The notes beneath the pieces are model-generated. The model saw only the letters and a list, made by a program, of their open reading frames with translations. It made no database searches and was not told the origin of the DNA. 64,000 nucleotides of DNA from Rhodococcus maanshanensis NBRC 100610. Its GTDB lineage: Bacteria > Actinomycetota > Actinomycetes > Mycobacteriales > Mycobacteriaceae. A program made the translations under genes and the position numbers. The stretch is taken from NCBI RefSeq assembly GCF_001894865.1, contig NZ_BCXA01000012.1, positions 1 to 64,000 of the forward strand, in the 5' to 3' direction. This document shows positions 1 to 64,000 of the stretch, one piece after another. Position 1 is the stretch's first letter. Each line of letters starts with the position of its first letter.

Positions 1-847
1 TGCCGGGAACGTTGAGCGTGGTGGTGGTGTCCGCGGCGGCGGCGCCCACGTTGATCGTGGACAGCGGCCCTGCGCCCGCGTTCAAGGCCGAACCCTGGGC
101 GTCGCGCGGGGTGCAGCGGGTGGGTGCCCACTGGTTGCCGAAGAAGCTCGCGAGGGGCAGGAAGGTGTAGTAGTTCTCGTTGTTGTTGTAGGTACCCGCG
201 CTGCCCGCGGTGCGCACCTTCGGCGTGATGACGCCGGCCGCGCCCGCGGTGACGGTGACATCGATGGCGGGGAGCCGGAACCAGCTGTCCCCGTTGGCGT
301 TGGTGCTGCCGTCGAGGTTCTTCTTGAGCTTCGGTGCCCGGATGCCGCCCAGGCTGTTGGTGCTCGACGAGGGGCTGTTGCCGATGACCTCGTTGTTACC
401 CGAGAGCCGCAGGATCGGACCCGCCGCGTCGGGGCTGCCCGAGGTGTTCACCCGAATCACACTGGGCGCAACGTTGTCCAAGTTGATGCCGGTGCCAGGG
501 ACCACATTCGCGCTGACGAACGTCGCGTTCGCGGGGATCTCGTAGTCCACCTTCAGCCGCGAGATGTAAGTGGTCGTGGCCCCGGAGTCGCTGTTGGGGT
601 ACGACCCGCCGCCGGGCTGGATGCGGTAGGTGAACGTCTCACCCGCCGTGACCGAGGCGGGCGCGTCAACGGTCATCGACGTGTCGGCCACCTTGTGAAC
701 GGTGATGGTGGCGCTGGCCTGGCAGGCGTTCTTGAACGAGGTGGTCGTGGGTGCCGCGGACGCGGGACTGCCGATCAACAGCAGACCCGCGGCCAGCGCC
801 ACGGACGTGACCGGTACGGCGCATTGCCGCACTGTGGACTTGGACAT
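1..847 (-). CDS. Secreted protein of unknown function (3' end outside window)
   Basis: The ATG at 847 is preceded by an AAGGAG ribosome binding site, and the frame stays open to the window edge, giving 282 codons. Residues 1-32 form a signal peptide: a basic start, a hydrophobic stretch (SVALAAGLLLIG) and an ASA-AP cleavage site. The mature part is rich in T, S, N, G and V, with alternating short hydrophobic segments that suggest beta-sandwich or Ig-like extracellular domains. Two cysteines are visible, near residues 43 and 256. I recognise no catalytic motif. It is probably an exported cell-envelope protein of Nocardia/Rhodococcus type. The C-terminus is not visible. Confidence 0.75.
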   Translation of the reverse strand, partial: MSKSTVRQCAVPVTSVALAAGLLLIGSPASAAPTTTSFKNACQASATITVHKVADTSMTVDAPASVTAGETFTYRIQPGGGSYPNSDSGATTTYISRLKVDYEIPANATFVSANVVPGTGINLDNVAPSVIRVNTSGSPDAAGPILRLSGNNEVIGNSPSSSTNSLGGIRAPKLKKNLDGSTNANGDSWFRLPAIDVTVTAGAAGVITPKVRTAGSAGTYNNNENYYTFLPLASFFGNQWAPTRCTPRDAQGSALNAGAGPLSTINVGAAAADTTTTLNVPG

Positions 848-1124
848 AACACTCCTTGCGCCCGACTCGCGGGAGAGATGTCGAGCATCGGTTGGATGAA
901 ATTGCCCACACTGTGCCACCGCAATCGGGAACTTGTTGCAGTTTTGACTACAGGCACCGCAAGTTACGGTCGGGTAACGAGTTGTGTCAGAAACCGCGGG
1001 TATTGCCTGGAATGTCGGTTTCAGCTGGCCTCCGAGGCCCATCGATCTCGGAAATCCGCCGATTTCATCTTGCGGATCGGCGCCGATAATGCAACACGTT
1101 CATCGGAGCAGGCGAGGGGTTCGC

Positions 1125-1811
1125 TCAGGCAGGCGCCGCCGCGAGCGGCAGGTCGACGATCAGCTCCGGTTCCGTGCACTCCAGCACCTGCGCCACCTCG
1201 ACACCCGGCGCGACCTCACGCAGGACCAGACCTCCGGCGGTGACGTCGATGACGGCCAGATCGGTGATGATGCGGTGCACCACCGCCCGGCCGGTAAGCG
1301 GCAGCGAGCACCGCTCGACGATCTTCGGCGCGCCGTCCCTGGCGCAGTGCTCCATCAGCACGATCACCCTGCCCGCGCCGTGCACGAGGTCCATCGCCCC
1401 GCCGGGCCCCTTCACCATCTTGCCGGGGATCATCCAGTTCGCCAGGTCGCCGGTCGCCGAGACCTGCATGCCGCCGAGGATCGCCGCGTCGATCTTGCCG
1501 CCCCGGATCATCCCGAAGCTGAGCGCGGAGTCGAAGAACGACGCTCCCGGGAGCACCGTCACCGTCTCCTTGCCCGCGTTGATCAGGTCCGGATCCATCT
1601 CGGGCTCAGTCGGATACGGGCCGACGCCGAGGATCCCGTTCTCCGACTGCAGCACCACCGAGCAGTCGGCGGGCACGAAGTTCGGCACCAGGGTGGGCAG
1701 CCCGATCCCCAGGTTCACGTACCAGCCGTCGCGCAGTTCCTGCGCGGCCCGCGCCGCCATCTCCTCGCGGGTGCGGGCGCCCGCCGTTGTGTTGCCGCCG
1801 GCCATGCTCAT
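1125..1811 (-). CDS. scoB: 3-oxoacid CoA-transferase subunit B
   Basis: This is the beta subunit of a succinyl-CoA:3-oxoacid CoA-transferase, which activates acetoacetate with CoA taken from succinyl-CoA. At 228 aa it has normal family length. The SENG motif near residues 56-59 carries the catalytic glutamate that forms the CoA thioester, followed by the conserved GILGVG. The [11 protein letters not shown] motif lies near residue 33. Its start overlaps the stop of subunit A by 4 bp, so the two are translationally coupled. It is the last gene of an operon with a transporter and 3-hydroxybutyrate dehydrogenase, which favours acetoacetate over 3-oxoadipate (PcaIJ) as substrate. The substrate is inferred from context. 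Confidence 0.9.
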
Positions 1812-2578
1812 CGCTCGCTCTCGGTAGTCGTTCTGACGGTGCGCTTTTCGATCCGTTTGGTGATGCCGTGGCCGACCTCGAGCACGCGGTGCACGTAGAC
1901 CCCCGGCAGGTGCACGGCGTCGGGATCGAGTTCGCCCGGTTCCACCAGTTCCTCGACCTGGGCGACGGTGATCCGGCCCGCCATGGCGGCCAGCGGCGAG
2001 AAGTTGCGGGCCGACAGATCGAACACCAGGTTGCCGTGACGATCACCCCGCGCGGCGTGGACGAGGGCGAAGTCCGTACTGATCGCCTCCTCGAGCACGT
2101 AGTCGCGGCCGCCGAAGGCCTGCACCGGCTTGGCGGGCGAGGCCACCGCGACGCCGCCCGTGCCGTCGTAGCGTCGCGGCAGTCCGCCCTCGGCGACCTG
2201 GGTGCCGACCCCGCTCTGGGTGTAGAAGGCCGCGATGCCCGAGCCCCCGGCCCGGAGCTTCTCCGCCAGCGTGCCCTGCGGGGTGAGCTCGAGTTCCAGT
2301 TCACCGGAGAGGAACTGGCGCTCGAACTCCTTGTTCTCCCCGACATAGGAGGAGACCATCTTCCGGATCCGGCCCGCGCCGAGGAGCAATCCCAGGCCCC
2401 AGTCATCGACGCCGCAGTTGTTGCTGACGACCTCGAGATCCGATGCGCCGCCGTCGAGCACCGCCTGGATGAGCACCGAGGGGATGCCGCAGAGCCCGAA
2501 CCCGCCCACCGCCACGCTGGAGCCGTCGGTGATGTCGGCGACGGCCTCGGCGGCCGTCTGTACGGTCTTGTCCATCAT
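1808..2578 (-). CDS. scoA: 3-oxoacid CoA-transferase subunit A
   Basis: This is the alpha subunit (256 aa) of the acetoacetate CoA-transferase, partner of the adjacent subunit B. The conserved GGFGLCGIP nucleotide-binding motif is at residues 25-33, and the [12 protein letters not shown] and [16 protein letters not shown] family blocks follow. The start is taken as the first ATG of an ATGATG pair at 2578, which overlaps the dehydrogenase stop codon. The reading frame remains open far upstream, but that extension lies inside the dehydrogenase gene and reads as arginine-rich nonsense, so it is not used. Coupled expression as part of a ketone-body operon is expected. Confidence 0.9.
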
Positions 2579-3327
2579 CGCGCGCTCCACCCGCCGTCCA
2601 TCGTGTACGAGGCGCCGGTCACCATGCCGGCCTCGTCGCCCGCCAGCCAGGCCACCAGCGAGGCCACCTCGGCCGGTTCGACCAGGCGCTTGATCGCGCT
2701 CTCGGTGAGCATCACCCGCGCCAGCACCTCCTCCTCGGGGATGCCGTGCACGGCGGCCTGGTCGGCGATCTGCTTCTCCACCAAGGGGGTTCGCACGTAC
2801 CCGGGATTGACGCAGTTGCTGGTCACCCCGTGCCTGCCACCCTCGAGCGCGGTCACCTTGGACAGCCCCTCGAGGCCGTGTTTCGCGGTGACATATGCGG
2901 ACTTGAACTCGGAGGCGCGCAGCCCGTGCACGGAGGAGACGTTGATGATCCGGCCGAACCCGTTGGCGTACATGTGCGGAAGGGCCGCCCGGATCAGCAG
3001 GAAGGGTGCCTCCACCATCAGCGTCAACAGCCTGCGGAACTCCGAGGGCGGGAAATCCTCGATGGGGCTGATGCTCTGCACGCCAGCGTTGTTCACCAGG
3101 ATGTCCGTCTCGAGGGTGAGCCCGGCGAGCGCCTCGGTGTCGAGCAGGTCGACGGCCCAGGCCCGGCCGTCGAGTTCGTCGGCGAGCGTCTTGGCGGCGA
3201 TGTCGTCGACATCGGCGATCACGACCCGGGCGCCCCTGGCCGCGAGCGCCCTTGCGGTGGCCGCGCCGATCCCGCTCGCGCCGCCGGTGATCAGGGCGGA
3301 GCGCCCGGCGAGGGTCTGCTGCGTCAT
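2575..3327 (-). CDS. 3-hydroxybutyrate dehydrogenase (SDR family)
   Basis: A 250 aa short-chain dehydrogenase that oxidises (R)-3-hydroxybutyrate to acetoacetate with NAD. The Rossmann motif TGGASGIG is at residues 14-21 and ADVD, an NAD-type acidic residue, follows the second strand. NNAGVQ lies near residue 80 and the catalytic YVTAK (YxxxK) near 145. The stretch after NNAGVQ (ISPIEDFPPSEFRRL) is characteristic of bacterial 3-hydroxybutyrate dehydrogenases. The gene overlaps the upstream MFS gene and the downstream scoA by 4 bp each, so the product would feed acetoacetate directly to the CoA-transferase. Confidence 0.9.
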   Translation of the reverse strand: MTQQTLAGRSALITGGASGIGAATARALAARGARVVIADVDDIAAKTLADELDGRAWAVDLLDTEALAGLTLETDILVNNAGVQSISPIEDFPPSEFRRLLTLMVEAPFLLIRAALPHMYANGFGRIINVSSVHGLRASEFKSAYVTAKHGLEGLSKVTALEGGRHGVTSNCVNPGYVRTPLVEKQIADQAAVHGIPEEEVLARVMLTESAIKRLVEPAEVASLVAWLAGDEAGMVTGASYTMDGGWSAR

Positions 3328-4754
3328 CGGGCCACCGCCGCGCTCTGGCCGGAGACGAGCGGTGCGTCCGCCGCCTTCTCCTCGGCGAGTGTCCGCGCGT
3401 CCGCGGCGTCGATGGATTCGAGCGAGATGCCCTTGGTCTCACGGGCGAAGGCGACCGCGACGATGGTCACGACCGAGGCACCGAGCAGGTAGAACGCGAT
3501 CGGCACGGACGAGTGGAAGCGGCTGAGTAGGCTGGCCGCGATGATCGGCGCGAGCGAGCCCGCCACGATCGAGGTGACCTGGTAGCCGAGCGAGACACCG
3601 GAGTAGCGCATCCGGGTGGGGAACATCTCCGCCATGATCGCGGGCTGGCCGGCGTACATGAAGGCGTGGATGATCAGCCCGATCACGATGGCCGCCAGGA
3701 CGACCGCGTTGTGCGCGCTGTCCATCATCGGGAAGGCGAAGAAGCCCCATGTGCCTGCCAGGACGGCACCGATCAGGTAGGTGGGGCGGCGGCCGAGGGT
3801 GTCGGACAGCCGGCCGCACAGCGGAACCGCGACGAAATGCACGCCGTGGGCGATGAGCATCATCCACAGGATCTTGCTGGTGTCGGCGTGCACGACCACC
3901 TTGAGGTAGGTGATCGAGAAGGTCACCACCAGGTAGTACATGATGTTCTCCGCGAACCGCAGCCCCATCGCGGTGAGCACGCCGCGCGGGTAGCGGCGCA
4001 GCACCTCGAACACGCCGTACGAGGCGGCCTTGTTCTTCTCGACCAGCTTCTGTGCCTCGAGGAAGATCGGCGCGTCACTGACCTTGGTGCGAATGTAGTA
4101 GCCCACCAACACGATCAGGGCGGACAGCCAGAAGGCGACGCGCCAGCCCCAGCTGAGGAAGGCCGCGTCGGAGAGCGTGGTCGTCAGGACCAGGAGCACG
4201 ACGGTGGCGAGCAGGTTGCCGGCGGGGACGCCCGCCTGCGGCCAGCTGGCCCAGAAACCCCGACTGCGGTTGGGGCTGTGCTCGGCGACGAGCAGCACCG
4301 CGCCGCCCCATTCGCCGCCGACCGCGAAGCCCTGGATGAAGCGCAGCGCCACCAGGATCGCGGGCGCCCAGTAGCCGATCTGTCCGAAGGTGGGGATGCA
4401 GCCCATCAGGAAGGTGGCCGCGCCGACGAGCAGCAGGCTGAACTGCAGCAGCTTCTTGCGGCCGAACTTGTCGCCGAAGTGCCCGAAGACGATGCCGCCG
4501 ATGGGCCGGGCCGCGAAGCCGACCGCGTAGGTGACAAACGCGGCGATGATCGCGTCGAGCTCGTTCCCGCCCGCGGGGAAGAAGACCTTGGAGAAGACCA
4601 GCGTGGCGGCGGTGCCGTAGAGGAAGAACTCGTACCACTCGACGACGGTCCCCGCCATCGAGGCGCCGACGACCTTCTTCAGCCCGGACGGCGCGGTGTC
4701 CTTGGCCGGGCCCGGGTCGCCCCCGCCCGCCCGTGACAGTTGTTCGGTACTCAT
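3324..4754 (-). CDS. MFS transporter, metabolite:H+ symporter (MHS) type
   Basis: A 476 aa, 12-helix major facilitator. The N-terminus KKVVGASMAGTVVEWYEFFLYG and the loop GHFGDKFGRKK are signatures of the MHS subfamily (proline/citrate/dicarboxylate symporters). The ATG at 4754 has GAGGAG seven bases upstream. An upstream in-frame ATG exists but lies in the divergent promoter region. As first gene of the operon with hydroxybutyrate dehydrogenase and CoA-transferase, it probably imports 3-hydroxybutyrate, acetoacetate or a related short acid by proton symport. The exact substrate is not determinable from sequence. Confidence 0.88.
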   Translation of the reverse strand: MSTEQLSRAGGGDPGPAKDTAPSGLKKVVGASMAGTVVEWYEFFLYGTAATLVFSKVFFPAGGNELDAIIAAFVTYAVGFAARPIGGIVFGHFGDKFGRKKLLQFSLLLVGAATFLMGCIPTFGQIGYWAPAILVALRFIQGFAVGGEWGGAVLLVAEHSPNRSRGFWASWPQAGVPAGNLLATVVLLVLTTTLSDAAFLSWGWRVAFWLSALIVLVGYYIRTKVSDAPIFLEAQKLVEKNKAASYGVFEVLRRYPRGVLTAMGLRFAENIMYYLVVTFSITYLKVVVHADTSKILWMMLIAHGVHFVAVPLCGRLSDTLGRRPTYLIGAVLAGTWGFFAFPMMDSAHNAVVLAAIVIGLIIHAFMYAGQPAIMAEMFPTRMRYSGVSLGYQVTSIVAGSLAPIIAASLLSRFHSSVPIAFYLLGASVVTIVAVAFARETKGISLESIDAADARTLAEEKAADAPLVSGQSAAVAR

Positions 4755-4879
4755 CGCTGAACTCCTCATGTGCTCGGCCCGACAATCGCGTCCGCCCTGT
4801 GATGTAGTCCACATTCGGCGTCCTGCGATGAGTATTGGTGCACGCGATGCGCCCCACAATGAGGAAAATCGCACCCTGT

Positions 4880-4897
4880 ATCTGCAAGAATGCAGAT
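4880..4897. promoter_or_regulatory. Candidate LysR operator (7-bp perfect inverted repeat)
   Basis: ATCTGCA and TGCAGAT form perfect 7-bp arms around a 4-base spacer. The site lies in the 155-bp gap between the divergent ketone-body operon and the LysR gene, ending 12 bp before the chosen LysR start. The position suits autoregulation plus control of the operon. Binding is inferred. Confidence 0.5.
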
Positions 4898-4909
4898 GTG
4901 GTGGATTCC

Positions 4910-5827
4910 GTGGACCGGCATTCGCTCGGTCGTCCGAGCGCCGATGATCTCCTGGTGCTGCTCGCCGTCGGCCGGACCGGGCGCTTCACCTCCGCCGCAG
5001 AGGATCTCGGCGTCAATCACACGACCATCTCCCGCCGCATCGCGGCCTTGGAGAAGAGCCTGGGCGGGCGACTGCTGGTGCGGGCGGCGGGTGGCTGGGA
5101 GCTGACGGACCTCGGCAGGCAGGCGCTGGCCGCGGCGGAGAGCGTCGAGTCGGTGGTCGACGCGCTCGCCTCCGACTCCTCCGGTCAGGGCAGGCTCAAG
5201 GGGGTGGTGCGGGTGTCCGCGACGGACGGGTTCAGCGCGTACATCGCCGCGCCCGCCGCCGCGCGGGTGCGCAGGCGCCACCCGGACCTCGCGGTGGAGA
5301 TCGTGGCGACCACCCGCCGCGCCTCCCGGCAGCGGTCCGGCATGGACGTGGAGATCGTGGTCGGCAGGCCGCAGGTGCACCGGGCCGAGGCACTGCCGTT
5401 GGCGGACTACGTGCTGGGGCTGTACGCCTCCCGCGACTATCTGCGTGAGCGGGGCACCCCGCACGCGATCGAGGAGCTCGCCGAGCACTCCCTTGTGTAC
5501 TTCGTCGATTCGATGCTGCAGGTCGACGACCTGGACGTCGCGCGGAGCATCGCGCCCGAGATGCGGGAATCGGTGAGCTCCACCAACGTCTTCGTGCACG
5601 TGGAGGCCACCAGGGCCGCGGCGGGCATCGGGCTGCTGCCGTGCTTCATGGCCGACCGGCACCCGGACCTGGTGCGGTTGCTGCCGGAGTTGGTCTCGAC
5701 AAAACTGACCTATTGGCTGGTGGCCCGGTCGGAGGCGCTGCGCAGGCGGGAGGTGGCGGCCGTGGTCGAGGAGATCAGGGACACCGCCGAACGGGAGCGC
5801 GACCGGCTGCTCGGGACGTTTCGGTAG
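4910..5827 (+). CDS. LysR-family transcriptional regulator
   Basis: A 305 aa LysR-type regulator. The N-terminal winged helix-turn-helix includes FTSAAEDLGVNHTTISRRIAALE (about residues 24-46), followed by an effector-binding domain. The frame extends upstream to 4835 (candidate starts 4835, 4847, 4859 and 4898), but GTG 4910 gives the usual short lead before the HTH and leaves the palindrome at 4880-4897 outside the coding region. It is divergent from the transporter/3-hydroxybutyrate/CoA-transferase operon and probably regulates it, with a pathway acid as inducer. The HNHTTISRR form is common in actinobacterial LysR proteins next to catabolic operons. Confidence 0.85.
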   Translation: MDRHSLGRPSADDLLVLLAVGRTGRFTSAAEDLGVNHTTISRRIAALEKSLGGRLLVRAAGGWELTDLGRQALAAAESVESVVDALASDSSGQGRLKGVVRVSATDGFSAYIAAPAAARVRRRHPDLAVEIVATTRRASRQRSGMDVEIVVGRPQVHRAEALPLADYVLGLYASRDYLRERGTPHAIEELAEHSLVYFVDSMLQVDDLDVARSIAPEMRESVSSTNVFVHVEATRAAAGIGLLPCFMADRHPDLVRLLPELVSTKLTYWLVARSEALRRREVAAVVEEIRDTAERERDRLLGTFR

Positions 5828-5901
5828 CGCCGATGAGTTTCGGTCGCTCCGCGAGTCAGAAGCTGTGACACCCGCGACACCGAGCGCACAGGAGCACGAC
5901 G

Positions 5902-6516
5902 ATGAAACTGACAGTCACCACCTTCGTCACCCTCGACGGCGTATACCAGGCTCCTGGTGGTCCCCAGGAGGACCCCAGCGACGGGTTCGTCCACGGGGGC
6001 TGGTCGGCGCCGTACGGCGACGAGGACTTCGGGCGGTTCATGACCGAGGTGTTCGACGAGGCGGACGCCTTTCTGCTGGGCCGGAAGACGTACGAGATCT
6101 TCGCGTCGTACTGGCCGCTCCAGACCGACCCCGCGCACCCGATCGCCACCAGGCTCAACACGCTGCCGAAGCACGTCGTCACCACCACTCTCGCCGCGGC
6201 CGACTGGCAGAACACGCGGCTGATCACCGGTGATCCCCGCGCGGCGATCGCCGCCCTCAAGGAGCGGGACGGCCGCGAGCTACAGGTCCACGGCAGCGGG
6301 GAGCTGGTGCGGTGGCTGTTGAAGGAGGGCCTGATCGACACGCTGCGCCTGCTGTCGTTCCCGGTCCTGCTCGGCACCGGGAAGCGGCTGTTCCCGACCG
6401 ACGCCCTGCCGACTGCCTATTCGTTGGTTCAGTCGCGGACCACGAGTACCGGTGTCGTCCTCAGCTCGTATGAGCGTTCGGGTGAGCCCGAGTACGGCGA
6501 CCTGGGAGAGGAGTAG
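5902..6516 (+). CDS. Dihydrofolate reductase family protein (RibD C-terminal domain)
   Basis: A 204 aa protein of the RibD-C/DHFR-like fold, found in many actinobacterial YwjB/YyaP-type reductases. The N-terminal strand reads MKLTVTTFVTLDGVYQAPG, with the conserved TLDG. FLLGRKTYEIFASYW lies near residue 55 and LQVHGSGELVRWLL near 130, both standard for the family. NADPH binding is expected; the substrate is unknown, and essential DHFR (FolA) or RibD function is not implied. It stands alone, 74 bp after the LysR gene and convergent with the enoyl-CoA hydratase. Confidence 0.8.
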   Translation: MKLTVTTFVTLDGVYQAPGGPQEDPSDGFVHGGWSAPYGDEDFGRFMTEVFDEADAFLLGRKTYEIFASYWPLQTDPAHPIATRLNTLPKHVVTTTLAAADWQNTRLITGDPRAAIAALKERDGRELQVHGSGELVRWLLKEGLIDTLRLLSFPVLLGTGKRLFPTDALPTAYSLVQSRTTSTGVVLSSYERSGEPEYGDLGEE

Positions 6517-6521
6517 CGGGA

Positions 6522-7208
6522 CTAGGCGGGGGTGCGCAGCTCCCCGAGCGCCGTGCGGAATCGGCGCTGCTTGATCGTGGCCAGGGTCGCGCCCGCCTTG
6601 GATGCGAGGCCCCTGGCGCGGTCCATCGCGGCGGACAGGACGGCCTGCTCGTCCACCGCCTCGTCGGCGATGCCCTCGGCGGTGGCCTCGGCCCCGCCGT
6701 AGCGCCTGCCGGTGGTCATGGCGTCATGCGCGGTCCGCACGGGGAGCTTGGCGGCAATCAGTTCGGACATGCCCACCGAGAAGGGGATCTGGATGTCGAC
6801 CTCGGGGAAGCAGAAGTACCCGCGGTCGGCGCGCATGACCCGCTGATCGTGGGCGAGCGCGAGCATGGCGCCCGCGCCGAAGGCATGTCCCTGCAGCGCC
6901 GCGACGGTCGGCAATCCCAGGGCGAGGACGCGGGCGAACAGGGCCTCGACCCGCGCGCTGAACGCCGGGATCTGGTCGGCGTTGGCCATCAACCACTGTA
7001 GGTCGAGGCCGTTGCTCCAGATCTTGCCCGTCGCGGTGGTGACCAGGGCCCTCGGACCCTCGGCGGCCTCGATCGCGTCGAGGTGCGCGTCGATCGAGTC
7101 GAGCCAGCCGGGGTTGAACCGGTTCTCGCCGGAGCCGAGGCTCAGCACGAAGACGTCGCCGTCGCGGTTGAGAGTGGGCAGGTCGTCGTGGGTGTTCAAG
7201 AATGTCAT
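6522..7208 (-). CDS. Enoyl-CoA hydratase/isomerase family protein
   Basis: A 228 aa crotonase-fold protein. The oxyanion-hole region KIWSNGLDLQWL (about 63-74) and the second block TVAALQGHAFGAGAMLALAHDQRVM (about 100-124) are typical. The usual first catalytic glutamate of enoyl-CoA hydratase is not obvious, and the sequence resembles plant/bacterial delta3-delta2 enoyl-CoA isomerase (ECI) proteins, so an isomerase is at least as likely as a hydratase. ATG 7208 is followed upstream by a palindrome and a divergent TetR gene, suggesting repression by that regulator, perhaps relieved by acyl-CoA. The frame stays open for a further 900 bp upstream, but that part is the shadow of the next gene. 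Confidence 0.85.
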   Translation of the reverse strand: MTFLNTHDDLPTLNRDGDVFVLSLGSGENRFNPGWLDSIDAHLDAIEAAEGPRALVTTATGKIWSNGLDLQWLMANADQIPAFSARVEALFARVLALGLPTVAALQGHAFGAGAMLALAHDQRVMRADRGYFCFPEVDIQIPFSVGMSELIAAKLPVRTAHDAMTTGRRYGGAEATAEGIADEAVDEQAVLSAAMDRARGLASKAGATLATIKQRRFRTALGELRTPA

Positions 7209-7209
7209 T

Positions 7210-7229
7210 TCTAGAAAATATCTTCTAGA
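7210..7229. promoter_or_regulatory. Candidate TetR operator (TCTAGAA-N6-TTCTAGA)
   Basis: Perfect 7-bp inverted arms separated by six bases (AATATC) lie between the divergent enoyl-CoA hydratase and TetR genes, immediately upstream of the hydratase ATG. AT-rich in a 70% GC region. The layout is typical of a TetR autorepression/enzyme-control site; binding is inferred. Confidence 0.65.
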
Positions 7230-7270
7230 GCGGATGGCTGTCCAGTCGCGGACTCTGCGATACTCGGCGA

Positions 7271-7870
7271 ATGGCCCGGACCACGTTCTCCATCGACGCA
7301 CTGCTCGACGCCGCGCGTGAGGTGATCCTCGAGCGCGGTCCGCGGTCCGCGACGGTTGCGCTGATCGCCGCGCGGGCCGGTGCGCCGACGGGGTCGATCT
7401 ATCACCGCTTCGCCTCGATCGACGAACTGCTCGCGCGGACCTGGCTGCGTGCCGTGCGCCGCACGCAGGAGGTCCGCCCCGTCGGGTTCGACCCCGCAGG
7501 GGATCCCGTCGAGGTGGTGGTCGAGCTGGCGCTCGCGCTCTACGACCACTGCGTCGCCGAGCCCGGCGACATGCTGTTGCTCGATCGGCTGCGCCGCGAG
7601 GACGTGCTGCACCTGAACCTGGGCGACGGTCTGCTCGCCGAGGTGGGGCGGTCCGACGAGCAGACCGGCAGCCTGATCGCGAAGCTGGCGCGCGCGGTGT
7701 TCGGGCGGGCGGGCAAGCGGGAGACGGACCTGGTGGTGCTGGCCCTGGTCGACCTGCCGTACAGCTTCGCCGGCCGCTATCTCCAGGCCGGTGCCCGGCC
7801 GCCGAAGAGCCGCCGGGACCGGCTGCCCGACGCCGTGCGGGCGGTCGTCGCGGCCGGGCGGCCGGACTAG
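7271..7870 (+). CDS. TetR-family transcriptional regulator
   Basis: A 199 aa TetR regulator. The N-terminal HTH spans about residues 8-52, with TVALIAARAGAPTGSIYHRFASIDELLARTW as recognition region. The C-terminal ligand domain is unassigned. It is divergent from the enoyl-CoA hydratase, with the palindrome at 7210-7229 between them, so a local fatty-acid-like effector is plausible. It is convergent with the downstream FAD oxidase. Confidence 0.88.
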   Translation: MARTTFSIDALLDAAREVILERGPRSATVALIAARAGAPTGSIYHRFASIDELLARTWLRAVRRTQEVRPVGFDPAGDPVEVVVELALALYDHCVAEPGDMLLLDRLRREDVLHLNLGDGLLAEVGRSDEQTGSLIAKLARAVFGRAGKRETDLVVLALVDLPYSFAGRYLQAGARPPKSRRDRLPDAVRAVVAAGRPD

Positions 7871-7878
7871 TCCCTGGC

Positions 7879-9273
7879 TCAGGCCGGCCTGATGTTGGCG
7901 TTGAGGTGGAAGGTGTTGTCGGGGTCGTACTGTGCCTTGACCGCTGCCAGCCGGTCGTACTTGCCGGGGCCGTACGCGGCACGGACCCGGTCCTCGTCGG
8001 GTTCCGCCATGAAGTTGACGTAGCTGCCCTGGTTCGACGAGAGCGGCCGGAGCGCCTCCCAGATCGATCGGGTCCAGGCCCGGTCCGCGGCGAATACCTC
8101 GGGGGCGTCGGACATCCCGGTGATGTTGCAGACGTAGTGCGGGGTGCGGGCACCGCCGAACGCCGTGTCGTCCTCGCCGACCGCGGTGAAGGCCCCGTCC
8201 AGCCGGAAGATCGGCATGAACGAGAGCGGTGAGCTCTTGCGCGGCGCCCGCTCGACGATCACGGCGATCACCTCGTCCGTGAGGGCATCGAGGTCGAGCG
8301 CCTTCTCGTAGCCGAGGATGCCCCATGGCGCGGCGCCGTCGAGCATCTGCTGCAGTCCGGTGTAGTGGATGGGGGTGACGAACTCGAACAGGGGCGCCAG
8401 GGCGTCCCGGACAGGCGCCACCGTGGCCGCGTGCTCCGCCGCCGACGAGTACCCGGCGATGATGAGCGCGTGGCCGGGCATGCCCCGGAACTGTTCGGGT
8501 ACAAACGGTTCCGGAGGGGCACACATCCCGGCCGCGATCAGGCAGCCGGCCCGTGCCGGCAGGGTCGGGATGAACTCCTCGCACACGTGCAGCGCGGCGG
8601 CGCCGTCGTCGAGCGACCAGAAGAACAGTCCGAGGTTCACCTCGGGGCCGACCGGGTGCAGGCGGTACTCGAACTCGGTCACCACGCCGAAGTTCCCGCC
8701 GCCGCCCCGCAGCGCCCAGAACAGCTCCGGATGCTCGTCGTCGGACGCCCGGACGACGCTGCCGTCCGCGAGCACCACCTCGGCCGACTCCAGGTTGTCG
8801 ATGGACAGCCCCGCGAGTCGGGTCAGCCAACCCATGCCGCCGCCGAGGGTGAGTCCACCGACCCCGGTGTGGCTGATGACCCCGCCGGTCACCGCCAGCC
8901 CGTGTGCCTGGGTCGCGGCGTCCAGGTGCGCCATCGTGGCGCCGCCCCCGACCCGGGCCATGCCGGTCTCGGGTTCCACAGAGGTGTGGTTCATCGCGCT
9001 GAGGTCGATCATCATGCCGCCCTCGCTGACCGAGGTACCGCTGTAGGCGTGCCCGCCGCCCCGGATCGAGACCTCGAGTTCGCGATCCCGGGCGAAGCCG
9101 AGCGCGGAACCGACGTCGCCGGCGGACGTGCATCGCGCGACGCAGATCGGACGGCGATCGATGTCGCCGTTCCAGATCGATCTGGCCTCGTCGTATCCGG
9201 TGTCGCCGGGACCGAACACCGGCCCGCCGATCGCCGACCTCAACACACCGAGGTCGTCGCTCACCTCAGTCAT
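7879..9273 (-). CDS. FAD-dependent oxidoreductase, berberine-bridge (BBE-like) family
   Basis: A 464 aa oxygen-dependent flavoprotein of the p-cresol methylhydroxylase/vanillyl-alcohol oxidase superfamily. The FAD-binding domain (about 40-210) contains EVSIRGGGHAYSGTS. The histidine there is the usual 8-alpha-histidyl FAD attachment residue, and GGGMGWLTRLAGLSIDNLESAEVV follows. The C-terminal BBE domain ends YDPDNTFHLNANIRPA. No 6-S-cysteinyl CxxV/A pair is evident, so single covalent attachment is likely. No secretion signal is seen. Substrate unknown: oligosaccharide, alkaloid-like and phenolic substrates all occur in the family. The start is ATG 9273; upstream frame is non-coding. Confidence 0.85.
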   Translation of the reverse strand: MTEVSDDLGVLRSAIGGPVFGPGDTGYDEARSIWNGDIDRRPICVARCTSAGDVGSALGFARDRELEVSIRGGGHAYSGTSVSEGGMMIDLSAMNHTSVEPETGMARVGGGATMAHLDAATQAHGLAVTGGVISHTGVGGLTLGGGMGWLTRLAGLSIDNLESAEVVLADGSVVRASDDEHPELFWALRGGGGNFGVVTEFEYRLHPVGPEVNLGLFFWSLDDGAAALHVCEEFIPTLPARAGCLIAAGMCAPPEPFVPEQFRGMPGHALIIAGYSSAAEHAATVAPVRDALAPLFEFVTPIHYTGLQQMLDGAAPWGILGYEKALDLDALTDEVIAVIVERAPRKSSPLSFMPIFRLDGAFTAVGEDDTAFGGARTPHYVCNITGMSDAPEVFAADRAWTRSIWEALRPLSSNQGSYVNFMAEPDEDRVRAAYGPGKYDRLAAVKAQYDPDNTFHLNANIRPA

Positions 9274-9592
9274 CACGCTCTCCGTCCGTCGGGCCGGCTC
9301 CGCAATGCGTGCGGTCGCGCGCTGCTCCCACTGTCCGAGAACGCCGGACCTCGGTGCCGACCGGACCGCGACGGCGCCCCGAACAAGGCACCTGTGACGT
9401 GTGTCAATCGTATTCGGTGGCGTTTGAGCGCGGCAAGGTCGCGCACGGAAGGGAATCGCCCGCGTCTGCGGGCAGGGGGGCGTCACTCCGCGCGATGTCG
9501 ATCTGCCATCTGGACCTGGACCATTGACCAGGGCCCGGTCCAGATATCCAGGGCCACATTCTGTTTGGCGAGTATTGGGGATGGTTGTCCAC
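9274..9592. other. Intergenic, with promoter-like palindromes and a hairpin
   Basis: No gene is supported here. TGAC-GTGT-GTCA at 9395-9406 is a palindrome upstream of the FAD oxidase. A 9-bp inverted repeat (ATCTGGACC at 9508-9516, GGTCCAGAT at 9537-9545) follows the short gene at 9593-9787 and could be its terminator, although no T-run is visible. Confidence 0.4.
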
Positions 9593-9787
9593 TCAGCCGG
9601 CGTCGAGCCTGCACCGCGTCTTCTGAATTGCCTGGGTGACCGCGAAGACGATGCGGTCACTCGTGTTGGACAGGCTCAGCCATTCGCCCCGATAGTCGCG
9701 GGCTGACCCATTCTGTTCGGCGAGATCACGGATCCTCGATGGGAACGCACGGAGTTCGGCAGGGTCCACCTGCAATGGATCGGACAT
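9593..9787 (-). CDS. Short EspC/WXG100-like protein, probably truncated
   Basis: A 64 aa frame starting at ATG 9787, with a strong GGAGGGGG ribosome binding site. The N-terminus MSDPLQVDPAELRAFPSRIRDLAE matches the start typical of EspC-type (ESX/type VII secretion target) helical hairpins in Nocardia and Mycobacterium, which are usually about 100 aa. The expected second helix is short or lost after SLSNTSDRIVFAVTQAIQ. No ESX gene lies nearby. It could be a real small protein or a decaying copy. The strong RBS argues for expression; the length argues for truncation. Confidence 0.45.
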   Translation of the reverse strand: MSDPLQVDPAELRAFPSRIRDLAEQNGSARDYRGEWLSLSNTSDRIVFAVTQAIQKTRCRLDAG

Positions 9788-9925
9788 CGTTCCCCCTCCG
9801 GAATCCCCCAAAACCTCGCTATTACAGCACATCGCGCTCGCGCCTGCGCGGTGAATACTGCGGGACTTGGCTGCCATACTTCCTGGATCGCCACCGAATT
9901 TCTGCGAATGATCGATCGGTCGTAG

Positions 9926-10320
9926 GCGTGGATCGACGGAACCGATCGGGAGGGCGGTGCGTCTAAGTGCACCTATTACGAAGTCGATGATCCCAACCGG
10001 GAACTCTGTGACGTCGCCTTCGGCGTCGGCGACGAATTGATCCTTGTTCGTGTTGCGAAGAAGGAGGGGTCGGGTGAGTTGTGGAAGACCCCTCCGCGGT
10101 GGCGATCAGAACTGCAATCGGGCTGAATGGCCACCTTCCGGCGTGGAAAGGCTTACGCCGCAGCGCAAGAAGCCAACGCAGGTGGGATGGGTGCGCGACC
10201 GGGACGGCCAGGCGGAGGGCAATCGGCGCCGCGACGACACCTGCGGCAACCTGGTGCAGCCGCGCCAGGATCGAACCGCCGGACCCGTCCGGTGCCGCCC
10301 CGCGTGGGGACGGCACCGGG
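9926..10320 (+). pseudogene. Possible frameshifted remnant of a small gene
   Basis: From 9926 a frame with no start codon reads a plausible, low-arginine protein (CTYYEVDDPNRELCDVAFG, then GDELILVRVAKKEGSGELWK) and stops at the TGA near 10125. In another frame, protein-like sequence then continues (EWPPSGVERLTPQRKKPTQ, then VGWVRDRDGQ) with reasonable GC3. Loss of a start and an internal frameshift would explain this. I do not recognise the family, and the 448-bp gap otherwise holds no gene. Confidence 0.3.
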
Positions 10321-10325
10321 GGTCC

Positions 10326-10736
10326 TCAGGCGAGCGCCTCCGCGTCCTCGGGCGCGTCCTGGTCGGCCCATTCGACGAACTGGACGACGATGCCGTTGGG
10401 ATCGGTCACCTGGAACAGCTTCTCGCCCCATGGCTCTTCCCGCAGCGCCATCGTGATCTCGACACCCTCCGACTTGATGCGGGCCTCCTGGGCGGCGAGA
10501 TCGTCGACGGTGAACGCGAGGATGAGGCCGTCCGCGTGGCGGTCGCGGAACCCCTCGGGCAGCACCTCGATGCCGCGCTGCAGCAGCACGACGTCGACGG
10601 CGGCATCGTCGCGGCCGAGTGAGGCGAAGCCGTCGGCGGCCACGCGCTGGGCGTAGCCGAGATGGGTGGTGAAGAACCGGGTCGACGCCGCGACGTCGTC
10701 GACGGTGAGCGAGATGGTGGACGTGGTGACCTGCAT
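10326..10736 (-). CDS. VOC-family (glyoxalase/bleomycin-resistance-like) protein
   Basis: A 136 aa single-module VOC protein. ATG 10736 follows AGGAGG. The betaalphabetabetabeta pattern is visible: TISLTVDDVAASTRFFTTHLGY at the start and LFQVTDPNGIVVQFVEW near residues 105-121, with a glutamine where many enzymes have a metal-binding Glu. It may bind a small molecule or metal and act in resistance or detoxification; function is unknown. It is divergent from a TetR gene, with a palindrome and a 48-codon small frame in the shared upstream region. Confidence 0.85.
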   Translation of the reverse strand: MQVTTSTISLTVDDVAASTRFFTTHLGYAQRVAADGFASLGRDDAAVDVVLLQRGIEVLPEGFRDRHADGLILAFTVDDLAAQEARIKSEGVEITMALREEPWGEKLFQVTDPNGIVVQFVEWADQDAPEDAEALA

Positions 10737-10782
10737 GGGACCTCCTGGCTGGGTGGGCGGCTGGTGGCGGGGCGGGATCGGG

Positions 10783-10929
10783 TCAGAAGGCTCGGCGACG
10801 GGGCACACCGAACGGCTGTCGCACCCGGTCGTGGTGGCGGGGCGTCGGCTGCTGGTGCCTGCGGCTCCGGCGGGACGGGCGCGGTGCGGTGGCGGACATC
10901 GTCTCGGTGAACGGCAGGGGCGCGGTCAT
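10783..10929 (-). CDS. Possible 48-residue basic peptide upstream of the VOC gene
   Basis: ATG 10929 has GGAG six bases upstream. The frame encodes a 48 aa, strongly basic, proline-rich peptide (MTAPLPFTETMSATAPRPSR, then many R/H/P) and ends 47 bp before the VOC start. It could be a leader peptide or a small regulatory protein, or a chance frame. No homologue is recognised. Confidence 0.3.
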   Translation of the reverse strand: MTAPLPFTETMSATAPRPSRRSRRHQQPTPRHHDRVRQPFGVPRRRAF

Positions 10930-10947
10930 GTGGGCTCCGATCTGTCG

Positions 10948-10963
10948 GTCGTAATTTTACGAC
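10948..10963. promoter_or_regulatory. Candidate TetR operator (perfect 16-bp palindrome)
   Basis: GTCGTAATTTTACGAC is a perfect palindrome in the divergent VOC/TetR intergenic region. A related half-site (GACGTAATTATAC) follows at about 10964. The AT-rich character and position fit an operator for the TetR gene at 11053. Confidence 0.65.
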
Positions 10964-11052
10964 GGACGTAATTATACCCACGGCGAACCGGCCGTCAAGG
11001 ATTTTCTTACTACGGGTGTAAAAATTGATCGAACGTATGAAATGCTGAGGTC

Positions 11053-11685
11053 ATGATCGGACTGCGCGCGCAGAAGAAGCAGGAGACCCGGCAGGAGATC
11101 TCAGACCAGGCCACCCGGCTGTTCATCGAGCGGGGCTTCGAGGCCACCACGATCGCCGAGATCGCCGACGCCGCGCGAGTGGCGAAGAAGACGGTGACGA
11201 ACTACTTCCCGCGGAAGGAGGACCTGGCCCTCGACCACCATGAGGCGTTCACCGCCGGGCTCGCGGCAACGGTCGCCGGGCGGGCACCGGGGGAGTCCGC
11301 GCTGGCCGCGCTGCGCGCGGCGTTCCTGGGCGCGGCCAGCAGTCACGACCCGGTGATCGGGTTCTCCGGCGAGCCGTTCGCCCGCATGATCGCCGACAGC
11401 CCGACGCTGACCGCGCGCCTGCGCGAGCTCCACGAGCTGCGGGAGGAGGCGCTGGCCGCCGTCCTGGCCGTCGAGACGGGCACGGCGCCCGGCGACATCG
11501 GGCCGCGGGCGGCCGCGACCCTGCTCGGTGGCGCGCACCGGGTGCTGTTCCGCGAGGTGATGGACCTGACGCTCGACGGCCTCGGCAACGACGAGATCGC
11601 GGACCGGGCCGTGGCGTCGGCGTCGGCGGTGTTCGACCTGCTCGAGCCGGCGCTGGGCGACTACGCAGTGCGCGACGCGGCCTGA
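11053..11685 (+). CDS. TetR-family transcriptional regulator
   Basis: A 210 aa TetR regulator. The HTH lies at about residues 10-56 (RQEISDQATRLFIERGFEAT and AEIADAARVAKKTVTNYFP) and has the 'TVTNYF' variant seen in many actinobacterial drug- and solvent-responsive TetRs. The C-terminal domain is a generic ligand pocket. It is divergent from the VOC gene, with operator-like palindromes between them; repression of that gene and of itself is inferred. Confidence 0.88.
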   Translation: MIGLRAQKKQETRQEISDQATRLFIERGFEATTIAEIADAARVAKKTVTNYFPRKEDLALDHHEAFTAGLAATVAGRAPGESALAALRAAFLGAASSHDPVIGFSGEPFARMIADSPTLTARLRELHELREEALAAVLAVETGTAPGDIGPRAAATLLGGAHRVLFREVMDLTLDGLGNDEIADRAVASASAVFDLLEPALGDYAVRDAA

Positions 11686-11718
11686 CTCCGGCGCGAATAG
11701 AGCTGGGGGAGGCACGCC

Positions 11719-12384
11719 CTAGACGCCGGCCAGCCAGCCGTCGATCGCGTCGGCGCTCAGGGTGATCACCGCATCCAGCGCGCCCGGCTCCTCGAACAGG
11801 TGGGTGGCGCCGGGCACCACCGCGAGGTCGACCGGGCCCGCGAGCAGCCGGGCCGCGCGCCGGTTGAGTTCGAGCACCGTGACGTCGTTGCCGCCCACGA
11901 TCAGCAGGGTCGGCGCGGTGACCCGGGGGAGTGCGTCGCCGGCCAGGTCGGGCCGCCCGCCGCGGGAGATGACGCCGCGGATGCGATCGGGCCGGTCGGC
12001 GGCCGTGGTGAGCGCGGCCGCGGCCCCGGTGCTCGCGCCGAAGGCGACCGCGGGCAGCGTCGCGGTGTCGTCCTGGCCCGCGAGCCAGTCCACGACGCCG
12101 GTCAATCGGCCGGCGAGCAACGGGATGTCGAAGCGGTACTCGCGGGTGTGCAGATCCACCCGCTCCTCGACCGTCGTGAGCAGATCCATCAGCAGGGTCG
12201 CGCATCCGGTCCGTCGCAGCCCGGCGGCCACGTGCCGGTTCCGGGGGCTGTGCCTGCCGCTGCCGCTGCCGTGTGCGAAAACCACCACCGCGCGGGCGCC
12301 GTCGGGGACGCACAGGTCGGCGTCGAGCACCGTCCCCGCGGTCTCGATCCGCGCGGTGCGCTCCTGGGTCCCGCTGTCGGCCAC
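11719..12384 (-). CDS. Dienelactone-hydrolase-like alpha/beta hydrolase
   Basis: A 221 aa alpha/beta hydrolase of the type often fused or adjacent to phosphoribosyltransferases in actinobacteria. FAHGSGSGRHSPRNRHVA (about 36-53) is the oxyanion-hole region. The nucleophile serine is in FGASTGAAAAL (GxSxG-like, about 111-121). Asp in IVGGNDVTVLELN and His in PGATHLFEEPG complete the triad. Substrate unknown. It stands alone, convergent with the TetR gene and divergent from the quinone oxidoreductase. Confidence 0.82.
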   Translation of the reverse strand: MADSGTQERTARIETAGTVLDADLCVPDGARAVVVFAHGSGSGRHSPRNRHVAAGLRRTGCATLLMDLLTTVEERVDLHTREYRFDIPLLAGRLTGVVDWLAGQDDTATLPAVAFGASTGAAAALTTAADRPDRIRGVISRGGRPDLAGDALPRVTAPTLLIVGGNDVTVLELNRRAARLLAGPVDLAVVPGATHLFEEPGALDAVITLSADAIDGWLAGV

Positions 12385-12565
12385 CGCGGTTCACTTCCCG
12401 GTCTCGCTCGCCGTGGGGCCGATCCTACGCGCGGGGTGGCCGATGGCCGAGCGTCCTCGAGTGGTGGACGATCGGACATGTTTCGGAGATCTGGAGACAT
12501 TCTGCGGCTCGTCGGATCTCCCTACGGTTGAGAACACCAACCCGATCGACAGAGGAGTGTTCGCA

Positions 12566-13492
12566 ATGCTGGCAGTAATCCAGAACGAGTTCGGCGGCCC
12601 CGAGGTGCTCGAGGCCGTGCAGATCGACCGGCCGGAGCCGCGCGGCGGCGAGGTGCTCATCCGGGTGCACGCGAGCGGGGTGAACCCGGTGGACGTGGCG
12701 GTGCGGTCGGGTGCGTACCCGCTGCTGGGTGAGCCGAGCTTCGGGGTCGGCTGGGACGTCTCGGGCGTGGTCGAGGAGGCCGGGCCCGGCGCCCGGTTCC
12801 GCGTCGGCGACGAGGTGTTCGGGATGCCGTTCTTCCCCCGCGCCGCCACCGGCTACGCCGAATACGTGGTCGCCCCCTCGCGGCAGGTCGCCCGCAAGCC
12901 GGCGACCATCGACCACGTGCAGGCGGCCGCACTCCCGCTCGCCGGGCTCACCGCCTGGCAGGGGCTGGTGGACGCGGCGCGGGTCGGCGAGGGCGACCGG
13001 GTGCTGATCACCCGGGCGGCGGGCGGCGTCGGTCACCTCGCGGTGCAGATCGCCAAGGCGCGGGGCGCGCACGTGATCGCCCTGGCCGGTGCACCCCGGC
13101 ACGAGTTCGTGCGCGGTCTGGGCGCCGACGAGGTGATCGACTACCGCGAGACCGACTTCGCGGAGGTGGTGCGGGACGTCGACGTGGTCTTCGACTCCAC
13201 CTCGCAGGGCAGGCGCTCGCTGGGAGTGCTGCGGCAGGGCGGCACGCTGGTCAGCATCATGGAGCACGGCGACCGGCAGCTCGCCGCGGAGGTCGAGGCC
13301 GCCGGGCGGCGCTTCGCCGGGGTGTCGGTCGAGCCGGACTACGCCTCGCTCGAGGCGATCGCCGCACTCGTCGACGCCGGCCGGATCCGTCCACACCTGG
13401 ACGCGACATTCCCGCTGGCGGAGGCGGGCCGGGCGCACGAGCTGGTCGGCTCGGGCCGGACCAAGGGCAAGGTGGTGCTCACGGTCGCGTGA
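12566..13492 (+). CDS. NADP-dependent quinone-oxidoreductase-like MDR enzyme
   Basis: A 308 aa zinc-free medium-chain dehydrogenase/reductase. The GroES-like domain starts MLAVIQNEFGGPEVLE and contains GVNPVDVAVRSGAYP. The nucleotide-binding motif AAGGVGHLAVQIAKARG lies near residue 152, and there are no structural-zinc cysteines. The family reduces quinones or enones with NADPH. AGAGGAG lies nine bases before ATG 12566. The start is chosen by that site and by homology of the N-terminus. It is followed by an AraC-type gene on the same strand, 49 bp downstream. Confidence 0.87.
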   Translation: MLAVIQNEFGGPEVLEAVQIDRPEPRGGEVLIRVHASGVNPVDVAVRSGAYPLLGEPSFGVGWDVSGVVEEAGPGARFRVGDEVFGMPFFPRAATGYAEYVVAPSRQVARKPATIDHVQAAALPLAGLTAWQGLVDAARVGEGDRVLITRAAGGVGHLAVQIAKARGAHVIALAGAPRHEFVRGLGADEVIDYRETDFAEVVRDVDVVFDSTSQGRRSLGVLRQGGTLVSIMEHGDRQLAAEVEAAGRRFAGVSVEPDYASLEAIAALVDAGRIRPHLDATFPLAEAGRAHELVGSGRTKGKVVLTVA

Positions 13493-13541
13493 GCGCCGGT
13501 GCGTGGACCGTATCGTTGCCGTCGAGACGAGGAGGCACCGC

Positions 13542-14477
13542 GTGGACATCCTGACCGAGGCGCTGGGCTCGATGCGTACCGGGCACCCGTCGTCCGTACG
13601 CACCGACGGTCGTGCCCCGTGGGGCCTGCGGCTGCCTCCGGTCGCCGGGGCGGGATTCCACGTGGTGCTGCACGGCACCTGCTGGCTGGTGCCGTTGGAG
13701 GATGCGCCGCACCTGTCGCCGATCGCGTTGAGCCCGGGTGACGTGATCTTCCTGCGCGACGGGCGCGGGCACATCCTCGCCGATCATCCGACCACCCCGC
13801 CGGTGCAGGAGACCGCCCAGCGGTTCGACCCGGGCTCGCCGATCGGGACGGTGTCGCTGGGCGGCGACGGGCCGCTGACCAGCCTGCTGTGCGGCAACTA
13901 TCACCTCGACCAGCGGCGCCCGCACCCGCTGGTGCGCCAGCTGCCGGAGGTGGTCCACCTGCAGACCGGGCACGGCAGGCATCCCGAGCTCAGCGCAGCC
14001 GTGCAGCTGCTCGGGGCCGAGTTGGAGAACCCGCGGATCGGATCGGACGGCATCGTGCCCACGCTGATCGACTCGCTGTTGCTGTACATCCTGCGGGCCT
14101 GGTTCGAGGCCCAGCCGTCGGCGAGCGCCGAGGGCTGGGCCGCGGCGCTCGCCGACCGGGCGGTCGCGCCCGCGCTGGCGGCGATCCACGACGATCCAGC
14201 GGCCGCGTGGTCGGTCGAGTCGCTGGCCGACCGCGCCGGGCTGTCCAGGGCGGCGTTCTCCCGGCGCTTCACGACACTGGTCGGGGAGCCGCCGATGGCG
14301 TATCTGACCCGATGGCGGATGACGACGGCGGCCCGGCTGCTGCGCGAAACGGACGCCCCGCTGAGCGTGGTCGCGGGCCGGGCGGGATACGGCTCGGAGT
14401 TCGCCTTCGCGAAGGCGTTCAAGCGCGAGTACGGGCTTGCGCCCGGGGCGTACCGGCGCGAGGCACGAGCGGCCTGA
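13542..14477 (+). CDS. AraC-family regulator with cupin sensor domain
   Basis: A 311 aa AraC regulator. The cupin_6-type N-terminal domain (LRLPPVAGAGFHVVLHGTCWL, LSPGDVIFLRDGRGHILAD) occupies about residues 25-190. The C-terminal two-HTH domain (about 210-308) contains WSVESLADRAGLSRAAFSRRF and VAGRAGYGSEFAFAKAFKRE. GTG 13542 is chosen because AGGAGG precedes it by six bases; an in-frame GTG at 13503 lacks such a site. The type is common beside oxidoreductases in actinobacteria. Likely target: the preceding quinone-oxidoreductase-like gene. Confidence 0.85.
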   Translation: MDILTEALGSMRTGHPSSVRTDGRAPWGLRLPPVAGAGFHVVLHGTCWLVPLEDAPHLSPIALSPGDVIFLRDGRGHILADHPTTPPVQETAQRFDPGSPIGTVSLGGDGPLTSLLCGNYHLDQRRPHPLVRQLPEVVHLQTGHGRHPELSAAVQLLGAELENPRIGSDGIVPTLIDSLLLYILRAWFEAQPSASAEGWAAALADRAVAPALAAIHDDPAAAWSVESLADRAGLSRAAFSRRFTTLVGEPPMAYLTRWRMTTAARLLRETDAPLSVVAGRAGYGSEFAFAKAFKREYGLAPGAYRREARAA

Positions 14478-14835
14478 CGACGGCATCGGCCGACCCTTCG
14501 TCGGGGGTCCGGCCGAGCACGTGTTCGCGGCCCCAGGCGCCGAGCGGTGCCAGGGCCGCGTTCAGCGAGCGGCCGAGCTCGGTCAGCGAGTACTCCACGC
14601 GCGGGGGCACCTCGCCATAGTCGGTGCGGAGCACGATGCCGTCCAGCTCGAGCTCCCTTAGGTGGGAGGCGAGCACCTTCTCGGTCACGCCGGGCACCTG
14701 CCTGCGCAGCTCGCCGAACCGGCACGGTCGCTGTTCCAGCTCCCACAGGATCAGCACCTTCCACTTGCCGCCGATCACCCCCATGGCGGCATCGATGCCG
14801 CAGACATAGGTTCCCGCTCTCGGTACGGTTGCCAT
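14419..14835 (-). CDS. HxlR-family transcriptional regulator
   Basis: A 138 aa winged-helix HxlR regulator. C at residue 10 (TYVCGID) and MGVIGGKWKVLILWEL give the family start, and RFGELRRQVPGVTEKVLASHLRELELDGIV the wing/recognition region. The 3' end overlaps the convergent AraC gene by 59 bp. The start is ATG 14835 with GGGGAG upstream. It is divergent from the imine-reductase-like gene, with a compound repeat between them that is a likely operator. HxlR proteins often respond to electrophiles or redox signals through the N-terminal cysteine; that role is inferred. Confidence 0.88.
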   Translation of the reverse strand: MATVPRAGTYVCGIDAAMGVIGGKWKVLILWELEQRPCRFGELRRQVPGVTEKVLASHLRELELDGIVLRTDYGEVPPRVEYSLTELGRSLNAALAPLGAWGREHVLGRTPDEGSADAVVRPLVPRAGTPRAQARTRA

Positions 14836-14855
14836 CTCCCCGCCTCCCACCTCGT

Positions 14856-14889
14856 CACTCACCTCAGGGTAACCACCCACCTCAGAGTG
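14856..14889. promoter_or_regulatory. Candidate HxlR operator: nested inverted and direct repeats
   Basis: CACTC (14856-14860) pairs with GAGTG (14885-14889), enclosing GGGT-AACC-ACCC (14867-14878). ACCTCAGGGT and ACCTCAGAGT also form direct repeats 18 bp apart. It lies between divergent HxlR and oxidoreductase genes. Confidence 0.55.
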
Positions 14890-14930
14890 CGTACTTGTTC
14901 GTCCAGGCATCGGAGACGAGCCTGATCCGT

Positions 14931-15815
14931 ATGACAGACAACAACATTCAGACAAACTCGATCACCTTGCTCGGCCTTGGGTCGATGGGCACGGCGCTGG
15001 CCCGGGCGTGGCTGGCCGCCGGCACGTCGCTGACCGTGTGGAACCGCACCCCAAACCGCGCGCAGGCGCTCGCTTCGGAGGGGGCGACGGTCGCGCCCAC
15101 GGCCGCCGAGGCGGTGGCCGCCGGCCGGCTCGTCGTGGTGTGCCTGCTCGACGACGAGTCGGTCGGCGCCGCGTTGGACGGGATCGACCTGTCCGGCAAG
15201 GATCTGGTGAATCTCACCACCGGCACGCCCGCCCAGGCCCGTGCCCGGGCGGAGTGGGCCCGCGAGCGCGGCGCCCGTTTCCTGGACGGCGGGATCATGG
15301 CCGTGCCCCCGATGATCGGCGTCCCCGATTCGGGCGCCTACGTCTTCTACAGTGGGTCCGAGGACCTGTTCACCGAACACCGCGAGGCGCTGGCGGTCCC
15401 GGCGGGAACGACCTTCGTCGGCGTCGACCCCGGCTATGCCGCGCTGCACGACGTGGCGCTGCTGAGCGCGATGACCGGGATGTTCGCAGGGGTCGCGCAC
15501 GCCTTCGCCCTGGTCCGCCGCGAGGACATCGCACCCACGGGGTTCGCGTCGCTGCTCGCCGACTGGCTCGCCGCGATGACCGCGTCGGTGCACCTGGCCG
15601 CCGAGCAGCTCGAGACCGGCGACTACACCACGGGCGTTGTCTCCAACCTCGCCATGCAGGTCGCGGGAAACGCCACGCTGCTGCGCACCGCCGCGGAACA
15701 GCGGGTCAGCCCGGAGTTGCTCACGCCGTACATGGCGTTGATGGAACGACGTCTGGCGGCGGGGCGCGGCGACGAGGACACCACGGGCGTGATCGATCTC
15801 CTCGCCGTCGGCTGA
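14931..15815 (+). CDS. NAD(P)-binding imine-reductase-like oxidoreductase
   Basis: A 294 aa protein of the 6-phosphogluconate/3-hydroxyisobutyrate dehydrogenase superfamily. The Rossmann motif LLGLGSMGTALARAW is at residues 13-27, with NRTPNRAQAL downstream (the R favours NADPH). NLTTGTPAQAR near residue 100 and the C-terminal helical domain (AEQLETGDYTTGVVSNLAM) match imine reductase (IRED)-like proteins. The usual 3-HIBADH lysine is not evident, which supports IRED. ATG 14931. It is probably controlled by the divergent HxlR regulator. Confidence 0.85.
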   Translation: MTDNNIQTNSITLLGLGSMGTALARAWLAAGTSLTVWNRTPNRAQALASEGATVAPTAAEAVAAGRLVVVCLLDDESVGAALDGIDLSGKDLVNLTTGTPAQARARAEWARERGARFLDGGIMAVPPMIGVPDSGAYVFYSGSEDLFTEHREALAVPAGTTFVGVDPGYAALHDVALLSAMTGMFAGVAHAFALVRREDIAPTGFASLLADWLAAMTASVHLAAEQLETGDYTTGVVSNLAMQVAGNATLLRTAAEQRVSPELLTPYMALMERRLAAGRGDEDTTGVIDLLAVG

Positions 15816-15830
15816 GCATCCCGGATACAC

Positions 15831-15867
15831 AGAAGGGCCCGATCCGCGTCGCGGATCGGGCCCTTCT
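15831..15867. terminator. Bidirectional hairpin terminator
   Basis: A perfect 17-bp stem (AGAAGGGCCCGATCCGC with its complement) encloses a 3-base loop. It serves the oxidoreductase on the + strand and the tRNA-Pro on the - strand, whose 3' end is 8 bp away. Confidence 0.85.
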
Positions 15868-15874
15868 GGCACTG

Positions 15875-15948
<74 letters not shown>

Positions 15949-15986
15949 TGCCCTGCATCTGCCCTCATCGGGCAGCGAGCGAAAGT

Positions 15987-16952
15987 CTAGCGCACGACTG
16001 CCGCGGAAGACGAAACGCCTGGTCGCACGCCCTTGTTGGGACCCTTGTTCGGTGCCGCGACGAGGGTCAGCAGGGTCGCCTCCGGCCGGCAGCAGAACCG
16101 AGCGGGCGCGTAGGGGGAGGTGCCGATTCCCGCCGAGACGTGCAGCTGGGTGTGCGCGCCCCACTTCGACGGACCCTTGACCCGCGACCGGTCGATCTGG
16201 CAGTTGGTGACCAGCGCGCCGTAGAACGGCAGGCACAACTGGCCGCCGTGGGTGTGCCCGGCGAGCACCAGGTCGTAGCCGTCCTCCGCGAACCGGTCCA
16301 GCACGCGGGGCTCCGGCGAGTGGGTGATGCCGAGCTTGAGGTTGGCCATCGGGTTCGGCGGCCCGGCGATGGTGTCGTAGCGATCCCGCTTCAGGTGCGG
16401 ATCGTCGACGCCCGCGGTCGCGATCCGGATGCCGGCGACCTCCAGCTCGCGCCGGGTGTGGGTCACGTCGAGCCAGCCGCGCTCGGTGAAGGCCGCGCGC
16501 AGGTCCTGCCACGGCAACGGCTCGCCGTGTGTGCGCTTGTGTTCCTTGTTGAAGTACTTGAACGGGTTCTTCGGCTTCGGGGCGAAGTAGTCGTTGCTGC
16601 CGAAGACGAACAACCCTGGGCGACCGAGCAGGCTGCTGAGCGACTGCACCACCGCGGGCACGGCACGCTGGTGCGACAGGTTGTCGCCGGTGTTCACCAC
16701 CAGGTCGGGGTCGAGCCGGTCGAGCTCGCGGAGCCAGTTCTGCTTGAGCTTCTGATTCGGCATCATGTGCAGGTCGCTGATGTGCAGCACCCGCAGCGAG
16801 GATGACCCGGGTTCGAGGACCGGCATGGTGACCTCACGCAGGGTGAAGGCGTTCCGCTCGATCAGGGAGGCGTACCCGATTCCGAGCGCCGCGGCGCCCG
16901 CCAGTCCGGCCGCTGTTCCCCGGAGCACGTTGCGTGAGTCGTCTAACACCAT
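15987..16952 (-). CDS. Metallophosphoesterase (Rv3683-type)
   Basis: A 321 aa calcineurin-like phosphoesterase. All metal-binding motifs are present in order: ISDLH (about 57), NTGDN (about 87), GSND (about 119), THSPEP (about 211) and AGHTHGGQ (about 235). Residues 8-28 form an N-terminal hydrophobic segment (TAAGLAGAAALGIGYASLI), so the enzyme is probably membrane-anchored. It occupies the same place next to ponA2 as Rv3683 in M. tuberculosis; homologues of YaeI type act on lipid or nucleotide phosphoesters. The start at ATG 16952 is divergent from the GatB/YqeY gene by 66 bp. Confidence 0.9.
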   Translation of the reverse strand: MVLDDSRNVLRGTAAGLAGAAALGIGYASLIERNAFTLREVTMPVLEPGSSSLRVLHISDLHMMPNQKLKQNWLRELDRLDPDLVVNTGDNLSHQRAVPAVVQSLSSLLGRPGLFVFGSNDYFAPKPKNPFKYFNKEHKRTHGEPLPWQDLRAAFTERGWLDVTHTRRELEVAGIRIATAGVDDPHLKRDRYDTIAGPPNPMANLKLGITHSPEPRVLDRFAEDGYDLVLAGHTHGGQLCLPFYGALVTNCQIDRSRVKGPSKWGAHTQLHVSAGIGTSPYAPARFCCRPEATLLTLVAAPNKGPNKGVRPGVSSSAAVVR

Positions 16953-17018
16953 TTCAGGATACGCAGCGCGCGCAATCGACATGCGCGTCAGTGCGCGGAG
17001 CGCGTAGCGTTCGGCACC

Positions 17019-17495
17019 ATGTCCGATTCGACTTCTTCCCTCAAATCCACGCTCCGGGCCGACATGACGGCCGCCATGAAGGCCAAGGACGCCCTTCGTC
17101 TGCAGACCCTGCGGATGCTGCTCGCCGCCATCCAGACCGAGGAGGTCTCCGGCAAGGAGGCCCGGGAACTCACCGACGACGAGGTCCTCAAGGTCCTGGC
17201 GAAGGAATCCAAGAAGCGCGGCGAGTCCGCCGAGATCTACACCGAGGCGGGACGCGGCGAGCTGGCCGCGACCGAGCGTGCCGAGGCGCAGATCATCGAC
17301 GAGTACCTCCCCACCCCGCTGACCGACGCCGAGCTGGCCGACGTCGCGGACACCGCCATCGCGCAGGTCGCGGAGGAGATCGGTGAGCGGCCCGGGATGC
17401 GTCATATGGGGCAGGTAATGAAGGCCGCCACCGCGCTCGCGGCGGGCAAGGCCGATGGCACCCGGATCTCGAAGGCCGTCAAAGACCGGTTGTAG
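17019..17495 (+). CDS. GatB/YqeY domain-containing protein
   Basis: A 158 aa stand-alone YqeY protein, the helical domain related to the tRNA-binding tail of GatB. Family blocks seen are LRADMTAAMKAKDALRLQTLRMLLAAI at the start, EYLPTPLTD near residue 98, and MGQVMKAATALAAGKADGTRIS at the end. The role is unresolved; involvement in amidotransferase or tRNA quality functions is only suggested by the domain. It is convergent with ponA2, separated by a long intergenic palindrome. Confidence 0.9.
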   Translation: MSDSTSSLKSTLRADMTAAMKAKDALRLQTLRMLLAAIQTEEVSGKEARELTDDEVLKVLAKESKKRGESAEIYTEAGRGELAATERAEAQIIDEYLPTPLTDAELADVADTAIAQVAEEIGERPGMRHMGQVMKAATALAAGKADGTRISKAVKDRL

Positions 17496-17506
17496 ACGCT
17501 TCGAGC

Positions 17507-17552
17507 CCCGTGAGTACTTCCGGCCCCTAGGGGGACCAGAAGTGCTCACGGG
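17507..17552. repeat. Long imperfect intergenic palindrome (GTGAGTACTTC type)
   Basis: CCCGTGAGTACTTC at 17507 pairs with GAAGTGCTCACGGG at 17539-17552. With the inner GG/CC pairs the arms reach about 21 bp around a TA/AG tip. It lies between convergent genes and may act as a bidirectional terminator. It has the look of a dispersed intergenic repeat, but only one copy is in the window. Confidence 0.7.
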
Positions 17553-17565
17553 CGGCGCAGCCGCC

Positions 17566-19938
17566 TCAGCGCGGCAGCGGGGGGAGCTGGATCGGCGGCA
17601 GGCCGGGGATCTGGATCGGCGGCGGGGGTGCCGCCGCGGGTCCCGGCGCCGGTGCCGCAGGCGCGGCGGACTTCGCCGAGCCGTCGCTGACGTAGAGGGA
17701 GATCGCCGAACCCGGCACCGCCGAGCCGGCGGGTGAGGTGCTCAGCACGTTGCCGCGCGGCGACGGTCCAGGCGTGTTGACGGCGTTGACGGTGAAGCCG
17801 GCCGCCTGCAGCGCCCCGGTCGCCTGCGACTGCGTCATCCCGGCCACGTCCGGCACCTGAGCGTTCTTCGATCCGCGCTGGTACTTCGGGTCGATCGGCG
17901 GTAGCGCGGTCGGACCGTACTTGTCGACCACCGGCTTCATCGCGAGATACCAGGCCCTTGCGGGTTCGTTACCGCCGAACACGTTGCCGTCGCCGCACTG
18001 TCGCAGCGGCGAGGTGCAGATCTCGCGGGGGGTCGGCGAATCCGCGTACACGTAGACGCTGGCCGCCAGGTTGTTCGTGAAGCCGACGAACGCCGAGGAC
18101 ATGTGCGACTCGGTGGTGCCGGTCTTACCTGCCATCGGCAGCGTCCAGCCGACGGATCCGGCGGCGCCAGCCGAGGTGCCGCCGGGCTTGTCGTCCTTGC
18201 TCATCGCGTTGGCGAGGGTGTCGGCGAGGCCGGGCTCGACGACCTGCTCACAGGCTTCCTGCGTGATGGACACCGGCTTGCCGTTGCGGTCGTAGATCGA
18301 GTCGATCGGCGTTGGTGGGCACCACTTTCCGTGCGAGGCGAGGGTCGCGGCGACGTTCGAGAGCTCGAGCGGGTTGATCCAGGTCGGGCCGAGGGTGAAC
18401 GACCCGAGGTTCTGCTCCTTCTGGAAGTCCGCCATCGACTGGTTGTCGTGACCGGAGGTGCCCGGCTGCGTGTAGGAGCGCATGCCGAGGCGCACCGCCA
18501 TGTCGACGGTCGGCGCGACGCCCACCTGCTCGATCAGCTTGACGAACGCAGTGTTCGGGGACTGGGCGAGGGCGTCGGTGACGGACATCGAGGCGGGGTA
18601 CTTGCCTGCGTTCTCGACGCAGTACATGTTGGCCGGGCAGCCCTTCGCGCCGCCGAAGCCCATGCCCTTGACCTCGGCGCGGCCGGGGACCTGGAGGACC
18701 GCGCTGGTGCCGAGGCCCTTCTCCATCGCCGCGGCGGTGGTGAAGAGCTTGAACACCGAACCCGCGCCGCTGCCGACCAGTGAGTACGGCTGCGGCTGCA
18801 CGGTTTCGTTGATCTCGCCGTTGAGGCCGTAGGTCCGGCTGCTGCTCATCGCCAGCACCCGGTGCTGATCCTGGCCCGGCTGCACGACGTTCATCACCTC
18901 GGCCACCCCGTCGACCTTGGGGTTGGCCGTGGCGGTCAGGGCGCTGTGCGTCGAGTTCTGCAGGACCGGGTCGAGGGTGGTCTTGATCAGGTAGCCGCCC
19001 TTGTTGACCTGTTCGCGACTGATCCCGGAGTTGGCCAGGTACTGCAGCGCGTAGTCGCAGAAGAAGCCGCGGTCGCCCGCGGCGATGCAGCCTCGGGGCA
19101 GGGTGTTCGGCTCGGGCAGGACGCCCAGCGGCTCCTCCTTGGCTGCGCGGATCTCGTCGGCGCGGCCGGGGATGTTCGCGATCATGGTGTCGAGCACGAT
19201 GTTTCGGCGCTCGAGCACGCCCTCGGGGTTGGTGTACGGGTTCAGCGCGGAGCTGGACTGCACCATGCCGGCGAGCATCGCCGACTGGGTGAGCCCGAGA
19301 TCCTTCGCGTCGACCCCGAAGTAGGTGCGTGCCGCGTCCTGGATGCCGAACGAGGCGTTGCCGAACGGCACCAGGTTCAGGTACCGGGTGAGGATCTCGT
19401 CCTTCGTCAGCTTCTTGTCCAGGGTCAACGCCATCCGGATCTCGCGCACCTTGCGGGCCGGGGTCGTCTCGATGGCGGCCCGGCGCTCGGCGTCGGTCTT
19501 GGCGACGACCAGCAGCTGGTAGTTCTTCACGTACTGCTGGTCGATCGTGGAGGCGCCCTGCTGGACCTGGCCGCTGGTGGTGTTCGTCAGGAAGGCCCGC
19601 AGCGTGCCCTGCCAGTCCACGCCCTGGTGGTCGGCGAAGCGCTTGTCCTCGACCGAGACGATCGCCAGCTTCATGTTGTTGGAGATCTTGTCGCTCGGCA
19701 CCTCGAATCGGCGCTGCTCGTAGAGCCAGGCGATGGGGTTGCCCGCGGCGTCGACCATGGTCGAGACGGTTGGGGCATCGCCCTGTACCAGCTCGGCAGA
19801 GACGTTGTCGACGGTATCGGCGGCCCGGTTCGACAGGATTCCGAACCCGCCTGCCAGGGGGAACATGACGCCCGCGAGCAGAGCCCCGGCAAGAGCGGAG
19901 CATCCGGCGAGCTTCGCGACAGTTTTTGCGATCGGCAC
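17566..19938 (-). CDS. ponA2: Bifunctional class A penicillin-binding protein with PASTA domain
   Basis: A 790 aa transglycosylase/transpeptidase that polymerises and cross-links peptidoglycan at the outer membrane-face. A single N-terminal transmembrane segment is at about 10-32. The GT51 domain contains VEDKRFADHQGVDW (catalytic Glu, about 100), QGASTIDQQYVKN and RKVREIRMALTLDKKLTK. The transpeptidase domain has the SVFK nucleophile motif (about 430), SPN and KTGTT. A PASTA domain follows at about 680-745, with a proline-rich tail. The gene position between the metallophosphoesterase and whiB4 is as for M. tuberculosis ponA2. GTG 19938 is chosen by alignment of the N-terminal hydrophobic segment; upstream in-frame codons are unlikely. 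Confidence 0.93.
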   Translation of the reverse strand: MPIAKTVAKLAGCSALAGALLAGVMFPLAGGFGILSNRAADTVDNVSAELVQGDAPTVSTMVDAAGNPIAWLYEQRRFEVPSDKISNNMKLAIVSVEDKRFADHQGVDWQGTLRAFLTNTTSGQVQQGASTIDQQYVKNYQLLVVAKTDAERRAAIETTPARKVREIRMALTLDKKLTKDEILTRYLNLVPFGNASFGIQDAARTYFGVDAKDLGLTQSAMLAGMVQSSSALNPYTNPEGVLERRNIVLDTMIANIPGRADEIRAAKEEPLGVLPEPNTLPRGCIAAGDRGFFCDYALQYLANSGISREQVNKGGYLIKTTLDPVLQNSTHSALTATANPKVDGVAEVMNVVQPGQDQHRVLAMSSSRTYGLNGEINETVQPQPYSLVGSGAGSVFKLFTTAAAMEKGLGTSAVLQVPGRAEVKGMGFGGAKGCPANMYCVENAGKYPASMSVTDALAQSPNTAFVKLIEQVGVAPTVDMAVRLGMRSYTQPGTSGHDNQSMADFQKEQNLGSFTLGPTWINPLELSNVAATLASHGKWCPPTPIDSIYDRNGKPVSITQEACEQVVEPGLADTLANAMSKDDKPGGTSAGAAGSVGWTLPMAGKTGTTESHMSSAFVGFTNNLAASVYVYADSPTPREICTSPLRQCGDGNVFGGNEPARAWYLAMKPVVDKYGPTALPPIDPKYQRGSKNAQVPDVAGMTQSQATGALQAAGFTVNAVNTPGPSPRGNVLSTSPAGSAVPGSAISLYVSDGSAKSAAPAAPAPGPAAAPPPPIQIPGLPPIQLPPLPR

Positions 19939-20071
19939 GGGGGACAGCCTACGTGGGCCTGCGGCTGCGACCTGCAGATGTGGGCCGCATGCAGCACTTG
20001 ATGGACGTCCGTACCAAAAAAATGCCTCAGCATCTTGCGCTGGACGATCTTCAATGCCTAAGTTGTCTTCT

Positions 20072-20093
20072 GAGTGTGATAGAGATAACACTC
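20072..20093. promoter_or_regulatory. Inverted repeat in the ponA2-whiB4 promoter region
   Basis: GAGTGT and ACACTC form perfect 6-bp arms around a 10-base spacer, 98 bp upstream of the whiB4 start. Candidate operator or promoter element; the cognate regulator is unknown. Confidence 0.4.
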
Positions 20094-20190
20094 GTTGAGG
20101 AATGTGGTGTGACTCGCTGTGATACGGCGGGTCATACGTAATTCCAGAGCGTCAGCGAGGGCGACGCTTGGACTGCAGAGGGGCACCAGA

Positions 20191-20514
20191 ATGACCGTTA
20201 TCACCACGGCCCACAGGTTGGACGTCGAGGAAGCCGAGGCCCGTATCGCGTGGGTCGCACAGGCCAGATGCCGGGCTGTTGATCCTGACCAGTTGTTCGT
20301 CCGCGGCGCGGCACAGCGCAAGGCCGCCACGATTTGTCGGCATTGCCCGGTTCTCATGCAGTGCGGCGCCGACGCCCTCGACAACAAGGTCGAGTTCGGC
20401 GTGTGGGGCGGCATGACCGAGCGTCAGCGACGTGCCTTACTCAAGCAGCATCCCGAGGTCGAGTCCTGGGCCGACTTCTTCGATACCCAGCGCGCACAGT
20501 CCAACGCCGTCTGA
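20191..20514 (+). CDS. whiB4: WhiB-family iron-sulfur regulator
   Basis: A 107 aa WhiB protein. The four cluster cysteines are in order: ARC (near residue 28), CRHC (near 51-54) and MQC (near 60). The signature GVWGGMT follows near 72-78, then a basic tail RQRRALLKQHPE. The stretch FVRGAAQRKAATICRHCPV and its position divergent from ponA2 match WhiB4 of M. tuberculosis, a redox-sensing [4Fe-4S] DNA-binding regulator. ATG 20191 has AGAGGGG upstream. It acts in the cytoplasm on redox-responsive genes; local targets are unknown. Confidence 0.92.
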   Translation: MTVITTAHRLDVEEAEARIAWVAQARCRAVDPDQLFVRGAAQRKAATICRHCPVLMQCGADALDNKVEFGVWGGMTERQRRALLKQHPEVESWADFFDTQRAQSNAV

Positions 20515-20705
20515 CACCGGCGCGCCGGCCGGGGCGAATGCCCCGGCCGGGCCGGTCGGCGGAGGTAACGACACCCCGCCATTTCGGCTGTAAGAACCCG
20601 CTCGATTCATTTCACCCGCAGATATTCCTGCCGGTTTTGCCCGTGGACCGAATGGCCACGTGACCGTGCTGTTATCTGCGGGGGTCCGGCACCGCGCCAG
20701 GGGCG

Positions 20706-21155
20706 CTAGTCCCCGCGCAGGCGGAAGTCGGCGAAGTCGAATCCCGGCACGACCACGCAGCTGACCAGCGTCGGCTCGTCTCCTGCGGGGCGGGCCCGCT
20801 GCCAGTGCCGCGCCGGTACCACCAGTTGCGGCGCCTGACCGGCGACGATGTCGGGGCCGAGGAGGTGTTCGGTCGCCTGGCCGGGTCGGTCGTCGTCCCC
20901 GCCGAGGTCCAGCCGGAGCGGGCCGCCGCGGTGGTGGAGCCAGATCTCCTCGCTGCGCACGGTGTGCCACGCGGACTGTTCGCCCGGCATCAGCAGGAAA
21001 AGGATGGCGGTCCCGGCAGCGCGGGCGCCGGGATAGTCGCCGGGCAGGGCGGTCGCCGGGACGGTGATGTCGCTGCGCCAGGTCTCGCGATACCAGCCGC
21101 CCTCCGGGTGTGGCGCGAGGTTCAGCTCGCGCGCCCAGTCGGGCAGCTCCGTCAT
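20706..21155 (-). CDS. Cupin domain protein (DUF985 family)
   Basis: A 149 aa single-domain cupin_5 protein. LAPHPEGGWYRETWRS is the family start. FLLMPGEQSAWHTVRSEEIWLHHRG holds the metal-side histidines and acid, and CVVVPGFDFADFRL the end. A second ATG lies 12 bp upstream. The family is of unknown biochemical role and includes sugar-epimerase-like folds. It is divergent from the MarR/MFS pair. Confidence 0.85.
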   Translation of the reverse strand: MTELPDWARELNLAPHPEGGWYRETWRSDITVPATALPGDYPGARAAGTAILFLLMPGEQSAWHTVRSEEIWLHHRGGPLRLDLGGDDDRPGQATEHLLGPDIVAGQAPQLVVPARHWQRARPAGDEPTLVSCVVVPGFDFADFRLRGD

Positions 21156-21220
21156 GACACCGATCATTGCAGGGTCGGGGTCCCGCCGTGCGTCGACACG
21201 CCTCCCTCCGAGTTATATGC

Positions 21221-21234
21221 TTGCCGATAGGCAA
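21221..21234. promoter_or_regulatory. Candidate MarR operator (TTGCC-GATA-GGCAA)
   Basis: Perfect 5-bp arms lie 20 bp upstream of the MarR start, in an AT-rich island overlapping the probable promoter. Typical position for MarR autorepression. Confidence 0.6.
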
Positions 21235-21254
21235 TTAATTCGGGAGGGGTAGCG

Positions 21255-21737
21255 ATGGCGACGGTGTACTCGGAGGACGAGGTCACCCGCCTCAAGATCG
21301 CCCTCGCCCGGATCGCCCGACTCGTCGACCGGCAGGTCTCGGGCGGCGGCATGACCCGGACGCAGCTCTCCGTGCTCGGCACCGTCGCCCGGCTCGGCCC
21401 GCTGCGGTTGGGTGCGCTCGCCGAGACCGAGGGACTGAACCCGACCATGCTCTCGCGGGTGGTCGGCAAGCTCGAGGCCGACGGCCTGCTCGAGCGTTCC
21501 ACCGACCCGGCGGATCGACGGGTTGCGCAGGTGCAGGTCACCGAGGCGGGCGAGCTGTTGCACCACAGGCTCCGCCGTGAACGGACCCGACTGTTCACCG
21601 ACGCACTCGCCCGGCTCCCCGAGGAGCAGGCGCGGGCCCTTCGATCCGCACTGCCCGCGCTCGAATCGCTGGCGACGGAGATCGCACCGCAGCCTGCCGG
21701 ATCCGGAACGGGCGCCGCCGCGCGCGGCCGGCCGTGA
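21255..21737 (+). CDS. MarR-family transcriptional regulator
   Basis: A 160 aa MarR regulator. The winged helix includes LRLGALAETEGLNPTMLSRVVGKLEADGLLERSTDPADRR at about residues 52-92. GGGAGGGG lies seven bases upstream of ATG 21255. Its stop overlaps the GTG start of an MFS exporter, so this is a typical drug-efflux regulator/pump pair. Confidence 0.9.
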   Translation: MATVYSEDEVTRLKIALARIARLVDRQVSGGGMTRTQLSVLGTVARLGPLRLGALAETEGLNPTMLSRVVGKLEADGLLERSTDPADRRVAQVQVTEAGELLHHRLRRERTRLFTDALARLPEEQARALRSALPALESLATEIAPQPAGSGTGAAARGRP

Positions 21738-22999
21738 CCACGCTCGCGGCGGCCGCGCACCGGACCTTCGCATCCCTCGCCACCCCGAACTTCCGCCGGT
21801 ACTACGGCGGGCAGGCGGTGTCGATGGTCGGCACCTGGATGCAGGCCGTCGCACAGGCATGGTTGGTGCTGCAGCTGACCGGTTCGGGCACCGCGCTCGG
21901 CCTGGTGATCGCGCTGCAGACCCTCCCGGTACTGCTGTTCGGGCCGTACGGCGGCGTCGTCGCCGACCGGATGGACAAGCGCAGGCTGATGATCGGGCTG
22001 CAGTCGATGATGGGCGTGCTCGCGCTGGTGCTCGGGATCCTGACGGTGACCAACGCGGTGACGCTGTGGCAGGTGTACCTGCTCGCGTTCCTGCTCGGGG
22101 TGAACAACAGCTTCGAGAATCCCGCACGACAGGCATTCGTTCTCGAGATGGTCGGGCCCGAGGACCTGCGCAACGCGGTCAGCCTGAACTCGGTCCTGGT
22201 CAACGTGGCCCGCGCGGTCGGGCCTGCGGTCGCAGGCATCATCATCGCGGCAGGCGGGCTCGGACTGTGCTTCCTACTGAACGCGGTCAGTTTCGTCGCG
22301 GTGGTCGTGTCGCTGGTCACCCTCGACCTCGACGCGCTGCGTCCCGCGCCGGCCGCGCAGCGCAGGCCGGGGCAGCTGCGGGAGGGCCTGCGGTACGTGC
22401 GGCGCACCCCGGCACTGTTGGTCCCGCTGCTGATGATGGCGCTGGTCGGCTGCCTGGCCTACGAGTTCCAGGTGGTGCTGCCGGTGCTCGCGCGCGACAC
22501 CTTCGGGGGCGACGCCAGCGTCTACGGATTCATGACCGCGGCGATGGGATTCGGTGCGGTGGTCGGCGGGCTGTTCGTCGCCGCCCGCGGCAAGACCGGG
22601 ATCCCCGCGCTGGTCGCGGCGGCGACGCTGTTCGGGGTGCTGATCGCTGCCGCCGCCATCGCCCCGACCCTCTGGCTCGAGCTGGTGATCCTGGTTCTGG
22701 TCGGGGCGGCGAGCGTCGGATTCCTCTCCATCGGGAACAGCACCCTGCAGCTCGAGGCCGAACCCGGCATGCGCGGCCGGGTGATGGCCCTGTGGTCGGT
22801 GGCGTTCCTCGGGTCGACGCCGATCGGCGGTCCGATCGCGGGCGCCGTCGCCGAGCAGTTCGGCGGCCGGGTCGCCCTCGCGATGGGCGCGGCCGCCTGC
22901 CTGGTCGCCGCCGGCGGCGCCGCGCTCGTCGTGCGGCAACCCCGACGGGCGGGGGCCGAGCCGGGCGGCGAGGTCGGTCAGCCCCGGCCGGTCAGCTGA
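21734..22999 (+). CDS. MFS exporter (enterobactin/macrolide-efflux-like)
   Basis: A 421 aa, 12-helix transporter of the MFS_3 (EntS/MefA-like) group. [33 protein letters not shown] is the first helix signature, with the loop [12 protein letters not shown] and [18 protein letters not shown] after helix 4. It is likely to export a drug or secondary metabolite by proton antiport. The GTG start overlaps the MarR stop by 4 bp (translational coupling). The last 22 bp overlap the convergent arsA2. Confidence 0.88.
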
Positions 23000-24090
23000 T
23001 CCGCGACGGCCCGCAGCGCCTCGAGGTCGGAGACCTCGAACGGCAACGACGGCACGCCGACCACCGGCACCCGGGGATGGGCGCCCGTGAACCGGCCGAG
23101 CAGCCGCAGCTCTCGCTGCGCGGTGCGGGCCCGCTCCGCGTGGATCCGCAGGACCGCCGCCGTCAACGGGTGCTCGCCCCGGTCCTTCAGCTGATCGGCC
23201 GCGGCCGTCGCCCGATCGGCCGACAGGGAGCTCAGGGTCGGATGGGTCCGGTTGAGCACCAGCCCGGCCAGCGGCATCCCCTCGGTGGACAGCCGGTCGA
23301 CGAAGAACGAGGCCTCGCGGAGCGCGTCCGGCTCGGCGGCCGCGATCACCAGGAAATGGGTGCCCTCCGCGCGCAGCAGCTGATAGGTGTGGTTGGCCCG
23401 CTCCCGGAACCCGCCGAACATCGACTCGAAGGACTGCACGAACGCCGATGCGTCGGACAGCATCTGGCTGCCCACGATGGTGTTCACGGCCTTGAGCGCC
23501 AGGCCCATCGCGCCGGTCACCAGGCGGCCGATCCCGCGGCCGGGAGCGGACAGCATCCGGATCATCCGGCCGTCGAGGAACGCGCCGAGGCGTTGCGGGG
23601 CATCGAGGAAGTCGAGCGCGTTGCGCGAGGGCGGGGTGTCCACGACCACCAGGTCCCACTCGTCGCTGGCGGCCAGCTGACCCAGCTTCTCCATGGCCAT
23701 GTACTCCTGCGTGCCCGAGAAGGAGGTGGCCACCGTTTGGTAGAAGGGGTTGGCGAGGATCTGCTGCGCGGTGTCGGGGGCGGAGTGCTCGAGCACCATG
23801 TCGTCGAACGTGCGACGCATGTTCAGCATCATCGCGTGCAGCTCACCGGTGGCGCCGGGAGCCAGCTGCACCGGCTGCGGTGAGTTGTCGAGTTCGCGCA
23901 CCCCGAGCGCTTGGGCGAGCCTGCGGGCCGGATCGATGGTGAGCACCACGACCCGGCGCCCCTCCTCGGCCGCGCGCAGCGCCATCGATGCGGCGGTGGT
24001 CGTCTTGCCGACGCCGCCGGCCCCGCAGCACACCACGATCCGGGACGCGGGGTCGGTGAGGATCGCGTCGATGTCGAGTGTCGTGGTCAT
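22978..24090 (-). CDS. ArsA/GET3-type P-loop ATPase (Rv3679/3680 pair, second gene)
   Basis: A 370 aa ATPase with deviant Walker [16 protein letters not shown] (about 18-32). [14 protein letters not shown] is the switch I-like block and [17 protein letters not shown] (about 150) the Walker B/switch II. Its position equals one member of the Rv3679-Rv3680 pair, proposed as anion-transporter-like ATPases. A TnpB element starts one base upstream of the ATG. An ATG inside the element (24141) would give an in-frame 17-residue extension after AGGAGG. The native start is preferred. Before the insertion, the ATG would have overlapped the arsA1 stop. Confidence 0.88.
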
Positions 24091-24200
24091 CAGGTGTTTG
24101 GCGCGGATACTCCGTCGTTCACGGGGGAGTGGGAGCGCCATCCTCCTATCGCGGGTTGTGTCGGGAAGGTTTGTCGGTGGCTGTGGCTACGTTGCCTGGT

Positions 24201-25355
24201 GTGGACGAGGTGGTGTGCTTCAGCTATCGGCTGCGGCCGGGTGTGGTAGCTGAACGCGCTCTGAACGCCGAGTGGCAAAGGTGCCGGTTCCTCTGGAACG
24301 AGGCTGTCCACCAACAGAAATCGGGCGGAAAGCCGACACTCGGGAAGCTGAGCAAAATCCTCACCGACGCTCGCTCCCGCAGCGGATGGTTGCGGGAAGG
24401 GTCGCAGGTCGCGCAGCAGCAGACGTTGCGCAACTACGCCCGCGCTCTCGGTCACTCGTTCACGGTGAAGGGTCGTGGCCGGCCGGCATTCAAATCCCGA
24501 AAGAAGACGCTGCCGTCGTTGGAGTACACGCGGCGGGGGTTCAGTCTCCGTGACGGTCGGCTGGTCCTGCCGAAGGGTGTCAGTGTTCCGGTGGTTTGGT
24601 CGCGGGAGTTGCCATCCGAACCGACCAGCGTGCGCATCTATCAGGATTCGCTCGGGCATTGGTACGCCTCGTTCGTCGTCCGTCGGGACGTCCTGCCCGC
24701 ACCGGAGGTCACGGGTGGGATCGGTGTCGACTGGGGTGTGAGCACGACGGCCACGACCACCGACACGGAGTTTGACCTGCCGTATCTCGGGCACCGCAAA
24801 CGCTGTGCCGGCGAACTCGCGAAGGCGCAACGGAAGATGGCGAGGCGCCACAGCGGGAAGCTTGGTCCGCAGTCCCACGGGTACCAGCGGGCAACGCGCG
24901 AGGCCGCGAAGTTGCACAAGAAGGCGGCCCGCCAGACCGCGCACGACAGCCGGGTGTGGGCGAAACGGGTAGTCGATCGGCATGACCTGATTGCGGTGGA
25001 GGACTTCAAGCCGACCTTTCTGGCGAGGTCGACGATGGCGCGCAAAGCTGCGGACGCGGCTATCGGTGCGGCGAAGCGGGAGTTGATCGAGCGTGGTGCG
25101 CGGGCTGGCCGGAAGGTGGTGTTGGTGCAGCCCGCCTATACGACGATGAAGTGTTCGAGTTGCTTTGCGAGAGCCAAGCAGCGATTCGGACTCGCCGAAC
25201 GAACCTTCCGATGCCCTGAGTGTGGCTTCACCGCAGGTCGGGACCGGAACGCTGCCAGGGTGATTCTGGCTGTGGCAGAACGCGGCCACATCGGTGTCGA
25301 CGACGTGAGACAAGCGGATCACCTCCTTCGGGTGGGTGGTTCGGTTGCGGTCTGA
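24201..25355 (+). CDS. tnpB: TnpB RNA-guided nuclease (OrfB), copy 1
   Basis: A 384 aa TnpB. RuvC catalytic residues are all present: Asp in GVDWGVSTT (about 182), Glu in AVEDFKP (about 272) and Asp in AGRDRNAA (about 352). The zinc ribbon is CSSC...CPEC (about 320-342). An N-terminal YRLRPGVVAERALNAEWQRCRFLWNEAV block matches the family's OrfB_IS605 N-domain. TnpB proteins cut DNA guided by an RNA from the element's right end; function is known for the family. GTG 24201 is chosen by alignment with copy 2; TTG 24192 is an alternative. It appears intact. Confidence 0.9.
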   Translation: MDEVVCFSYRLRPGVVAERALNAEWQRCRFLWNEAVHQQKSGGKPTLGKLSKILTDARSRSGWLREGSQVAQQQTLRNYARALGHSFTVKGRGRPAFKSRKKTLPSLEYTRRGFSLRDGRLVLPKGVSVPVVWSRELPSEPTSVRIYQDSLGHWYASFVVRRDVLPAPEVTGGIGVDWGVSTTATTTDTEFDLPYLGHRKRCAGELAKAQRKMARRHSGKLGPQSHGYQRATREAAKLHKKAARQTAHDSRVWAKRVVDRHDLIAVEDFKPTFLARSTMARKAADAAIGAAKRELIERGARAGRKVVLVQPAYTTMKCSSCFARAKQRFGLAERTFRCPECGFTAGRDRNAARVILAVAERGHIGVDDVRQADHLLRVGGSVAV

Positions 25356-25364
25356 GCTGTGAAT

Positions 25365-25390
25365 CTCCTGCCAAGCAGGAGAAGCGTTAA
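25365..25390 (+). other. Right-end hairpin of TnpB element 1 (probable 3' scaffold of the guide RNA)
   Basis: CTCCTGC-CAA-GCAGGAG followed by AAGCGTTAA to the element end. Copy 2 keeps the stem with changed bases. In this superfamily the guide RNA overlaps the tnpB 3' end and finishes just beyond the right end. The adjoining host sequence, starting CGGACGCCCTG, would then be the guide; this is inferred. Confidence 0.5.
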
Positions 25391-26403
25391 CGGACGCCCT
25401 GCTCGGCCAGCTGTTCGGCCAGCTCGTACAGCGCACCGAGGTCGATCCCGTCGGTGAGCGCCGTCAGGTGCAGTCGCGCGACGTCCAACTCGTCGAGGGT
25501 GGCGGCGCTGTCGTCCTGGGCGCGCAGCGTCGCGGCGTACTCGATGGTCTCGGTGAGCAGGCCCGCGAAGTCGGCCTCGGACAGCGAGATCCCGGCGGCC
25601 TCCAGCCCGTCCCGGACCGCGTCCGCGTCAATGGTGCCGTTCGCGGCCTGCGCCATCGTCTTGGTCGGCAGGTAGGCGGTGCCGCTGCGGTTGACGATCA
25701 CCGTGCCGAGCCGGAGGTCGGCGGCCTCCAGTTCCACCACCGCGTCGGTGGTCTCCTGCACGGGCAGCGCCTCGAGCAGCGTCACCAGGTGCACCATCGT
25801 CTCGTCCGAGTGCAGCAGCCGGACCACCCCCTCGGACTGCGAATACACCGGCCCGCCCTTCGCGAGGTCGGCCATCGCCTTCGTCACGTCGAGGAAGCTG
25901 CCGATCCGGCCGGTGGGCGGGGAGTCGACGACGACCTCGTCGTAGATCCGGGCGCCGGACTTGTCCGTACGCACCACGCACTCCTTGATCTTGCCGGTGA
26001 CCAGCACGTCCCGGAGGCCGGGCGCGATGGTGGTGGCGAACTCGATGGCGCCGATCCTGCGCATGGCCCGCCCGGCGAAGCCGAGGTTGTAGAACATGTC
26101 CAGGTACTCGAGGAACGCGTGCTCGATGTCGAGGGCAAGCGCGTAGACCTCGCCGCCGTCGTCGGCCGTGGCGATCTTGGTTTCCTCGGGTGGCAGCGGG
26201 GGCACGTCGAAGAGCTGCGCGATGGACTGCCTGCCCTCGACCTCGACGAGCAGGACCCGTCGCCCGCCCGCGGCGAGCGCGAGCGCCAAAGCGGCCGCGA
26301 CCGTGGACTTTCCGGTGCCGCCCTTGCCTGAGACGAAATGCAGCCGAGCCTTGTCCGCCTTGGCGGGCCACTCGTATACGGGTGCTGTCGCGGGTGCTGC
26401 CAC
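25387..26403 (-). CDS. ArsA/GET3-type P-loop ATPase (Rv3679/3680 pair, first gene)
   Basis: A 338 aa ATPase with Walker A HFVSGKGGTGKSTVAAA (about 22-38), the signature-lysine KGGTGKS form. LLVEVEGRQSIAQLFDVPPLP replaces the usual ArsA switch I, and EVVVDSPPTGRIGSFLDVT is Walker B/switch II. No histidine-rich or cysteine metal site is visible, so arsenite transport is unlikely; a GET3-like targeting or other client role is possible. The GTG start at 26403 is close to a promoter-like TATAGG and may be leaderless. The stop codon TAA is formed with the last bases of the adjacent TnpB element. Confidence 0.88.
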   Translation of the reverse strand: MAAPATAPVYEWPAKADKARLHFVSGKGGTGKSTVAAALALALAAGGRRVLLVEVEGRQSIAQLFDVPPLPPEETKIATADDGGEVYALALDIEHAFLEYLDMFYNLGFAGRAMRRIGAIEFATTIAPGLRDVLVTGKIKECVVRTDKSGARIYDEVVVDSPPTGRIGSFLDVTKAMADLAKGGPVYSQSEGVVRLLHSDETMVHLVTLLEALPVQETTDAVVELEAADLRLGTVIVNRSGTAYLPTKTMAQAANGTIDADAVRDGLEAAGISLSEADFAGLLTETIEYAATLRAQDDSAATLDELDVARLHLTALTDGIDLGALYELAEQLAEQGVR

Positions 26404-26457
26404 CCCCCGAGCCTATAAGTCGCGGGAGCGCGGCGTCGGCCGACTAGGCTCAGCGGC

Positions 26458-26622
26458 ATGAGCGAATTGACTACCTGGGAATATGCCACCGTTCCGCTGT
26501 TGACCCACGCGACCAAGCAGATCCTCGACCAGTGGGGTGGCGACGGCTGGGAACTGGTGTCGGTGCTGCCCGGCCCGACCGGCGAGCAGCACGTGGCCTA
26601 CCTCAAGCGCCCGAAGGGCTGA
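26458..26622 (+). CDS. Small DUF4177-like protein
   Basis: A 54 aa protein starting MSELTTWEYATVPLL and containing QWGGDGWELVSVLPG and VAYLKRPKG. The W-EY-V...GWELVSV pattern is that of DUF4177. It is divergent from arsA1 and ends 6 bp before the RidA gene, so it is co-transcribed. The same small gene is present at this place in related actinobacteria. Function unknown. Confidence 0.85.
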   Translation: MSELTTWEYATVPLLTHATKQILDQWGGDGWELVSVLPGPTGEQHVAYLKRPKG

Positions 26623-26628
26623 TCGCGC

Positions 26629-27087
26629 ATGACGGACTGGACCTCCAGGCTCGCTGAGCTGCGGATCGAGCTGCCCGCGGTGGCGGCGCCGGTCGCGGCC
26701 TACGTTCCCGCGGTACGGACCGGGAACCTCGTGTACACCTCCGGCCAGCTGCCTTTCATCGACGGTGAACTGCAGCAGGCGGGCAAGGTGGGCGGCGCGG
26801 TCTCCGTGGACACGGCGAAGGATGCGGCCCGCACCTGCGCGCTCAACGCGCTCGCCGCGATCGACGCGCTGGTCGGACTCGACTCGGTGGTGCGCATCGT
26901 CAAGGTGGTCGGCTTCGTGGCCTCCGCGGAGGGGTTCACCGGGCAGCCCGGCGTCATCAACGGCGCCTCCGAGCTGTTCGGCGAGGTCTTCGGCGACGCG
27001 GGAGTGCACGCCCGGTCCGCGGTCGGCGTCGCCGAGCTGCCGCTGAACGCGCCGGTCGAGGTCGAGGTCATCGCCGAAGTCCGATAG
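26629..27087 (+). CDS. RidA/YjgF-family protein (Rv3678c-type)
   Basis: A 152 aa Rid-family protein. GNLVYTSGQLPFIDGELQQAGKVG (about 24-47) and VVRIVKVVGFVASAEGFTGQP near 85-105 are typical. The arginine that binds the imine carboxylate in true RidA is not evident, so the canonical enamine deaminase reaction is uncertain. It lies in a probable operon with the DUF4177 gene and the metallo-beta-lactamase, as in mycobacteria. Confidence 0.87.
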   Translation: MTDWTSRLAELRIELPAVAAPVAAYVPAVRTGNLVYTSGQLPFIDGELQQAGKVGGAVSVDTAKDAARTCALNALAAIDALVGLDSVVRIVKVVGFVASAEGFTGQPGVINGASELFGEVFGDAGVHARSAVGVAELPLNAPVEVEVIAEVR

Positions 27088-27208
27088 GGGCGGTATGCCC
27101 GTGCGCGTTCCGCCCGCCGACCGGTGGGCCCGCGCACGGGCGTCGACGGCGGATTCAATCCGCATGCGGCCCAAGGCCCGCGGCGACGACGGGTCGTACA
27201 GTGAGCCC

Positions 27209-27994
27209 ATGACCACGGCACATCCGGCGTACGCCCAGCTGCGCCAGGTCACCCCGATCGCGGCGGTGATGCTGGAGAACAACCCGGGCATGATGACGCT
27301 CGACGGCACCAACACCTGGATCCTGCGGGCGCCCGGCCGCGAGGAATGTGTGGTGATCGATCCGGGTGACGCCGACGAGGAGCACCTGTTGCGGGTGGCG
27401 GCCGTCGGCCCGGTGGCGCTGACCCTGATCACGCACCGGCACGGGGACCACACCGGTGGCGTGGAGCGGTTCGCCGCGCTCACCGGCAGTCCGGTCCGGT
27501 CCGTTGACCCGCGGTTCCGCACGCACACCGACGCGGGCCTGCCGGACGGCGAGCTCATCGAAGAGGTCGGTCTGGCGATCCGGGTGCTGCGAACTCCCGG
27601 GCACACCAAGGACTCGACCTCGTTCGTGATCGAGGGGGAGGGGTCGGTGCTGACCGGCGACACCATCCTCGGTCGGGGCACCACCGTCCTGGACGCCTCC
27701 GACGGCGATCTCGGCGACTACCTGGCCTCCCTGCGTGCGCTCATCGACCTGGGCACGGGCCGCGCGGTGCTGCCAGGGCACGGACCCGACCTGCCGGACC
27801 TGCAGACGGTGGCGCAGCAGTACCTGAGTCATCGCGAGGAGCGACTCGATCAGGTGCGTGCGGCGCTCGAGGTCCTCGGCGCCGACGCCGGCCCTCGTGC
27901 GGTGGTCGAGCACGTGTACTCCGACGTCGATCAGAGCCTGTGGCCGGTGGCCGAGCAGTCGGTGCGGGTGCAGTTGGAGTACCTGCGCCGCTGA
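27209..27994 (+). CDS. Metallo-beta-lactamase-fold hydrolase (Rv3677c-type)
   Basis: A 261 aa MBL-fold hydrolase of the LACTB2/glyoxalase-II-like group. The metal motif THRHGDHTGG (about 77-86) is HxHxDH. Further ligands are in RTPGHTKDS (about 133), LTGDTILGRGTT (about 150) and LPGHGPDL (about 190). ATG 27209 is chosen by the family N-terminus (PGMMTLDGTNTWI near 30). Substrate unknown. It ends before a strong terminator at 28008. Confidence 0.9.
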   Translation: MTTAHPAYAQLRQVTPIAAVMLENNPGMMTLDGTNTWILRAPGREECVVIDPGDADEEHLLRVAAVGPVALTLITHRHGDHTGGVERFAALTGSPVRSVDPRFRTHTDAGLPDGELIEEVGLAIRVLRTPGHTKDSTSFVIEGEGSVLTGDTILGRGTTVLDASDGDLGDYLASLRALIDLGTGRAVLPGHGPDLPDLQTVAQQYLSHREERLDQVRAALEVLGADAGPRAVVEHVYSDVDQSLWPVAEQSVRVQLEYLRR

Positions 27995-28007
27995 GCTCCA
28001 AAGTGAT

Positions 28008-28043
28008 ATGGGTCACAAGACTGCTTGTCTTGTGACCCATTTT
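28008..28043 (+). terminator. Rho-independent terminator after the MBL gene
   Basis: A perfect 14-bp stem (ATGGGTCACAAGAC with GTCTTGTGACCCAT) with loop TGCTT is followed by TTTT. It closes the DUF4177-RidA-MBL operon and insulates the micro-peptide cluster downstream. Confidence 0.9.
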
Positions 28044-28194
28044 GCATTGGCCTACCTGCGCGTTTCGGGCAGGGGGTGCGGATTTCTGTGTAACCGCGCG
28101 TAACGGACGACTAGACATTTGCTACGCCTAACTAATAGCTTGGCGTCCGGCACGGTATGTGTGCCACGTCACAACGCGATGTTAGGAGTTCCCC

Positions 28195-28317
28195 ATGGGA
28201 TCCGTTGAGAACCTGCTCGATGCCAACGGCGCCGGTTTCGGCCTGCTCGACATGCTCAAGCTTCTCCCGCTGATGAAGGCCATCGAGGGCCTCGATTCCG
28301 TCAGCGCGGCGAACTGA
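28195..28317 (+). CDS. 40-residue peptide, tandem micro-protein 1
   Basis: ATG 28195 has AGGAG seven bases upstream. The frame encodes 40 aa: MGSVENLLDANGAGF, a hydrophobic/amphipathic middle (GLLDMLKLLPLMKAIEGL) and an end DSVSAAN. There is no signal peptide and no cysteine. It shares the start (M)xSVxxL with the next two small genes, which have the same size and strand. Codon third positions are GC-rich, as in real genes here. The pattern resembles, by size and layout only, the PorA/PorH channel peptides of corynebacteria, which lack signal peptides and are O-mycoloylated on Ser. No family is recognised. Confidence 0.7.
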   Translation: MGSVENLLDANGAGFGLLDMLKLLPLMKAIEGLDSVSAAN

Positions 28318-28344
28318 CCGACCGATCACGAACTGGAGACGACG

Positions 28345-28458
28345 ATGACCTCTGTCGAGAACCTCACCGAGCTGGTCAACTCGCTGACCACGCTGTTCAC
28401 CGGACTCAACTCGGGCTCGGCCGGCGCCGGTAGCGCGGGCGAGACCCCCAACCCGTAA
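28345..28458 (+). CDS. 37-residue peptide, tandem micro-protein 2
   Basis: ATG 28345 has GGAG six bases upstream. The frame encodes 37 aa: MTSVENLTELVNSLTTLFTG, then a small-residue tail rich in G, S and A ending ETPNP. The SVENL start is identical to peptide 1. Residues 4-22 would form an amphipathic helix; the tail offers several serines. It lies 27 bp after peptide 1 and is presumably co-transcribed. Unknown function. Confidence 0.7.
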   Translation: MTSVENLTELVNSLTTLFTGLNSGSAGAGSAGETPNP

Positions 28459-28501
28459 CGCCGGACCGCCGGCGGCACCCTCGACTTCTAGGAGTATGAC
28501 C

Positions 28502-28612
28502 ATGGGATCTGTTTCCGATCTGGGCGACGTGTTCAAGGCCCTCGTGCCGGTCCTCGGCGACCTGCTGGGCAACCTGGCCGGCGGCTCGCTGAGCCCGGTC
28601 GAGCCCAAGTAG
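28502..28612 (+). CDS. 36-residue peptide, tandem micro-protein 3
   Basis: ATG 28502 lies seven bases after AGGAG; an in-frame ATG at 28496 is too close to that site. The 36 aa product starts MGSVSDLGDVFKALVPVLGD and ends GGSLSPVEPK. It shares MGSV with peptide 1 and has a hydrophobic helix (VFKALVPVLGDLLGNLAG) with a charged end. It is the third of a tandem trio in one transcript, ended by the hairpin at 28640. Confidence 0.7.
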   Translation: MGSVSDLGDVFKALVPVLGDLLGNLAGGSLSPVEPK

Positions 28613-28639
28613 TCCCTGCGCTCCACGCGCACCCCACCG

Positions 28640-28688
28640 ACGGTCGCCGCGCGATCGGTCCATTCCGGCCCGATCCCGCGGCGACCGT
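28640..28688 (+). terminator. Hairpin terminator after the micro-peptide genes
   Basis: ACGGTCGCCGCG pairs with CGCGGCGACCGT (12 bp), with an inner GATCGG/CCGATC stem. No T-run follows. It lies between the third peptide and the LLM gene. Confidence 0.65.
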
Positions 28689-28752
28689 TGCGCATTCGGG
28701 CGGGGGCGACGACTGTTGACATCAGGCGCAGTCGAGACCGAGGAGCGCGGCG

Positions 28753-29655
28753 ATGACCGACTACGGGCGTCCACTGCAGTTCGGCATGTTCCCCACCCCG
28801 GATGCCGACCGGGTCGACGCGATCCTCGACCTCGTCCGGATGGCCGACGAGGAGGGCCTGGATCTCGTTGGCATCCAGGATCATCCGTATCAGAAGAGAT
28901 TCCTGGACACCTGGTCGCTGATGGCCGTCGTGCTCGCGCGCACCACCAGGATCCGCGTGTTCCCCGACGTGGCGAGCCTGCCGCTGCGGCCGCCTGCCGT
29001 GATGGCGAAGGCGGCCGCGAGTCTGGACGTGATCTCGGGCGGACGGTTCGAGCTGGCGGTCGGTGCGGGCGCGTTCTGGCAGGCGATCGGTGCGATGGGC
29101 GGGCCCGAACGGACCCCTGGCGAGGCCGCGGGCGCGTTGACGGAGGCCCTCGACGTCATCCGGCTGATGTGGTCCGGCGAGAAATCGGTGCGCTACGACG
29201 GCGCCCACTACCAGCTGTCCGGCGTGCACCCTGGACCGCGACCCGCCCACGACATCGGACTGTGGCTCGGGGTCGGCGGCCCGCGGATGCTCGGCGTGCT
29301 CGGCCGGGAGGCCGACGGCTGGGTCCCGTCGGTCAGCTACTTTCCGCCGCCGGTGCTGCCCGGCCTGCACGCGCGCATCGACGAGTCCGCGACGGCCGCC
29401 GGCCGCGACCCCGCGGCGATCCAGCGCATCTACAACGTGTTCGGGGCCATCACCGATGGACCGAGCGGCGGGTTCCTCAACGGGCCGGTGCAGCAGTGGG
29501 TCGACGAGCTGACCGGGTTGGTGCTCGAATCGGGCATGGACACCTTCGTGTTCGGCGCCGAGGGCGACGACCCGCACCAACACCGGAAATGGGCGGTGGA
29601 GGTGGTCCCGGCGGTTCGCGAGGCGGTCGCCCGGCATCGAGACATGCCCAAATAG
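28753..29655 (+). CDS. LLM-class (luciferase-like) flavin oxidoreductase
   Basis: A 300 aa bacterial-luciferase-like TIM barrel. LVRMADEEGLDLVGIQDHPYQ near 32-52, TTRIRVFPDVASLPLRPPAVMAK and SGGRFELAVGAGAFW are family blocks. In actinobacteria many such proteins use F420, which is plausible here but not shown. It is upstream of the aminomuconate cluster on the same strand, separated by 60 bp with a palindrome, so it may be independent. Substrate unknown. Confidence 0.85.
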   Translation: MTDYGRPLQFGMFPTPDADRVDAILDLVRMADEEGLDLVGIQDHPYQKRFLDTWSLMAVVLARTTRIRVFPDVASLPLRPPAVMAKAAASLDVISGGRFELAVGAGAFWQAIGAMGGPERTPGEAAGALTEALDVIRLMWSGEKSVRYDGAHYQLSGVHPGPRPAHDIGLWLGVGGPRMLGVLGREADGWVPSVSYFPPPVLPGLHARIDESATAAGRDPAAIQRIYNVFGAITDGPSGGFLNGPVQQWVDELTGLVLESGMDTFVFGAEGDDPHQHRKWAVEVVPAVREAVARHRDMPK

Positions 29656-29663
29656 CTATAGGG

Positions 29664-29679
29664 TGCGAGGAATTTCGCA
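29664..29679. promoter_or_regulatory. Candidate operator before the 3-hydroxyanthranilate cluster (TGCGA-N6-TCGCA)
   Basis: 5-bp inverted arms lie 37 bp before the first gene of the cluster. The half-site TCGCATT recurs as AATGCGA upstream of the LysR gene at 36515. This suits control of both promoters by that LysR protein. Inferred. Confidence 0.45.
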
Positions 29680-29715
29680 TTTGTTCGGCATGGATCGACG
29701 GCCAATCATGGGTCC

Positions 29716-31191
29716 ATGACCACATCGCGCGAAGCCTGGATTCGCAATTACGTGGACGGCGGCTTCGTCGACCCGGACCCGGAGCGAAGTTTCGAGAACC
29801 TCGACCCGGCCACCGGCCGGCTGGTGGCCCGGGTGCACGAGGCGGACATCGCTCTCGTCGACCGCGCCGTGCGATCGGCGCGGCGCGCGCTGGACAACGG
29901 TTGGGCCGACACCCCCGTGCGGGAACGTGCGGCCCTGCTGCGGCGGGCGGCAGACCGGATCGAGGAGCGCTTCGAGGAGTTCGTCGCGGCCGAGATGGCC
30001 GACACGGGTAAGCCGATCACGCAGGCCCGCGAGCTCGACGTGGCCCGCGCGCTGACCAACTTCCGCACCTTCGCGGACGTGGTCGCCGCCGCGGGCCAGG
30101 AGTCGTTTCTCACCGACCTCGCGGGTGGTCGGCAGGCGTTGAACTACGCGGTGCGCAAGCCGTTGGGCGTGGTTGCGGTGATCGTGCCGTGGAACCTGCC
30201 GCTGCTGCTGCTCACCTGGAAGGTGGCGCCCGCGCTGGCCTGTGGCAACGCCGTCGTCGTCAAGCCGAGCGAGGAAACCCCGTCCACCGCAACGCTGCTC
30301 GCGGAGGTGCTGGAGGAGGTCGGACTCCCGGCCGGCGTCTACAACGTCGTGCACGGTTTCGGCCGGGACTCGGCAGGGGAGTTCCTGACGGATCATCCCG
30401 GCATCGACGGCGTCACCTTCACCGGGTCGTCCGCGACCGGCTCGCACGTGATGAAGACCGTGGCGCCGCGGGTCCGGCCGGTCTCCTTCGAGCTCGGCGG
30501 CAAGAACGCCGCCGTGGTGTTCGACGACGTCGACGTCGACGAGGCCCTCACCGGGCTGACCCGGTCGGTCTTCGCCAACACCGGGCAGGTGTGCCTGTGC
30601 ACCGAGCGGGTGTACGTCCAGCGCGGCGTGTTCGACGACATCGCGGCCGGGCTGGTCGAGCGTGCCGAGGGGCTTCGTCTCGGTGCGCCGGCCGACACCG
30701 CGACCACGACCGGTCCGCTGATCTCCCAGGCCCATCGCGAGAAGGTCCGCGACTACTTCGAGATCGCCGAGCAGGCCGGGGCCAAGGTGCTCACCGGCGG
30801 CGGGATCCCCGCGCTCGGCGAGGGCCTCGCCGGCGGCTCCTGGATCGAGCCGACGCTGTGGACCGGGCTGACGAATGCCGATCGCGCAGTGCGCGAAGAG
30901 ATCTTCGGTCCGGTCGCGGCACTGATCCCCTTCGACACCGAGGAGGAGGCGATCGCGCTCGCCAACGACACCGAATACGGACTCGCCGCGGCGGTCTGGA
31001 CGAACGACCTGCGCCGTGGGCACCGCGTCGCGCAGCAGATGCGGGTCGGCATCTCCTGGGTGAACACCTGGTTCACCCGCGAACTCCGCTCCCCGTTCGG
31101 CGGCGCGGGACTCTCCGGGATCGGCCGCGAGGGCGGCGAATCCTCCCTCCACTTCTATACCGAACCCACGAATGTGTGCGTGCAACTGTGA
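29716..31191 (+). CDS. 2-aminomuconate 6-semialdehyde dehydrogenase (aldehyde dehydrogenase)
   Basis: A 491 aa NAD-dependent aldehyde dehydrogenase. VIVPWNLPLLLLTWKVAPAL, the FTGSSATGSHV Rossmann block, FELGGKN (catalytic Glu, about 257) and NTGQVCLCTERVY (catalytic Cys, about 291) are all present. EIFGPVAALIPF lies near 394. It belongs to the hydroxymuconic/aminomuconic semialdehyde group. Its place as first gene before the amino-muconate deaminase, 3-hydroxyanthranilate dioxygenase and ACMS decarboxylase sets the reaction: aminomuconate semialdehyde to 2-aminomuconate. Equivalent to NbaE/AmnC. Confidence 0.88.
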   Translation: MTTSREAWIRNYVDGGFVDPDPERSFENLDPATGRLVARVHEADIALVDRAVRSARRALDNGWADTPVRERAALLRRAADRIEERFEEFVAAEMADTGKPITQARELDVARALTNFRTFADVVAAAGQESFLTDLAGGRQALNYAVRKPLGVVAVIVPWNLPLLLLTWKVAPALACGNAVVVKPSEETPSTATLLAEVLEEVGLPAGVYNVVHGFGRDSAGEFLTDHPGIDGVTFTGSSATGSHVMKTVAPRVRPVSFELGGKNAAVVFDDVDVDEALTGLTRSVFANTGQVCLCTERVYVQRGVFDDIAAGLVERAEGLRLGAPADTATTTGPLISQAHREKVRDYFEIAEQAGAKVLTGGGIPALGEGLAGGSWIEPTLWTGLTNADRAVREEIFGPVAALIPFDTEEEAIALANDTEYGLAAAVWTNDLRRGHRVAQQMRVGISWVNTWFTRELRSPFGGAGLSGIGREGGESSLHFYTEPTNVCVQL

Positions 31192-31234
31192 CTGTGACAT
31201 CGGGAACGACAGTGGACAGGGAGAGTGAGAAGTG

Positions 31235-32005
31235 ATGCCGCTCAACATGATCGATATCGAAGGCCTCTGCGACCGTCTGGACCGCGCCCAGCGGACCGTC
31301 ACTGACACGCCCAGCCTCGCGGACAGCCATGAGGTCGACATCGACGATGCCTACCGGATCCAGAACGCGCTGATCGGCCGCAGGCTGGGCCGGGGCGAAT
31401 CGATTGTCGGGGTGAAGCTGGGATTCACCAGCAAGGCGAAGATGGCCCAGATGGGTGTCTCCGACGTGATCGTCGGGCAGCTCACCGATGCCATGCGCAT
31501 CGAGGACGGCGGCGACGTCGACCTGACCCGGTTCATCCACCCGAAGATCGAGCCGGAGATCGCCTACCGGCTCGCCCGCGACGTGGATCCGGGCGATCCG
31601 GCCGTGGACGTCGTGTCCTGTGTGGACGCGGTCGCGCCCGCGATGGAGATCATCGACTCGCGCTACCGGGACTTCCGCTTCACGTACACCGACGTGGTGG
31701 CCGACAACACCTCCGCCGCCGGCTATGTCATCGGCCCCTGGCAGCGGATGCAGGACGTCGACGACCGCGAGGTACGCCTCGAGGTGGGCGCGGACGCCGT
31801 GCTGGGATCCACGTCGGCGATTCTGGGCGATCCCGTCCGCGCGCTGCACGCGCTGGTCGACATGGCCCGGCGGCGCGCGATCCCGCTGCGCGCGGGGCAG
31901 GTGGTCCTCGCAGGGGCGGCCACCGCGGCGGTCGCGCTGACCGCCGAGGTCGCGCAGTGCCACATCGCCGGTCTCGGCCGAGTCAGCGTGAAGGGGACGA
32001 GATGA
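31235..32005 (+). CDS. 4-oxalocrotonate decarboxylase-like (hydratase/decarboxylase family)
   Basis: A 256 aa member of the MhpD/XylJ-DmpH-XylI family. [17 protein letters not shown] (about 52-68), [12 protein letters not shown] (about 103-114) and a divalent-metal-binding acid set are conserved. The 'GVKxGFTSxAKMxQMGV' block favours 4-oxalocrotonate decarboxylase (2-oxo-3-hexenedioate to 2-oxopent-4-enoate) over the hydratase. Cluster context agrees, since the preceding enzyme product would be 4-oxalocrotonate. The start could be GTG 31232 or ATG 31235; its 3' end overlaps the deaminase gene. Confidence 0.8.
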
Positions 32006-32457
32006 CCGACGCCAAGGTGATCGACCGGCTCGCGACACCGCGGGGCCGGTTCCCGCACGTGAAGGTCGCAGGCGATTTCGTCTACGTCTCGGGAACCAGT
32101 TCGCGACGCCAGGACAATACGTTCGTCGGCGTCGAGGTCGACGAGATGGGCACAACCGCGCTCGACATCCGCGCACAGACACGCGCGGTCATCGAGAACA
32201 TGCGCGCCATCCTCGCCGAGGTCGGGGCCGAGCTCGGCGACCTGGTCCAGGTCACCTCGTACCTGGTGTCGATGAACGACTTCGGCGGCTACAACGAGGT
32301 ATACGCCGAACTGTTCGACGAGAACGGGCCGACCCGGACCACCGTCGCGGTGCACCAGTTGCCGCATCCGCACCTGCTCATCGAGATGCAGGGTGTCGCA
32401 TACCGACCCGTCGCTCGCCCGCCGCACCCAACCACCGCATCGGAGGCCCTGTCATGA
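32002..32457 (+). CDS. 2-aminomuconate deaminase (RidA family)
   Basis: A 151 aa RidA/YjgF-fold protein. [20 protein letters not shown] near 24-43 and [25 protein letters not shown] near 80-104 are present. This type hydrolyses 2-aminomuconate to 4-oxalocrotonate and ammonia (NbaF/AmnD). ATG 32002 overlaps the preceding gene by 4 bp and its own stop overlaps the dioxygenase by 4 bp, so the operon is tightly coupled. It is separate in sequence from the RidA protein at 26629. Confidence 0.88.
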
Positions 32458-32975
32458 CCCGAGTCCCGCAGACCATCAACTTCCAGAAGTGGATCGCCGA
32501 CAACGAGCACCTGCTCAAGCCCCCGGTGAACAACCAGACCATGGCGCTCGGCAGCGACTTCATCGTCCAGGTCGTCGGCGGGCCGAACCAGCGCACGGAC
32601 TACCACCTGGACCCCTACGAGGAGTGGTTCTACCAGATCAAGGGCGACATCCACGTCGACGTCATGACCGAGAACGGCCCCGAGAGGGTGCACATTCGCG
32701 AGGGCGAGACATGGTTGTTGCCGGGGAATCTGCCTCACTCACCGCAGCGCCCGACCGCGGGCTCGATCGGTCTGGTCATCGAGCGGGTGCGCGAGGAGGG
32801 GACCCTGGAGAAGTTCCAGTGGTACTGCATGAACTGCGACGCGCTCATCTACGAGGTCGAACTGCAGGTCAGGGACATCGTCGCCGACCTTCCCCCGGTC
32901 TTCACCTTGTTCTACGACAGCGTCGACGCCCGCACCTGCGCGAGCTGCGGAACCCTCCATCCGGGCAAGGGGTGA
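32454..32975 (+). CDS. 3-hydroxyanthranilate 3,4-dioxygenase
   Basis: A 173 aa cupin extradiol dioxygenase. It opens 3-hydroxyanthranilate to 2-amino-3-carboxymuconate semialdehyde. [18 protein letters not shown] (about 43-60) provides the first iron His and Glu, and [14 protein letters not shown] (about 84-97) the second His. Two C-terminal CxxC pairs (CMNC and CASC, about 123-161) form the rubredoxin-like iron site of bacterial enzymes. NbaC/HaaO type; normal length. Confidence 0.93.
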
Positions 32976-32978
32976 GAC

Positions 32979-33974
32979 GTGAGCGGAATGATCGACGTCC
33001 ACACCCATTACGTGCCGAAAGGGTGGCCCGACCTGACGTCGGACGCGGGACCGGAGGCGCCGTGGCTGCGGATCGAATCCGAGTCCGAGGCGATGATCAT
33101 GATGGGCACCAAGGAGTTCCGCCGGATCCAGGCGGACGCCTGGGACGCCGAAACCCGGTTGCGGGACATGGACGCGGACGGTGTGCACACGCAGGTGGTC
33201 TCGCCGACCCCGGCGTTCTTCAACTACGGGCGCACCGGCGCGCAGGGGGAGCGGATCGCGCGGATCTTCAACGACCTCGCCCTGGAGATCGTCGCACCCG
33301 CCCCGGATCGCCTGATCCCGTTCTGCCAGGTCCCGTTGCAGGACACCGATGCCGCGTGCCGTGAGCTCGAGCGGTGCATCGCCAACGGGCACCGGGGCGT
33401 CGAGATCGGCAACCATGTCGGCGACCTGGACCTCGACAGCGAGGGCGTGGTCACGTTCCTGCAGCACTGCACGTCGCTGGACGTGCCGGTGTTCGTGCAC
33501 CCGTGGGACATGGCGAGCTCCCCTCGGCTGGATCGGTGGATGGCGCAGTGGTTGACCGCGATGCCGTCCGAGACCCATCTCTCCATACTTGCGTTGATCC
33601 TCGGCGGCGTGTTCGACCGGATCGACGAGAGCCTGAAGATCGGATTTGCCCACGGCGGTGGATCTTTCGCGTTCTGGCTGGGGAGGATGGAGAACGCCTG
33701 GCACGGTCGGAACGACGTGATCGGCACGTCGGAGTTCCCGCCGTCGCACTACCTGGGTCGCTTCTACGTGGACTCCGTGGTCTTCGACGAACGGGCGTTG
33801 CGCTTGCTGGTCGACACCGTCGGCGTCGAGCGGGTGATGGTGGGCAGCGACTACCCCTACCCGCTGGGGGAGCGGCCGGTCGGAGAAGTGGTGCGCAAGA
33901 GTGAGTGCCTCGATGACGCTGCGCGGCAATTGATTTCCCATGGAAACGCCGAGCGGTTCCTGGGGCTGGGCTGA
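32979..33974 (+). CDS. 2-amino-3-carboxymuconate-6-semialdehyde decarboxylase (ACMSD)
   Basis: A 331 aa amidohydrolase-fold decarboxylase. The Zn motif DVHTHYVPKGWPDL is at residues 6-19 and the later HPWD (about 172) and GSDYPYP (about 290-296, catalytic Asp) are conserved. FAHGGGSFAFWLGR supplies another metal histidine. It follows the dioxygenase by 3 bp and completes the ring-cleavage pair: ACMS to aminomuconate semialdehyde plus CO2. NbaD type. The start is GTG 32979; ATG 32988 is possible. Confidence 0.92.
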   Translation: MSGMIDVHTHYVPKGWPDLTSDAGPEAPWLRIESESEAMIMMGTKEFRRIQADAWDAETRLRDMDADGVHTQVVSPTPAFFNYGRTGAQGERIARIFNDLALEIVAPAPDRLIPFCQVPLQDTDAACRELERCIANGHRGVEIGNHVGDLDLDSEGVVTFLQHCTSLDVPVFVHPWDMASSPRLDRWMAQWLTAMPSETHLSILALILGGVFDRIDESLKIGFAHGGGSFAFWLGRMENAWHGRNDVIGTSEFPPSHYLGRFYVDSVVFDERALRLLVDTVGVERVMVGSDYPYPLGERPVGEVVRKSECLDDAARQLISHGNAERFLGLG

Positions 33975-34058
33975 TCGGATCGGCGCCCGGTTCGTCGGGG
34001 CGGTCCGGCGCGCCGGCTATGACCAAATGGGCATGGAAGATCGGCGAATCGGCATTTG

Positions 34059-34074
34059 TGTGTCATGGCTCACA
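34059..34074. promoter_or_regulatory. Crp-like site upstream of the MFS gene
   Basis: TGTGT-CATGGC-TCACA differs from TGTGA-N6-TCACA by one base. It lies about 90 bp before the MFS start. Catabolite-type control by the Crp protein encoded at 37655 is possible; weak on its own. Confidence 0.35.
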
Positions 34075-34163
34075 CGGTGAGACTGTGATCAGCAACGCAC
34101 GCACCCTGTTTGCGTCACCATCGGTCCCCACATCCGCTGTCTCCCAACATGATAGGTCCCACG

Positions 34164-35498
34164 ATGAACGAGAATCCGGAACCCGGCCCCGCCGCGGCGG
34201 CCCGCAGTCGGGTGGCCATGGCCACCCTCGCGGGCACGACCCTCGAGTGGTACGACTTCTTCCTCTACGGCACCGCGGCCGCGCTCATTTTCAACAAGCA
34301 GTTCTTTCCCAGCCTGAGCCCGTCGGTCGGCACCCTCGCGGCCTTCAGCACCTTCGCCGTCGGCTTCGTCGCCCGACCCCTCGGTGGCCTGGTGTTCGGC
34401 CACTTCGGTGACCGAATCGGCCGCAAGGCCACCCTGGTCGTCTCGCTCGTGATGATGGGCATCGGGTCCACGCTCATCGGGCTGATCCCGAACTACGACT
34501 CGATCGGGTTCTGGGCCCCGGTGCTGCTGGTGGCGCTGCGGATCGTGCAGGGCATCGGCCTCGGCGGGGAGGGCGCGGGCGCCACCCTGATGTCGATGGA
34601 GCACGCGCCCGAGGGTAAGAAGAACCTCTATGCCGGCTTCCCGCAGATGGGGACGCCTGCCGGTCTCGTGCTCGCCAACGCCATCTTCCTGACCACGAAC
34701 GCGGTGCTCCCGGACGAGGCCTTCGCGTCGTGGGGCTGGCGTATCCCGTTCCTGCTGAGCTTCGTGCTCGTCGCGATCGGCCTGGTGATCAGGCTTCGGG
34801 TGACGGAATCACCGTCGTTCGCTGGGGTTCTCGAGAAGGGTGATGTGGTCCGTTTCCCGCTGCGGGAGTCGCTGAAGGTCGGGTTCCCCCGACTCTCCCT
34901 GACCCTGCTCGCGGTGGTGGCCAACTCCGCGGTCGCGTACGCCTTCATGGTGTTCACCCTGTCCTACGGCACCCAGCACCTCGGATACGGCAAGCAGTTC
35001 CTGGTGCTGTGCGTGACCGCGGCGGCCGTGCTGTGGTTCGCGAGCATCCCGTTCTGGACGATGGTCGCGGACCGCTACGGCAGGCGGACGATGTTCATCG
35101 CCGGATCGGCGGCGATCCTGCTGTGGTGCATCGCGTTCCTCCCGCTGCTCAACACCGAGAACTCGGTGCTCGCGGTCATCGCGTTCCTCGGCATGGGCCT
35201 GATCGTCCCTGTCACGCACTGCGTGCAGGGCAGCATCATCGCGGACACCTTCCCGGCGCGGGTGCGCTATTCGGGCTCGTCGCTGATCCTGCAGACCGCA
35301 GCCATCCTCGGTGGCGGCCTCGCGCCGATGATCTCGACGGCGCTGCTGAACGCCACGGGATCGTCGGCCGGCGTCACCTGGTACCTGGTGATCATCTGCT
35401 CGATCAGCCTTGCGGGCGCGATCGCGCTGTTCCGGCTGGTGCCGTCGACGTCGCGCGGGCCGCAGGCCGCGACCGCGCAGGAGCACGCGCACGCGTAG
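34164..35498 (+). CDS. MFS transporter, MHS type (aromatic acid/metabolite:H+ symporter)
   Basis: A 444 aa, 12-helix symporter. MATLAGTTLEWYDFFLYGTAAALIF at the N-terminus and GHFGDRIGRKA are MHS signatures. ATG 34164 is chosen over ATG 34149 because MHS proteins have short polar leaders; no strong RBS distinguishes them. It lies 189 bp after the aminomuconate operon on the same strand, so it probably imports a cluster substrate such as 3-hydroxyanthranilate, anthranilate or kynurenine. Followed by a strong hairpin. Confidence 0.87.
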   Translation: MNENPEPGPAAAARSRVAMATLAGTTLEWYDFFLYGTAAALIFNKQFFPSLSPSVGTLAAFSTFAVGFVARPLGGLVFGHFGDRIGRKATLVVSLVMMGIGSTLIGLIPNYDSIGFWAPVLLVALRIVQGIGLGGEGAGATLMSMEHAPEGKKNLYAGFPQMGTPAGLVLANAIFLTTNAVLPDEAFASWGWRIPFLLSFVLVAIGLVIRLRVTESPSFAGVLEKGDVVRFPLRESLKVGFPRLSLTLLAVVANSAVAYAFMVFTLSYGTQHLGYGKQFLVLCVTAAAVLWFASIPFWTMVADRYGRRTMFIAGSAAILLWCIAFLPLLNTENSVLAVIAFLGMGLIVPVTHCVQGSIIADTFPARVRYSGSSLILQTAAILGGGLAPMISTALLNATGSSAGVTWYLVIICSISLAGAIALFRLVPSTSRGPQAATAQEHAHA

Positions 35499-35520
35499 GA
35501 CCGGCGAGTCATCGCACTCT

Positions 35521-35559
35521 CGACGAGCCGCTCATCCCCGACGGGTGGGCGGCTCGTCG
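35521..35559. terminator. Bidirectional hairpin between MFS and LysR genes
   Basis: An 11-bp perfect stem (CGACGAGCCGC with GCGGCTCGTCG) and 17-base loop separate the convergent genes. Confidence 0.75.
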
Positions 35560-35582
35560 CCGTCGGCGCGACGGCGACGAGC

Positions 35583-36515
35583 TCACCGACCGGGCGGGGC
35601 GATCTCCGCGGCGATCCGACGCAGATTGCCCACCAGTGCCTCGGCAGACGGGCTGAGGGTGCGGCCGGGGGAGAGGGTGATCCCGACGCTGTGCCCGATC
35701 GGATCCAGCGCCACCGGGAGCGTGGTCAGCCGGGCGTCGTCGCGCGGGATCAGGCTCGGCAGCACGGCGATCATGTCGGTCTCGATGAGCAGCTGGCGGA
35801 CGGTGAGGAACGACGTGGCCTCGACCCGGTTCGCGGGCAGGGGCATGCCGTTCCTGGCGAAGAACTCCTCCAGCTCGCGGCGCAGCGACGTCTCGGTGCC
35901 GGGCAGGATCCAGGGGTAGTCGGCCAGGTCGGCGAGCGTCAGGCTGTCGAGCTCGGCCAGCGGATGGCGGGCGCGGGTGACGAGTTCCACCGATTCCTCG
36001 TAGAGGGTGTCGCGGATGGCGGACTGGTCGGTGGGGGAGGTGAGCCGGCCGACGATCAGGTCGACCCGGCCGGCCTCGAGCTCGACGAGCAGGGTCTCGG
36101 GGGTGCCCTCCCGCACGATCACCGTGAGCAGGGGCCGCTCCACCTTCAGTCGCGCGATCGCGCCGGGGAGCAGGACGTTCGAACCGGCGAGGTGGGTGCC
36201 GACCACCACGGTCCCGCGATCCGCTTCGGCCAGCTCGAAGACGTGCCTGCCCGCCTGTGTCAGCTGTGCGATGACGGCCCTCGCGTGTGCGGTGAAGGCC
36301 TCGCCGAAGATCGTCGGGGTGATGCCGCGCGGGCCCCGCTCGTACAGTTCCACTCCGAGGATCGACTCCAGGTCGTGCAGGCTGCGGGTGGCCACCGGCT
36401 GGGTCACGTGGAGCGCCGCGGCGGCACCGACCACGCTGCCCTGCTTCGTCAGCGCATCGACGAGCACGAGGTGTCGCAGCTTCAGCCGCCCGTCGAGCAG
36501 TTTGGGTATGTCCAT
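35583..36515 (-). CDS. LysR-family regulator of the 3-hydroxyanthranilate cluster
   Basis: A 310 aa LysR-type regulator. HTH: GSVVGAAAALHVTQPVATRSLHDLESILGVELYERG (about 26-61). The effector domain follows with normal length. It resembles the PcaQ/GalR-like group (the motif LSPSAEALVGNLR near the end). Encoded convergent to the MFS gene and flanking the catabolic cluster, it is the likely activator, comparable to NbaR. A TCGCATT half-site lies upstream of its start and before the first pathway gene. Confidence 0.87.
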   Translation of the reverse strand: MDIPKLLDGRLKLRHLVLVDALTKQGSVVGAAAALHVTQPVATRSLHDLESILGVELYERGPRGITPTIFGEAFTAHARAVIAQLTQAGRHVFELAEADRGTVVVGTHLAGSNVLLPGAIARLKVERPLLTVIVREGTPETLLVELEAGRVDLIVGRLTSPTDQSAIRDTLYEESVELVTRARHPLAELDSLTLADLADYPWILPGTETSLRRELEEFFARNGMPLPANRVEATSFLTVRQLLIETDMIAVLPSLIPRDDARLTTLPVALDPIGHSVGITLSPGRTLSPSAEALVGNLRRIAAEIAPPGR

Positions 36516-36593
36516 GCGGCCGAGCCTATCGGGATCTGGAGCCCTGGCAATAGCTGAATGCGACAGTTCTCGGTCCGCGCTATGCTCTTTCGG

Positions 36594-37472
36594 CTATGGC
36601 AGGGCGCGGGCGGCGGAGTGCCGTTCTGCGAGCCCGTCGATCATCCGGACGAGGGCGCGGTTGAGCGTGGTGGTGGGGTCGGCAAGATCGAGAAAGATGT
36701 CGTAATGGTTGCGATCGGGAACGACGAGCAGGGTGCAGGCGGAGTGTTCGGCCCAGGCGTCGTGGAACCGCTTGGTCTGCGTGCGGAACCCGGCGCCGTC
36801 GCGGTCCGCAACCGCGATCACGGCCGTCGGTCCCGGTCCGTCCGCGAGAAGCAGTGGGCTCAGCGCCCGCGCGCGCTCGATGTCGAGCCCGAGCCATTCG
36901 TTCGCGAACGAGTCCACGAGCGGGCGGAGGTCGAACAGTCCGCTGATCGGCATGGCACCACGCACGACGTTCTCGGGTAGGCCGAGGGGTTGCTGCCAGC
37001 CGGGGACCATGAGGGTGCCGGTGAGGTGCCCCCCTGCGGAGCTGCCGCCGACGACGATCCGATCGGGGTCGAGCCCATGGTCGGCGCCGTGGTGGTAGAC
37101 CCAAGCGACCGCAGCTCGGACCTGGCGGACGATCTCCTCGAGCGGCGTCTCCGGCGCGAGGCCGTAGTCGACGGTGACGGTGGCGATGCCCTCGCTGTCG
37201 AGGGCGCGCGCCATGAAGGCCGTGTGATGTCGGGACAGGGCGCGCCAGTAGCCGCCGTGGATGGCGACGAACACCGGCCTCGGCTCGTCGGAGGTTCCCC
37301 ACACGTCCAGTTTCTGCTGGCTGTGCGGGTCGTAGTAGATGTCGGTGAATCCGCGCAGGCCCCGTACCGCGCTCTCGGATCGGGCCAGGTACTCGGCGAT
37401 GATCTCGTCGAAGAGCTCCGGCGAGACGGTGTTCCGGACGTTGTACTCGACGTCGGTCTGCGGGTCGGACAT
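36594..37472 (-). CDS. Kynurenine formamidase-like alpha/beta hydrolase
   Basis: A 292 aa alpha/beta hydrolase. The oxyanion HGGYW motif (about 73-77), nucleophile GSSAGG (about 142-147), Asp in ADRDGAG (about 222) and His near RNHYD (about 250) match the arylformamidase (AFMID, HGGxW) group. Immediate proximity to the 3-hydroxyanthranilate genes supports N-formylkynurenine hydrolysis. No tryptophan dioxygenase, kynurenine hydroxylase or kynureninase is in the window, so this remains a family- and context-based call. ATG 37472 has a weak GGAATGGG site. Confidence 0.75.
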   Translation of the reverse strand: MSDPQTDVEYNVRNTVSPELFDEIIAEYLARSESAVRGLRGFTDIYYDPHSQQKLDVWGTSDEPRPVFVAIHGGYWRALSRHHTAFMARALDSEGIATVTVDYGLAPETPLEEIVRQVRAAVAWVYHHGADHGLDPDRIVVGGSSAGGHLTGTLMVPGWQQPLGLPENVVRGAMPISGLFDLRPLVDSFANEWLGLDIERARALSPLLLADGPGPTAVIAVADRDGAGFRTQTKRFHDAWAEHSACTLLVVPDRNHYDIFLDLADPTTTLNRALVRMIDGLAERHSAARALP

Positions 37473-37605
37473 CAGATGCCCATTCCGGGATGCCCGTGGT
37501 GCAACGGATCTCATCCCTCGATACTGCGGTCTCGGTCCCATGCCTGTCGAATGCGAATTCCGCTCTCGGATATGCCCCTACGCCTATATGGACGGGCCAC
37601 AACGC

Positions 37606-37640
37606 AAATCGGCCACCCCGCATGACGGGATGGCCGATTT
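37606..37640 (-). terminator. Terminator after crp
   Basis: AAATCGGCCA pairs with TGGCCGATTT, with an inner CCCG/CGGG stem. Read on the minus strand, it ends in AT-rich sequence directly downstream of crp. Confidence 0.85.
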
Positions 37641-37654
37641 GTTGTCGCTGTGGG

Positions 37655-38329
37655 TTACCGCGCGCGGCGGGCCAGGCGCTCCGAGTCGGAGATCAGCACG
37701 CTCTTGCCCTCGAGGCGCAGCCAGCCGCGGTGCGCGAAGTCGGCGAGCGCCTTGTTCACGGTCTCGCGGGAGGCGCCGACCAGCTGGGCGATCTCTTCCT
37801 GGGTGAGGTCGTGCGTCACGCGCAGCGACCCGGCCTCCTGGGTGCCGAAGCGCTGGGCGAGCTGCAGCAGCGCCTTGGCGACACGGCCGGGGACGTCGGT
37901 GAAGATCAGGTCCGCGAGGTTGTTGTTGGTGCGGCGCAGGCGACGGGCCAGCACGCGCAGCAGCTGCTCCGCGATCTCGGGGCGCTGATCGATCCACGAC
38001 TTCAGGGCGTCGCGGTCCATCTGCACGGCGCGGACCTCGGTCACCGTGGTTGCGGTGGAGGTACGCGGGCCCGGGTCGAAGATCGAGAGCTCACCGAACA
38101 TGTCGGAGGGGCCCATGATGGTCAGCAGGTTCTCGCGACCGTCGGGGGAGCGGCGTCCGAGCTTCACCTTGCCGGACACGATGATGTACAGCCGATCACC
38201 GGGCTCGCCCTCGTTGAAGATCACGTGCCCGCGAGGGAAGTCGACCGGCTGCAGCTGCTTGACCAGCGCGGCCACCGCCGACGGTTCGACTCCCTGGAAG
38301 ATTCCGGCTCTGGCCAGGATCTCGTCCAC
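37655..38329 (-). CDS. crp: cAMP receptor protein (Crp/Fnr family)
   Basis: A 224 aa global regulator, nearly identical in layout and length to M. tuberculosis Crp (Rv3676). Residues 1-115 are the cyclic-nucleotide domain, with [20 protein letters not shown] (the cAMP-binding E and R). The C-terminal [31 protein letters not shown] is at about 170-198. The start is GTG 38329 (VDEILARAG), eight bases after AAGGAG. Consensus site TGTGA-N6-TCACA; a perfect copy is in this window at 51373. Highly conserved position between the MBL/RidA and nth genes. Confidence 0.95.
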
Positions 38330-38386
38330 GTGTGCTCCTTCTTCGGGTCGTTGGGGGACGCCATCGTGTGGTCTCCCCCGACGTGA

Positions 38387-38406
38387 TCGACGCAAGATCG
38401 CGTCGA
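38387..38406. promoter_or_regulatory. Palindrome upstream of crp (TCGACGC-N6-GCGTCGA)
   Basis: Perfect 7-bp inverted arms with a 6-base spacer lie 58 bp before the crp start. Not a Crp consensus. Candidate operator for an unidentified regulator of crp. Confidence 0.5.
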
Positions 38407-38507
38407 CCTATCGTTGGTACTCGATGGAAGTCTATCGTCCCGACGTCGAAGACTAGTGACCGACGCCACGCGTCGCATGCCGAACAGGGTCCGACACTCC
38501 GGAAGGG

Positions 38508-38774
38508 TCAGCTGGCGCGCTGTTCCTGCGCCTGCGATTCGTCGTCGTCCTCGTCCTCGGCGCCGCGCTTGCGGCGGAGGTGGAACCGGGCGAGCGCCCG
38601 GGGCAGGCCCTCGTTGGCCAGGGTGGCGACGTCGGCATGACTCGCCTTGTCCAGGAACTCCTGGACCTCCTGCTCGCGCACGGTCAGCCGGCGCAGCCGG
38701 AACTCCACCCGCTCCATTGCCAGTGCAAAAAGAATGAGCAGCACTGGGAAGAGCACCACAGCCAGTCCTTGCAT
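38508..38774 (-). CDS. Small membrane protein (Rv3675-type)
   Basis: An 88 aa protein. One N-terminal transmembrane segment ([22 protein letters not shown], residues 4-25) is followed by a charged cytoplasmic tail ([18 protein letters not shown]). The start is ATG 38774; the upstream in-frame ATG at 38870 would overlap the nth start. It corresponds in position and layout to the membrane protein between crp and nth in mycobacteria. Function unknown. Confidence 0.75.
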
Positions 38775-38854
38775 ACCGGGTAGTAAACACGGCGTTTGTC
38801 TCAGAAGCGAAACGATGTCCAGTTCCGTTTGGCACCGTCCGTAGAGTTGGTCCG

Positions 38855-39640
38855 GTGTCCACCACCGCATCGCAGACCCCGGCCCCGCGTGGGGCGGCGC
38901 CGACTGTGCGACCGGCGAAGGAGGCGACCCGGCTCGGCCTCGTGCGCCGGGCGCGCCGGATGTACCGCACGCTGACCGTGGCGTTCCCGCACGTTTACTG
39001 CGAGCTCGACTTCACCACGCCGCTCGAGCTGTCGGTGGCGACCATCTTGTCCGCACAGTGCACTGACGTGCGGGTTAACCAGGTGACGCCCGCGCTGTTC
39101 GCCCGCTACCGCACCGCCCGCGACTACGCCGAGGCGGACCGAACGGAGCTCGAGGAGTACATCAGGAGCACCGGCTTCTACCGGAACAAGGCGAACTCGA
39201 TCATCGGGCTCGGGCAGGCGTTGCTCGAACGGTTCGACGGCGAGGTCCCCGGCGACCTGAAGAATCTGGTGACGCTGCCCGGCTTCGGCAGGAAGACGGC
39301 AAACGTGGTTCTCGGAAACGCGTTCGGTGTGCCGGGTATCACCGTCGACACCCACTTCGGCAGGCTGGTCCGGCGGTGGGGCTGGACGCAGGAGGAGGAC
39401 CCGGTGAAGGTCGAGCACGCGGTCGGCGAACTCATCCCGCGCAAGGAATGGACCGACCTCTCGCACCGGGTGATCTTCCACGGCCGCCGGGTCTGCCACG
39501 CGAAGAAGCCGGCCTGCGGGGTGTGCCTGCTGGCCAAGGACTGTCCCTCCTATGGGATCGGGGTCACCGATCCGGTGGCGGCGGCCGCGCTGGTGAAGGG
39601 CCCCGAGACCGAACATCTGCTCGAGCTGGCGGGTCGGTGA
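38855..39640 (+). CDS. nth: Endonuclease III (DNA glycosylase/AP lyase)
   Basis: A 261 aa base-excision repair enzyme for oxidised pyrimidines. The helix-hairpin-helix [13 protein letters not shown] (about 146-158) carries the catalytic lysine, and [11 protein letters not shown] the catalytic aspartate. The [4Fe-4S] loop is [17 protein letters not shown] (about 215-231). It has an extended, alanine/proline-rich N-terminal tail (about 30 aa). Start GTG 38855. It leads a likely operon with the thioredoxin-like, NUDIX and marP genes. Confidence 0.94.
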
Positions 39641-39647
39641 GCTGAAC

Positions 39648-40319
39648 GTGCGATTGTCGAACACCGGCCGGTGGAGCCTGGCCGCGCTCGTGGTGGTTGC
39701 GGCCCTGATCGTCGCGATCTGGCCGCGCGGCGACTCGGAGGAGACCGGCTCGCGCAGCTATGCCGACTACGGCGTCCCCACCGCTGCGCCCCAGGAGCGG
39801 GCCTCAGGCGACACCCCCGAGGCTCTGGCCGGGGTGCGTGCCGAGGCAGCCCTGAGCGCCTGCCCGGCTCCCGCGCCAGGTGCGGTCCCGGCCGGACCGC
39901 TGGCCGGGATCGGGCTCGAGTGCCTCTCCGACGGTGGCAGGATCGACGTCGGTGCCGCGCTGGCGGGCAAGCCCGCGCTGGTCAACCTCTGGGCCTACTG
40001 GTGTGGGCCCTGCGCGAGGGAACTGCCCGCCCTGCAGGAGTACGCGCAGCGCGCGGGAGACGCCGTCACCGTGCTGACCGTCCACCAGGACCCGAAGGAA
40101 GGGAATGCGTTGTCCGCCCTGACCGAGTACGGCGTGCACCTGCCGGGCGTACAGGACGGCACGGGCAAGATCGCCGCGGCCGTCGGGGCTCCGAACGTGC
40201 TGCCCGTGACAGTGTTGGTCCGGGCCGACGGCACCGTGGCCGGGGTCCTGCCGGTGCCGTTCGAGAGCGCCGACCAGATCGCCGACGCGGTGCGCGAGAA
40301 GCTGGGCGTGAGCGTGTGA
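39648..40319 (+). CDS. Membrane-anchored thioredoxin-like protein (TlpA type, Rv3673c)
   Basis: A 223 aa protein. The N-terminal membrane anchor (LAALVVVAALIVAIWP, about 11-26) is followed by a thioredoxin fold, with the active site YWCGPC near residue 118-123 and a cis-Pro in APNVLPVTV near 185. TlpA-like: LVNLWAYWCGPCARELPALQEY. It likely acts outside the membrane in disulfide exchange. Start ATG-equivalent GTG at 39648, seven bp after nth; overlaps the NUDIX gene by 4 bp. Confidence 0.9.
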   Translation: MRLSNTGRWSLAALVVVAALIVAIWPRGDSEETGSRSYADYGVPTAAPQERASGDTPEALAGVRAEAALSACPAPAPGAVPAGPLAGIGLECLSDGGRIDVGAALAGKPALVNLWAYWCGPCARELPALQEYAQRAGDAVTVLTVHQDPKEGNALSALTEYGVHLPGVQDGTGKIAAAVGAPNVLPVTVLVRADGTVAGVLPVPFESADQIADAVREKLGVSV

Positions 40320-41041
40320 GCGAGACCAACCACCTGCCGCCGGAATGGCTGCGTCGGGTCTCGACGCTGCCGCCGTCGGAATCCAATTCCGTCAACCCCG
40401 TGTTGCTGCGGCGGGCACCGAGCGGCGTTGCGGCGCGCGAGGCCGCGGTGCTCGTGCTCTTCGGCGGGTCCCCCGAGGCGGATCCCATCGCGGTCGGTGG
40501 CCTGCCCGAGGACGCCGACCTGCTGCTGCTCCAGCGCGCCTCCACCCTGCGCCAGCACGGCGGCCAGATCGCCTTTCCCGGTGGTGCCAGCGATCCGGGG
40601 GACGACGGGCCCGTCGGGACCGCGCTGCGGGAGGCGGAGGAGGAGACCGGGCTCGACCCGGCCGGGGTGCGCACCCTCGCGGTGCTGCCCGGCATCTTCG
40701 TCCCGCCCTCGGGCTTCGACGTCACGCCGGTGATCGGGTACTGGGACCGCCCGTCCCCGGTCCGCGCGGTTGACCTCGCCGAGACCGAGCGGGTGGCCAG
40801 GGTGCCGATGCGCACCCTGCTCGACCCGGACAACCGTTTCCAGGTCCGGCACCGGCTCGGCTACCAGGGCCCGGCGTTCCTCGTCGACGGCATGCTCGTG
40901 TGGGGCTTCACCGCGGGCGTGCTGGCCGGGCTGATCGCGATCTCCGGCTGGGAGATCGAGTGGGACCGATCGGACATCCGCGACCTCGAGGTCGCGCTGG
41001 CCGAGGTGGACGCGGGGATCGTGGAGGTACACGAGCGATGA
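40316..41041 (+). CDS. NUDIX hydrolase (CoA pyrophosphatase-like, Rv3672c)
   Basis: A 241 aa NUDIX protein. The Nudix box is GGASDPGDDGPVGTALREAEEETGL (about 85-109, with the REAEEETGL helix). The preceding LLLQRASTLRQHGGQIAFPGG is the NudL/CoA-diphosphatase signature. It probably hydrolyses CoA or related diphosphates. GTG 40316 overlaps the preceding stop (GTGA), and its own stop overlaps marP by 4 bp. Much longer frames upstream are shadows. Confidence 0.9.
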   Translation: MSETNHLPPEWLRRVSTLPPSESNSVNPVLLRRAPSGVAAREAAVLVLFGGSPEADPIAVGGLPEDADLLLLQRASTLRQHGGQIAFPGGASDPGDDGPVGTALREAEEETGLDPAGVRTLAVLPGIFVPPSGFDVTPVIGYWDRPSPVRAVDLAETERVARVPMRTLLDPDNRFQVRHRLGYQGPAFLVDGMLVWGFTAGVLAGLIAISGWEIEWDRSDIRDLEVALAEVDAGIVEVHER

Positions 41042-42228
41042 CCGGTTCAGCCTGGATCGACCTCGCGATCCTCGCGATCGCCATCCTGGCGGCGACGTCG
41101 GGGTGGCGGCACGGGGCGGTCGCGTCCGCGCTCGCCTTCTTCGGCGTGGTGCTCGGTGCGGTCGCGGGGATCCTGATCGCGCCGCACGTGCTGGTACACG
41201 TCGACGAGGGTCGGATGCGCGTGCTCGCGGGCATCACCCTGATCATCGTGCTGGTGGTCGTCGGCGAGGTCGCGGGCATGGTGCTCGGCCGCGCCGCGAG
41301 GGGCGGCATGCACAGCCCGGTCGCGCGGTCGGTGGACAGCGTCATCGGTGCAGGCCTGCAATGCACCGCCGTCCTGGTCGCCGCGTGGCTGCTGGCCATC
41401 CCGCTGACCGCGTCCTCGCAACCGGAGGTCGCCAGCGCGGTACGTGGGTCGCGGGTCCTGACGCAGGTGGACGAGTACGCCCCGAGCTGGATGCGCAGGC
41501 TGCCGGACGAGTTCTCGGCGCTGCTGGACACCTCAGGCCTGCCCGACGTGATCGGGCCGTTCGGCCGCACCCCGATCGCCGTCGTCGAGCCGCCCGACCC
41601 CAGCGTGCTGCGCAGTCCAGTGGCGCAGCGGCTGCAGACCAGCGTGCTCCGGGTGCGCGGGGTCGCACCGAGCTGCCAGCGCGCGCTCGAGGGGTCCGGT
41701 TTCGTGGTGTCGCCGGAGCGGGTCATGACCAACGCGCACGTCGTCGCGGGGACGACCGGGGTCTCGGTGGACACAGCGGACGGGCCGCTCGACGCCGAGG
41801 TGGTGCTCTTCGATCCTGCGGTCGACGTCGCGGTGCTGGCGGTTCCCGGCCTGCGGGCCCCGGTGCTGCCGTTCGCGCCCGAGCCGGCCGGGAGCGGGGA
41901 CAGCGCGATCGTCCTCGGTTACCCGGGTGGCGGCCCGTACACGGCCAGCGCGGCCCGGGTGCGCGAGACCCTGGACCTGACCGGCCCCGACATCTACCGC
42001 GCCGCCGAGGTCGAGCGCGAGGTGTACACGGTGCGCGGTTCGATCCGTCAGGGCAATTCCGGTGGGCCGCTCGTCGACGAGCAGGGCAGGGTCCTCGGCG
42101 TGGTGTTCGGCGCCGCGGTGGACAACAGCGACACCGGCTTCGTGCTCACCGCCGAGGAGGTCTCGCGCCAGCTGGCCGCGGCCTCCGCGGCGAGCAACGC
42201 GGTCAACACGGGCGGCTGCATCCTCTAG
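41038..42228 (+). CDS. marP: Membrane-bound acid-resistance serine protease
   Basis: A 396 aa protein matching M. tuberculosis MarP (397 aa). Four N-terminal transmembrane helices (CvpA-like) lie within residues 1-130. The periplasmic chymotrypsin-fold domain has His in VMTNAHVVAGT, Asp in FDPAVDVAVL and Ser in IRQGNSGGPLVD. Two cysteines (about 214 and 394) correspond to the redox pair known in MarP. The family protects intracellular pH by processing envelope substrates. Start ATG 41038 overlaps the NUDIX stop. Confidence 0.93.
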   Translation: MTGSAWIDLAILAIAILAATSGWRHGAVASALAFFGVVLGAVAGILIAPHVLVHVDEGRMRVLAGITLIIVLVVVGEVAGMVLGRAARGGMHSPVARSVDSVIGAGLQCTAVLVAAWLLAIPLTASSQPEVASAVRGSRVLTQVDEYAPSWMRRLPDEFSALLDTSGLPDVIGPFGRTPIAVVEPPDPSVLRSPVAQRLQTSVLRVRGVAPSCQRALEGSGFVVSPERVMTNAHVVAGTTGVSVDTADGPLDAEVVLFDPAVDVAVLAVPGLRAPVLPFAPEPAGSGDSAIVLGYPGGGPYTASAARVRETLDLTGPDIYRAAEVEREVYTVRGSIRQGNSGGPLVDEQGRVLGVVFGAAVDNSDTGFVLTAEEVSRQLAAASAASNAVNTGGCIL

Positions 42229-42237
42229 CGGCTTCGC

Positions 42238-42294
42238 CGAGTGTGCAGTTGTCAGGGCATCGCCCGAGTGGACGCGCTGACAACTGCACACTCG
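42238..42294. terminator. 18-bp perfect inverted repeat between marP and ephE
   Basis: CGAGTGTGCAGTTGTCAG at 42238-42255 has its exact complement at 42277-42294, with a 21-base loop. It lies between convergent genes. The stem is unusually long and AT-balanced for this genome, so it may be either a bidirectional terminator or a dispersed palindromic repeat. Confidence 0.7.
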
Positions 42295-42302
42295 CCGGGA
42301 GG

Positions 42303-43232
42303 TCAGCGGGTGAGGAACTCCGTCAGCGCGGCGGTCACCTCGGCAGGCCGCTCCTGATGGGCGAAATGGCCTGCGCCCGCGACGGTGTGCAGGCGTCGCC
42401 CCGGGGCCCACCGGGTGTCCCTGCGCAGGGCGGCGGCCAGTACGTAGGGGTCCTGGTCCCCGTGAATTTGCAGCACCGGGATGGTCATCACCTGGTTCAT
42501 CGCCTTCATGAACCGGCGGCCGTCCGGCCGCCACTGGCTGCGGAACGCCCAGCGCTGGTACTCCAGCGAACAGTGCGCGGCGCCCGGGATCTGGACCGCG
42601 GACCTGGCGCGCTCGACGACCTCCGCGAACTCCTCGGTCTGCGGCCATTCCGGACCGGACCGCCCGCGCAACAGCCGCTCGACTTCGGCGCCGTCGTCCC
42701 TGGTCAACATCCGCTCGGGCCGCCACGGCAGCTGGCAGCGCAGGAACGCGGGCAGGAAGGCGGACCGCTGGGCGCTGTCGGCCAGCACGGACCGCTTGAG
42801 CGCGATCGGATGCGGCGAGCTGACCAGGGCGATCGACCGGACCAGCCGGGGATGCAGCACCGCCGTTGCCCAGCACACCAGGCCGCCGTCGGCGTGGCCG
42901 ACGAGCGTGGCCTCGGTGTGACCGAGGGCGCGGATCAGCCCGGCGACATCACCGGCCAGGGTCCAGCCGTCGTATCCGCGCGGCGGCTTGTCGCTGTCCC
43001 CGTAGCCGCGCAGGTCCAACGCGACCGCGCGGTAGCCGGCGTCCGCGAGGGCCGTCAGCTGGTGACGCCAGGACCACCAGAAGTCGGCGAATCCGTGCAG
43101 CAGGACGACCAGCGGTGCGCCTGGGTCGGACGGGCCCGCCTCGACCGCGTGGAAGCGGATGCCGTTGGCGTGCACGTCGCGGTGCTGCCACGGGCCGTCG
43201 AATCGGACTGTGGAGGGATCCGGGTAGGTCAC
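42303..43232 (-). CDS. ephE: Epoxide-hydrolase-like alpha/beta hydrolase
   Basis: A 309 aa alpha/beta hydrolase. HGFADFWWSWRHQL (about 46-59) is the oxyanion loop and GHADGGLVCWATA (about 112-124) carries the nucleophile Asp, as in epoxide hydrolases, not Ser. Asp in HGDQDPY (about 258) and His in GAGHFAHQERP (about 285) complete the triad. Tyr pair of the cap (YQRW) present. Named for its position and similarity to EphE next to marP in mycobacteria. Acts on unknown epoxides. Confidence 0.85.
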   Translation of the reverse strand: MTYPDPSTVRFDGPWQHRDVHANGIRFHAVEAGPSDPGAPLVVLLHGFADFWWSWRHQLTALADAGYRAVALDLRGYGDSDKPPRGYDGWTLAGDVAGLIRALGHTEATLVGHADGGLVCWATAVLHPRLVRSIALVSSPHPIALKRSVLADSAQRSAFLPAFLRCQLPWRPERMLTRDDGAEVERLLRGRSGPEWPQTEEFAEVVERARSAVQIPGAAHCSLEYQRWAFRSQWRPDGRRFMKAMNQVMTIPVLQIHGDQDPYVLAAALRRDTRWAPGRRLHTVAGAGHFAHQERPAEVTAALTEFLTR

Positions 43233-43265
43233 GGGAAGGGTGATGCTCTCGGTTCGATGCCGGCG

Positions 43266-43805
43266 CTAGGGTGCGGTCCGGCGGGCGTACTCGCCCGGCG
43301 TGTAGTCGCCGTGCTTGTAGCTCGATTCCGCGGCGTTCGGCAGCACCGTCGCGGCCTGGCGGAGCGAGTCGATGGTCTTCTCCGGGGCCCGGAGCTTGCG
43401 GACCCGCAGGTAGCCGAACAGCGCCAGCACCGCGGTGGTGACCACCATCAGCAGGAACACGATCAGGAACGCGAGCCAGCGCGGCGTCCAGACGGCGAGG
43501 GTCTCGGCGAGGAAGAAGAAAAAGAAGAAGGAGCTGAACAGCAGGACGGTGAGGGCGAGGATGAAGAACAGCGAGCCCTGCAGGCCCTTCTTGACCTCGC
43601 TGGTCACCTCGGCCTTGGCGAGCGCCACCTCGGCGCGGACCAGGGTGGAGACCTGCGTGGTCGCGTCCTTGACCAGGTTCCCGATGCTGGCGGTGCCGGG
43701 GGCGTGCGCATCGACGTCGGTGAGCGGGATCGACGTGATGGTGTTCGGCACCCCGTCCCCGGTCAGCCGGTCGTACCTGTCGCCGTTGCGGTCACTGATG
43801 CTCAC
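43266..43805 (-). CDS. Holin-superfamily (DUF1469) membrane protein (Rv3669-type)
   Basis: A 179 aa protein. A helical N-terminal region (IGNLVKDATTQVSTLVRAEVALAKAEV) is followed by two transmembrane helices (about 82-104 and 112-134), a pattern named actinobacterial phage-holin/DUF1469. It has no lysis role here; function unknown. GTG 43805 follows GGAGGGG. It overlaps the nhaA 3' end by 14 bp and precedes ephE, so the three form one operon. Confidence 0.85.
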   Translation of the reverse strand: MSISDRNGDRYDRLTGDGVPNTITSIPLTDVDAHAPGTASIGNLVKDATTQVSTLVRAEVALAKAEVTSEVKKGLQGSLFFILALTVLLFSSFFFFFFLAETLAVWTPRWLAFLIVFLLMVVTTAVLALFGYLRVRKLRAPEKTIDSLRQAATVLPNAAESSYKHGDYTPGEYARRTAP

Positions 43806-45105
43806 GTCTGCGCCCCTCCAAGGTGTCGTCGTCCGGCTCGCCGGAGTGTGGTCGTTTCTGACCGGTCGCGGAACCGGCCGCGTTGGCGCGCGCATGGTGG
43901 ACGCGCCCCCGGCGCAACAGTAGCGCCGAGCCGATCAGTGACGCCGTCAGCGAGGTCAACAGGACCGCAGCCTTCGCCGTCTCCGCCTCGGCTCCTTCGA
44001 GCGCGAGTTCGGCCACCAGAAGGCTAACGGTGAACCCGATCGCGCCGAGCACCGACAGCGCGAACATGTCGCGGAAGCCGAGGTTTCCCGGCTTCGTGGC
44101 CAGGCCAAGCCGGACCGCGACCCACGAGACACCGAAGATGCCGACGGTCTTGCCGACGAGCAGGCCCAGGATGATCGCCAGCGCGATCCGGTCGGTGAAC
44201 ATCGACTCGAGGACCTCTCGGCCCAGCGGGACCCCCGAGGCGAACAGGGCGAACACCGGCACGCAGAACCCCGCGGAGAACGGCTGGATCCGGTGCTCGA
44301 GCCGGGTCGCGGGGGCCTCGGCCTCGCCCGGGTCCCTGCGGACCCTGGTCAGCAGGCCGAGGGCGACGCCCGCGAGGGTGGCGTGGATGCCCGCCTCGTG
44401 CATCGAGTACCAGGCGAGCAGCGCCAGCGGGACGTACAGCAGCGGGGTGGTGATCCGCCGGTGCTGCGCGTACGCGTAGGCGGCGAGGCAGGCGACCGCG
44501 CCGAGCAGCCACAGCATCGCGATCGAGGTGGTGAACAGCGCGGCGATGATGATGATGGCCAGCAGGTCGTCGACGACCGCGAGGCTGAGCAGGAACACCC
44601 TGGCGCTGGCCGGGATCCTCGATCCGGTCAGCGCGAGCACGCCGAGGGCGAAGGCGATGTCGGTGGCGACCGGGATCGCCCAGGCCTGCTCGATGCCGGG
44701 GGTGCCCCAGCCGACCGCGAGCGCGATCAGCGCGGGCAGGATCACGCCGCCGACCGCCGCGATGATCGGCAGCAGGGCCTTCTTGCGGTCGGCCAGCTCT
44801 CCGACGACCAGTTCGCGTTTGAGTTCGAGGCCCGCGACGAAGAAGAACACCGCCAGCAGGCCGTCCTGGGCCCAGGTGTTCAGGCTCAGGTTCAGGTGGA
44901 TCGCGCTCGGCCCGACCTGCCAGTCCCTCAGGGCGGTGTATGCGTCGGCCCAAGGGGAGTTCGCCCAGATGACGGCGACGGCGGCCGCCACGAGCAGGAT
45001 CGACCCGCCGACGGTCTCCGTGCGCAGATACCGGGTCAGTTCGGAGCGGAGCGGTTGGATCACGTCAGGCTTCTCCAGGTGGTCGCGGGCGTACAGGTGT
45101 GCCAT
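43792..45105 (-). CDS. nhaA: Na+/H+ antiporter NhaA
   Basis: A 437 aa, 12-helix sodium/proton antiporter. Conserved LNTWAQDGLLAVFFFVAGLELKREL, VATDIAFALGVLAL and the paired aspartates of the ion site in LAVVDDLLAIIIIA (about 175-176) are all present. The C-terminus has a hydrophilic extension of about 40 aa. It pumps sodium out at the cost of protons. Grouped with the MarP/EphE region, in keeping with a pH-homeostasis neighbourhood. Confidence 0.93.
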   Translation of the reverse strand: MAHLYARDHLEKPDVIQPLRSELTRYLRTETVGGSILLVAAAVAVIWANSPWADAYTALRDWQVGPSAIHLNLSLNTWAQDGLLAVFFFVAGLELKRELVVGELADRKKALLPIIAAVGGVILPALIALAVGWGTPGIEQAWAIPVATDIAFALGVLALTGSRIPASARVFLLSLAVVDDLLAIIIIAALFTTSIAMLWLLGAVACLAAYAYAQHRRITTPLLYVPLALLAWYSMHEAGIHATLAGVALGLLTRVRRDPGEAEAPATRLEHRIQPFSAGFCVPVFALFASGVPLGREVLESMFTDRIALAIILGLLVGKTVGIFGVSWVAVRLGLATKPGNLGFRDMFALSVLGAIGFTVSLLVAELALEGAEAETAKAAVLLTSLTASLIGSALLLRRGRVHHARANAAGSATGQKRPHSGEPDDDTLEGRRREHQ

Positions 45106-45272
45106 GTGCCGACCAGACTTCCCGGCGCTCCGCTAGCAGCTTAACGCGATCTTGATACCGCTCGGCGCAAACACCTCGCGCTGGATTGCCCCGGAAACGG
45201 CGGGGGTGATCTGCTTCCTGAGGTTTGGGCGGTGGATGTCCATTCCGTGGAACAGGTGTGCAGGAGAATCGG

Positions 45273-46673
45273 ATGAGCAAAGCCCCGGACGTACTGGTCG
45301 ACGAGGCGGTCGCCGCGAAGGACGCGGTACCCCGCAGTCGGATCGTGGTGGCCAGCATGATCGGTACCTCGATCGAGTTCTACGACTTCTACATCTATGC
45401 GACGGCGGCCGTCTCGGTCTTCCCGCACCTGTTCTTCCCCAAGGGGAACGGCACCACCGCGCTGCTGGCCTCGCTGGCCACCTTCGGTCTCGCGTTCGTC
45501 GCCCGTCCGCTCGGCTCGATCGTGTTCGGCCACTACGGCGACCGGATCGGCCGCAAGGCCACCCTGGTCGGGTCGCTGCTCACCATGGGCATCGCGACGT
45601 TCGTCATCGGCCTGCTCCCGACGTACCACTCGGTCGGGCTGATCGCCCCCGCGTTGCTGGCCCTGATGCGCTTCTGTCAGGGCCTCGGGCTCGGTGGCGA
45701 ATGGTCCGGCGCGGCGCTGCTCGCGACCGAGACGGCGAAGTCCGGCAAGCGGGCGTGGGCGGCGATGTGGCCGCAGCTCGGTGCGCCGATCGGGTTCTTC
45801 CTGGCCAACGGCCTGTTCCTGATCATCACCCTGTTCATGGGCCACGACAACGCCAACCCCGATCTGGACAGCGCCTTCCTGACCTGGGGATGGCGAATCC
45901 CGTTCCTGCTCAGCGCGATCATGGTGATCATCGGCCTGTACGTCCGGCTCAAGCTGGAGGAGACCCCGGTGTTCGCGCGCGCGGTCGAGCGCGGCGAGAA
46001 GGTCAAGACCCCGCTGGCGACGGTGTTCAAGACGAGCTGGCGTCAGCTGATCATCGGCACCTTCGTGATGCTCGCGACGTACACCCTCTTCTACATCATG
46101 ACCACCTGGGTGCTGAGCTACGGCACCGGCAAGACCGTCGCCGCAGGCGGCACGGGTCTCGGTTTCAAGTACTCGGATTTCCTTGTGCTGCAGCTGATCG
46201 CCGTGTTGTTCTTCGCGGCGGGCGTGCCCGTCACCGGCTGGCTCGCGGACCGGTACGGGCGGCGCATCACCCTGCTGGTCACCACCGCCGCGATCATGGT
46301 CTTCGGGCTGACGTTCGCGGTGACCCTCGACCCCGAGAAGATGACCGACGCCCGCATGCTGGTCTTCCTCATCATCGGAATGGTGTTGATGGGCTTCACT
46401 TTCGGTCCGATGAGCGCGGTACTGCCGGAGCTGTTCCCGACCAATGTGCGCTACACCGGCTCGGGCATCGCCTACAACACCGCGAGCATCCTGGGTGCGG
46501 CGGTCGCGCCGTTCATCGCGACCTGGCTCGCGACCAGCTACGGCGTCGGGTGGGTTGGCATCTACCTGCTGGCGGCGAGCGCACTGACGTTCATCGCGCT
46601 GCTGGTGATGCGCGAGACCAAGGACGCCTCGCTGGACGCGCCGGAGCTCGATCCGCGCGGGGTCGAGCTCTAG
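45273..46673 (+). CDS. MFS transporter, MHS type
   Basis: A 466 aa, 12-helix symporter. VVASMIGTSIEFYDFYIYATAAVSVFPHLFFPKG and GHYGDRIGRKATL are MHS signatures, and the sequence is closest in form to shikimate/ShiA-like transporters. ATG 45273 with CAGGAG nine bases upstream. It is inserted between nhaA and the protease, divergent from nhaA. Substrate unknown. Its stop overlaps the convergent protease gene by 4 bp. Confidence 0.87.
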   Translation: MSKAPDVLVDEAVAAKDAVPRSRIVVASMIGTSIEFYDFYIYATAAVSVFPHLFFPKGNGTTALLASLATFGLAFVARPLGSIVFGHYGDRIGRKATLVGSLLTMGIATFVIGLLPTYHSVGLIAPALLALMRFCQGLGLGGEWSGAALLATETAKSGKRAWAAMWPQLGAPIGFFLANGLFLIITLFMGHDNANPDLDSAFLTWGWRIPFLLSAIMVIIGLYVRLKLEETPVFARAVERGEKVKTPLATVFKTSWRQLIIGTFVMLATYTLFYIMTTWVLSYGTGKTVAAGGTGLGFKYSDFLVLQLIAVLFFAAGVPVTGWLADRYGRRITLLVTTAAIMVFGLTFAVTLDPEKMTDARMLVFLIIGMVLMGFTFGPMSAVLPELFPTNVRYTGSGIAYNTASILGAAVAPFIATWLATSYGVGWVGIYLLAASALTFIALLVMRETKDASLDAPELDPRGVEL

Positions 46674-47857
46674 TCCTGATTCGTCCGCCGGACCAGCACC
46701 ACCGCGCCCGCGCCCACCGCGATCAGCACCGCAAGGGCGCCGAGCAGGCCCCAGTTGGGGCCCGAGTCCGACGGCGCCGCGTCGCCGTACCGATCCCGCT
46801 CCTGTTCGGCACTGGTCCGTAGGTCCGCCGCCCCCGGATAGCCGGGCGCGAGGGATAGCACCTCGTCGAAGTCGGCGATGGCGGCGGTGTAGTTCCCGTC
46901 GACGTAGTGCTCGACCCCCGCGCGGTAGGCGGTGTCGGCCGGTCCGAGTGCCGGGGTGACGCCCTTCTCGCGCATCAGGTCCGTGAGTCCGCGTGCCGGG
47001 GCAACGAAGGCGAACGGCTGTGTCTGCCCGTGGATTCCGAAGCTGTTCACCCCGATCGCCGCTCCGTTGAGGTCGGCGGTGGGGCCTCCGCTCATGGCCT
47101 CGGACACCTCAGCGTCGGTCTGGTAGACGGGGACCGTCCCCGTGGCCTTCTTGGCGTTGATCTCGCCGCCCGCGACCACTGGTCGCAGCGTCGGCTCGGC
47201 CGCGGTGTCGGTGGTGCCGGGGAACCCGGCCGACACCACCGGGGTGCCGAGGTCGACGCCGGTGTCGGTGCTCAGCTCCGCGGCGGCCAGGCCGCCCCGC
47301 TGGACCTTGAGCAGCGCGACGTCCCCCTCGGTGAGCGGCACCAGGCCGACGACCTCCGCGCCCAGTGCCTCGCCCTCGGCGGTCCCACCCGCGATCACGG
47401 TCATGGCAAGCGAGGGGGGCGAGCCCGGCTCGTCACCCTCGACCCGCCAGTTCGCTTGGGCGGTCTCGGTCACGAGCGCGGGATCGAGGGTGGGGATCAC
47501 GTGTACCGCCCAGTCGACGGCGGTACGCAGGAGTGCCTCGCGGGCGCCCTCGGCGCAGTGGCCCGCCGTGGCCACCCAGCCGTCCGGGTTGACGACGAAT
47601 CCGCTACAGCGCCAGCCTGTTATGAAGGGATCGACCTTGATCGGCGGGCCGTCGGGAAAGCGGACCCAGCCCCTTGCCTCCGCCTTGACCAGGACGACGG
47701 ACGGGGTGACGAGCGCGGCCGCGCGTTGCTCCTGGCTCGGCACGGGACGATCGGGGGAGTCCTGGTCGCCGAGTGCGACGGCGGGGGAGCCGATGAGCGC
47801 CGCGAGCAGCAGTACGAGTATGGCGGCGAACCTCGTTCGCCGATGCCGATCGGGCAT
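46670..47857 (-). CDS. Secreted trypsin-like serine protease with C-terminal membrane anchor
   Basis: A 395 aa protein. Residues 1-30 form a signal peptide (FAAILVLLLAALIGSPAVALG). The chymotrypsin-fold domain has His in ATAGHCAEG (about 97), Asp in LTEGDVALLKV and Ser in SEAMSGGPTAD (about 249). A single TPR-like unit (AGVEHYVDGNYTAAIADFDEVLSLAP, about 307-332) and a C-terminal transmembrane helix (about 368-390, WGLLGALAVLIAVGAGAVVLV) follow. The protease is thus extracellular and tethered at its C-end. Position next to acs is like Rv3668c, a possible alanine/arginine-rich protease. Substrate unknown. Confidence 0.85.
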   Translation of the reverse strand: MPDRHRRTRFAAILVLLLAALIGSPAVALGDQDSPDRPVPSQEQRAAALVTPSVVLVKAEARGWVRFPDGPPIKVDPFITGWRCSGFVVNPDGWVATAGHCAEGAREALLRTAVDWAVHVIPTLDPALVTETAQANWRVEGDEPGSPPSLAMTVIAGGTAEGEALGAEVVGLVPLTEGDVALLKVQRGGLAAAELSTDTGVDLGTPVVSAGFPGTTDTAAEPTLRPVVAGGEINAKKATGTVPVYQTDAEVSEAMSGGPTADLNGAAIGVNSFGIHGQTQPFAFVAPARGLTDLMREKGVTPALGPADTAYRAGVEHYVDGNYTAAIADFDEVLSLAPGYPGAADLRTSAEQERDRYGDAAPSDSGPNWGLLGALAVLIAVGAGAVVLVRRTNQD

Positions 47858-48027
47858 GACGGTCTCCGTTCGAGCTCGGACCCGCGGTTGACCCGTGAGC
47901 GTCACTCGGCTCGGCACTCGTCATGAATGGGACTGTGGGCCATCGCTGACGGACCCATGGTAGGCCAATCCGGCACGGCCGGGAAGGTTCGCGGCCCCCG
48001 GCCGGCGGGGCCACGCGACCGGAGACG

Positions 48028-48066
48028 ACGGTGCCCCCGTGCGAACGAATCGCGCGGGGGCACCGT
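48028..48066 (-). terminator. Terminator after acs
   Basis: ACGGTGCCCCCGTGCG pairs with CGCGCGGGGGCACCGT around loop AACGAAT. It lies 22 bp downstream of acs. Confidence 0.8.
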
Positions 48067-48087
48067 CGGTGGTGAGGCGGTGAAGGG

Positions 48088-50028
48088 CTACTTGCCTCGG
48101 ATCGCGTCGAACACCTTGGGGTCGACCAGCGTCGAGGTGTCACCCAGATCGCGGCCCTCGGCGACGTCGCGGAGCAGCCGCCGCATGATCTTGCCGCTCC
48201 TGGTCTTCGGCAGCTCGGGGACGATGGTGATCTGGCGCGGCCGGGCGATCGGGCTGATCTCCGTCGACACCTGGACCTTGAGCTCGGCGATCAGCGTCTC
48301 GCCCGTGTTCTCGGCCCCCTCCCGCAGGATCACGAAGGCGACGATGCCCTGGCCGGTGGTCTCGTCGGCGGCGCCGACCACCGCGGCCTCCGCCACGCTG
48401 TGGTGGCCGACCAGCGCCGACTCGACCTCGGAGGTGGAGATCCGGTGGCCGGAGACGTTCATGACGTCGTCCACCCGGCCGAGCACCCAGAGGTCGCCGT
48501 CGTCGTCGTAGCGGGCGCCGTCCCCGGCGAAGTACCAGCCCTCCACGGCGTACCGGGACCAGTAGGTGTCCTTGAAGCGCTCCATGTCACCCCAGATGCC
48601 GCGCAGCATCGACGGCCACGGCTGGTCGAGCACCAGGTAGCCGTTGCCGCCCGCGCCGAGCGGCTTGGCATCGTCGTCGACGATCTTCGCGGAGATGCCC
48701 GGCAGCGGCGCCATCGCGGAGCCCGGCTTGGTTGCCGTGACGCCGGGCAGCGGGGAGATCATGATGGCGCCGGTCTCGGTCTGCCACCAGGTGTCCACGA
48801 TCGGGCAGCGCCCGCCGCCGATCACGTCACGGAACCAGCGCCACGCCTCGGGGTTGATCGGTTCGCCGACGCTGCCCAGCAACCGCAGCGAGGACAGGTC
48901 GTGCGCGTCGGGGATCTCGCGGCCCCACTTCATGAAGGTACGGACCAGCGTCGGTGCCGTGTAATAGATACTGACGCCGTACTTTTCGATGATGTTGAAG
49001 TGCCGGTGCTCGTCCGGCGAGTTCGGGGTGCCCTCGTAGACCACCTGCGTGGTCCGGTTCGACAGCGGCCCGTAGACGATGTAGCTGTGTCCGGTCACCC
49101 AGCCGATGTCGGCGGTGCACCAGTAGACGTCCTTGCCAGCCTTGTGGTCGAAGACGTTGTGGTGGGTGTACGACGCCTGGGTGAGGTAGCCGCCCGAGGT
49201 GTGGATGATGCCCTTGGGCTTACCCGTGGTGCCGGAGGTGTAGAGGATGAACAGCGGGTGCTCGGCGTCGAAGGCCTGTGCCTCGTGCTCGGGCGAGGCC
49301 GTGGCCACCGTCTCGTGCCACCAGAGGTCGCGGCCCTCGGTCCACTCGACGTCGATGTCGGTGCGCTTGACCACCAGCACGTTCTGGACGGACTCCGCTC
49401 CGTCGACGGCGGTGTCCACGGCGGTCTTGAGGGGGGCCGCCTGGCCGCGGCGCCACTGGCCGTCGGTGGTGATGACCAGCTTGGCCTCGGCGTCGTCGAT
49501 CCGCGACCGCAGCGCGGACGCGGAGAATCCGGCGAAGACCACCGAATGGGTCAGGCCGAGCCGGGCGCAGGCCAGCATCGAGACGATCGCCTCGGGGACC
49601 ATCGGCATGTAGATGGCGACGCGGTCGCCTGCCACGAGGCCGAGCTCGGTGAAAGTGTTTGCGGTCCTGCTCACCTCGGCGAGCAGGTCGTTGTAGGTGA
49701 CGTCGCGGCTGTCGCCCGGCTCGCCCTCCCAGTGGATTGCTACCTGGTCGCCGTGGCCGTCGAGGACGTGCCGGTCGACGCAGTTGTACGCGACATTGAG
49801 CTTGCCGCCGACGAACCACTTGGCAACCGGGGCGTCGGACCAGTCCAGGACCTGGCTCCACGGCTCGTGCCAGTGCAGACGCGAAGCCTGGTCGGCCCAG
49901 AACCCCAGCCGGTCGGCATCCGCTGCGGCCTGGAGTTCCGGCCCGGCATTCGCGGTCGCGACGAACTCCGCGCTCGGCGGGTAGCTCGTCGCGTGCTCGG
50001 CTGCGTTGGTATCGGCGGTACTGGTCAT
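48088..50028 (-). CDS. acs: Acetyl-CoA synthetase
   Basis: A 646 aa AMP-forming ligase that activates acetate for central metabolism. ILYTSGTTGKPKGI (about 266-279) is the phosphate loop, DTWWQTETGAIM (about 415) the adenylate motif, and YFAGDGARYDDDGD the hinge. The C-terminal PKTRSGKIMRRLL carries the lysine acetylated by Pat-type enzymes and regulated by cAMP in mycobacteria. A TnpB element is inserted immediately before the ATG, which removes the gene from its original Shine-Dalgarno and promoter. A stop of a short element frame (TAATG) overlaps the ATG. A perfect Crp site remains on the far side at 51373. Confidence 0.94.
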   Translation of the reverse strand: MTSTADTNAAEHATSYPPSAEFVATANAGPELQAAADADRLGFWADQASRLHWHEPWSQVLDWSDAPVAKWFVGGKLNVAYNCVDRHVLDGHGDQVAIHWEGEPGDSRDVTYNDLLAEVSRTANTFTELGLVAGDRVAIYMPMVPEAIVSMLACARLGLTHSVVFAGFSASALRSRIDDAEAKLVITTDGQWRRGQAAPLKTAVDTAVDGAESVQNVLVVKRTDIDVEWTEGRDLWWHETVATASPEHEAQAFDAEHPLFILYTSGTTGKPKGIIHTSGGYLTQASYTHHNVFDHKAGKDVYWCTADIGWVTGHSYIVYGPLSNRTTQVVYEGTPNSPDEHRHFNIIEKYGVSIYYTAPTLVRTFMKWGREIPDAHDLSSLRLLGSVGEPINPEAWRWFRDVIGGGRCPIVDTWWQTETGAIMISPLPGVTATKPGSAMAPLPGISAKIVDDDAKPLGAGGNGYLVLDQPWPSMLRGIWGDMERFKDTYWSRYAVEGWYFAGDGARYDDDGDLWVLGRVDDVMNVSGHRISTSEVESALVGHHSVAEAAVVGAADETTGQGIVAFVILREGAENTGETLIAELKVQVSTEISPIARPRQITIVPELPKTRSGKIMRRLLRDVAEGRDLGDTSTLVDPKVFDAIRGK

Positions 50029-50135
50029 TATGTGTTTGGCGCGGATACTCCGTCATTCACAGGGAGTTGAAGCGCCATCCTCCTATCGCGGGTTGTATCG
50101 GGAGATTTGTCGGTGGGTGCGGCTAGGTTTTGGGC

Positions 50136-51287
50136 ATGGATGAGGTGGTGCGCTTCACCTATAGGCTGCGGCCTGGTGTGGTGGCGCAGCGTGCTCTGAC
50201 AGCAGAGTGGCATCGGTGCCGGTTTTTGTGGAACGAGGCTGTCCACCAGCAGAGGTTGGGCGGCAAGCTGACCTTTGGGAACTTGAGCAAACTCCTCACG
50301 GCAGCTCGCTCGTGTAATGGATGGTTGCGGGAGGGATCGCAGGTCGCGCAGCAGCAGATGTTGCGTAATTATGCTCGCGCCCTCGACCACTCGTTCACAG
50401 TTAAAGGGTGCGGCCGGCCGACGTTCAAACCCCGCAAGAAAACCTTGCCGTCGTTGGAATTCACGCGGCGAGGGTTCCGGATTCGCGACGGCCGGTTGGT
50501 CCTGCCGAAGGGCGTCAGTGTTCCGGTGGTGTGGTCTCGGGAGTTGCCATCCGATCCGTCCAGCGTGCGCATCAGCTGTGATTCGCTCGGACACTGGTAC
50601 GCCTCGTTCGTCGTCCGCCGCAATGTCCCGCCCGCGCCTGAGGCTAACGGTGGGATCGGTATCGACTGGGGTGTGAGTACTACAGCGACGACCACCGAGA
50701 CCAAGTTTGATCTGCCGTATCTCGGACACCGCAAACACTGCGCTGCTGAACTCGCCAAGGCCCAACGGAGAATGGCGCGTCGCCACAGCGGGAAACGCGG
50801 CCTGCAGTCCAACGGGTACCAGCGTGCCAAACGAGGCGCCGCGAAGCTGCACAAGAAGGCGGTCCGCCAGACCGAGCACGACAGCCGGATGTGGGCGAAA
50901 CGGGTGGTCGAGCGCCATGACCTGATAGCGGTGGAGGACTTCAAGCCGAGATTCCTGGCGAAGTCGACGATGGCGCGCAAGGCTGCGGACGCGGCTATCG
51001 GCGCGGCGAAGCGTGAGCTGATCAAGCGTGGCGTGCGGGCTGGCCGGAAGGTGGTGTTGGTGCAGCCCGCCTACACGAGCATGACGTGCAGCCAGTGTTT
51101 TGCGAGAATCAAGCGACTCGAACTGTGCGAGAGAACCTTCCGGTGCCCTGGGTGCGGTTTCACCGCAGGTCGGGATCGGAACGCTGCCAGGGTGATTCTG
51201 GCTGTGGCAGAACGCGGCCACATCAGTGTCGACGACGTGAGACAAGCGGATCACCTCCTTCGGGTGGGTGGTTCAGTTGCGGTCTGA
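50136..51287 (+). CDS. tnpB: TnpB RNA-guided nuclease (OrfB), copy 2
   Basis: A 383 aa TnpB. RuvC residues Asp (GIDWGVSTT), Glu (AVEDFKPRFL) and Asp (AGRDRNAA) are intact, and the zinc ribbon is CSQC...CPGC. The ATG at 50136 gives the same N-terminus as copy 1 (MDEVVRFTYRLRPGV). It differs from copy 1 by many substitutions across its length, so the two are diverged insertions, not a recent duplication. No frame breaks. Confidence 0.9.
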   Translation: MDEVVRFTYRLRPGVVAQRALTAEWHRCRFLWNEAVHQQRLGGKLTFGNLSKLLTAARSCNGWLREGSQVAQQQMLRNYARALDHSFTVKGCGRPTFKPRKKTLPSLEFTRRGFRIRDGRLVLPKGVSVPVVWSRELPSDPSSVRISCDSLGHWYASFVVRRNVPPAPEANGGIGIDWGVSTTATTTETKFDLPYLGHRKHCAAELAKAQRRMARRHSGKRGLQSNGYQRAKRGAAKLHKKAVRQTEHDSRMWAKRVVERHDLIAVEDFKPRFLAKSTMARKAADAAIGAAKRELIKRGVRAGRKVVLVQPAYTSMTCSQCFARIKRLELCERTFRCPGCGFTAGRDRNAARVILAVAERGHISVDDVRQADHLLRVGGSVAV

Positions 51288-51296
51288 GCTGGAAGT

Positions 51297-51324
51297 CTCC
51301 TGCCTTAGGTAGGAGAAGCGTTAA
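51297..51324 (+). other. Right-end hairpin of TnpB element 2 (probable guide-RNA scaffold 3' end)
   Basis: CTCCTGCC-TTA-GGTAGGAG followed by AAGCGTTAA. Compared with copy 1, stem bases have changed while pairing is kept. The adjacent host sequence GTCGCCCGTGCC would be the guide. Inferred from the superfamily. Confidence 0.5.
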
Positions 51325-51372
51325 GTCGCCCGTGCCCTCTTTCGGTGATCGCTGGGGCGCTATTCGCGCCTT

Positions 51373-51388
51373 TGTGAGGGTAGTCACA
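51373..51388. promoter_or_regulatory. Perfect Crp site TGTGA-N6-TCACA
   Basis: An exact match to the mycobacterial Crp/GlxR consensus (spacer GGGTAG). It lies in the original acs-dppA intergenic region, now 1.3 kb from the acs ATG owing to the TnpB insertion and about 340 bp from dppA. A binding protein (Crp) is encoded at 37655. Binding is inferred from the consensus. Confidence 0.7.
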
Positions 51389-51406
51389 TGTCCCGGCGGG
51401 CGCATC

Positions 51407-51424
51407 GTTGCAGGCGCTTGCAAC
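51407..51424. promoter_or_regulatory. Palindrome GTTGCA-N6-TGCAAC
   Basis: Perfect 6-bp arms in the acs-dppA intergenic region, 18 bp after the Crp site. The TTGCA half-site recalls motifs of acetate-responsive regulators, but this is only suggestive. The remaining 290 bp to dppA contain a GC-rich hairpin (CCGCGCG/CGCGCGG) and no gene. Confidence 0.45.
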
Positions 51425-51713
51425 CCTCGGATCTGCGGCGATCGGTCGTCTCCGCACGACCGACGGTCTAGGTAAGCGACGAACGGTCCTGACAGGGGGA
51501 CAGGCCGCGCGCGACCGCGCGGTGACCGATCGTTCCGCCAGGTATCCGAGGCGTTGCAATTGCCCGACGACTTGGTCCCGACCGAGACAATCGCCAGACA
51601 CCCGGACGCCCGGTGGTTACTCTTCGCGGCATCCACGGTCGGCCGCGTGCGCGCCGCGCCCACCCGGCGCGGGCGACGTCGGCGTCTTGGTGTGAACGAA
51701 CAGGAGGCGACTC

Positions 51714-53321
51714 TTGAAGTTCCACAGGTTGACCGCACTGACAGCGCTCGCGCTGTCCGGGGTGCTGGTGCTGTCCGCGTGCTCGTCGACCTCCGACGGA
51801 GGCAGCGACATGGTCACGGCCAACGGAAGCGAACCCCAGAACCCGCTGATCCCGACCAACACGAACGAGAACGGCGGCGGACGCATCGTCGACCGCCTCT
51901 TCGCCGGACTGGAGTCCTACGATGCGCGGGGCAACATCCAGCACGAGGTGGCCCAGTCGATCGAGACCACGGATTCGAAGTCGTTCGTGATCAAGATCGA
52001 ACCCGACTGGACGTTCACCGACGGGACACCGGTCACCGCGAAGTCGTTCGTGGACGCCTGGAACTACGGCGCGCTCTCGACGAACGCCCAGCTGCAGTCC
52101 AGTTTCTTCGAGCCGATCGTCGGCTACGACGAGGTCGCAGCCGGCCCGCCGACCGCGCAGACGATGTCCGGGCTCAAGATCGTCGACGACACCACCTTCA
52201 CCGTGGACCTCAAGCAGCCGACCGCGGACTTCCGGCTGCGGCTCGGCTTCACGCCGTTCTATCCGCTGCCCGAGGTGGCGTTCCTCGACATGGCGGCGTT
52301 CGGTGAGCGGCCGGTCGGAAACGGCCCCTACGAGTTCGCGGCCGGCGACGCGTGGCAGCACAACGTCAGGCTGGACCTGGTGCCGAACCCCGACTACCGC
52401 GGCAACCGGACCCCGAACAACGGCGGCATGAGCTTCGTCTTCTACAGCTCGCTCGACACCGCCTACGCGGATCTGCAGGCAGGCAATCTCGACGTCCTCG
52501 ACACCGTCCCGGAGAGCGCAATGAGCACCTTCAGGGCTGACCTCGGTGACCGCGCCCTCGAGGCCCCGACCGCGCAGAACGGGCAGATCGGCATCCCGGG
52601 AAACCTGCCGCACTTCGCCGGGCCGGAGGGCGGTCTGCGCAGGCAGGCACTGTCGCGGGCGATCGACCGCGGGCAGATCACCCAGCAGATATTCCAGGGC
52701 CTGCGCACGCCTGCGCGCGATTTCACGGCGAGCTCGCTGCCCGGGTTCAACGCGAACCTGCCCGGCGTCCTTGCGCTCGAGTACGACGCGGAGGCCGCGA
52801 AGGCGCTGTGGGCGCAGGCCGACTCCCTCTCCCCGTGGAGCGGCCGGTTCGAGATCGCCTACAACTCCGACGGCGGACACCAGGCGTGGGTCGATGCGGC
52901 CGCCAACAGCATCAGGAACACGCTTGGTATCGACGCGGTCGGCGCGCCGTATCCGACGTTCAAGCAGATCAGGACCGAGATCACGAACCGGACCATCGGG
53001 TCGGCGTTCCGGTCGGGCTGGCAAGGCGACTACCCATCGATCCTCGAGTTCCTCGAGCCGCAGTTCGTGACCGGTGCCGGCTCGAACGACGAGGACTACT
53101 CGAACCCGGCGTTCGACGACCTGGTCCGCAGGGCCGAGGCCGCAACCGGACAGGAGGAGTCGTTCGCGCTCGCCGGGCAGGCGCAGGAGATCCTGCTCCG
53201 TGACCTGCCCGTGCTCCCGCTGTGGGACTACATCGCGGCCGCCGGACACTCCGAGGCGGTGAGCGAGGTGCAGATCAGCTGGAACGGCCTGCCCATGTAC
53301 GAGGCGATCAAGAAGTCCTGA
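51714..53321 (+). CDS. dppA: Peptide ABC transporter substrate-binding lipoprotein
   Basis: A 535 aa SBP_bac_5 protein. Residues 1-24 are a lipoprotein signal ending in the lipobox LSAC (Cys 23). Family blocks: DWTFTDGTPVTAKSFVDAWNYG (about 97-118) and NPDYRGNRTPNNGG near 220-233. The start is TTG 51714, six bases after AGGAGG. It binds di- or oligopeptides outside the membrane. First gene of dppABCD, matching Rv3666c-Rv3663c beside acs. Confidence 0.92.
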   Translation: MKFHRLTALTALALSGVLVLSACSSTSDGGSDMVTANGSEPQNPLIPTNTNENGGGRIVDRLFAGLESYDARGNIQHEVAQSIETTDSKSFVIKIEPDWTFTDGTPVTAKSFVDAWNYGALSTNAQLQSSFFEPIVGYDEVAAGPPTAQTMSGLKIVDDTTFTVDLKQPTADFRLRLGFTPFYPLPEVAFLDMAAFGERPVGNGPYEFAAGDAWQHNVRLDLVPNPDYRGNRTPNNGGMSFVFYSSLDTAYADLQAGNLDVLDTVPESAMSTFRADLGDRALEAPTAQNGQIGIPGNLPHFAGPEGGLRRQALSRAIDRGQITQQIFQGLRTPARDFTASSLPGFNANLPGVLALEYDAEAAKALWAQADSLSPWSGRFEIAYNSDGGHQAWVDAAANSIRNTLGIDAVGAPYPTFKQIRTEITNRTIGSAFRSGWQGDYPSILEFLEPQFVTGAGSNDEDYSNPAFDDLVRRAEAATGQEESFALAGQAQEILLRDLPVLPLWDYIAAAGHSEAVSEVQISWNGLPMYEAIKKS

Positions 53322-53354
53322 CGCCGCGCCGCGCGGCCGGAAGGAAGTGACCTG

Positions 53355-54281
53355 GTGGGGTGGTACATCGGGCGGAGACTGCTGCAGATGATCCCCGTGT
53401 TCATCGGGGCGACGCTGCTCATCTACGCGATGGTGTTCCTGATCCCGGGCGACCCCGTACAGGCGCTCGCGGGCGACAAGCCGCTCAGCCCCGCGGTGGC
53501 GGACCAGCTTCGCGAGCGATACCACCTCGACCGGCCCTTCGTCGTGCAGTACCTGCTCTACCTCAAAGGCATCTTCACCCTCGACTTCGGCACCTCGTTC
53601 TCCGGCCAGCCGGTGCGGGACGTGCTGGCCAGGGCCTTCCCGGTCACGATCAGGCTCGCGTTCATGGCGATCGTCATCGAGGCCGTGTTCGGCATCTTCT
53701 TCGGTGTCATCGCAGGCCTGCGCAAGGGCAGGGCGTTCGACGCGACCCTGCTGGTGCTCAGCCTCCTCATCATCGCGGTGCCGGTCTTCGTGATCGGCTT
53801 CCTCGCCCAGTTCTTCCTCGGCGTGAAGTGGGGGATCGCGCCGGTCACCGTCGGTGCCGATGCCGGCTTCTCGAGGCTCCTGGTGCCCGCCTTCGTGCTC
53901 GGCCTGGTGTCCTTCGCGTACGTGCTGCGGCTGACCAGGACGTCCGTGGCGGAGAACAAGGACGCCGATCACGTCCGTACCGCCACCGCCAAGGGATTGA
54001 GTCGTCGCCGCGTGGTGGCGGTGCACATCCTGCGCAACTCGCTGATCCCGGTGGTGACCTTCCTCGGCGCCGACCTGGGAGCGCTGATGGCGGGCGCGAT
54101 CGTCACCGAGGGCATCTTCAACATCAACGGCGTCGGCGGCACGATCTACCAGGCGGTGATCCGAGGCGAGGCCCCAACCGTCGTGTCCTTCGTGACGGTG
54201 CTGGTGGTCGTGTTCCTGGTCGCCAACCTGCTCGTGGACCTGCTGTATGCCGCGCTCGACCCGAGGATTCGCTATGCCTGA
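53355..54281 (+). CDS. dppB: Peptide ABC transporter permease
   Basis: A 308 aa permease with six transmembrane helices. The N-terminal MGWYIGRRLLQMIPVFIGAT and LDRPFVVQYLLYLKGIFTLDFGTS are DppB/OppB signatures. The EAA motif region is DADHVRTATAKGLSRRRVV (about 210-228). GTG 53355 with GGAAGTGA upstream. Overlaps dppC by 8 bp. Confidence 0.92.
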   Translation: MGWYIGRRLLQMIPVFIGATLLIYAMVFLIPGDPVQALAGDKPLSPAVADQLRERYHLDRPFVVQYLLYLKGIFTLDFGTSFSGQPVRDVLARAFPVTIRLAFMAIVIEAVFGIFFGVIAGLRKGRAFDATLLVLSLLIIAVPVFVIGFLAQFFLGVKWGIAPVTVGADAGFSRLLVPAFVLGLVSFAYVLRLTRTSVAENKDADHVRTATAKGLSRRRVVAVHILRNSLIPVVTFLGADLGALMAGAIVTEGIFNINGVGGTIYQAVIRGEAPTVVSFVTVLVVVFLVANLLVDLLYAALDPRIRYA

Positions 54282-55251
54282 TGCGGACCTCCCCGCGGTA
54301 CCCGATCGCGCATCCTCCGAGGCGCGAGCGGGGCAGGGCTACTTCGTCGCAGGACCCGAGGAGGTGGAGGTGCTCGGCATCGATCGGCTCGACGAGGCCT
54401 CGCCGCCCACCAGCATGTGGCGCGATGCCTGGCGCGGGCTGCGGCGCAACCCGATGTTCCTCGTCTCGACCCTGCTCATCCTCTTCGTCCTCCTGGTCGT
54501 TGCCGTTCCCGGACTGTTCACCGGTCAGGACCCGCGAATGTGTCTGGGGGAGAACAGCATGCGGGGACCGGGGTCTGGGCATCCGTTCGGGTTCGACCTG
54601 CAGGGCTGCGACATCTTCGCCCGCACCGTGTACGGCGCGCGGGCCTCGGTGCTCACCGGCGTCGGCGCGACCGCGATCTTCCTGCTCATCGGAGGCACCG
54701 TCGGTGCCCTCGCAGGCTTCTACGGCGGCCGACTCGACGCGGTCGTCTCCCGGATCACCGACGTCTTCTTCGGCATCCCACTCATCCTCGCCGCGATCGT
54801 GATGATGCAGCTGTTCCGGAACCGGAGCATCTGGACGGTGATGCTGATCCTGGCGCTGTTCGCCTGGCCGCACGTGGCCAGAATTGCGCGGGGCTCGGTC
54901 ATCGCGGTGCGCGGCAGCGACTTTGTGCTCGCGGCGACGGCGTTGGGCGTCTCCCGGTTCCGCATCCTGCTGCGGCACGTGCTCCCCAACGCGAGCGGTC
55001 CGGTGATCGTGGTGACGACGATCTGGCTCGGCGTCTTCATCGTCACCGAGGCGACGCTGTCCTACCTGGGCATCGGGCTGCCGACGACCGTGGTGTCGTG
55101 GGGCGGGGACATCAGCACGGGGCAGAGCAGGCTGCGGTCCGGTTCGGGGATCATCTTCTACCCCGCCGCGGCCCTTGCGGTGACGGTCCTCGGCTTCATC
55201 ATGCTCGGCGACGCCCTGCGTGATGCGCTGGATCCGAAGGCGAGGAAGTGA
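54274..55251 (+). CDS. dppC: Peptide ABC transporter permease
   Basis: A 325 aa permease of the OppC/DppC type, with a longer hydrophilic N-terminus (about 60 aa) and six helices. The EAA loop VRGSDFVLAATALGVSRFRILLRHVLPNASGPV (about 210-242) contacts the ATPase. ATG 54274 overlaps dppB. Its final TGA shares a base with the dppD ATG. The permease pairs with DppB. Confidence 0.92.
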   Translation: MPDADLPAVPDRASSEARAGQGYFVAGPEEVEVLGIDRLDEASPPTSMWRDAWRGLRRNPMFLVSTLLILFVLLVVAVPGLFTGQDPRMCLGENSMRGPGSGHPFGFDLQGCDIFARTVYGARASVLTGVGATAIFLLIGGTVGALAGFYGGRLDAVVSRITDVFFGIPLILAAIVMMQLFRNRSIWTVMLILALFAWPHVARIARGSVIAVRGSDFVLAATALGVSRFRILLRHVLPNASGPVIVVTTIWLGVFIVTEATLSYLGIGLPTTVVSWGGDISTGQSRLRSGSGIIFYPAAALAVTVLGFIMLGDALRDALDPKARK

Positions 55252-56948
55252 TGAGAGACGAACCGCCTCCGCTGCTCGAACTCCGCGACCTGAGCGTCGA
55301 CTTCCGCTCCGGCGGTCGCGCCGTACCCGCGGTGCGCGGGGTGAGCCTGACCGCCTACCCGGGCCAGACCGTGGCGATCGTGGGGGAGTCGGGCTCGGGC
55401 AAGTCGACCGTGGCACACGCCATCATCGATCTGCTGCCGGGCACCGGGAAGGTCACCTCGGGGCAGATCCGCTTCGACGGCCGGGACCTGGTCGGGGCCA
55501 CGAAGGCGGACATGGTGGCGCTGCGCGGGCGCGGCATCGGGCTGGTTCCCCAGGAGCCGATATCGAACCTGAATCCCGTGTGGAAGATTGGCTTTCAGAT
55601 CGCGGAAACCCTGGCGGCCAACGGGATCGCGAAGGGGAAGGCGGCAAGGGCGCGGGCCGTCGAGCTGCTGGCCGAGGCGGGCATGCCCGACGCGGGGCGT
55701 CGGGTCGATCAGTATCCGCACGAGTTCTCGGGCGGTATGTGCCAACGTGCGCTCATCGCCATCGGGCTCTCCTGCCGACCTAAGCTGCTCATCGCGGACG
55801 AACCGACCTCCGCACTTGACGTGACGGTGCAGCGGCAGATCCTCGACCATCTCGCCGGGCTCACCGGTGAACTCGGCACGGCGGTGCTGCTGATCACCCA
55901 CGACCTGGGCCTGGCGGCGGAACGGGCCGAGCATCTGGTGGTGATGTATCGCGGCCGGGTCGTCGAGTCCGGGCCCGCCCGGCAGATCCTTCGCGATCCG
56001 CGGCACGAGTACACCAGGAAACTGGTATCCGCCGCGCCGTCCCTGTCCTCGCAGCAACTCGAGCCCGTCAGGGCCCGCGCGCGGGCTCGGTCGCGCGCGA
56101 TCCCGGTGACCGGCCAGGCGGCGGCGGACGACGGGACCGGGACGGGCGGCGGTGACGTGCTGGTGGCCTCGAACCTGGTCAAGAGGTTCAGGATCCGGGG
56201 CGGCGCGCCGTGGCGGCATGCCGACTTCACGGCCGTCGACACCGTGTCCTTCCGTCTCGAGCGCGGCACCACGACGGCGATCGTCGGGGAGTCCGGATCG
56301 GGTAAATCGACTGTGGCGCAGATGGTTCTGGGTCTGACGAAGCCGACCTCGGGAACCGTCACGTTCGAGGGTCGCGACCTGGCGGAGTTCGACGCGAAGG
56401 CCACCTTCGCGTTCCGGCGCCAGGTGCAGCCGATCTTCCAGAATCCCTACGGGTCGCTCGACCCGATGTACTCGATCTACCGCACCCTCGAGGAGCCGTT
56501 GCGCACCCACCGGGTGGGGGACAGGGGCGAGCGCGAGCTGATCGTGCGCGACCTGCTCGAGCGGGTGTCGCTGCCGAGCTCGGTGCTGCGGCGATACCCC
56601 AACGAACTCTCCGGTGGCCAGCGGCAACGGGTGGCGATCGCGCGGGCGCTGGCTTTGCGGCCGGAGGTGCTCGTCTGCGACGAGGCGGTCTCATCGCTGG
56701 ACGTGCTCGTGCAGGCGCAGATCCTGGACCTGCTCGGCGACCTGCAGGCCCAACTCGGCCTGTCTTACGTGTTCATCTCGCACGATCTGGCGGTGGTGCG
56801 GCAGATCGCCGACGACGTGGTGGTGATGAGCCAGGGCCGGGTGGTCGAGGCAGCCACGACGGTGGAGGTGTTCGACAACCCACAGCACGACTACACCAGG
56901 AAGCTGCTCGAGGCCATCCCCGGCCGCGACCTCGTGCGGGGTGTCTGA
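55251..56948 (+). CDS. dppD: Fused two-domain peptide ABC transporter ATPase
   Basis: A 565 aa protein with two complete ATPase domains in one chain, corresponding to DppD plus DppF. First domain: Walker A GESGSGKST (about 45), signature FSGGMCQRA, Walker B LLIADEPTSAL. Second domain: Walker A GESGSGKST (about 350), LSGGQRQRV, VLVCDEAVSSL. Each has a C-terminal oligopeptide/dipeptide HY...YTRKL tail. It may also start at GTG 55248. Fused ATPases of this kind are usual for actinobacterial DppD. Confidence 0.92.
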   Translation: MRDEPPPLLELRDLSVDFRSGGRAVPAVRGVSLTAYPGQTVAIVGESGSGKSTVAHAIIDLLPGTGKVTSGQIRFDGRDLVGATKADMVALRGRGIGLVPQEPISNLNPVWKIGFQIAETLAANGIAKGKAARARAVELLAEAGMPDAGRRVDQYPHEFSGGMCQRALIAIGLSCRPKLLIADEPTSALDVTVQRQILDHLAGLTGELGTAVLLITHDLGLAAERAEHLVVMYRGRVVESGPARQILRDPRHEYTRKLVSAAPSLSSQQLEPVRARARARSRAIPVTGQAAADDGTGTGGGDVLVASNLVKRFRIRGGAPWRHADFTAVDTVSFRLERGTTTAIVGESGSGKSTVAQMVLGLTKPTSGTVTFEGRDLAEFDAKATFAFRRQVQPIFQNPYGSLDPMYSIYRTLEEPLRTHRVGDRGERELIVRDLLERVSLPSSVLRRYPNELSGGQRQRVAIARALALRPEVLVCDEAVSSLDVLVQAQILDLLGDLQAQLGLSYVFISHDLAVVRQIADDVVVMSQGRVVEAATTVEVFDNPQHDYTRKLLEAIPGRDLVRGV

Positions 56949-56997
56949 GGCCGCGGAACGGCCCGGCTCGAGCCCGAGCACGTGGTTCAGTGGGGGG

Positions 56998-57459
56998 ATG
57001 GATCAGCATCTGAGCGTGCTCACCCTCGGCGTCGTCGATCTGGCTCGATCGCACGCGTTCTACGTCGGGGGTCTTGGGTGGAGGCCGACGCTGTACGTCG
57101 AGGGCGAGGTGCTGTTCCTCCAGGTCGGACCCGGCATCGTGCTCTCGCTGTGGTCGGTCGACGAGATGACTCAGGAGGCCGGGCCGACGGCGCCCGTCGA
57201 GGGTGAGCAGGGCCGGGCCCCCATCACCCTCGGTCACAACGTCGGCAGCCAGGGGGAGGTCGACGAGGTCCTCGCGACCGCGGCACGAGCGGGCGGAACG
57301 GTCCTGGTGCCGGGCGCCCGGCGGGCGTGGGGTGGGTACAGCGGGTACTTCACCGATCCCGACGGCTACCGCTGGGAGATCGCGTACAACCCGGGTCTGG
57401 TGGTGCACGAGGACGGCCGCGTCGCCTTCGGGGAGGCCGACCCCGAAGGTGCGGGGTGA
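56998..57459 (+). CDS. VOC-family protein
   Basis: A 153 aa VOC protein. MDQHLSVLTLGVVDLARSHAFYVGGLGWRP opens the fold and FTDPDGYRWEIAYNP (about 118-132), with Glu, closes it. ATG 56998 follows a GGGGGG run. Probably a lactoylglutathione-lyase-like or resistance protein of unknown substrate. It lies between dppD and the Fic-like gene and may be an insertion relative to the mycobacterial order. Confidence 0.85.
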   Translation: MDQHLSVLTLGVVDLARSHAFYVGGLGWRPTLYVEGEVLFLQVGPGIVLSLWSVDEMTQEAGPTAPVEGEQGRAPITLGHNVGSQGEVDEVLATAARAGGTVLVPGARRAWGGYSGYFTDPDGYRWEIAYNPGLVVHEDGRVAFGEADPEGAG

Positions 57460-57527
57460 CCGCTCGCGGAGCCGCCCGGCCTCCTCGCGCGCGGGACCGA
57501 TAGCGGCGCCGGGTAGCGTTGAGCAGC

Positions 57528-58280
57528 GTGAACGACCCCTTGCAGCCCCTGGTGGACCTGCCCGGCGTGCGCGAGGCCGCCGACCGGGCACGCGATGCGC
57601 TCGGCGACGTGCACCGGCACAAGACGAATCGCCGCGGCTGGCCGACGACGGCGGCCGAGGCCGCCATCCGGGCCGCGCGGGCGTCGGCGTCCATCGACGG
57701 GGGCAGCACCGAACTGCCCGCCGAGGGCCAGGAGGGCGACCCGATCCTGGCCGGCGCGCTGCGGGTGGCTCAGGCCATCGACGGTGACGCGCTCACCATC
57801 ATGGTGCCGACCTGGCAGCGGGCGCCGCTCCAGGCACTGGCCCGGCTGCACCTGCTCGCGGCGGCCGACCTCGTCACCGACCAGTCCACGTTGGGCCGAC
57901 CGCGGACGGACCCAGGGGTGGCCGAGCGACTCGACGGTCTCGCGCAGTTGGTGACCGGCGGAACGAAGGCGCCCGCTCCTGTCCTCGCGGCCGTGGTGCA
58001 CGGGGAGTTGTTGTCGCTGGCTCCGTTCGGCACCGCCGACGGCATCGTCGCCAGGGCCGCGTCCCGGCTGGTGGCGGCATCGACCGGGCTGGATCCCCAC
58101 AATCTGGGTGTGCCCGAGGTGAGTTGGCTGCGGCGGCAGCAGGCGTATCGCGACGGTGTCAAGGGCTTCGCGTCGGGAACCCCGGAGGGTGTCGGCAGCT
58201 GGGTGATCCTGTGCTGCGGCGCGATGGAGGCCGGGGCGAGGGAGGCCACGTCGATCGCGGACGCGGCGGCCGCGGGCTGA
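57528..58280 (+). CDS. Degenerate Fic-like protein (Rv3662c-type)
   Basis: A 250 aa protein. The block LAAVVHGELLSLAPFGTADGIVARAASRL (about 163-191) aligns by pattern to the Fic motif HPFxxGNGRxxR but lacks the catalytic His and the GNGR form. HKTNRRGWPTTAAEAAIRAARASASIDGG near 25-53 resembles the inhibitory/N-terminal helix region of Fic proteins. AMPylation activity is thus unlikely. It holds the position of Rv3662c, upstream of the Rv3661 homologue. GTG 57528 is chosen for the conserved start VNDPLQ; TTG 57519 is possible. Confidence 0.75.
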   Translation: MNDPLQPLVDLPGVREAADRARDALGDVHRHKTNRRGWPTTAAEAAIRAARASASIDGGSTELPAEGQEGDPILAGALRVAQAIDGDALTIMVPTWQRAPLQALARLHLLAAADLVTDQSTLGRPRTDPGVAERLDGLAQLVTGGTKAPAPVLAAVVHGELLSLAPFGTADGIVARAASRLVAASTGLDPHNLGVPEVSWLRRQQAYRDGVKGFASGTPEGVGSWVILCCGAMEAGAREATSIADAAAAG

Positions 58281-58411
58281 TCCGATCGGGGGCGGACTTC
58301 GTCTGCGGCGCAACGGCACTGGGCTCGATGCGTCAACGGCCCCGGACGCAATGCGAGCGGCGCTGCCGACTCTCGTCGACTTCGCCGCCCGCTAGCACGG
58401 ATCGCCGGGTT

Positions 58412-58651
58412 ACCAAGCGTGCTTGGTGGGTTGTGTGTCCGGCCTCGGCGTAGGCTCGAGCATCGTCAGTTCGCCTCTGCAACTCGTGCAAGGTCCTCGC
58501 TGCCGAATGTTCGAGTCACGCAGGCCCACAACGCTGCTGCCCTTATAGTGGCTTGCGGCTCCGCGTGGGTGCCTGGTGTCCGTGCTGGGACTTTGCGGCC
58601 GGGAGACCGATCCTTCTCTTCCGGGTCGACCTTGGCCTGCCGTTCATCCGT
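58412..58651 (-). ncRNA. Probable Ms1/MTS2823-type RNA (RNA-polymerase-binding sRNA)
   Basis: The 447-bp gap between the Rv3662c and Rv3661 homologues contains no convincing gene. In mycobacteria this gap holds MTS2823/Ms1, an abundant RNA that binds core RNA polymerase and is read in the same direction as Rv3661. On the minus strand a promoter TTGAAG-N17-TACAAA (58686-58658) would start transcription near 58651. A perfect ACCAAGC-AC-GCTTGGT hairpin lies at 58412-58427. The boundaries, and identity, rest on position and promoter only. The true 3' end may lie further left. Confidence 0.5.
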
Positions 58652-58727
58652 AACTCCTTTGTACCCTGTGACAGCACTCGCTTCAAGGGGTTCGGACACC
58701 TGGATTGATACCAGTCTTCGGGGTCTG

Positions 58728-59546
58728 TCAGCGCCGACGGCGCAGCATTCCGTACGTCAGTGCGCCAGCCGCGAGCGCCCCGAAGCCCAGCGCCGCGGTT
58801 GTCGCGACGGTGGTCCTCGACGGTGGCTGGAGGCGGGCCCGGAGGGACACCGGGTTGGAGAAAGTCAGTATGGGCCAACCATTTCCGGCAGCTTCCTTCC
58901 GAAGGGCGCGGTCCGGGTTGACGGCGGTCGGGTGGCCGACCGCGGCGAGCATCGGCAGGTCGGTCACCGAATCCGAGTAGGCGAAACTGCGGTCGAGATC
59001 GTAATTCTCCCGTCGCGCCAGTTCGCGGATCGCGTCGACCTTGCCCTCGCCGTAGCAGTAGAAGTCGACCTCGCCGGTGAAGCGCCCGTCCTTGACCTCC
59101 ATCCGGGTCGCGGCGGCGTGGTCGGCTCCGAGGGCGTCCGCGATCGGCGTCACCACCTCCTCGCCGGATGCCGACACCACGATGACATCGTGGCCGCGCA
59201 GCTTGTGGTCGGCGATCAGATCGGCCGCCTCGGCGAACACGAGTGGGTCCACGATGTCGTGCAGCGTCTCGGCGACCACCGCGCGGACCTGCTCCACGTC
59301 CCAGCCCGCGCACATATTGGTCAGGTGGGTGCGCATCCGCTCCATCTGGTCGTGGTCGGCGCCGGCGAGCAGGAAGAGGAACTGCGCGTAACTGCTCTTG
59401 AGTACCGAGCGTCGATTGATCAGGCCCTGGTCGAAAAAGGGCTTGCTGAACGCGAGCGTGCTCGACTTTGCGATGATCGTCTTGTCCAGGTCGAAGAACG
59501 CCGCGACCCGGCCGTTCCCGGGCTGTCTGTTCGCCTCTGCGGTCAC
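58728..59546 (-). CDS. HAD-family phosphatase (SerB-like, Rv3661-type)
   Basis: A 272 aa HAD IB hydrolase with a C-terminal transmembrane segment. FFDLDKTIIAKS (motif I, about 18-29) holds both aspartates; VVSASGEEVV (motif II), and FAYSDSVTDLPMLAAVG (motif IV) follow. SSYAQFLFLLAGADHDQMERMRTHLTNMCAGWD matches the Rv3661 group, named SerB-like or inhibition-of-morphological-differentiation proteins. A start at ATG 59606 would add 20 aa; GTG 59546 gives the closer family N-terminus. Acts on an unknown phosphate ester. Confidence 0.88.
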   Translation of the reverse strand: MTAEANRQPGNGRVAAFFDLDKTIIAKSSTLAFSKPFFDQGLINRRSVLKSSYAQFLFLLAGADHDQMERMRTHLTNMCAGWDVEQVRAVVAETLHDIVDPLVFAEAADLIADHKLRGHDVIVVSASGEEVVTPIADALGADHAAATRMEVKDGRFTGEVDFYCYGEGKVDAIRELARRENYDLDRSFAYSDSVTDLPMLAAVGHPTAVNPDRALRKEAAGNGWPILTFSNPVSLRARLQPPSRTTVATTAALGFGALAAGALTYGMLRRRR

Positions 59547-59624
59547 GGAAACCAGGATAGAGCCCCCGGGTGAATCGTGGATCCGAGCACGATTCTCAGT
59601 GTTCACCTTCGGATCTCCGACAGG

Positions 59625-59636
59625 AAATTCGAATTT
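59625..59636. promoter_or_regulatory. Perfect 12-bp palindrome AAATTCGAATTT
   Basis: An AT-rich palindrome in a 70% GC region overlaps a possible -35 (TTGCAA at 59635) with TAGTAT at 59660, 19 bases on. It lies between the HAD gene and the tad/ssd operon. Candidate operator; regulator unknown. Confidence 0.5.
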
Positions 59637-59694
59637 GCAAACTCGGATCGCGGCGGGTGTAGTATCAAAATCACCTGGACTTGATCTGGGTGTG

Positions 59695-59768
59695 TTCAGC
59701 CCGACCCCCCGGGGCTGAACTCTGAAGACCCCCGCCTCCTCCCCCCCTGGCGGGGGTCTTCCTCCGTT
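59695..59768 (+). terminator. Tandem hairpins upstream of the ssd-tad operon
   Basis: TTCAGCCC/GGGCTGAA (59695-59719) is followed by a 13-bp stem GAAGACCCCCGCC/GGCGGGGGTCTTC (59724-59761) and CTCCGTTTTC. Read with the TAGTAT promoter, these could end a ~95-nt leader or small RNA before ssd; on the opposite strand they precede the HAD gene. The 59547-59936 gap holds no other gene. Confidence 0.65.
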
Positions 59769-59936
59769 TTCAGGCTCGTTCGGGCCTCCTCTTCTCCCGC
59801 GCAGCGCGATGGTTCCGCACGGTCATCGACGCCGGAACGGTTCGCGGGTACCGGAATCCATCCCCAGGCCGGATTCTGTCCACATTCGGCGAGATCTCCG
59901 GCCTGCGGTCCCGTCCGGTCGCGCAGGCTCGTCGGC

Positions 59937-61052
59937 ATGGAACCCCCACATGCACCGGATGCCCCGCGTCCGTCGAATGTCCGGCCGGTCCTCGCGGTCC
60001 TCGCCGAGGACGGCCTGTCCCTGAGCGTGCGCCGTGCCGCGGCCGCGGCCGACCGCGCCCTTGACGAGCGGATGCTCCCGATTCCCCGACAGGTATGGGA
60101 CGGCGCGGCGTCGATCGCGCTTGATCCCGCCGCCGCGAGGGCCTGCGCCGCCGACGCGTTGCCGCGCAGGTCGGCCGTCCATGTGGTGTGTCAGGGACCG
60201 CCCGGTCTGCCCGAATGGCAGGCCGCCGCGGCGGTGGGGGCGGAGTCCGTTCTCGTCCTGCCTGCCGACGAACCCACCCTGGTCCAATCGCTTGCGCAGC
60301 GACGCGACCGTATCGTCGCCGGCGGTTCGGTGATCGCCGTGGTCGGCGGCTGCGGGGGTGCCGGGGCATCCACGCTGGCCGCGGCGATCGCCCTGGCGGG
60401 CCCCGCCCGTCGGGCCGGGAGCCGCTCGCTGCTGGTGGATGCCGACCCGCACGGCGGCGGCCTCGATCTGCTGCTCGGTCTGGAGGATCGGCCGGGGCTG
60501 CGCTGGCCTGCGGTGGTCGTCGAGGGCGGGCAGGTGTCGGCGGCCGCCCTGCACGACGCCCTGCCCGGTGCGGGCGCCGGGGTGGCGGTGCTGTCCTGCG
60601 GGCGCGGCGGCGAGGCCGGACGGCCGTCCGCGACGGCGATGCGGGCGATGATCGAATCAGGCTGCGGTGCTGGTGATCTCGTGGTGTGCGACGTGGGACG
60701 GGGGCTCGGCGACCTGGCCGCCGCGGTTTTCGATCTGGCCGACCTGGTGGCGGTCGTCGTGCCGGCCCAGGTGCGGTCGGCGGCGGCCGCAGAATCCGTG
60801 GTGGCCGCGGCGCGCACCAGGAATCCGAATGTGGGTGTGGTGGTGCGCGGTCCGGCGCCCGGCGGGCTGCGCGGCAGGGATGTCGCCGAGCTACTCGGGC
60901 TTCCCGTGCTCGCGGTGATGCGGCCGCAGCCGCGGCTGTCGGCCGCCCTGGAGCGCGGCGGCCTGCGGCTGCGCAGGCGATCGCCGTTGGCCGCGGGCGC
61001 GGGCGCGATCCTCGAGGTGCTCGGGACGGGTACCGGGGGGCGGGCCGGATGA
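59937..61052 (+). CDS. ssd: Septum-site-determining/TadZ-like ATPase
   Basis: A 371 aa MinD/CpaE-like ATPase. Receiver-like N-terminus; the deviant Walker A is VVGGCGGAGASTLAAAIAL (about 134-152, the usual second Lys replaced by S/A), with LLVDADPHGGGLDLLLG (about 170) as Walker A'. This matches Rv3660c (Ssd), proposed to affect septation and to work as TadZ in the Flp pilus system. Its stop overlaps tadA by 4 bp, so it belongs to the pilus operon. Confidence 0.85.
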   Translation: MEPPHAPDAPRPSNVRPVLAVLAEDGLSLSVRRAAAAADRALDERMLPIPRQVWDGAASIALDPAAARACAADALPRRSAVHVVCQGPPGLPEWQAAAAVGAESVLVLPADEPTLVQSLAQRRDRIVAGGSVIAVVGGCGGAGASTLAAAIALAGPARRAGSRSLLVDADPHGGGLDLLLGLEDRPGLRWPAVVVEGGQVSAAALHDALPGAGAGVAVLSCGRGGEAGRPSATAMRAMIESGCGAGDLVVCDVGRGLGDLAAAVFDLADLVAVVVPAQVRSAAAAESVVAAARTRNPNVGVVVRGPAPGGLRGRDVAELLGLPVLAVMRPQPRLSAALERGGLRLRRRSPLAAGAGAILEVLGTGTGGRAG

Positions 61053-62239
61053 GCTCCCTGGTCTCGCCCGAACTCCTGGACCGGGTTCGGGAGCGGTTGT
61101 CGAGGACGTCGGCCCAGCCCAGCCCGGCGATGGTGGCTGCGGCGATCCGGGCGGAGGCCTCAGGGGTGCTCGGGGACACGGACCTGCTCGACGCGCTGCA
61201 GGTCCTGCAGACCGAACTGACCGGTGCCGGAGCACTGGAACCGCTTCTCGCGCAGTCGGATGTCTCCGACGTCCTGGTCACTGGGCCGGACCAGGTCTGG
61301 GTGGACCGGGGCTCAGGCCTGGAGCGCGCACCGGTCCGGTTCGCCGACGAGGCCGCGGTGCGACGGCTCGCGCAGCGCCTCGCGCTGGCGGCGGGCAGGC
61401 GGCTCGACGACGCCCAGCCCTGGGTGGACGGCCGCCTCCCCGCGGCGGCGGGGTCCGGCTTCGGCGTTCGGCTGCACGCGGTGCTCGCGCCGCTCGCGCA
61501 GGGCGGAACCTGCGTGTCGCTGCGGGTGCTGCGCCCCGCGACGCAGGGACTCGACGCCCTCTGCTCGGGCGGCACGGTGCCCGCCGAGGCTCGTGAACTG
61601 CTGGTGCGGATCGTCGCCGCCCGACTCGCGTTCCTGGTCGTCGGCGGGACGGGCGCCGGCAAGACCACCCTGCTGGCGGCGCTGCTGGCGGAGGTCGACC
61701 GACGTGAGCGGATCGTCTGTGTGGAGGACGCGGCCGAGCTGGCGCCGACCCACCCGCACGTGGTGCGGCTGGTCGCCCGCGCCCCGAACGTCGAGGGGAT
61801 CGGCGAGGTGACTGTCCGGCAATTGGTGCGGCAGGCGCTCCGGATGCGGCCGGATCGCATCGTGGTCGGCGAGGTGCGCGGTGGCGAGGTGGTGGACCTG
61901 CTCACCGCGTTGAACACCGGTCATGACGGCGGGGCAGGCACCGTGCACGCGAACTCGCCGGAGGAGGTGCCTGCCCGGTTGGAGGCGTTGGCGGCGCTCG
62001 GCGGCCTGGATCGTGCCGCCCTGCACAGCCAGCTCGCGGCGGCGGTGCAGGTGGTGCTGCACGTACACCGTGCGGCGGACGGCAGGCGCAGGCTCGCTCA
62101 GATCGGTGTGCTGGACCGGGACGAGCGCGGGCAGGTCGGCGTGCTGCCTGCGTGGACCCCGGCCGCCGGTAGCTGTCCGGGCGCGGACCGTCTCGCGGAC
62201 CTGCTCGAGCGACGCGGCATCGGGGTGGGGTCGTGGTGA
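61049..62239 (+). CDS. tadA: TadA/VirB11-like secretion ATPase
   Basis: A 396 aa traffic ATPase. Walker A GGTGAGKTTLLAALL (about 200-214), Asp box VCVEDAAELAP (about 228), Walker B RPDRIVVGEVRGGEV (about 270), and His box TVHANSPEEVPARLEAL are present. It drives assembly of the Flp/Tad pilus. The N-terminal domain of about 190 residues is of CpaF type. ATG 61049; the longer frame upstream is a shadow. Confidence 0.92.
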   Translation: MSSLVSPELLDRVRERLSRTSAQPSPAMVAAAIRAEASGVLGDTDLLDALQVLQTELTGAGALEPLLAQSDVSDVLVTGPDQVWVDRGSGLERAPVRFADEAAVRRLAQRLALAAGRRLDDAQPWVDGRLPAAAGSGFGVRLHAVLAPLAQGGTCVSLRVLRPATQGLDALCSGGTVPAEARELLVRIVAARLAFLVVGGTGAGKTTLLAALLAEVDRRERIVCVEDAAELAPTHPHVVRLVARAPNVEGIGEVTVRQLVRQALRMRPDRIVVGEVRGGEVVDLLTALNTGHDGGAGTVHANSPEEVPARLEALAALGGLDRAALHSQLAAAVQVVLHVHRAADGRRRLAQIGVLDRDERGQVGVLPAWTPAAGSCPGADRLADLLERRGIGVGSW

Positions 62240-63018
62240 TCGCGGCGTCGACGGCCGCAGCGCTCGCGCTCATCGTCGCGCCCACCACCAGGACGATGAC
62301 GAGACTGAGTCCGCCGCGTCGCGTCGAGGGCCCGTGGGGACATGCCCGGTTGCGGGCGGCCGTGGCGCTCGGACTGATTGCCGCCGTGATGATCTACGCG
62401 CCGACGGCGGGATGCGCGGGCGCCGCGCTCGCGTTGACGACGGCCTATCGCCGCGCTCGCCGTCGGCGCGAGTGCGCGCGTGACGCGGACCTGCGCGGGT
62501 TGCTCGGCTGCCTGGAGGCGGCGACGGGGGAGCTGCGGGTGGGGGCGCATCCGGCGAATGCCTGCACCACCGCGGCCGGGGAATCGAGCGGTGCCGCGGC
62601 GGATGCGTTCCGGGCCGCCGCGGCCCGCGCCCGGCTCGGTGGCAGTGCCGCCGACGGATTGCAGGCTCAAGGGAGCGCGATCGACGTCGAGTTGGCGCGG
62701 GTGGCGGCGGCGTGGCGGGTGGCCGACCGGTACGGTGTCGCACTGGCGGACCTGCTCGATGCGGTCCGCGCGGACATGTTGGGGCGCATCAGGTTCCGGG
62801 ACCGGGTGGAGGCCGGGCTGGCGGGAGCCAGGGCCACGGCGGCGGTGCTCGCCTGCCTGCCGTTGCTGGGAATCGCGCTGGGCCAGTTGATGGGCGCGAG
62901 CCCGCTGCGGGTGCTGCTGTCCGGCGGACTCGGGGGGATGCTGCTGGTACTCGGCACGGTGTTCGCCTGCGCCGGCCTGCTCTGGACGGACCGCATCACC
63001 GGGCGGGTGACCCGATGA
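62236..63018 (+). CDS. tadB: TadB-like type II secretion F-domain protein
   Basis: A 260 aa membrane protein. N-terminal hydrophobic segments (IAASTAAALALIVA, ALGLIAAVMIYAPTAGCAGAALALT), a cytoplasmic T2SF domain (ADLLDAVRADMLGRIRFRDRVEAGLAGARATAAVLACLP, about 165-203) and C-terminal helices. It anchors the ATPase at the membrane. The GTG overlaps the TadA stop (GTGA); GTG 62233 is possible. It matches Rv3658c by position. Confidence 0.85.
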   Translation: MIAASTAAALALIVAPTTRTMTRLSPPRRVEGPWGHARLRAAVALGLIAAVMIYAPTAGCAGAALALTTAYRRARRRRECARDADLRGLLGCLEAATGELRVGAHPANACTTAAGESSGAAADAFRAAAARARLGGSAADGLQAQGSAIDVELARVAAAWRVADRYGVALADLLDAVRADMLGRIRFRDRVEAGLAGARATAAVLACLPLLGIALGQLMGASPLRVLLSGGLGGMLLVLGTVFACAGLLWTDRITGRVTR

Positions 63019-63599
63019 GCGCAGGGGCGGCGGCGCTGTTCGCGGCCGCCGCGCTCGCCGCTCCCGGTGCCGGTGCGGCGGCGGCGCGACTCCGGGGACC
63101 GGCGGCGGCGCCGCAGGGGCGGGCGCACCGCGCGCGGCACCGCGAGGTCACCGATCCCATGGCGATCGCGGCCGGATTCGACCTCTTGGCGGCCTGCCTG
63201 CAGGCGGGGATGCCCGTCGCCGTGGCGGCGGAGGCGGTCGCGGTGTCCGCTCCGGAGCCGCTGGGCAGCGCGCTCGACTCGGCCGCGAACCTGCTCACCC
63301 TCGGCGCTGAGCCCGAGATCGCCTGGGAGCGCGCGGCGGCGCACTCGGAGACCGATGGGCTCGCGCGGATGGCTCGTCGCTCCTCGCGGTCCGGCGCGGC
63401 CTTCGCGGGTGCGGTGACCGAATTGGCGGCGCAGCGCAGGCTCGCGCTCGAGGACCGGGCGGTGGCCGCGGCGGAACGGGCGGGTGTGCTGATCAGCGGT
63501 CCGCTCGGGCTGTGTTTCCTGCCCGCGTTCCTCTGCCTCGGAATCGTCCCGGTTGTGGTCGGCCTGGCCACCCGGGTGCTGAGCGGGGGTGTGCTGTGA
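63015..63599 (+). CDS. tadC: TadC-like type II secretion F-domain protein
   Basis: A 194 aa short T2SF protein, with an N-terminal helix (AAALFAAAALAAPGAGAAAARL), a cytoplasmic part (MAIAAGFDLLAACLQAGMPVAVAAEAVAV) and C-terminal transmembrane segment (LCFLPAFLCLGIVPVVVGLATRVL). Starts by ATGA overlap with TadB. Matches Rv3657c. Shorter than classical TadC (about 300 aa), which is normal in actinobacteria. Confidence 0.85.
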   Translation: MSAGAAALFAAAALAAPGAGAAAARLRGPAAAPQGRAHRARHREVTDPMAIAAGFDLLAACLQAGMPVAVAAEAVAVSAPEPLGSALDSAANLLTLGAEPEIAWERAAAHSETDGLARMARRSSRSGAAFAGAVTELAAQRRLALEDRAVAAAERAGVLISGPLGLCFLPAFLCLGIVPVVVGLATRVLSGGVL

Positions 63600-63671
63600 G
63601 TCCGCGCAGCCGAAGGACCGAGAGGACCCGCCGCGGAGACGCCGCGGCGGTGATCGAGAAGGGGGAACATC

Positions 63672-63875
63672 ATGGTGACCAAGGGGATTGGTGTGCTGCG
63701 TACCCGATTGCTGCTCGCCGCGGCCGCAGAGGAGGGCATGTCGACCGCGGAGTACGCGATCGGGACCATCGCCGCGGCGGCATTCGGGGCGGTGCTGTAC
63801 TCGGTGGTGACGGGCGACTCCATCGTGACGGCGCTGACCGGGATCATCGACAAGGCGCTGAACACCGCGGTGTGA
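63672..63875 (+). CDS. Flp-like prepilin (DUF4244)
   Basis: A 67 aa pilin-like protein. AAEEGMSTAEYAIGTIAAAAFGAVLYSVV (about 18-46) has the G-M/S-T-A-E-Y prepilin processing site after a basic leader, with the Glu at +5 and a hydrophobic stalk. This is the DUF4244 family, equal to Rv3656c. Small surface pilus subunit. GGGGGAAC precedes ATG 63672. Confidence 0.88.
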   Translation: MVTKGIGVLRTRLLLAAAAEEGMSTAEYAIGTIAAAAFGAVLYSVVTGDSIVTALTGIIDKALNTAV

Positions 63876-64000
63876 ACGAGGCCGGTGCGGTGACGGTGGA
63901 GGCCGCGATCGCGATCGCCTCGATCACGGTGGTCGTGGTGTTGTGCCTGGGTTCCTTCCTCGCGGTGTCCGCGCATGTTCGCTGCGTGGACGCCGCGCGG
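63872..64000 (+). CDS. TadE-like pilus protein (5' end only)
   Basis: Begins at GTG 63872, overlapping the Flp stop by 4 bp. 43 codons are visible: VNEAGAVTVEAAIAIASITV, then a hydrophobic helix and AHVRCVDAAR. GAVTVEAA is the prepilin-like TadE/TadF start. It equals Rv3655c by position. The remainder is beyond the window. Confidence 0.82.
   Translation, partial: MNEAGAVTVEAAIAIASITVVVVLCLGSFLAVSAHVRCVDAAR

Follow-up and report, generated by a model that had tools for sequence, protein, structure and literature searches.

What do the three very short tandem open reading frames, P1, P2 and P3, in the interval 28195-28612 of the window (the whole 64,000-nt stretch of DNA analysed here) encode, and what might their products do? 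Genes this short are easily missed both by annotation and by bottom-up proteomics. No description of this peptide operon was found in the open-licence literature by title or abstract start, and the gene cluster is apparently undescribed.

The three peptide genes and their signals

The first-pass annotation had proposed three tandem small genes with good ribosome-binding sites (RBS), set between two strong terminators. All of these elements were recovered (Table 1), only the start of P3 being moved; the downstream hairpin lacks a T-run, and the region that contains it (28630-28700) has a folding energy of about -45 kcal/mol. The first ATG of P3, at 28496, is situated 1 nt after the AGGAG motif, and ATG 28502 has a spacing of 7 nt and gives the peptide an M(G/S)S beginning, as in the aligned P3 homologues; P3 was therefore taken as a 36-aa peptide. 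With this start, the 36-40 aa range and the shared xSV start that had been claimed both stand, the N-termini being MGSV, MTSV and MGSV. The three genes are co-oriented, with gaps of 27 nt (P1-P2) and 43 nt (P2-P3), and their GC3 values are 0.85, 0.92 and 0.89 (0.90 in the two neighbouring genes checked). Twelve ATG-initiated frames between 30 and 60 aa long and preceded by a strong RBS occur in the whole window, and the three of these with an M(G/T)S start are P1, P2 and P3.

Table 1. Coordinates of the peptide genes, their signals and the genes used as synteny markers (window numbering).
Feature	Position	Strand	Remarks
Upstream MBL-fold hydrolase-like gene	27212-27994	+	NCBIfam matches below cut-off; synteny anchor
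Hairpin terminator 3' of the MBL-fold gene	28008-28040	+	14 pairs, T-rich tail
Leader element ATGTGTGCCACGTCACAA, possible promoter or regulatory site	28157-28174	+	From alignment; putative function
P1 RBS AGGAG	28184-28188	+	
P1 gene	28195-28317	+	40-aa peptide MGSVENLL...LDSVSAAN
P2 RBS GGAG	28335-28338	+	
P2 gene	28345-28458	+	37-aa peptide MTSVENL...SGSAGAGSAG; amphipathic helix, then Gly/Ser tail
P3 RBS AGGAG	28490-28494	+	
P3 gene	28502-28612	+	36-aa peptide MGSVSDL..VPVLGDLL..GGS; start corrected from 28496
Long hairpin 3' of P3, probable terminator	28640-28688	+	22-nt arms, 91% complementary, no T-run
crp-like regulator gene	37655-38395	-	NCBIfam CRP match below cut-off

In the alignment of leaders, a core TGYGCCRCGTCAYA before P1 is common to the window and four Rhodococcus leaders and is not clear in three genomes of the window's own genus (G002-G004). 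The leader element of Table 1 is kept between the window and the same four Rhodococcus leaders, the remaining leader being little conserved. An Rfam scan for an RNA element gave a single match at the terminator hairpin, to a microRNA family; this match lies far below the gathering score and was taken as chance.

Conservation, architecture and erosion of the operon

The window's genus (g1) was sampled with six genomes, including the window's own. Besides the window itself, a single-sequence search of this genus with P1 returned just a fortuitous hit within a frame of 1275 aa; synteny through the upstream MBL-fold gene, present in all six genomes, was needed. An intact P1 was then found downstream of the MBL gene in four genomes (the window's, G002, G003 and G004), in three of which P1 alone is intact; the remaining two are devoid of the operon. 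In G002-G004, P1 is a 38-aa version with a GTG or TTG start and is located between the MBL gene and crp, the latter recognised by reading against the crp of the window. It is a single gene in G003 and G004, and in G002 it is followed by a 5'-truncated P2, a frame-shifted P3 and crp. In G001, where the MBL protein is 99% identical, the segment from the MBL stop to the leader of the LLM oxidoreductase gene is missing, and G005 also lacks the operon segment. Because P1 stands beside crp in G002-G004, this comparison, made without a species tree, suggests that the operon is old at the MBL-crp site and has been lost or eroded several times. In the window itself the operon lies between the MBL-fold gene and an LLM oxidoreductase gene, with about 9 kb of other genes before crp, in keeping with the backbone/insert junction noted at first pass.

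This block (28753-37541) includes genes for the LLM oxidoreductase, a 2-hydroxymuconic semialdehyde dehydrogenase, a hydratase/decarboxylase-like protein and a 3-hydroxyanthranilate 3,4-dioxygenase, among others, and probably serves tryptophan/anthranilate catabolism. Within the regions inspected, the first two genes of the block are present in G001, and in G005 the LLM gene is followed by crp. On the other side of the operon, at 24078-25355, an ORF for a TnpB-family RNA-guided endonuclease (NCBIfam guided_TnpB, above cut-off) is found between two genes that are ArsA-like by reading.

Beyond the genus, profiles were searched against three overlapping draws of family genomes (401, 401 and 396). 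A profile of four P1 sequences gave matches in 16 of 401 genomes at E 0.05, of which 11 were kept, G029 being added later; the matches in G058, G158, G215 and G224 were dropped before counting. A 13-row P1/P0 profile matched in 13 of 396 genomes at E 0.02 (12 kept, G029 not among the matches); the one discarded, in G354, was a 22-position fragment within a 582-aa frame. The P3 profile matched in 21 of 401, again with 11 kept; those in G025, G066, G081, G147, G154, G224, G279, G354, G393 and G400 had E values of 0.0024 or more and were discarded, together with second weak P3 matches in G094 and G129. Convincing P1 homologues are thereby present in 12/396 family genomes, a patchy distribution, and in 4/28 genomes of g23 (Rhodococcus). 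At the level of the order, P3 was detected in one of 348 genomes from 79 genera, namely the window's, in a sample without the known Rhodococcus carriers, so that this range limit is rough. A pattern derived from the P1 alignment gave 44 matches among named genomes. Three of these matches are relatives, in R. erythropolis NBRC 15567, Rhodococcus globerulus NBRC 14531 and Rhodococcus sp. P-2, and they coincide with carriers of g23.

The carriers of the operon belong to five genera: g1, g23, g10, g4 and g14. The order P1-P2-P3 was found in the window, in two g10 and four g23 genomes and in one genome each of g4 and g14. A duplicate of P1 (P0) precedes P1 in g10, g4 and g14, and a fourth gene, P4, occurs about 360-380 nt downstream in g23; in the P4 search, E 0.01 was reached in 13 of 381 genomes, nine of which were kept, all from g23, and the matches in G154, G211, G325 and G364 were dropped. 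The peptides have 36-40 aa in the window and 35-52 aa in the relatives. The idea that P1, P2, P3 and P4 form one family was unsupported by hhalign of the other three against P3 (best probability 30%, for P2). Among the flanking genes, scanned at one locus per genus, are a divergent ABC exporter pair and a GGDEF protein in g23, an arginine deiminase and an amino-acid permease in g10, CrcB and a thioesterase-domain ORF in g4, and a phosphomannomutase in g14. Since the flanks differ by genus, the peptides themselves are the conserved unit. Judged by sequence and gene order, the operon is P0/P1-P2-P3, plus P4 in Rhodococcus, and the set in the window is one member. In another g23 genome (G121, locus L058 upstream of 6907), P3 and P4 are kept, P2 is broken and P1 was not found, as in an operon in decay.

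The pooled dN/dS across the operon (Nei-Gojobori) was 0.205, 0.189 and 0.119 in three g23 pairs and 0.328 in one g10 pair, whereas the same DNA read in shifted frames gave 0.68-5.8 (a control that excludes genes of unequal length). Values for single genes spread more widely: P3 gave 0.67 in the pair G129/G182, where changes are few, and synonymous changes are absent from P4 in the pair P-2/G244. The pairs come from g23 and g10 only, and the coding case for the window's own genes follows from the conservation of sequence and order across genera. Because the gene order recurs in five genera and purifying selection acts between relatives, the three ORFs are, on comparative grounds, real genes. 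Loss of the frames in relatives, or a ratio near 1, had been named at first pass as grounds for giving up the proposal; the frames are conserved, and relatives give 0.12-0.33, with the window's genes in no pair.

Peptide properties and likeness to known mycomembrane peptides

P1, P2 and P3 have no signal peptide visible by reading. The 18 operon peptides considered have a net charge of -6 to +1 and are devoid of cysteine. AlphaFold2 was run on single chains of P1 and P3, and such models of short helices carry little weight: helices were predicted at residues 3-10 and 17-39 of P1 (mean pLDDT 73.5) and at residues 3-28 of P3, with a loose tail (mean pLDDT 74.6; block means 76, 88 and 75 over residues 1-30). 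The peptides had been called amphipathic at first pass. Compared with shuffled sequences, the helical moment bears this out for P2 (z 2.5-3.7) and P3 (z 2.7-3.5; four genomes each) and not for P1, which is at chance (z -0.8 in the window, -0.9 to 1.7 in seven P1) and not clearly amphipathic; P0 gave z -0.3 and 1.2, and P4 z 2.1. The invariant residues are M, G, S, N11, a D and a S in P1; M, T, S, N6, L7, G and S in P2; and M, S3, V10, P, V, D20 and GGS in P3. Each peptide thus carries an invariant serine in the last part of its helix or beyond it (D..S in P1, GS in P2, GGS in P3). No significant match was obtained in Pfam for P1-P3 or seven relatives, in NCBIfam for P1-P3 (best E 0.049, an unrelated family), in PHROGs for six peptides (best E 0.24) or among PDB sequences for the P1 and P3 profiles (best E 0.2).

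The first-pass annotation had likened the peptides to PorA/PorH of corynebacteria. PorA and PorH are signal-less helical peptides of 37-57 aa from mycolate bacteria (PorACj 40 aa, PorACur 37 aa), encoded in tandem and bounded by terminators (PMC5310785, PMC3792995, PMC5944148). The size, the lack of a visible signal peptide by reading, the tandem operon, the predicted helix with its Ser/Gly tail and the G029 locus described below all agree with this comparison, and single-gene versions exist on both sides (PorACj; P1 alone in G003 and G004). Sequence similarity does not: the P3 profile compared by hhalign with one peptide from the groEL-ppk2 locus of a putative Corynebacterium gave a probability of 6%, a weak test because PorACur and PorACj share just 10% identical residues (PMC5944148). 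The comparators were twelve PPK2 loci from six small, putative Corynebacterium genomes, assigned to that genus on genome size and locus. Suitable small ORFs precede PPK2 in two of them, L073 (groEL end in view) and L074 (no groEL in view), and L076 and L077 have a groEL and no suitable small ORF. Three peptides beside ppk2 in two of these genomes are amphipathic, as P2 and P3 are, with helical moments of z 2.3-4.1. The present operon further differs from PorA/PorH in its gene number (three to four, against one or two), in usually coexisting with MspA porins, and in its location in the window away from a groEL2-ppk2 site, a P1 remnant beside a groEL being found in G029 only. The PorA/PorH comparison is thus the best-supported reading, and it is still an analogy.

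In G029 (genus g25), one strand carries in succession a groEL, a 402-aa mycoloyltransferase gene, a truncated P1, a short frame and two small RBS-bearing ORFs. Among PDB sequences the mycoloyltransferase matches Cmt1 best (E 4e-82); PS1 (1.2e-47) and antigen 85 (3e-32) rank lower. The P1 remnant matches the P1 of the window over 28 ungapped residues with a score of 79, whereas 1000 shuffles reached 44 at most (BLASTP: 10/20 identical, E 5e-6 as a single comparison); against seven other P1 sequences, the score was reached in 0/1000 shuffles for five, 16/1000 for G002 and 502/1000 for G094. The short frame that follows resembles a mycoloyltransferase C-terminus by reading and has no Pfam match. 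Corynebacterial porH/porA adjoin groEL2 (PMC3792995, PMC5944148). In C. glutamicum, Cmt1 is the enzyme that mycoloylates proteins; some 30 candidate substrates are known, the modified residues are mostly serines in flexible stretches of Gly, Ser and Ala, and both Rhodococcus and Nocardia have orthologues of Cmt1 (PMC11066868). Porin assembly requires Cmt1, according to a study that also modelled PorA/PorH with AlphaFold-multimer (PMC12632848). The linkage of the P1 remnant to a Cmt1 homologue is therefore suggestive, a pointer and not a proof, as it concerns one genome and a broken P1. The two small ORFs downstream (L106 7293-7418 and 7590-7715) each encode a Ser/Gly-rich peptide of 41 aa behind a good RBS and possibly specify further small envelope peptides. 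None of their 18 comparisons with P1-P4 was convincing (lowest 11/400 shuffles); the lowest value in all 22 comparisons, 7/400, came from pairing the product of the first ORF with the L073 peptide.

The peptides are also unlike the MspA-family porins (PF09203), which are about 20 kDa in size with a signal peptide, the peptides having no significant Pfam match. According to PMC9233653, R. corynebacteroides and R. ruber have channels of the MspA family (PorARc, PorARr, PorBRr). MspA porins were found in 16 of the 22 genomes tested: in 12 of 13 carriers, G208 having none, and in four of nine others. A replacement of MspA by the peptides was rejected on these counts; in most carriers they come in addition to MspA. 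The window's genome (G000) has 19 MspA matches, corresponding to about 15 genes, with four frames holding two matches each. Elsewhere 19 matches were counted in G001, 11 in G003, 10 in G005, 6 in G121, one or two in eleven other genomes and none in six, and two subtypes are often adjacent.

Candidate functions

We consider it an even call whether this conserved operon encodes signal-less helical mycomembrane peptides that form an alpha-helical channel of the PorA/PorH kind, in the sense of a likeness and not of a demonstrated homologue. Most likely the products are small mycomembrane (envelope) proteins, with or without a pore. In the channel scheme, the peptides would be exported without a Sec signal by the same route as PorA/PorH, and their invariant serines would be O-mycoloylated by a Cmt1/MytC-type mycoloyltransferase; Rhodococcus mycolates have 30-54 carbons (PMC9233653). 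The peptides would then insert in the mycomembrane and assemble as a hetero-oligomer, in which P2 and P3 may line the pore with their amphipathic helices and P1 may act as a partner of greater hydrophobicity, the outcome being an alpha-helical channel that works like PorA/PorH. We infer export, mycoloylation, membrane location and the pore by analogy, and either a channel or a structural assembly may result. The need for another porin is not obvious because 12 of 13 carriers encode MspA, and the operon is dispensable, since two of the six genomes of the window's genus are without it and three have an intact P1 alone.

The alternative closest to the channel is that the mycoloylated peptides stay in the mycomembrane without forming a pore and have a structural or anchoring role, tying the mycomembrane to the cell wall; the comparison here is ProtX of C. 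glutamicum, itself a small mycoloylated mycomembrane protein (PMC5310785, PMC12632848). This would suit both the hydrophobic P1, not clearly amphipathic, and the MspA porins already present in 12/13 carriers, but the helices of P2 and P3 are amphipathic as in channel peptides and several different peptides are combined per operon, as in porH-porA, so that we judge such a role rather unlikely.

Phenol-soluble modulins offer a comparison for secreted amphipathic surfactant-type peptides. A role of this sort seems improbable here. The operon peptides are signal-less by reading, tandem, 35-52 aa long and near-neutral to acidic, and a divergent ABC exporter pair adjoins the operon in Rhodococcus; however, scanning the flanks of the g10, g4 and g14 loci revealed no exporter, the g10 amino-acid permease aside, and surfactants would leave the Gly/Ser tails and the invariant serines unexplained. 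Short helical proteins without a signal sequence often regulate membrane complexes, and inner-membrane or cytosolic regulators of this type would match the short signal-less helical products. We hold this to be equally improbable: no neighbouring membrane complex is common to the flanks scanned, three to four different peptides are kept together, and they have Ser/Gly tails. Four-peptide leaderless bacteriocins exist, and leaderless bacteriocins are cationic and accompanied by immunity/transport genes. A leaderless multi-peptide bacteriocin or membrane toxin set, close to the peptide toxin or signal set entertained at first pass, would account for several tandem leaderless helical peptides and is nonetheless very improbable, given the net charge of -6 to +1 in 18 peptides, nine flank ORFs at four loci that have no immunity, antitoxin or exporter gene in common, and the lack of a plasmid match for R. 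erythropolis P1, a phage match for the window's P3 or a significant PHROG for six peptides.

Returning to the PorA/PorH-like channel, small helical channel peptides and protein O-mycoloylation have been described for Corynebacterium, and the Rhodococcus channels with known genes are of the MspA type in the literature found. As the operon occurs in Rhodococcus as well as in four other genera, and one remnant of it is Cmt1-linked, the question of peptide channels and protein mycoloylation outside Corynebacterium can be tested directly in common laboratory strains. A channel protein of R. erythropolis is cited among the mycolata channels in PMC3792995. It is possible, although doubtful, that the operon stands for another class of outer-membrane channel beyond Corynebacterium, likewise alpha-helical, mycoloylated and multi-subunit, in which three or four different peptides of 35-52 aa are combined. 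Such a class could explain the low-mass cell-wall channel of R. erythropolis, a species among the carriers of the operon. That protein, from the work of Lichtinger et al. in 2000, is reportedly an 8.4-kDa cell-wall channel protein extracted with solvent, with a partial sequence of 45 residues; to our knowledge, it has never been assigned to a gene. At 48 aa, P4 is the one product of the R. erythropolis operon (P1-P4, L066 6001-6965) that is long enough for the 45 residues that are said to have been sequenced.
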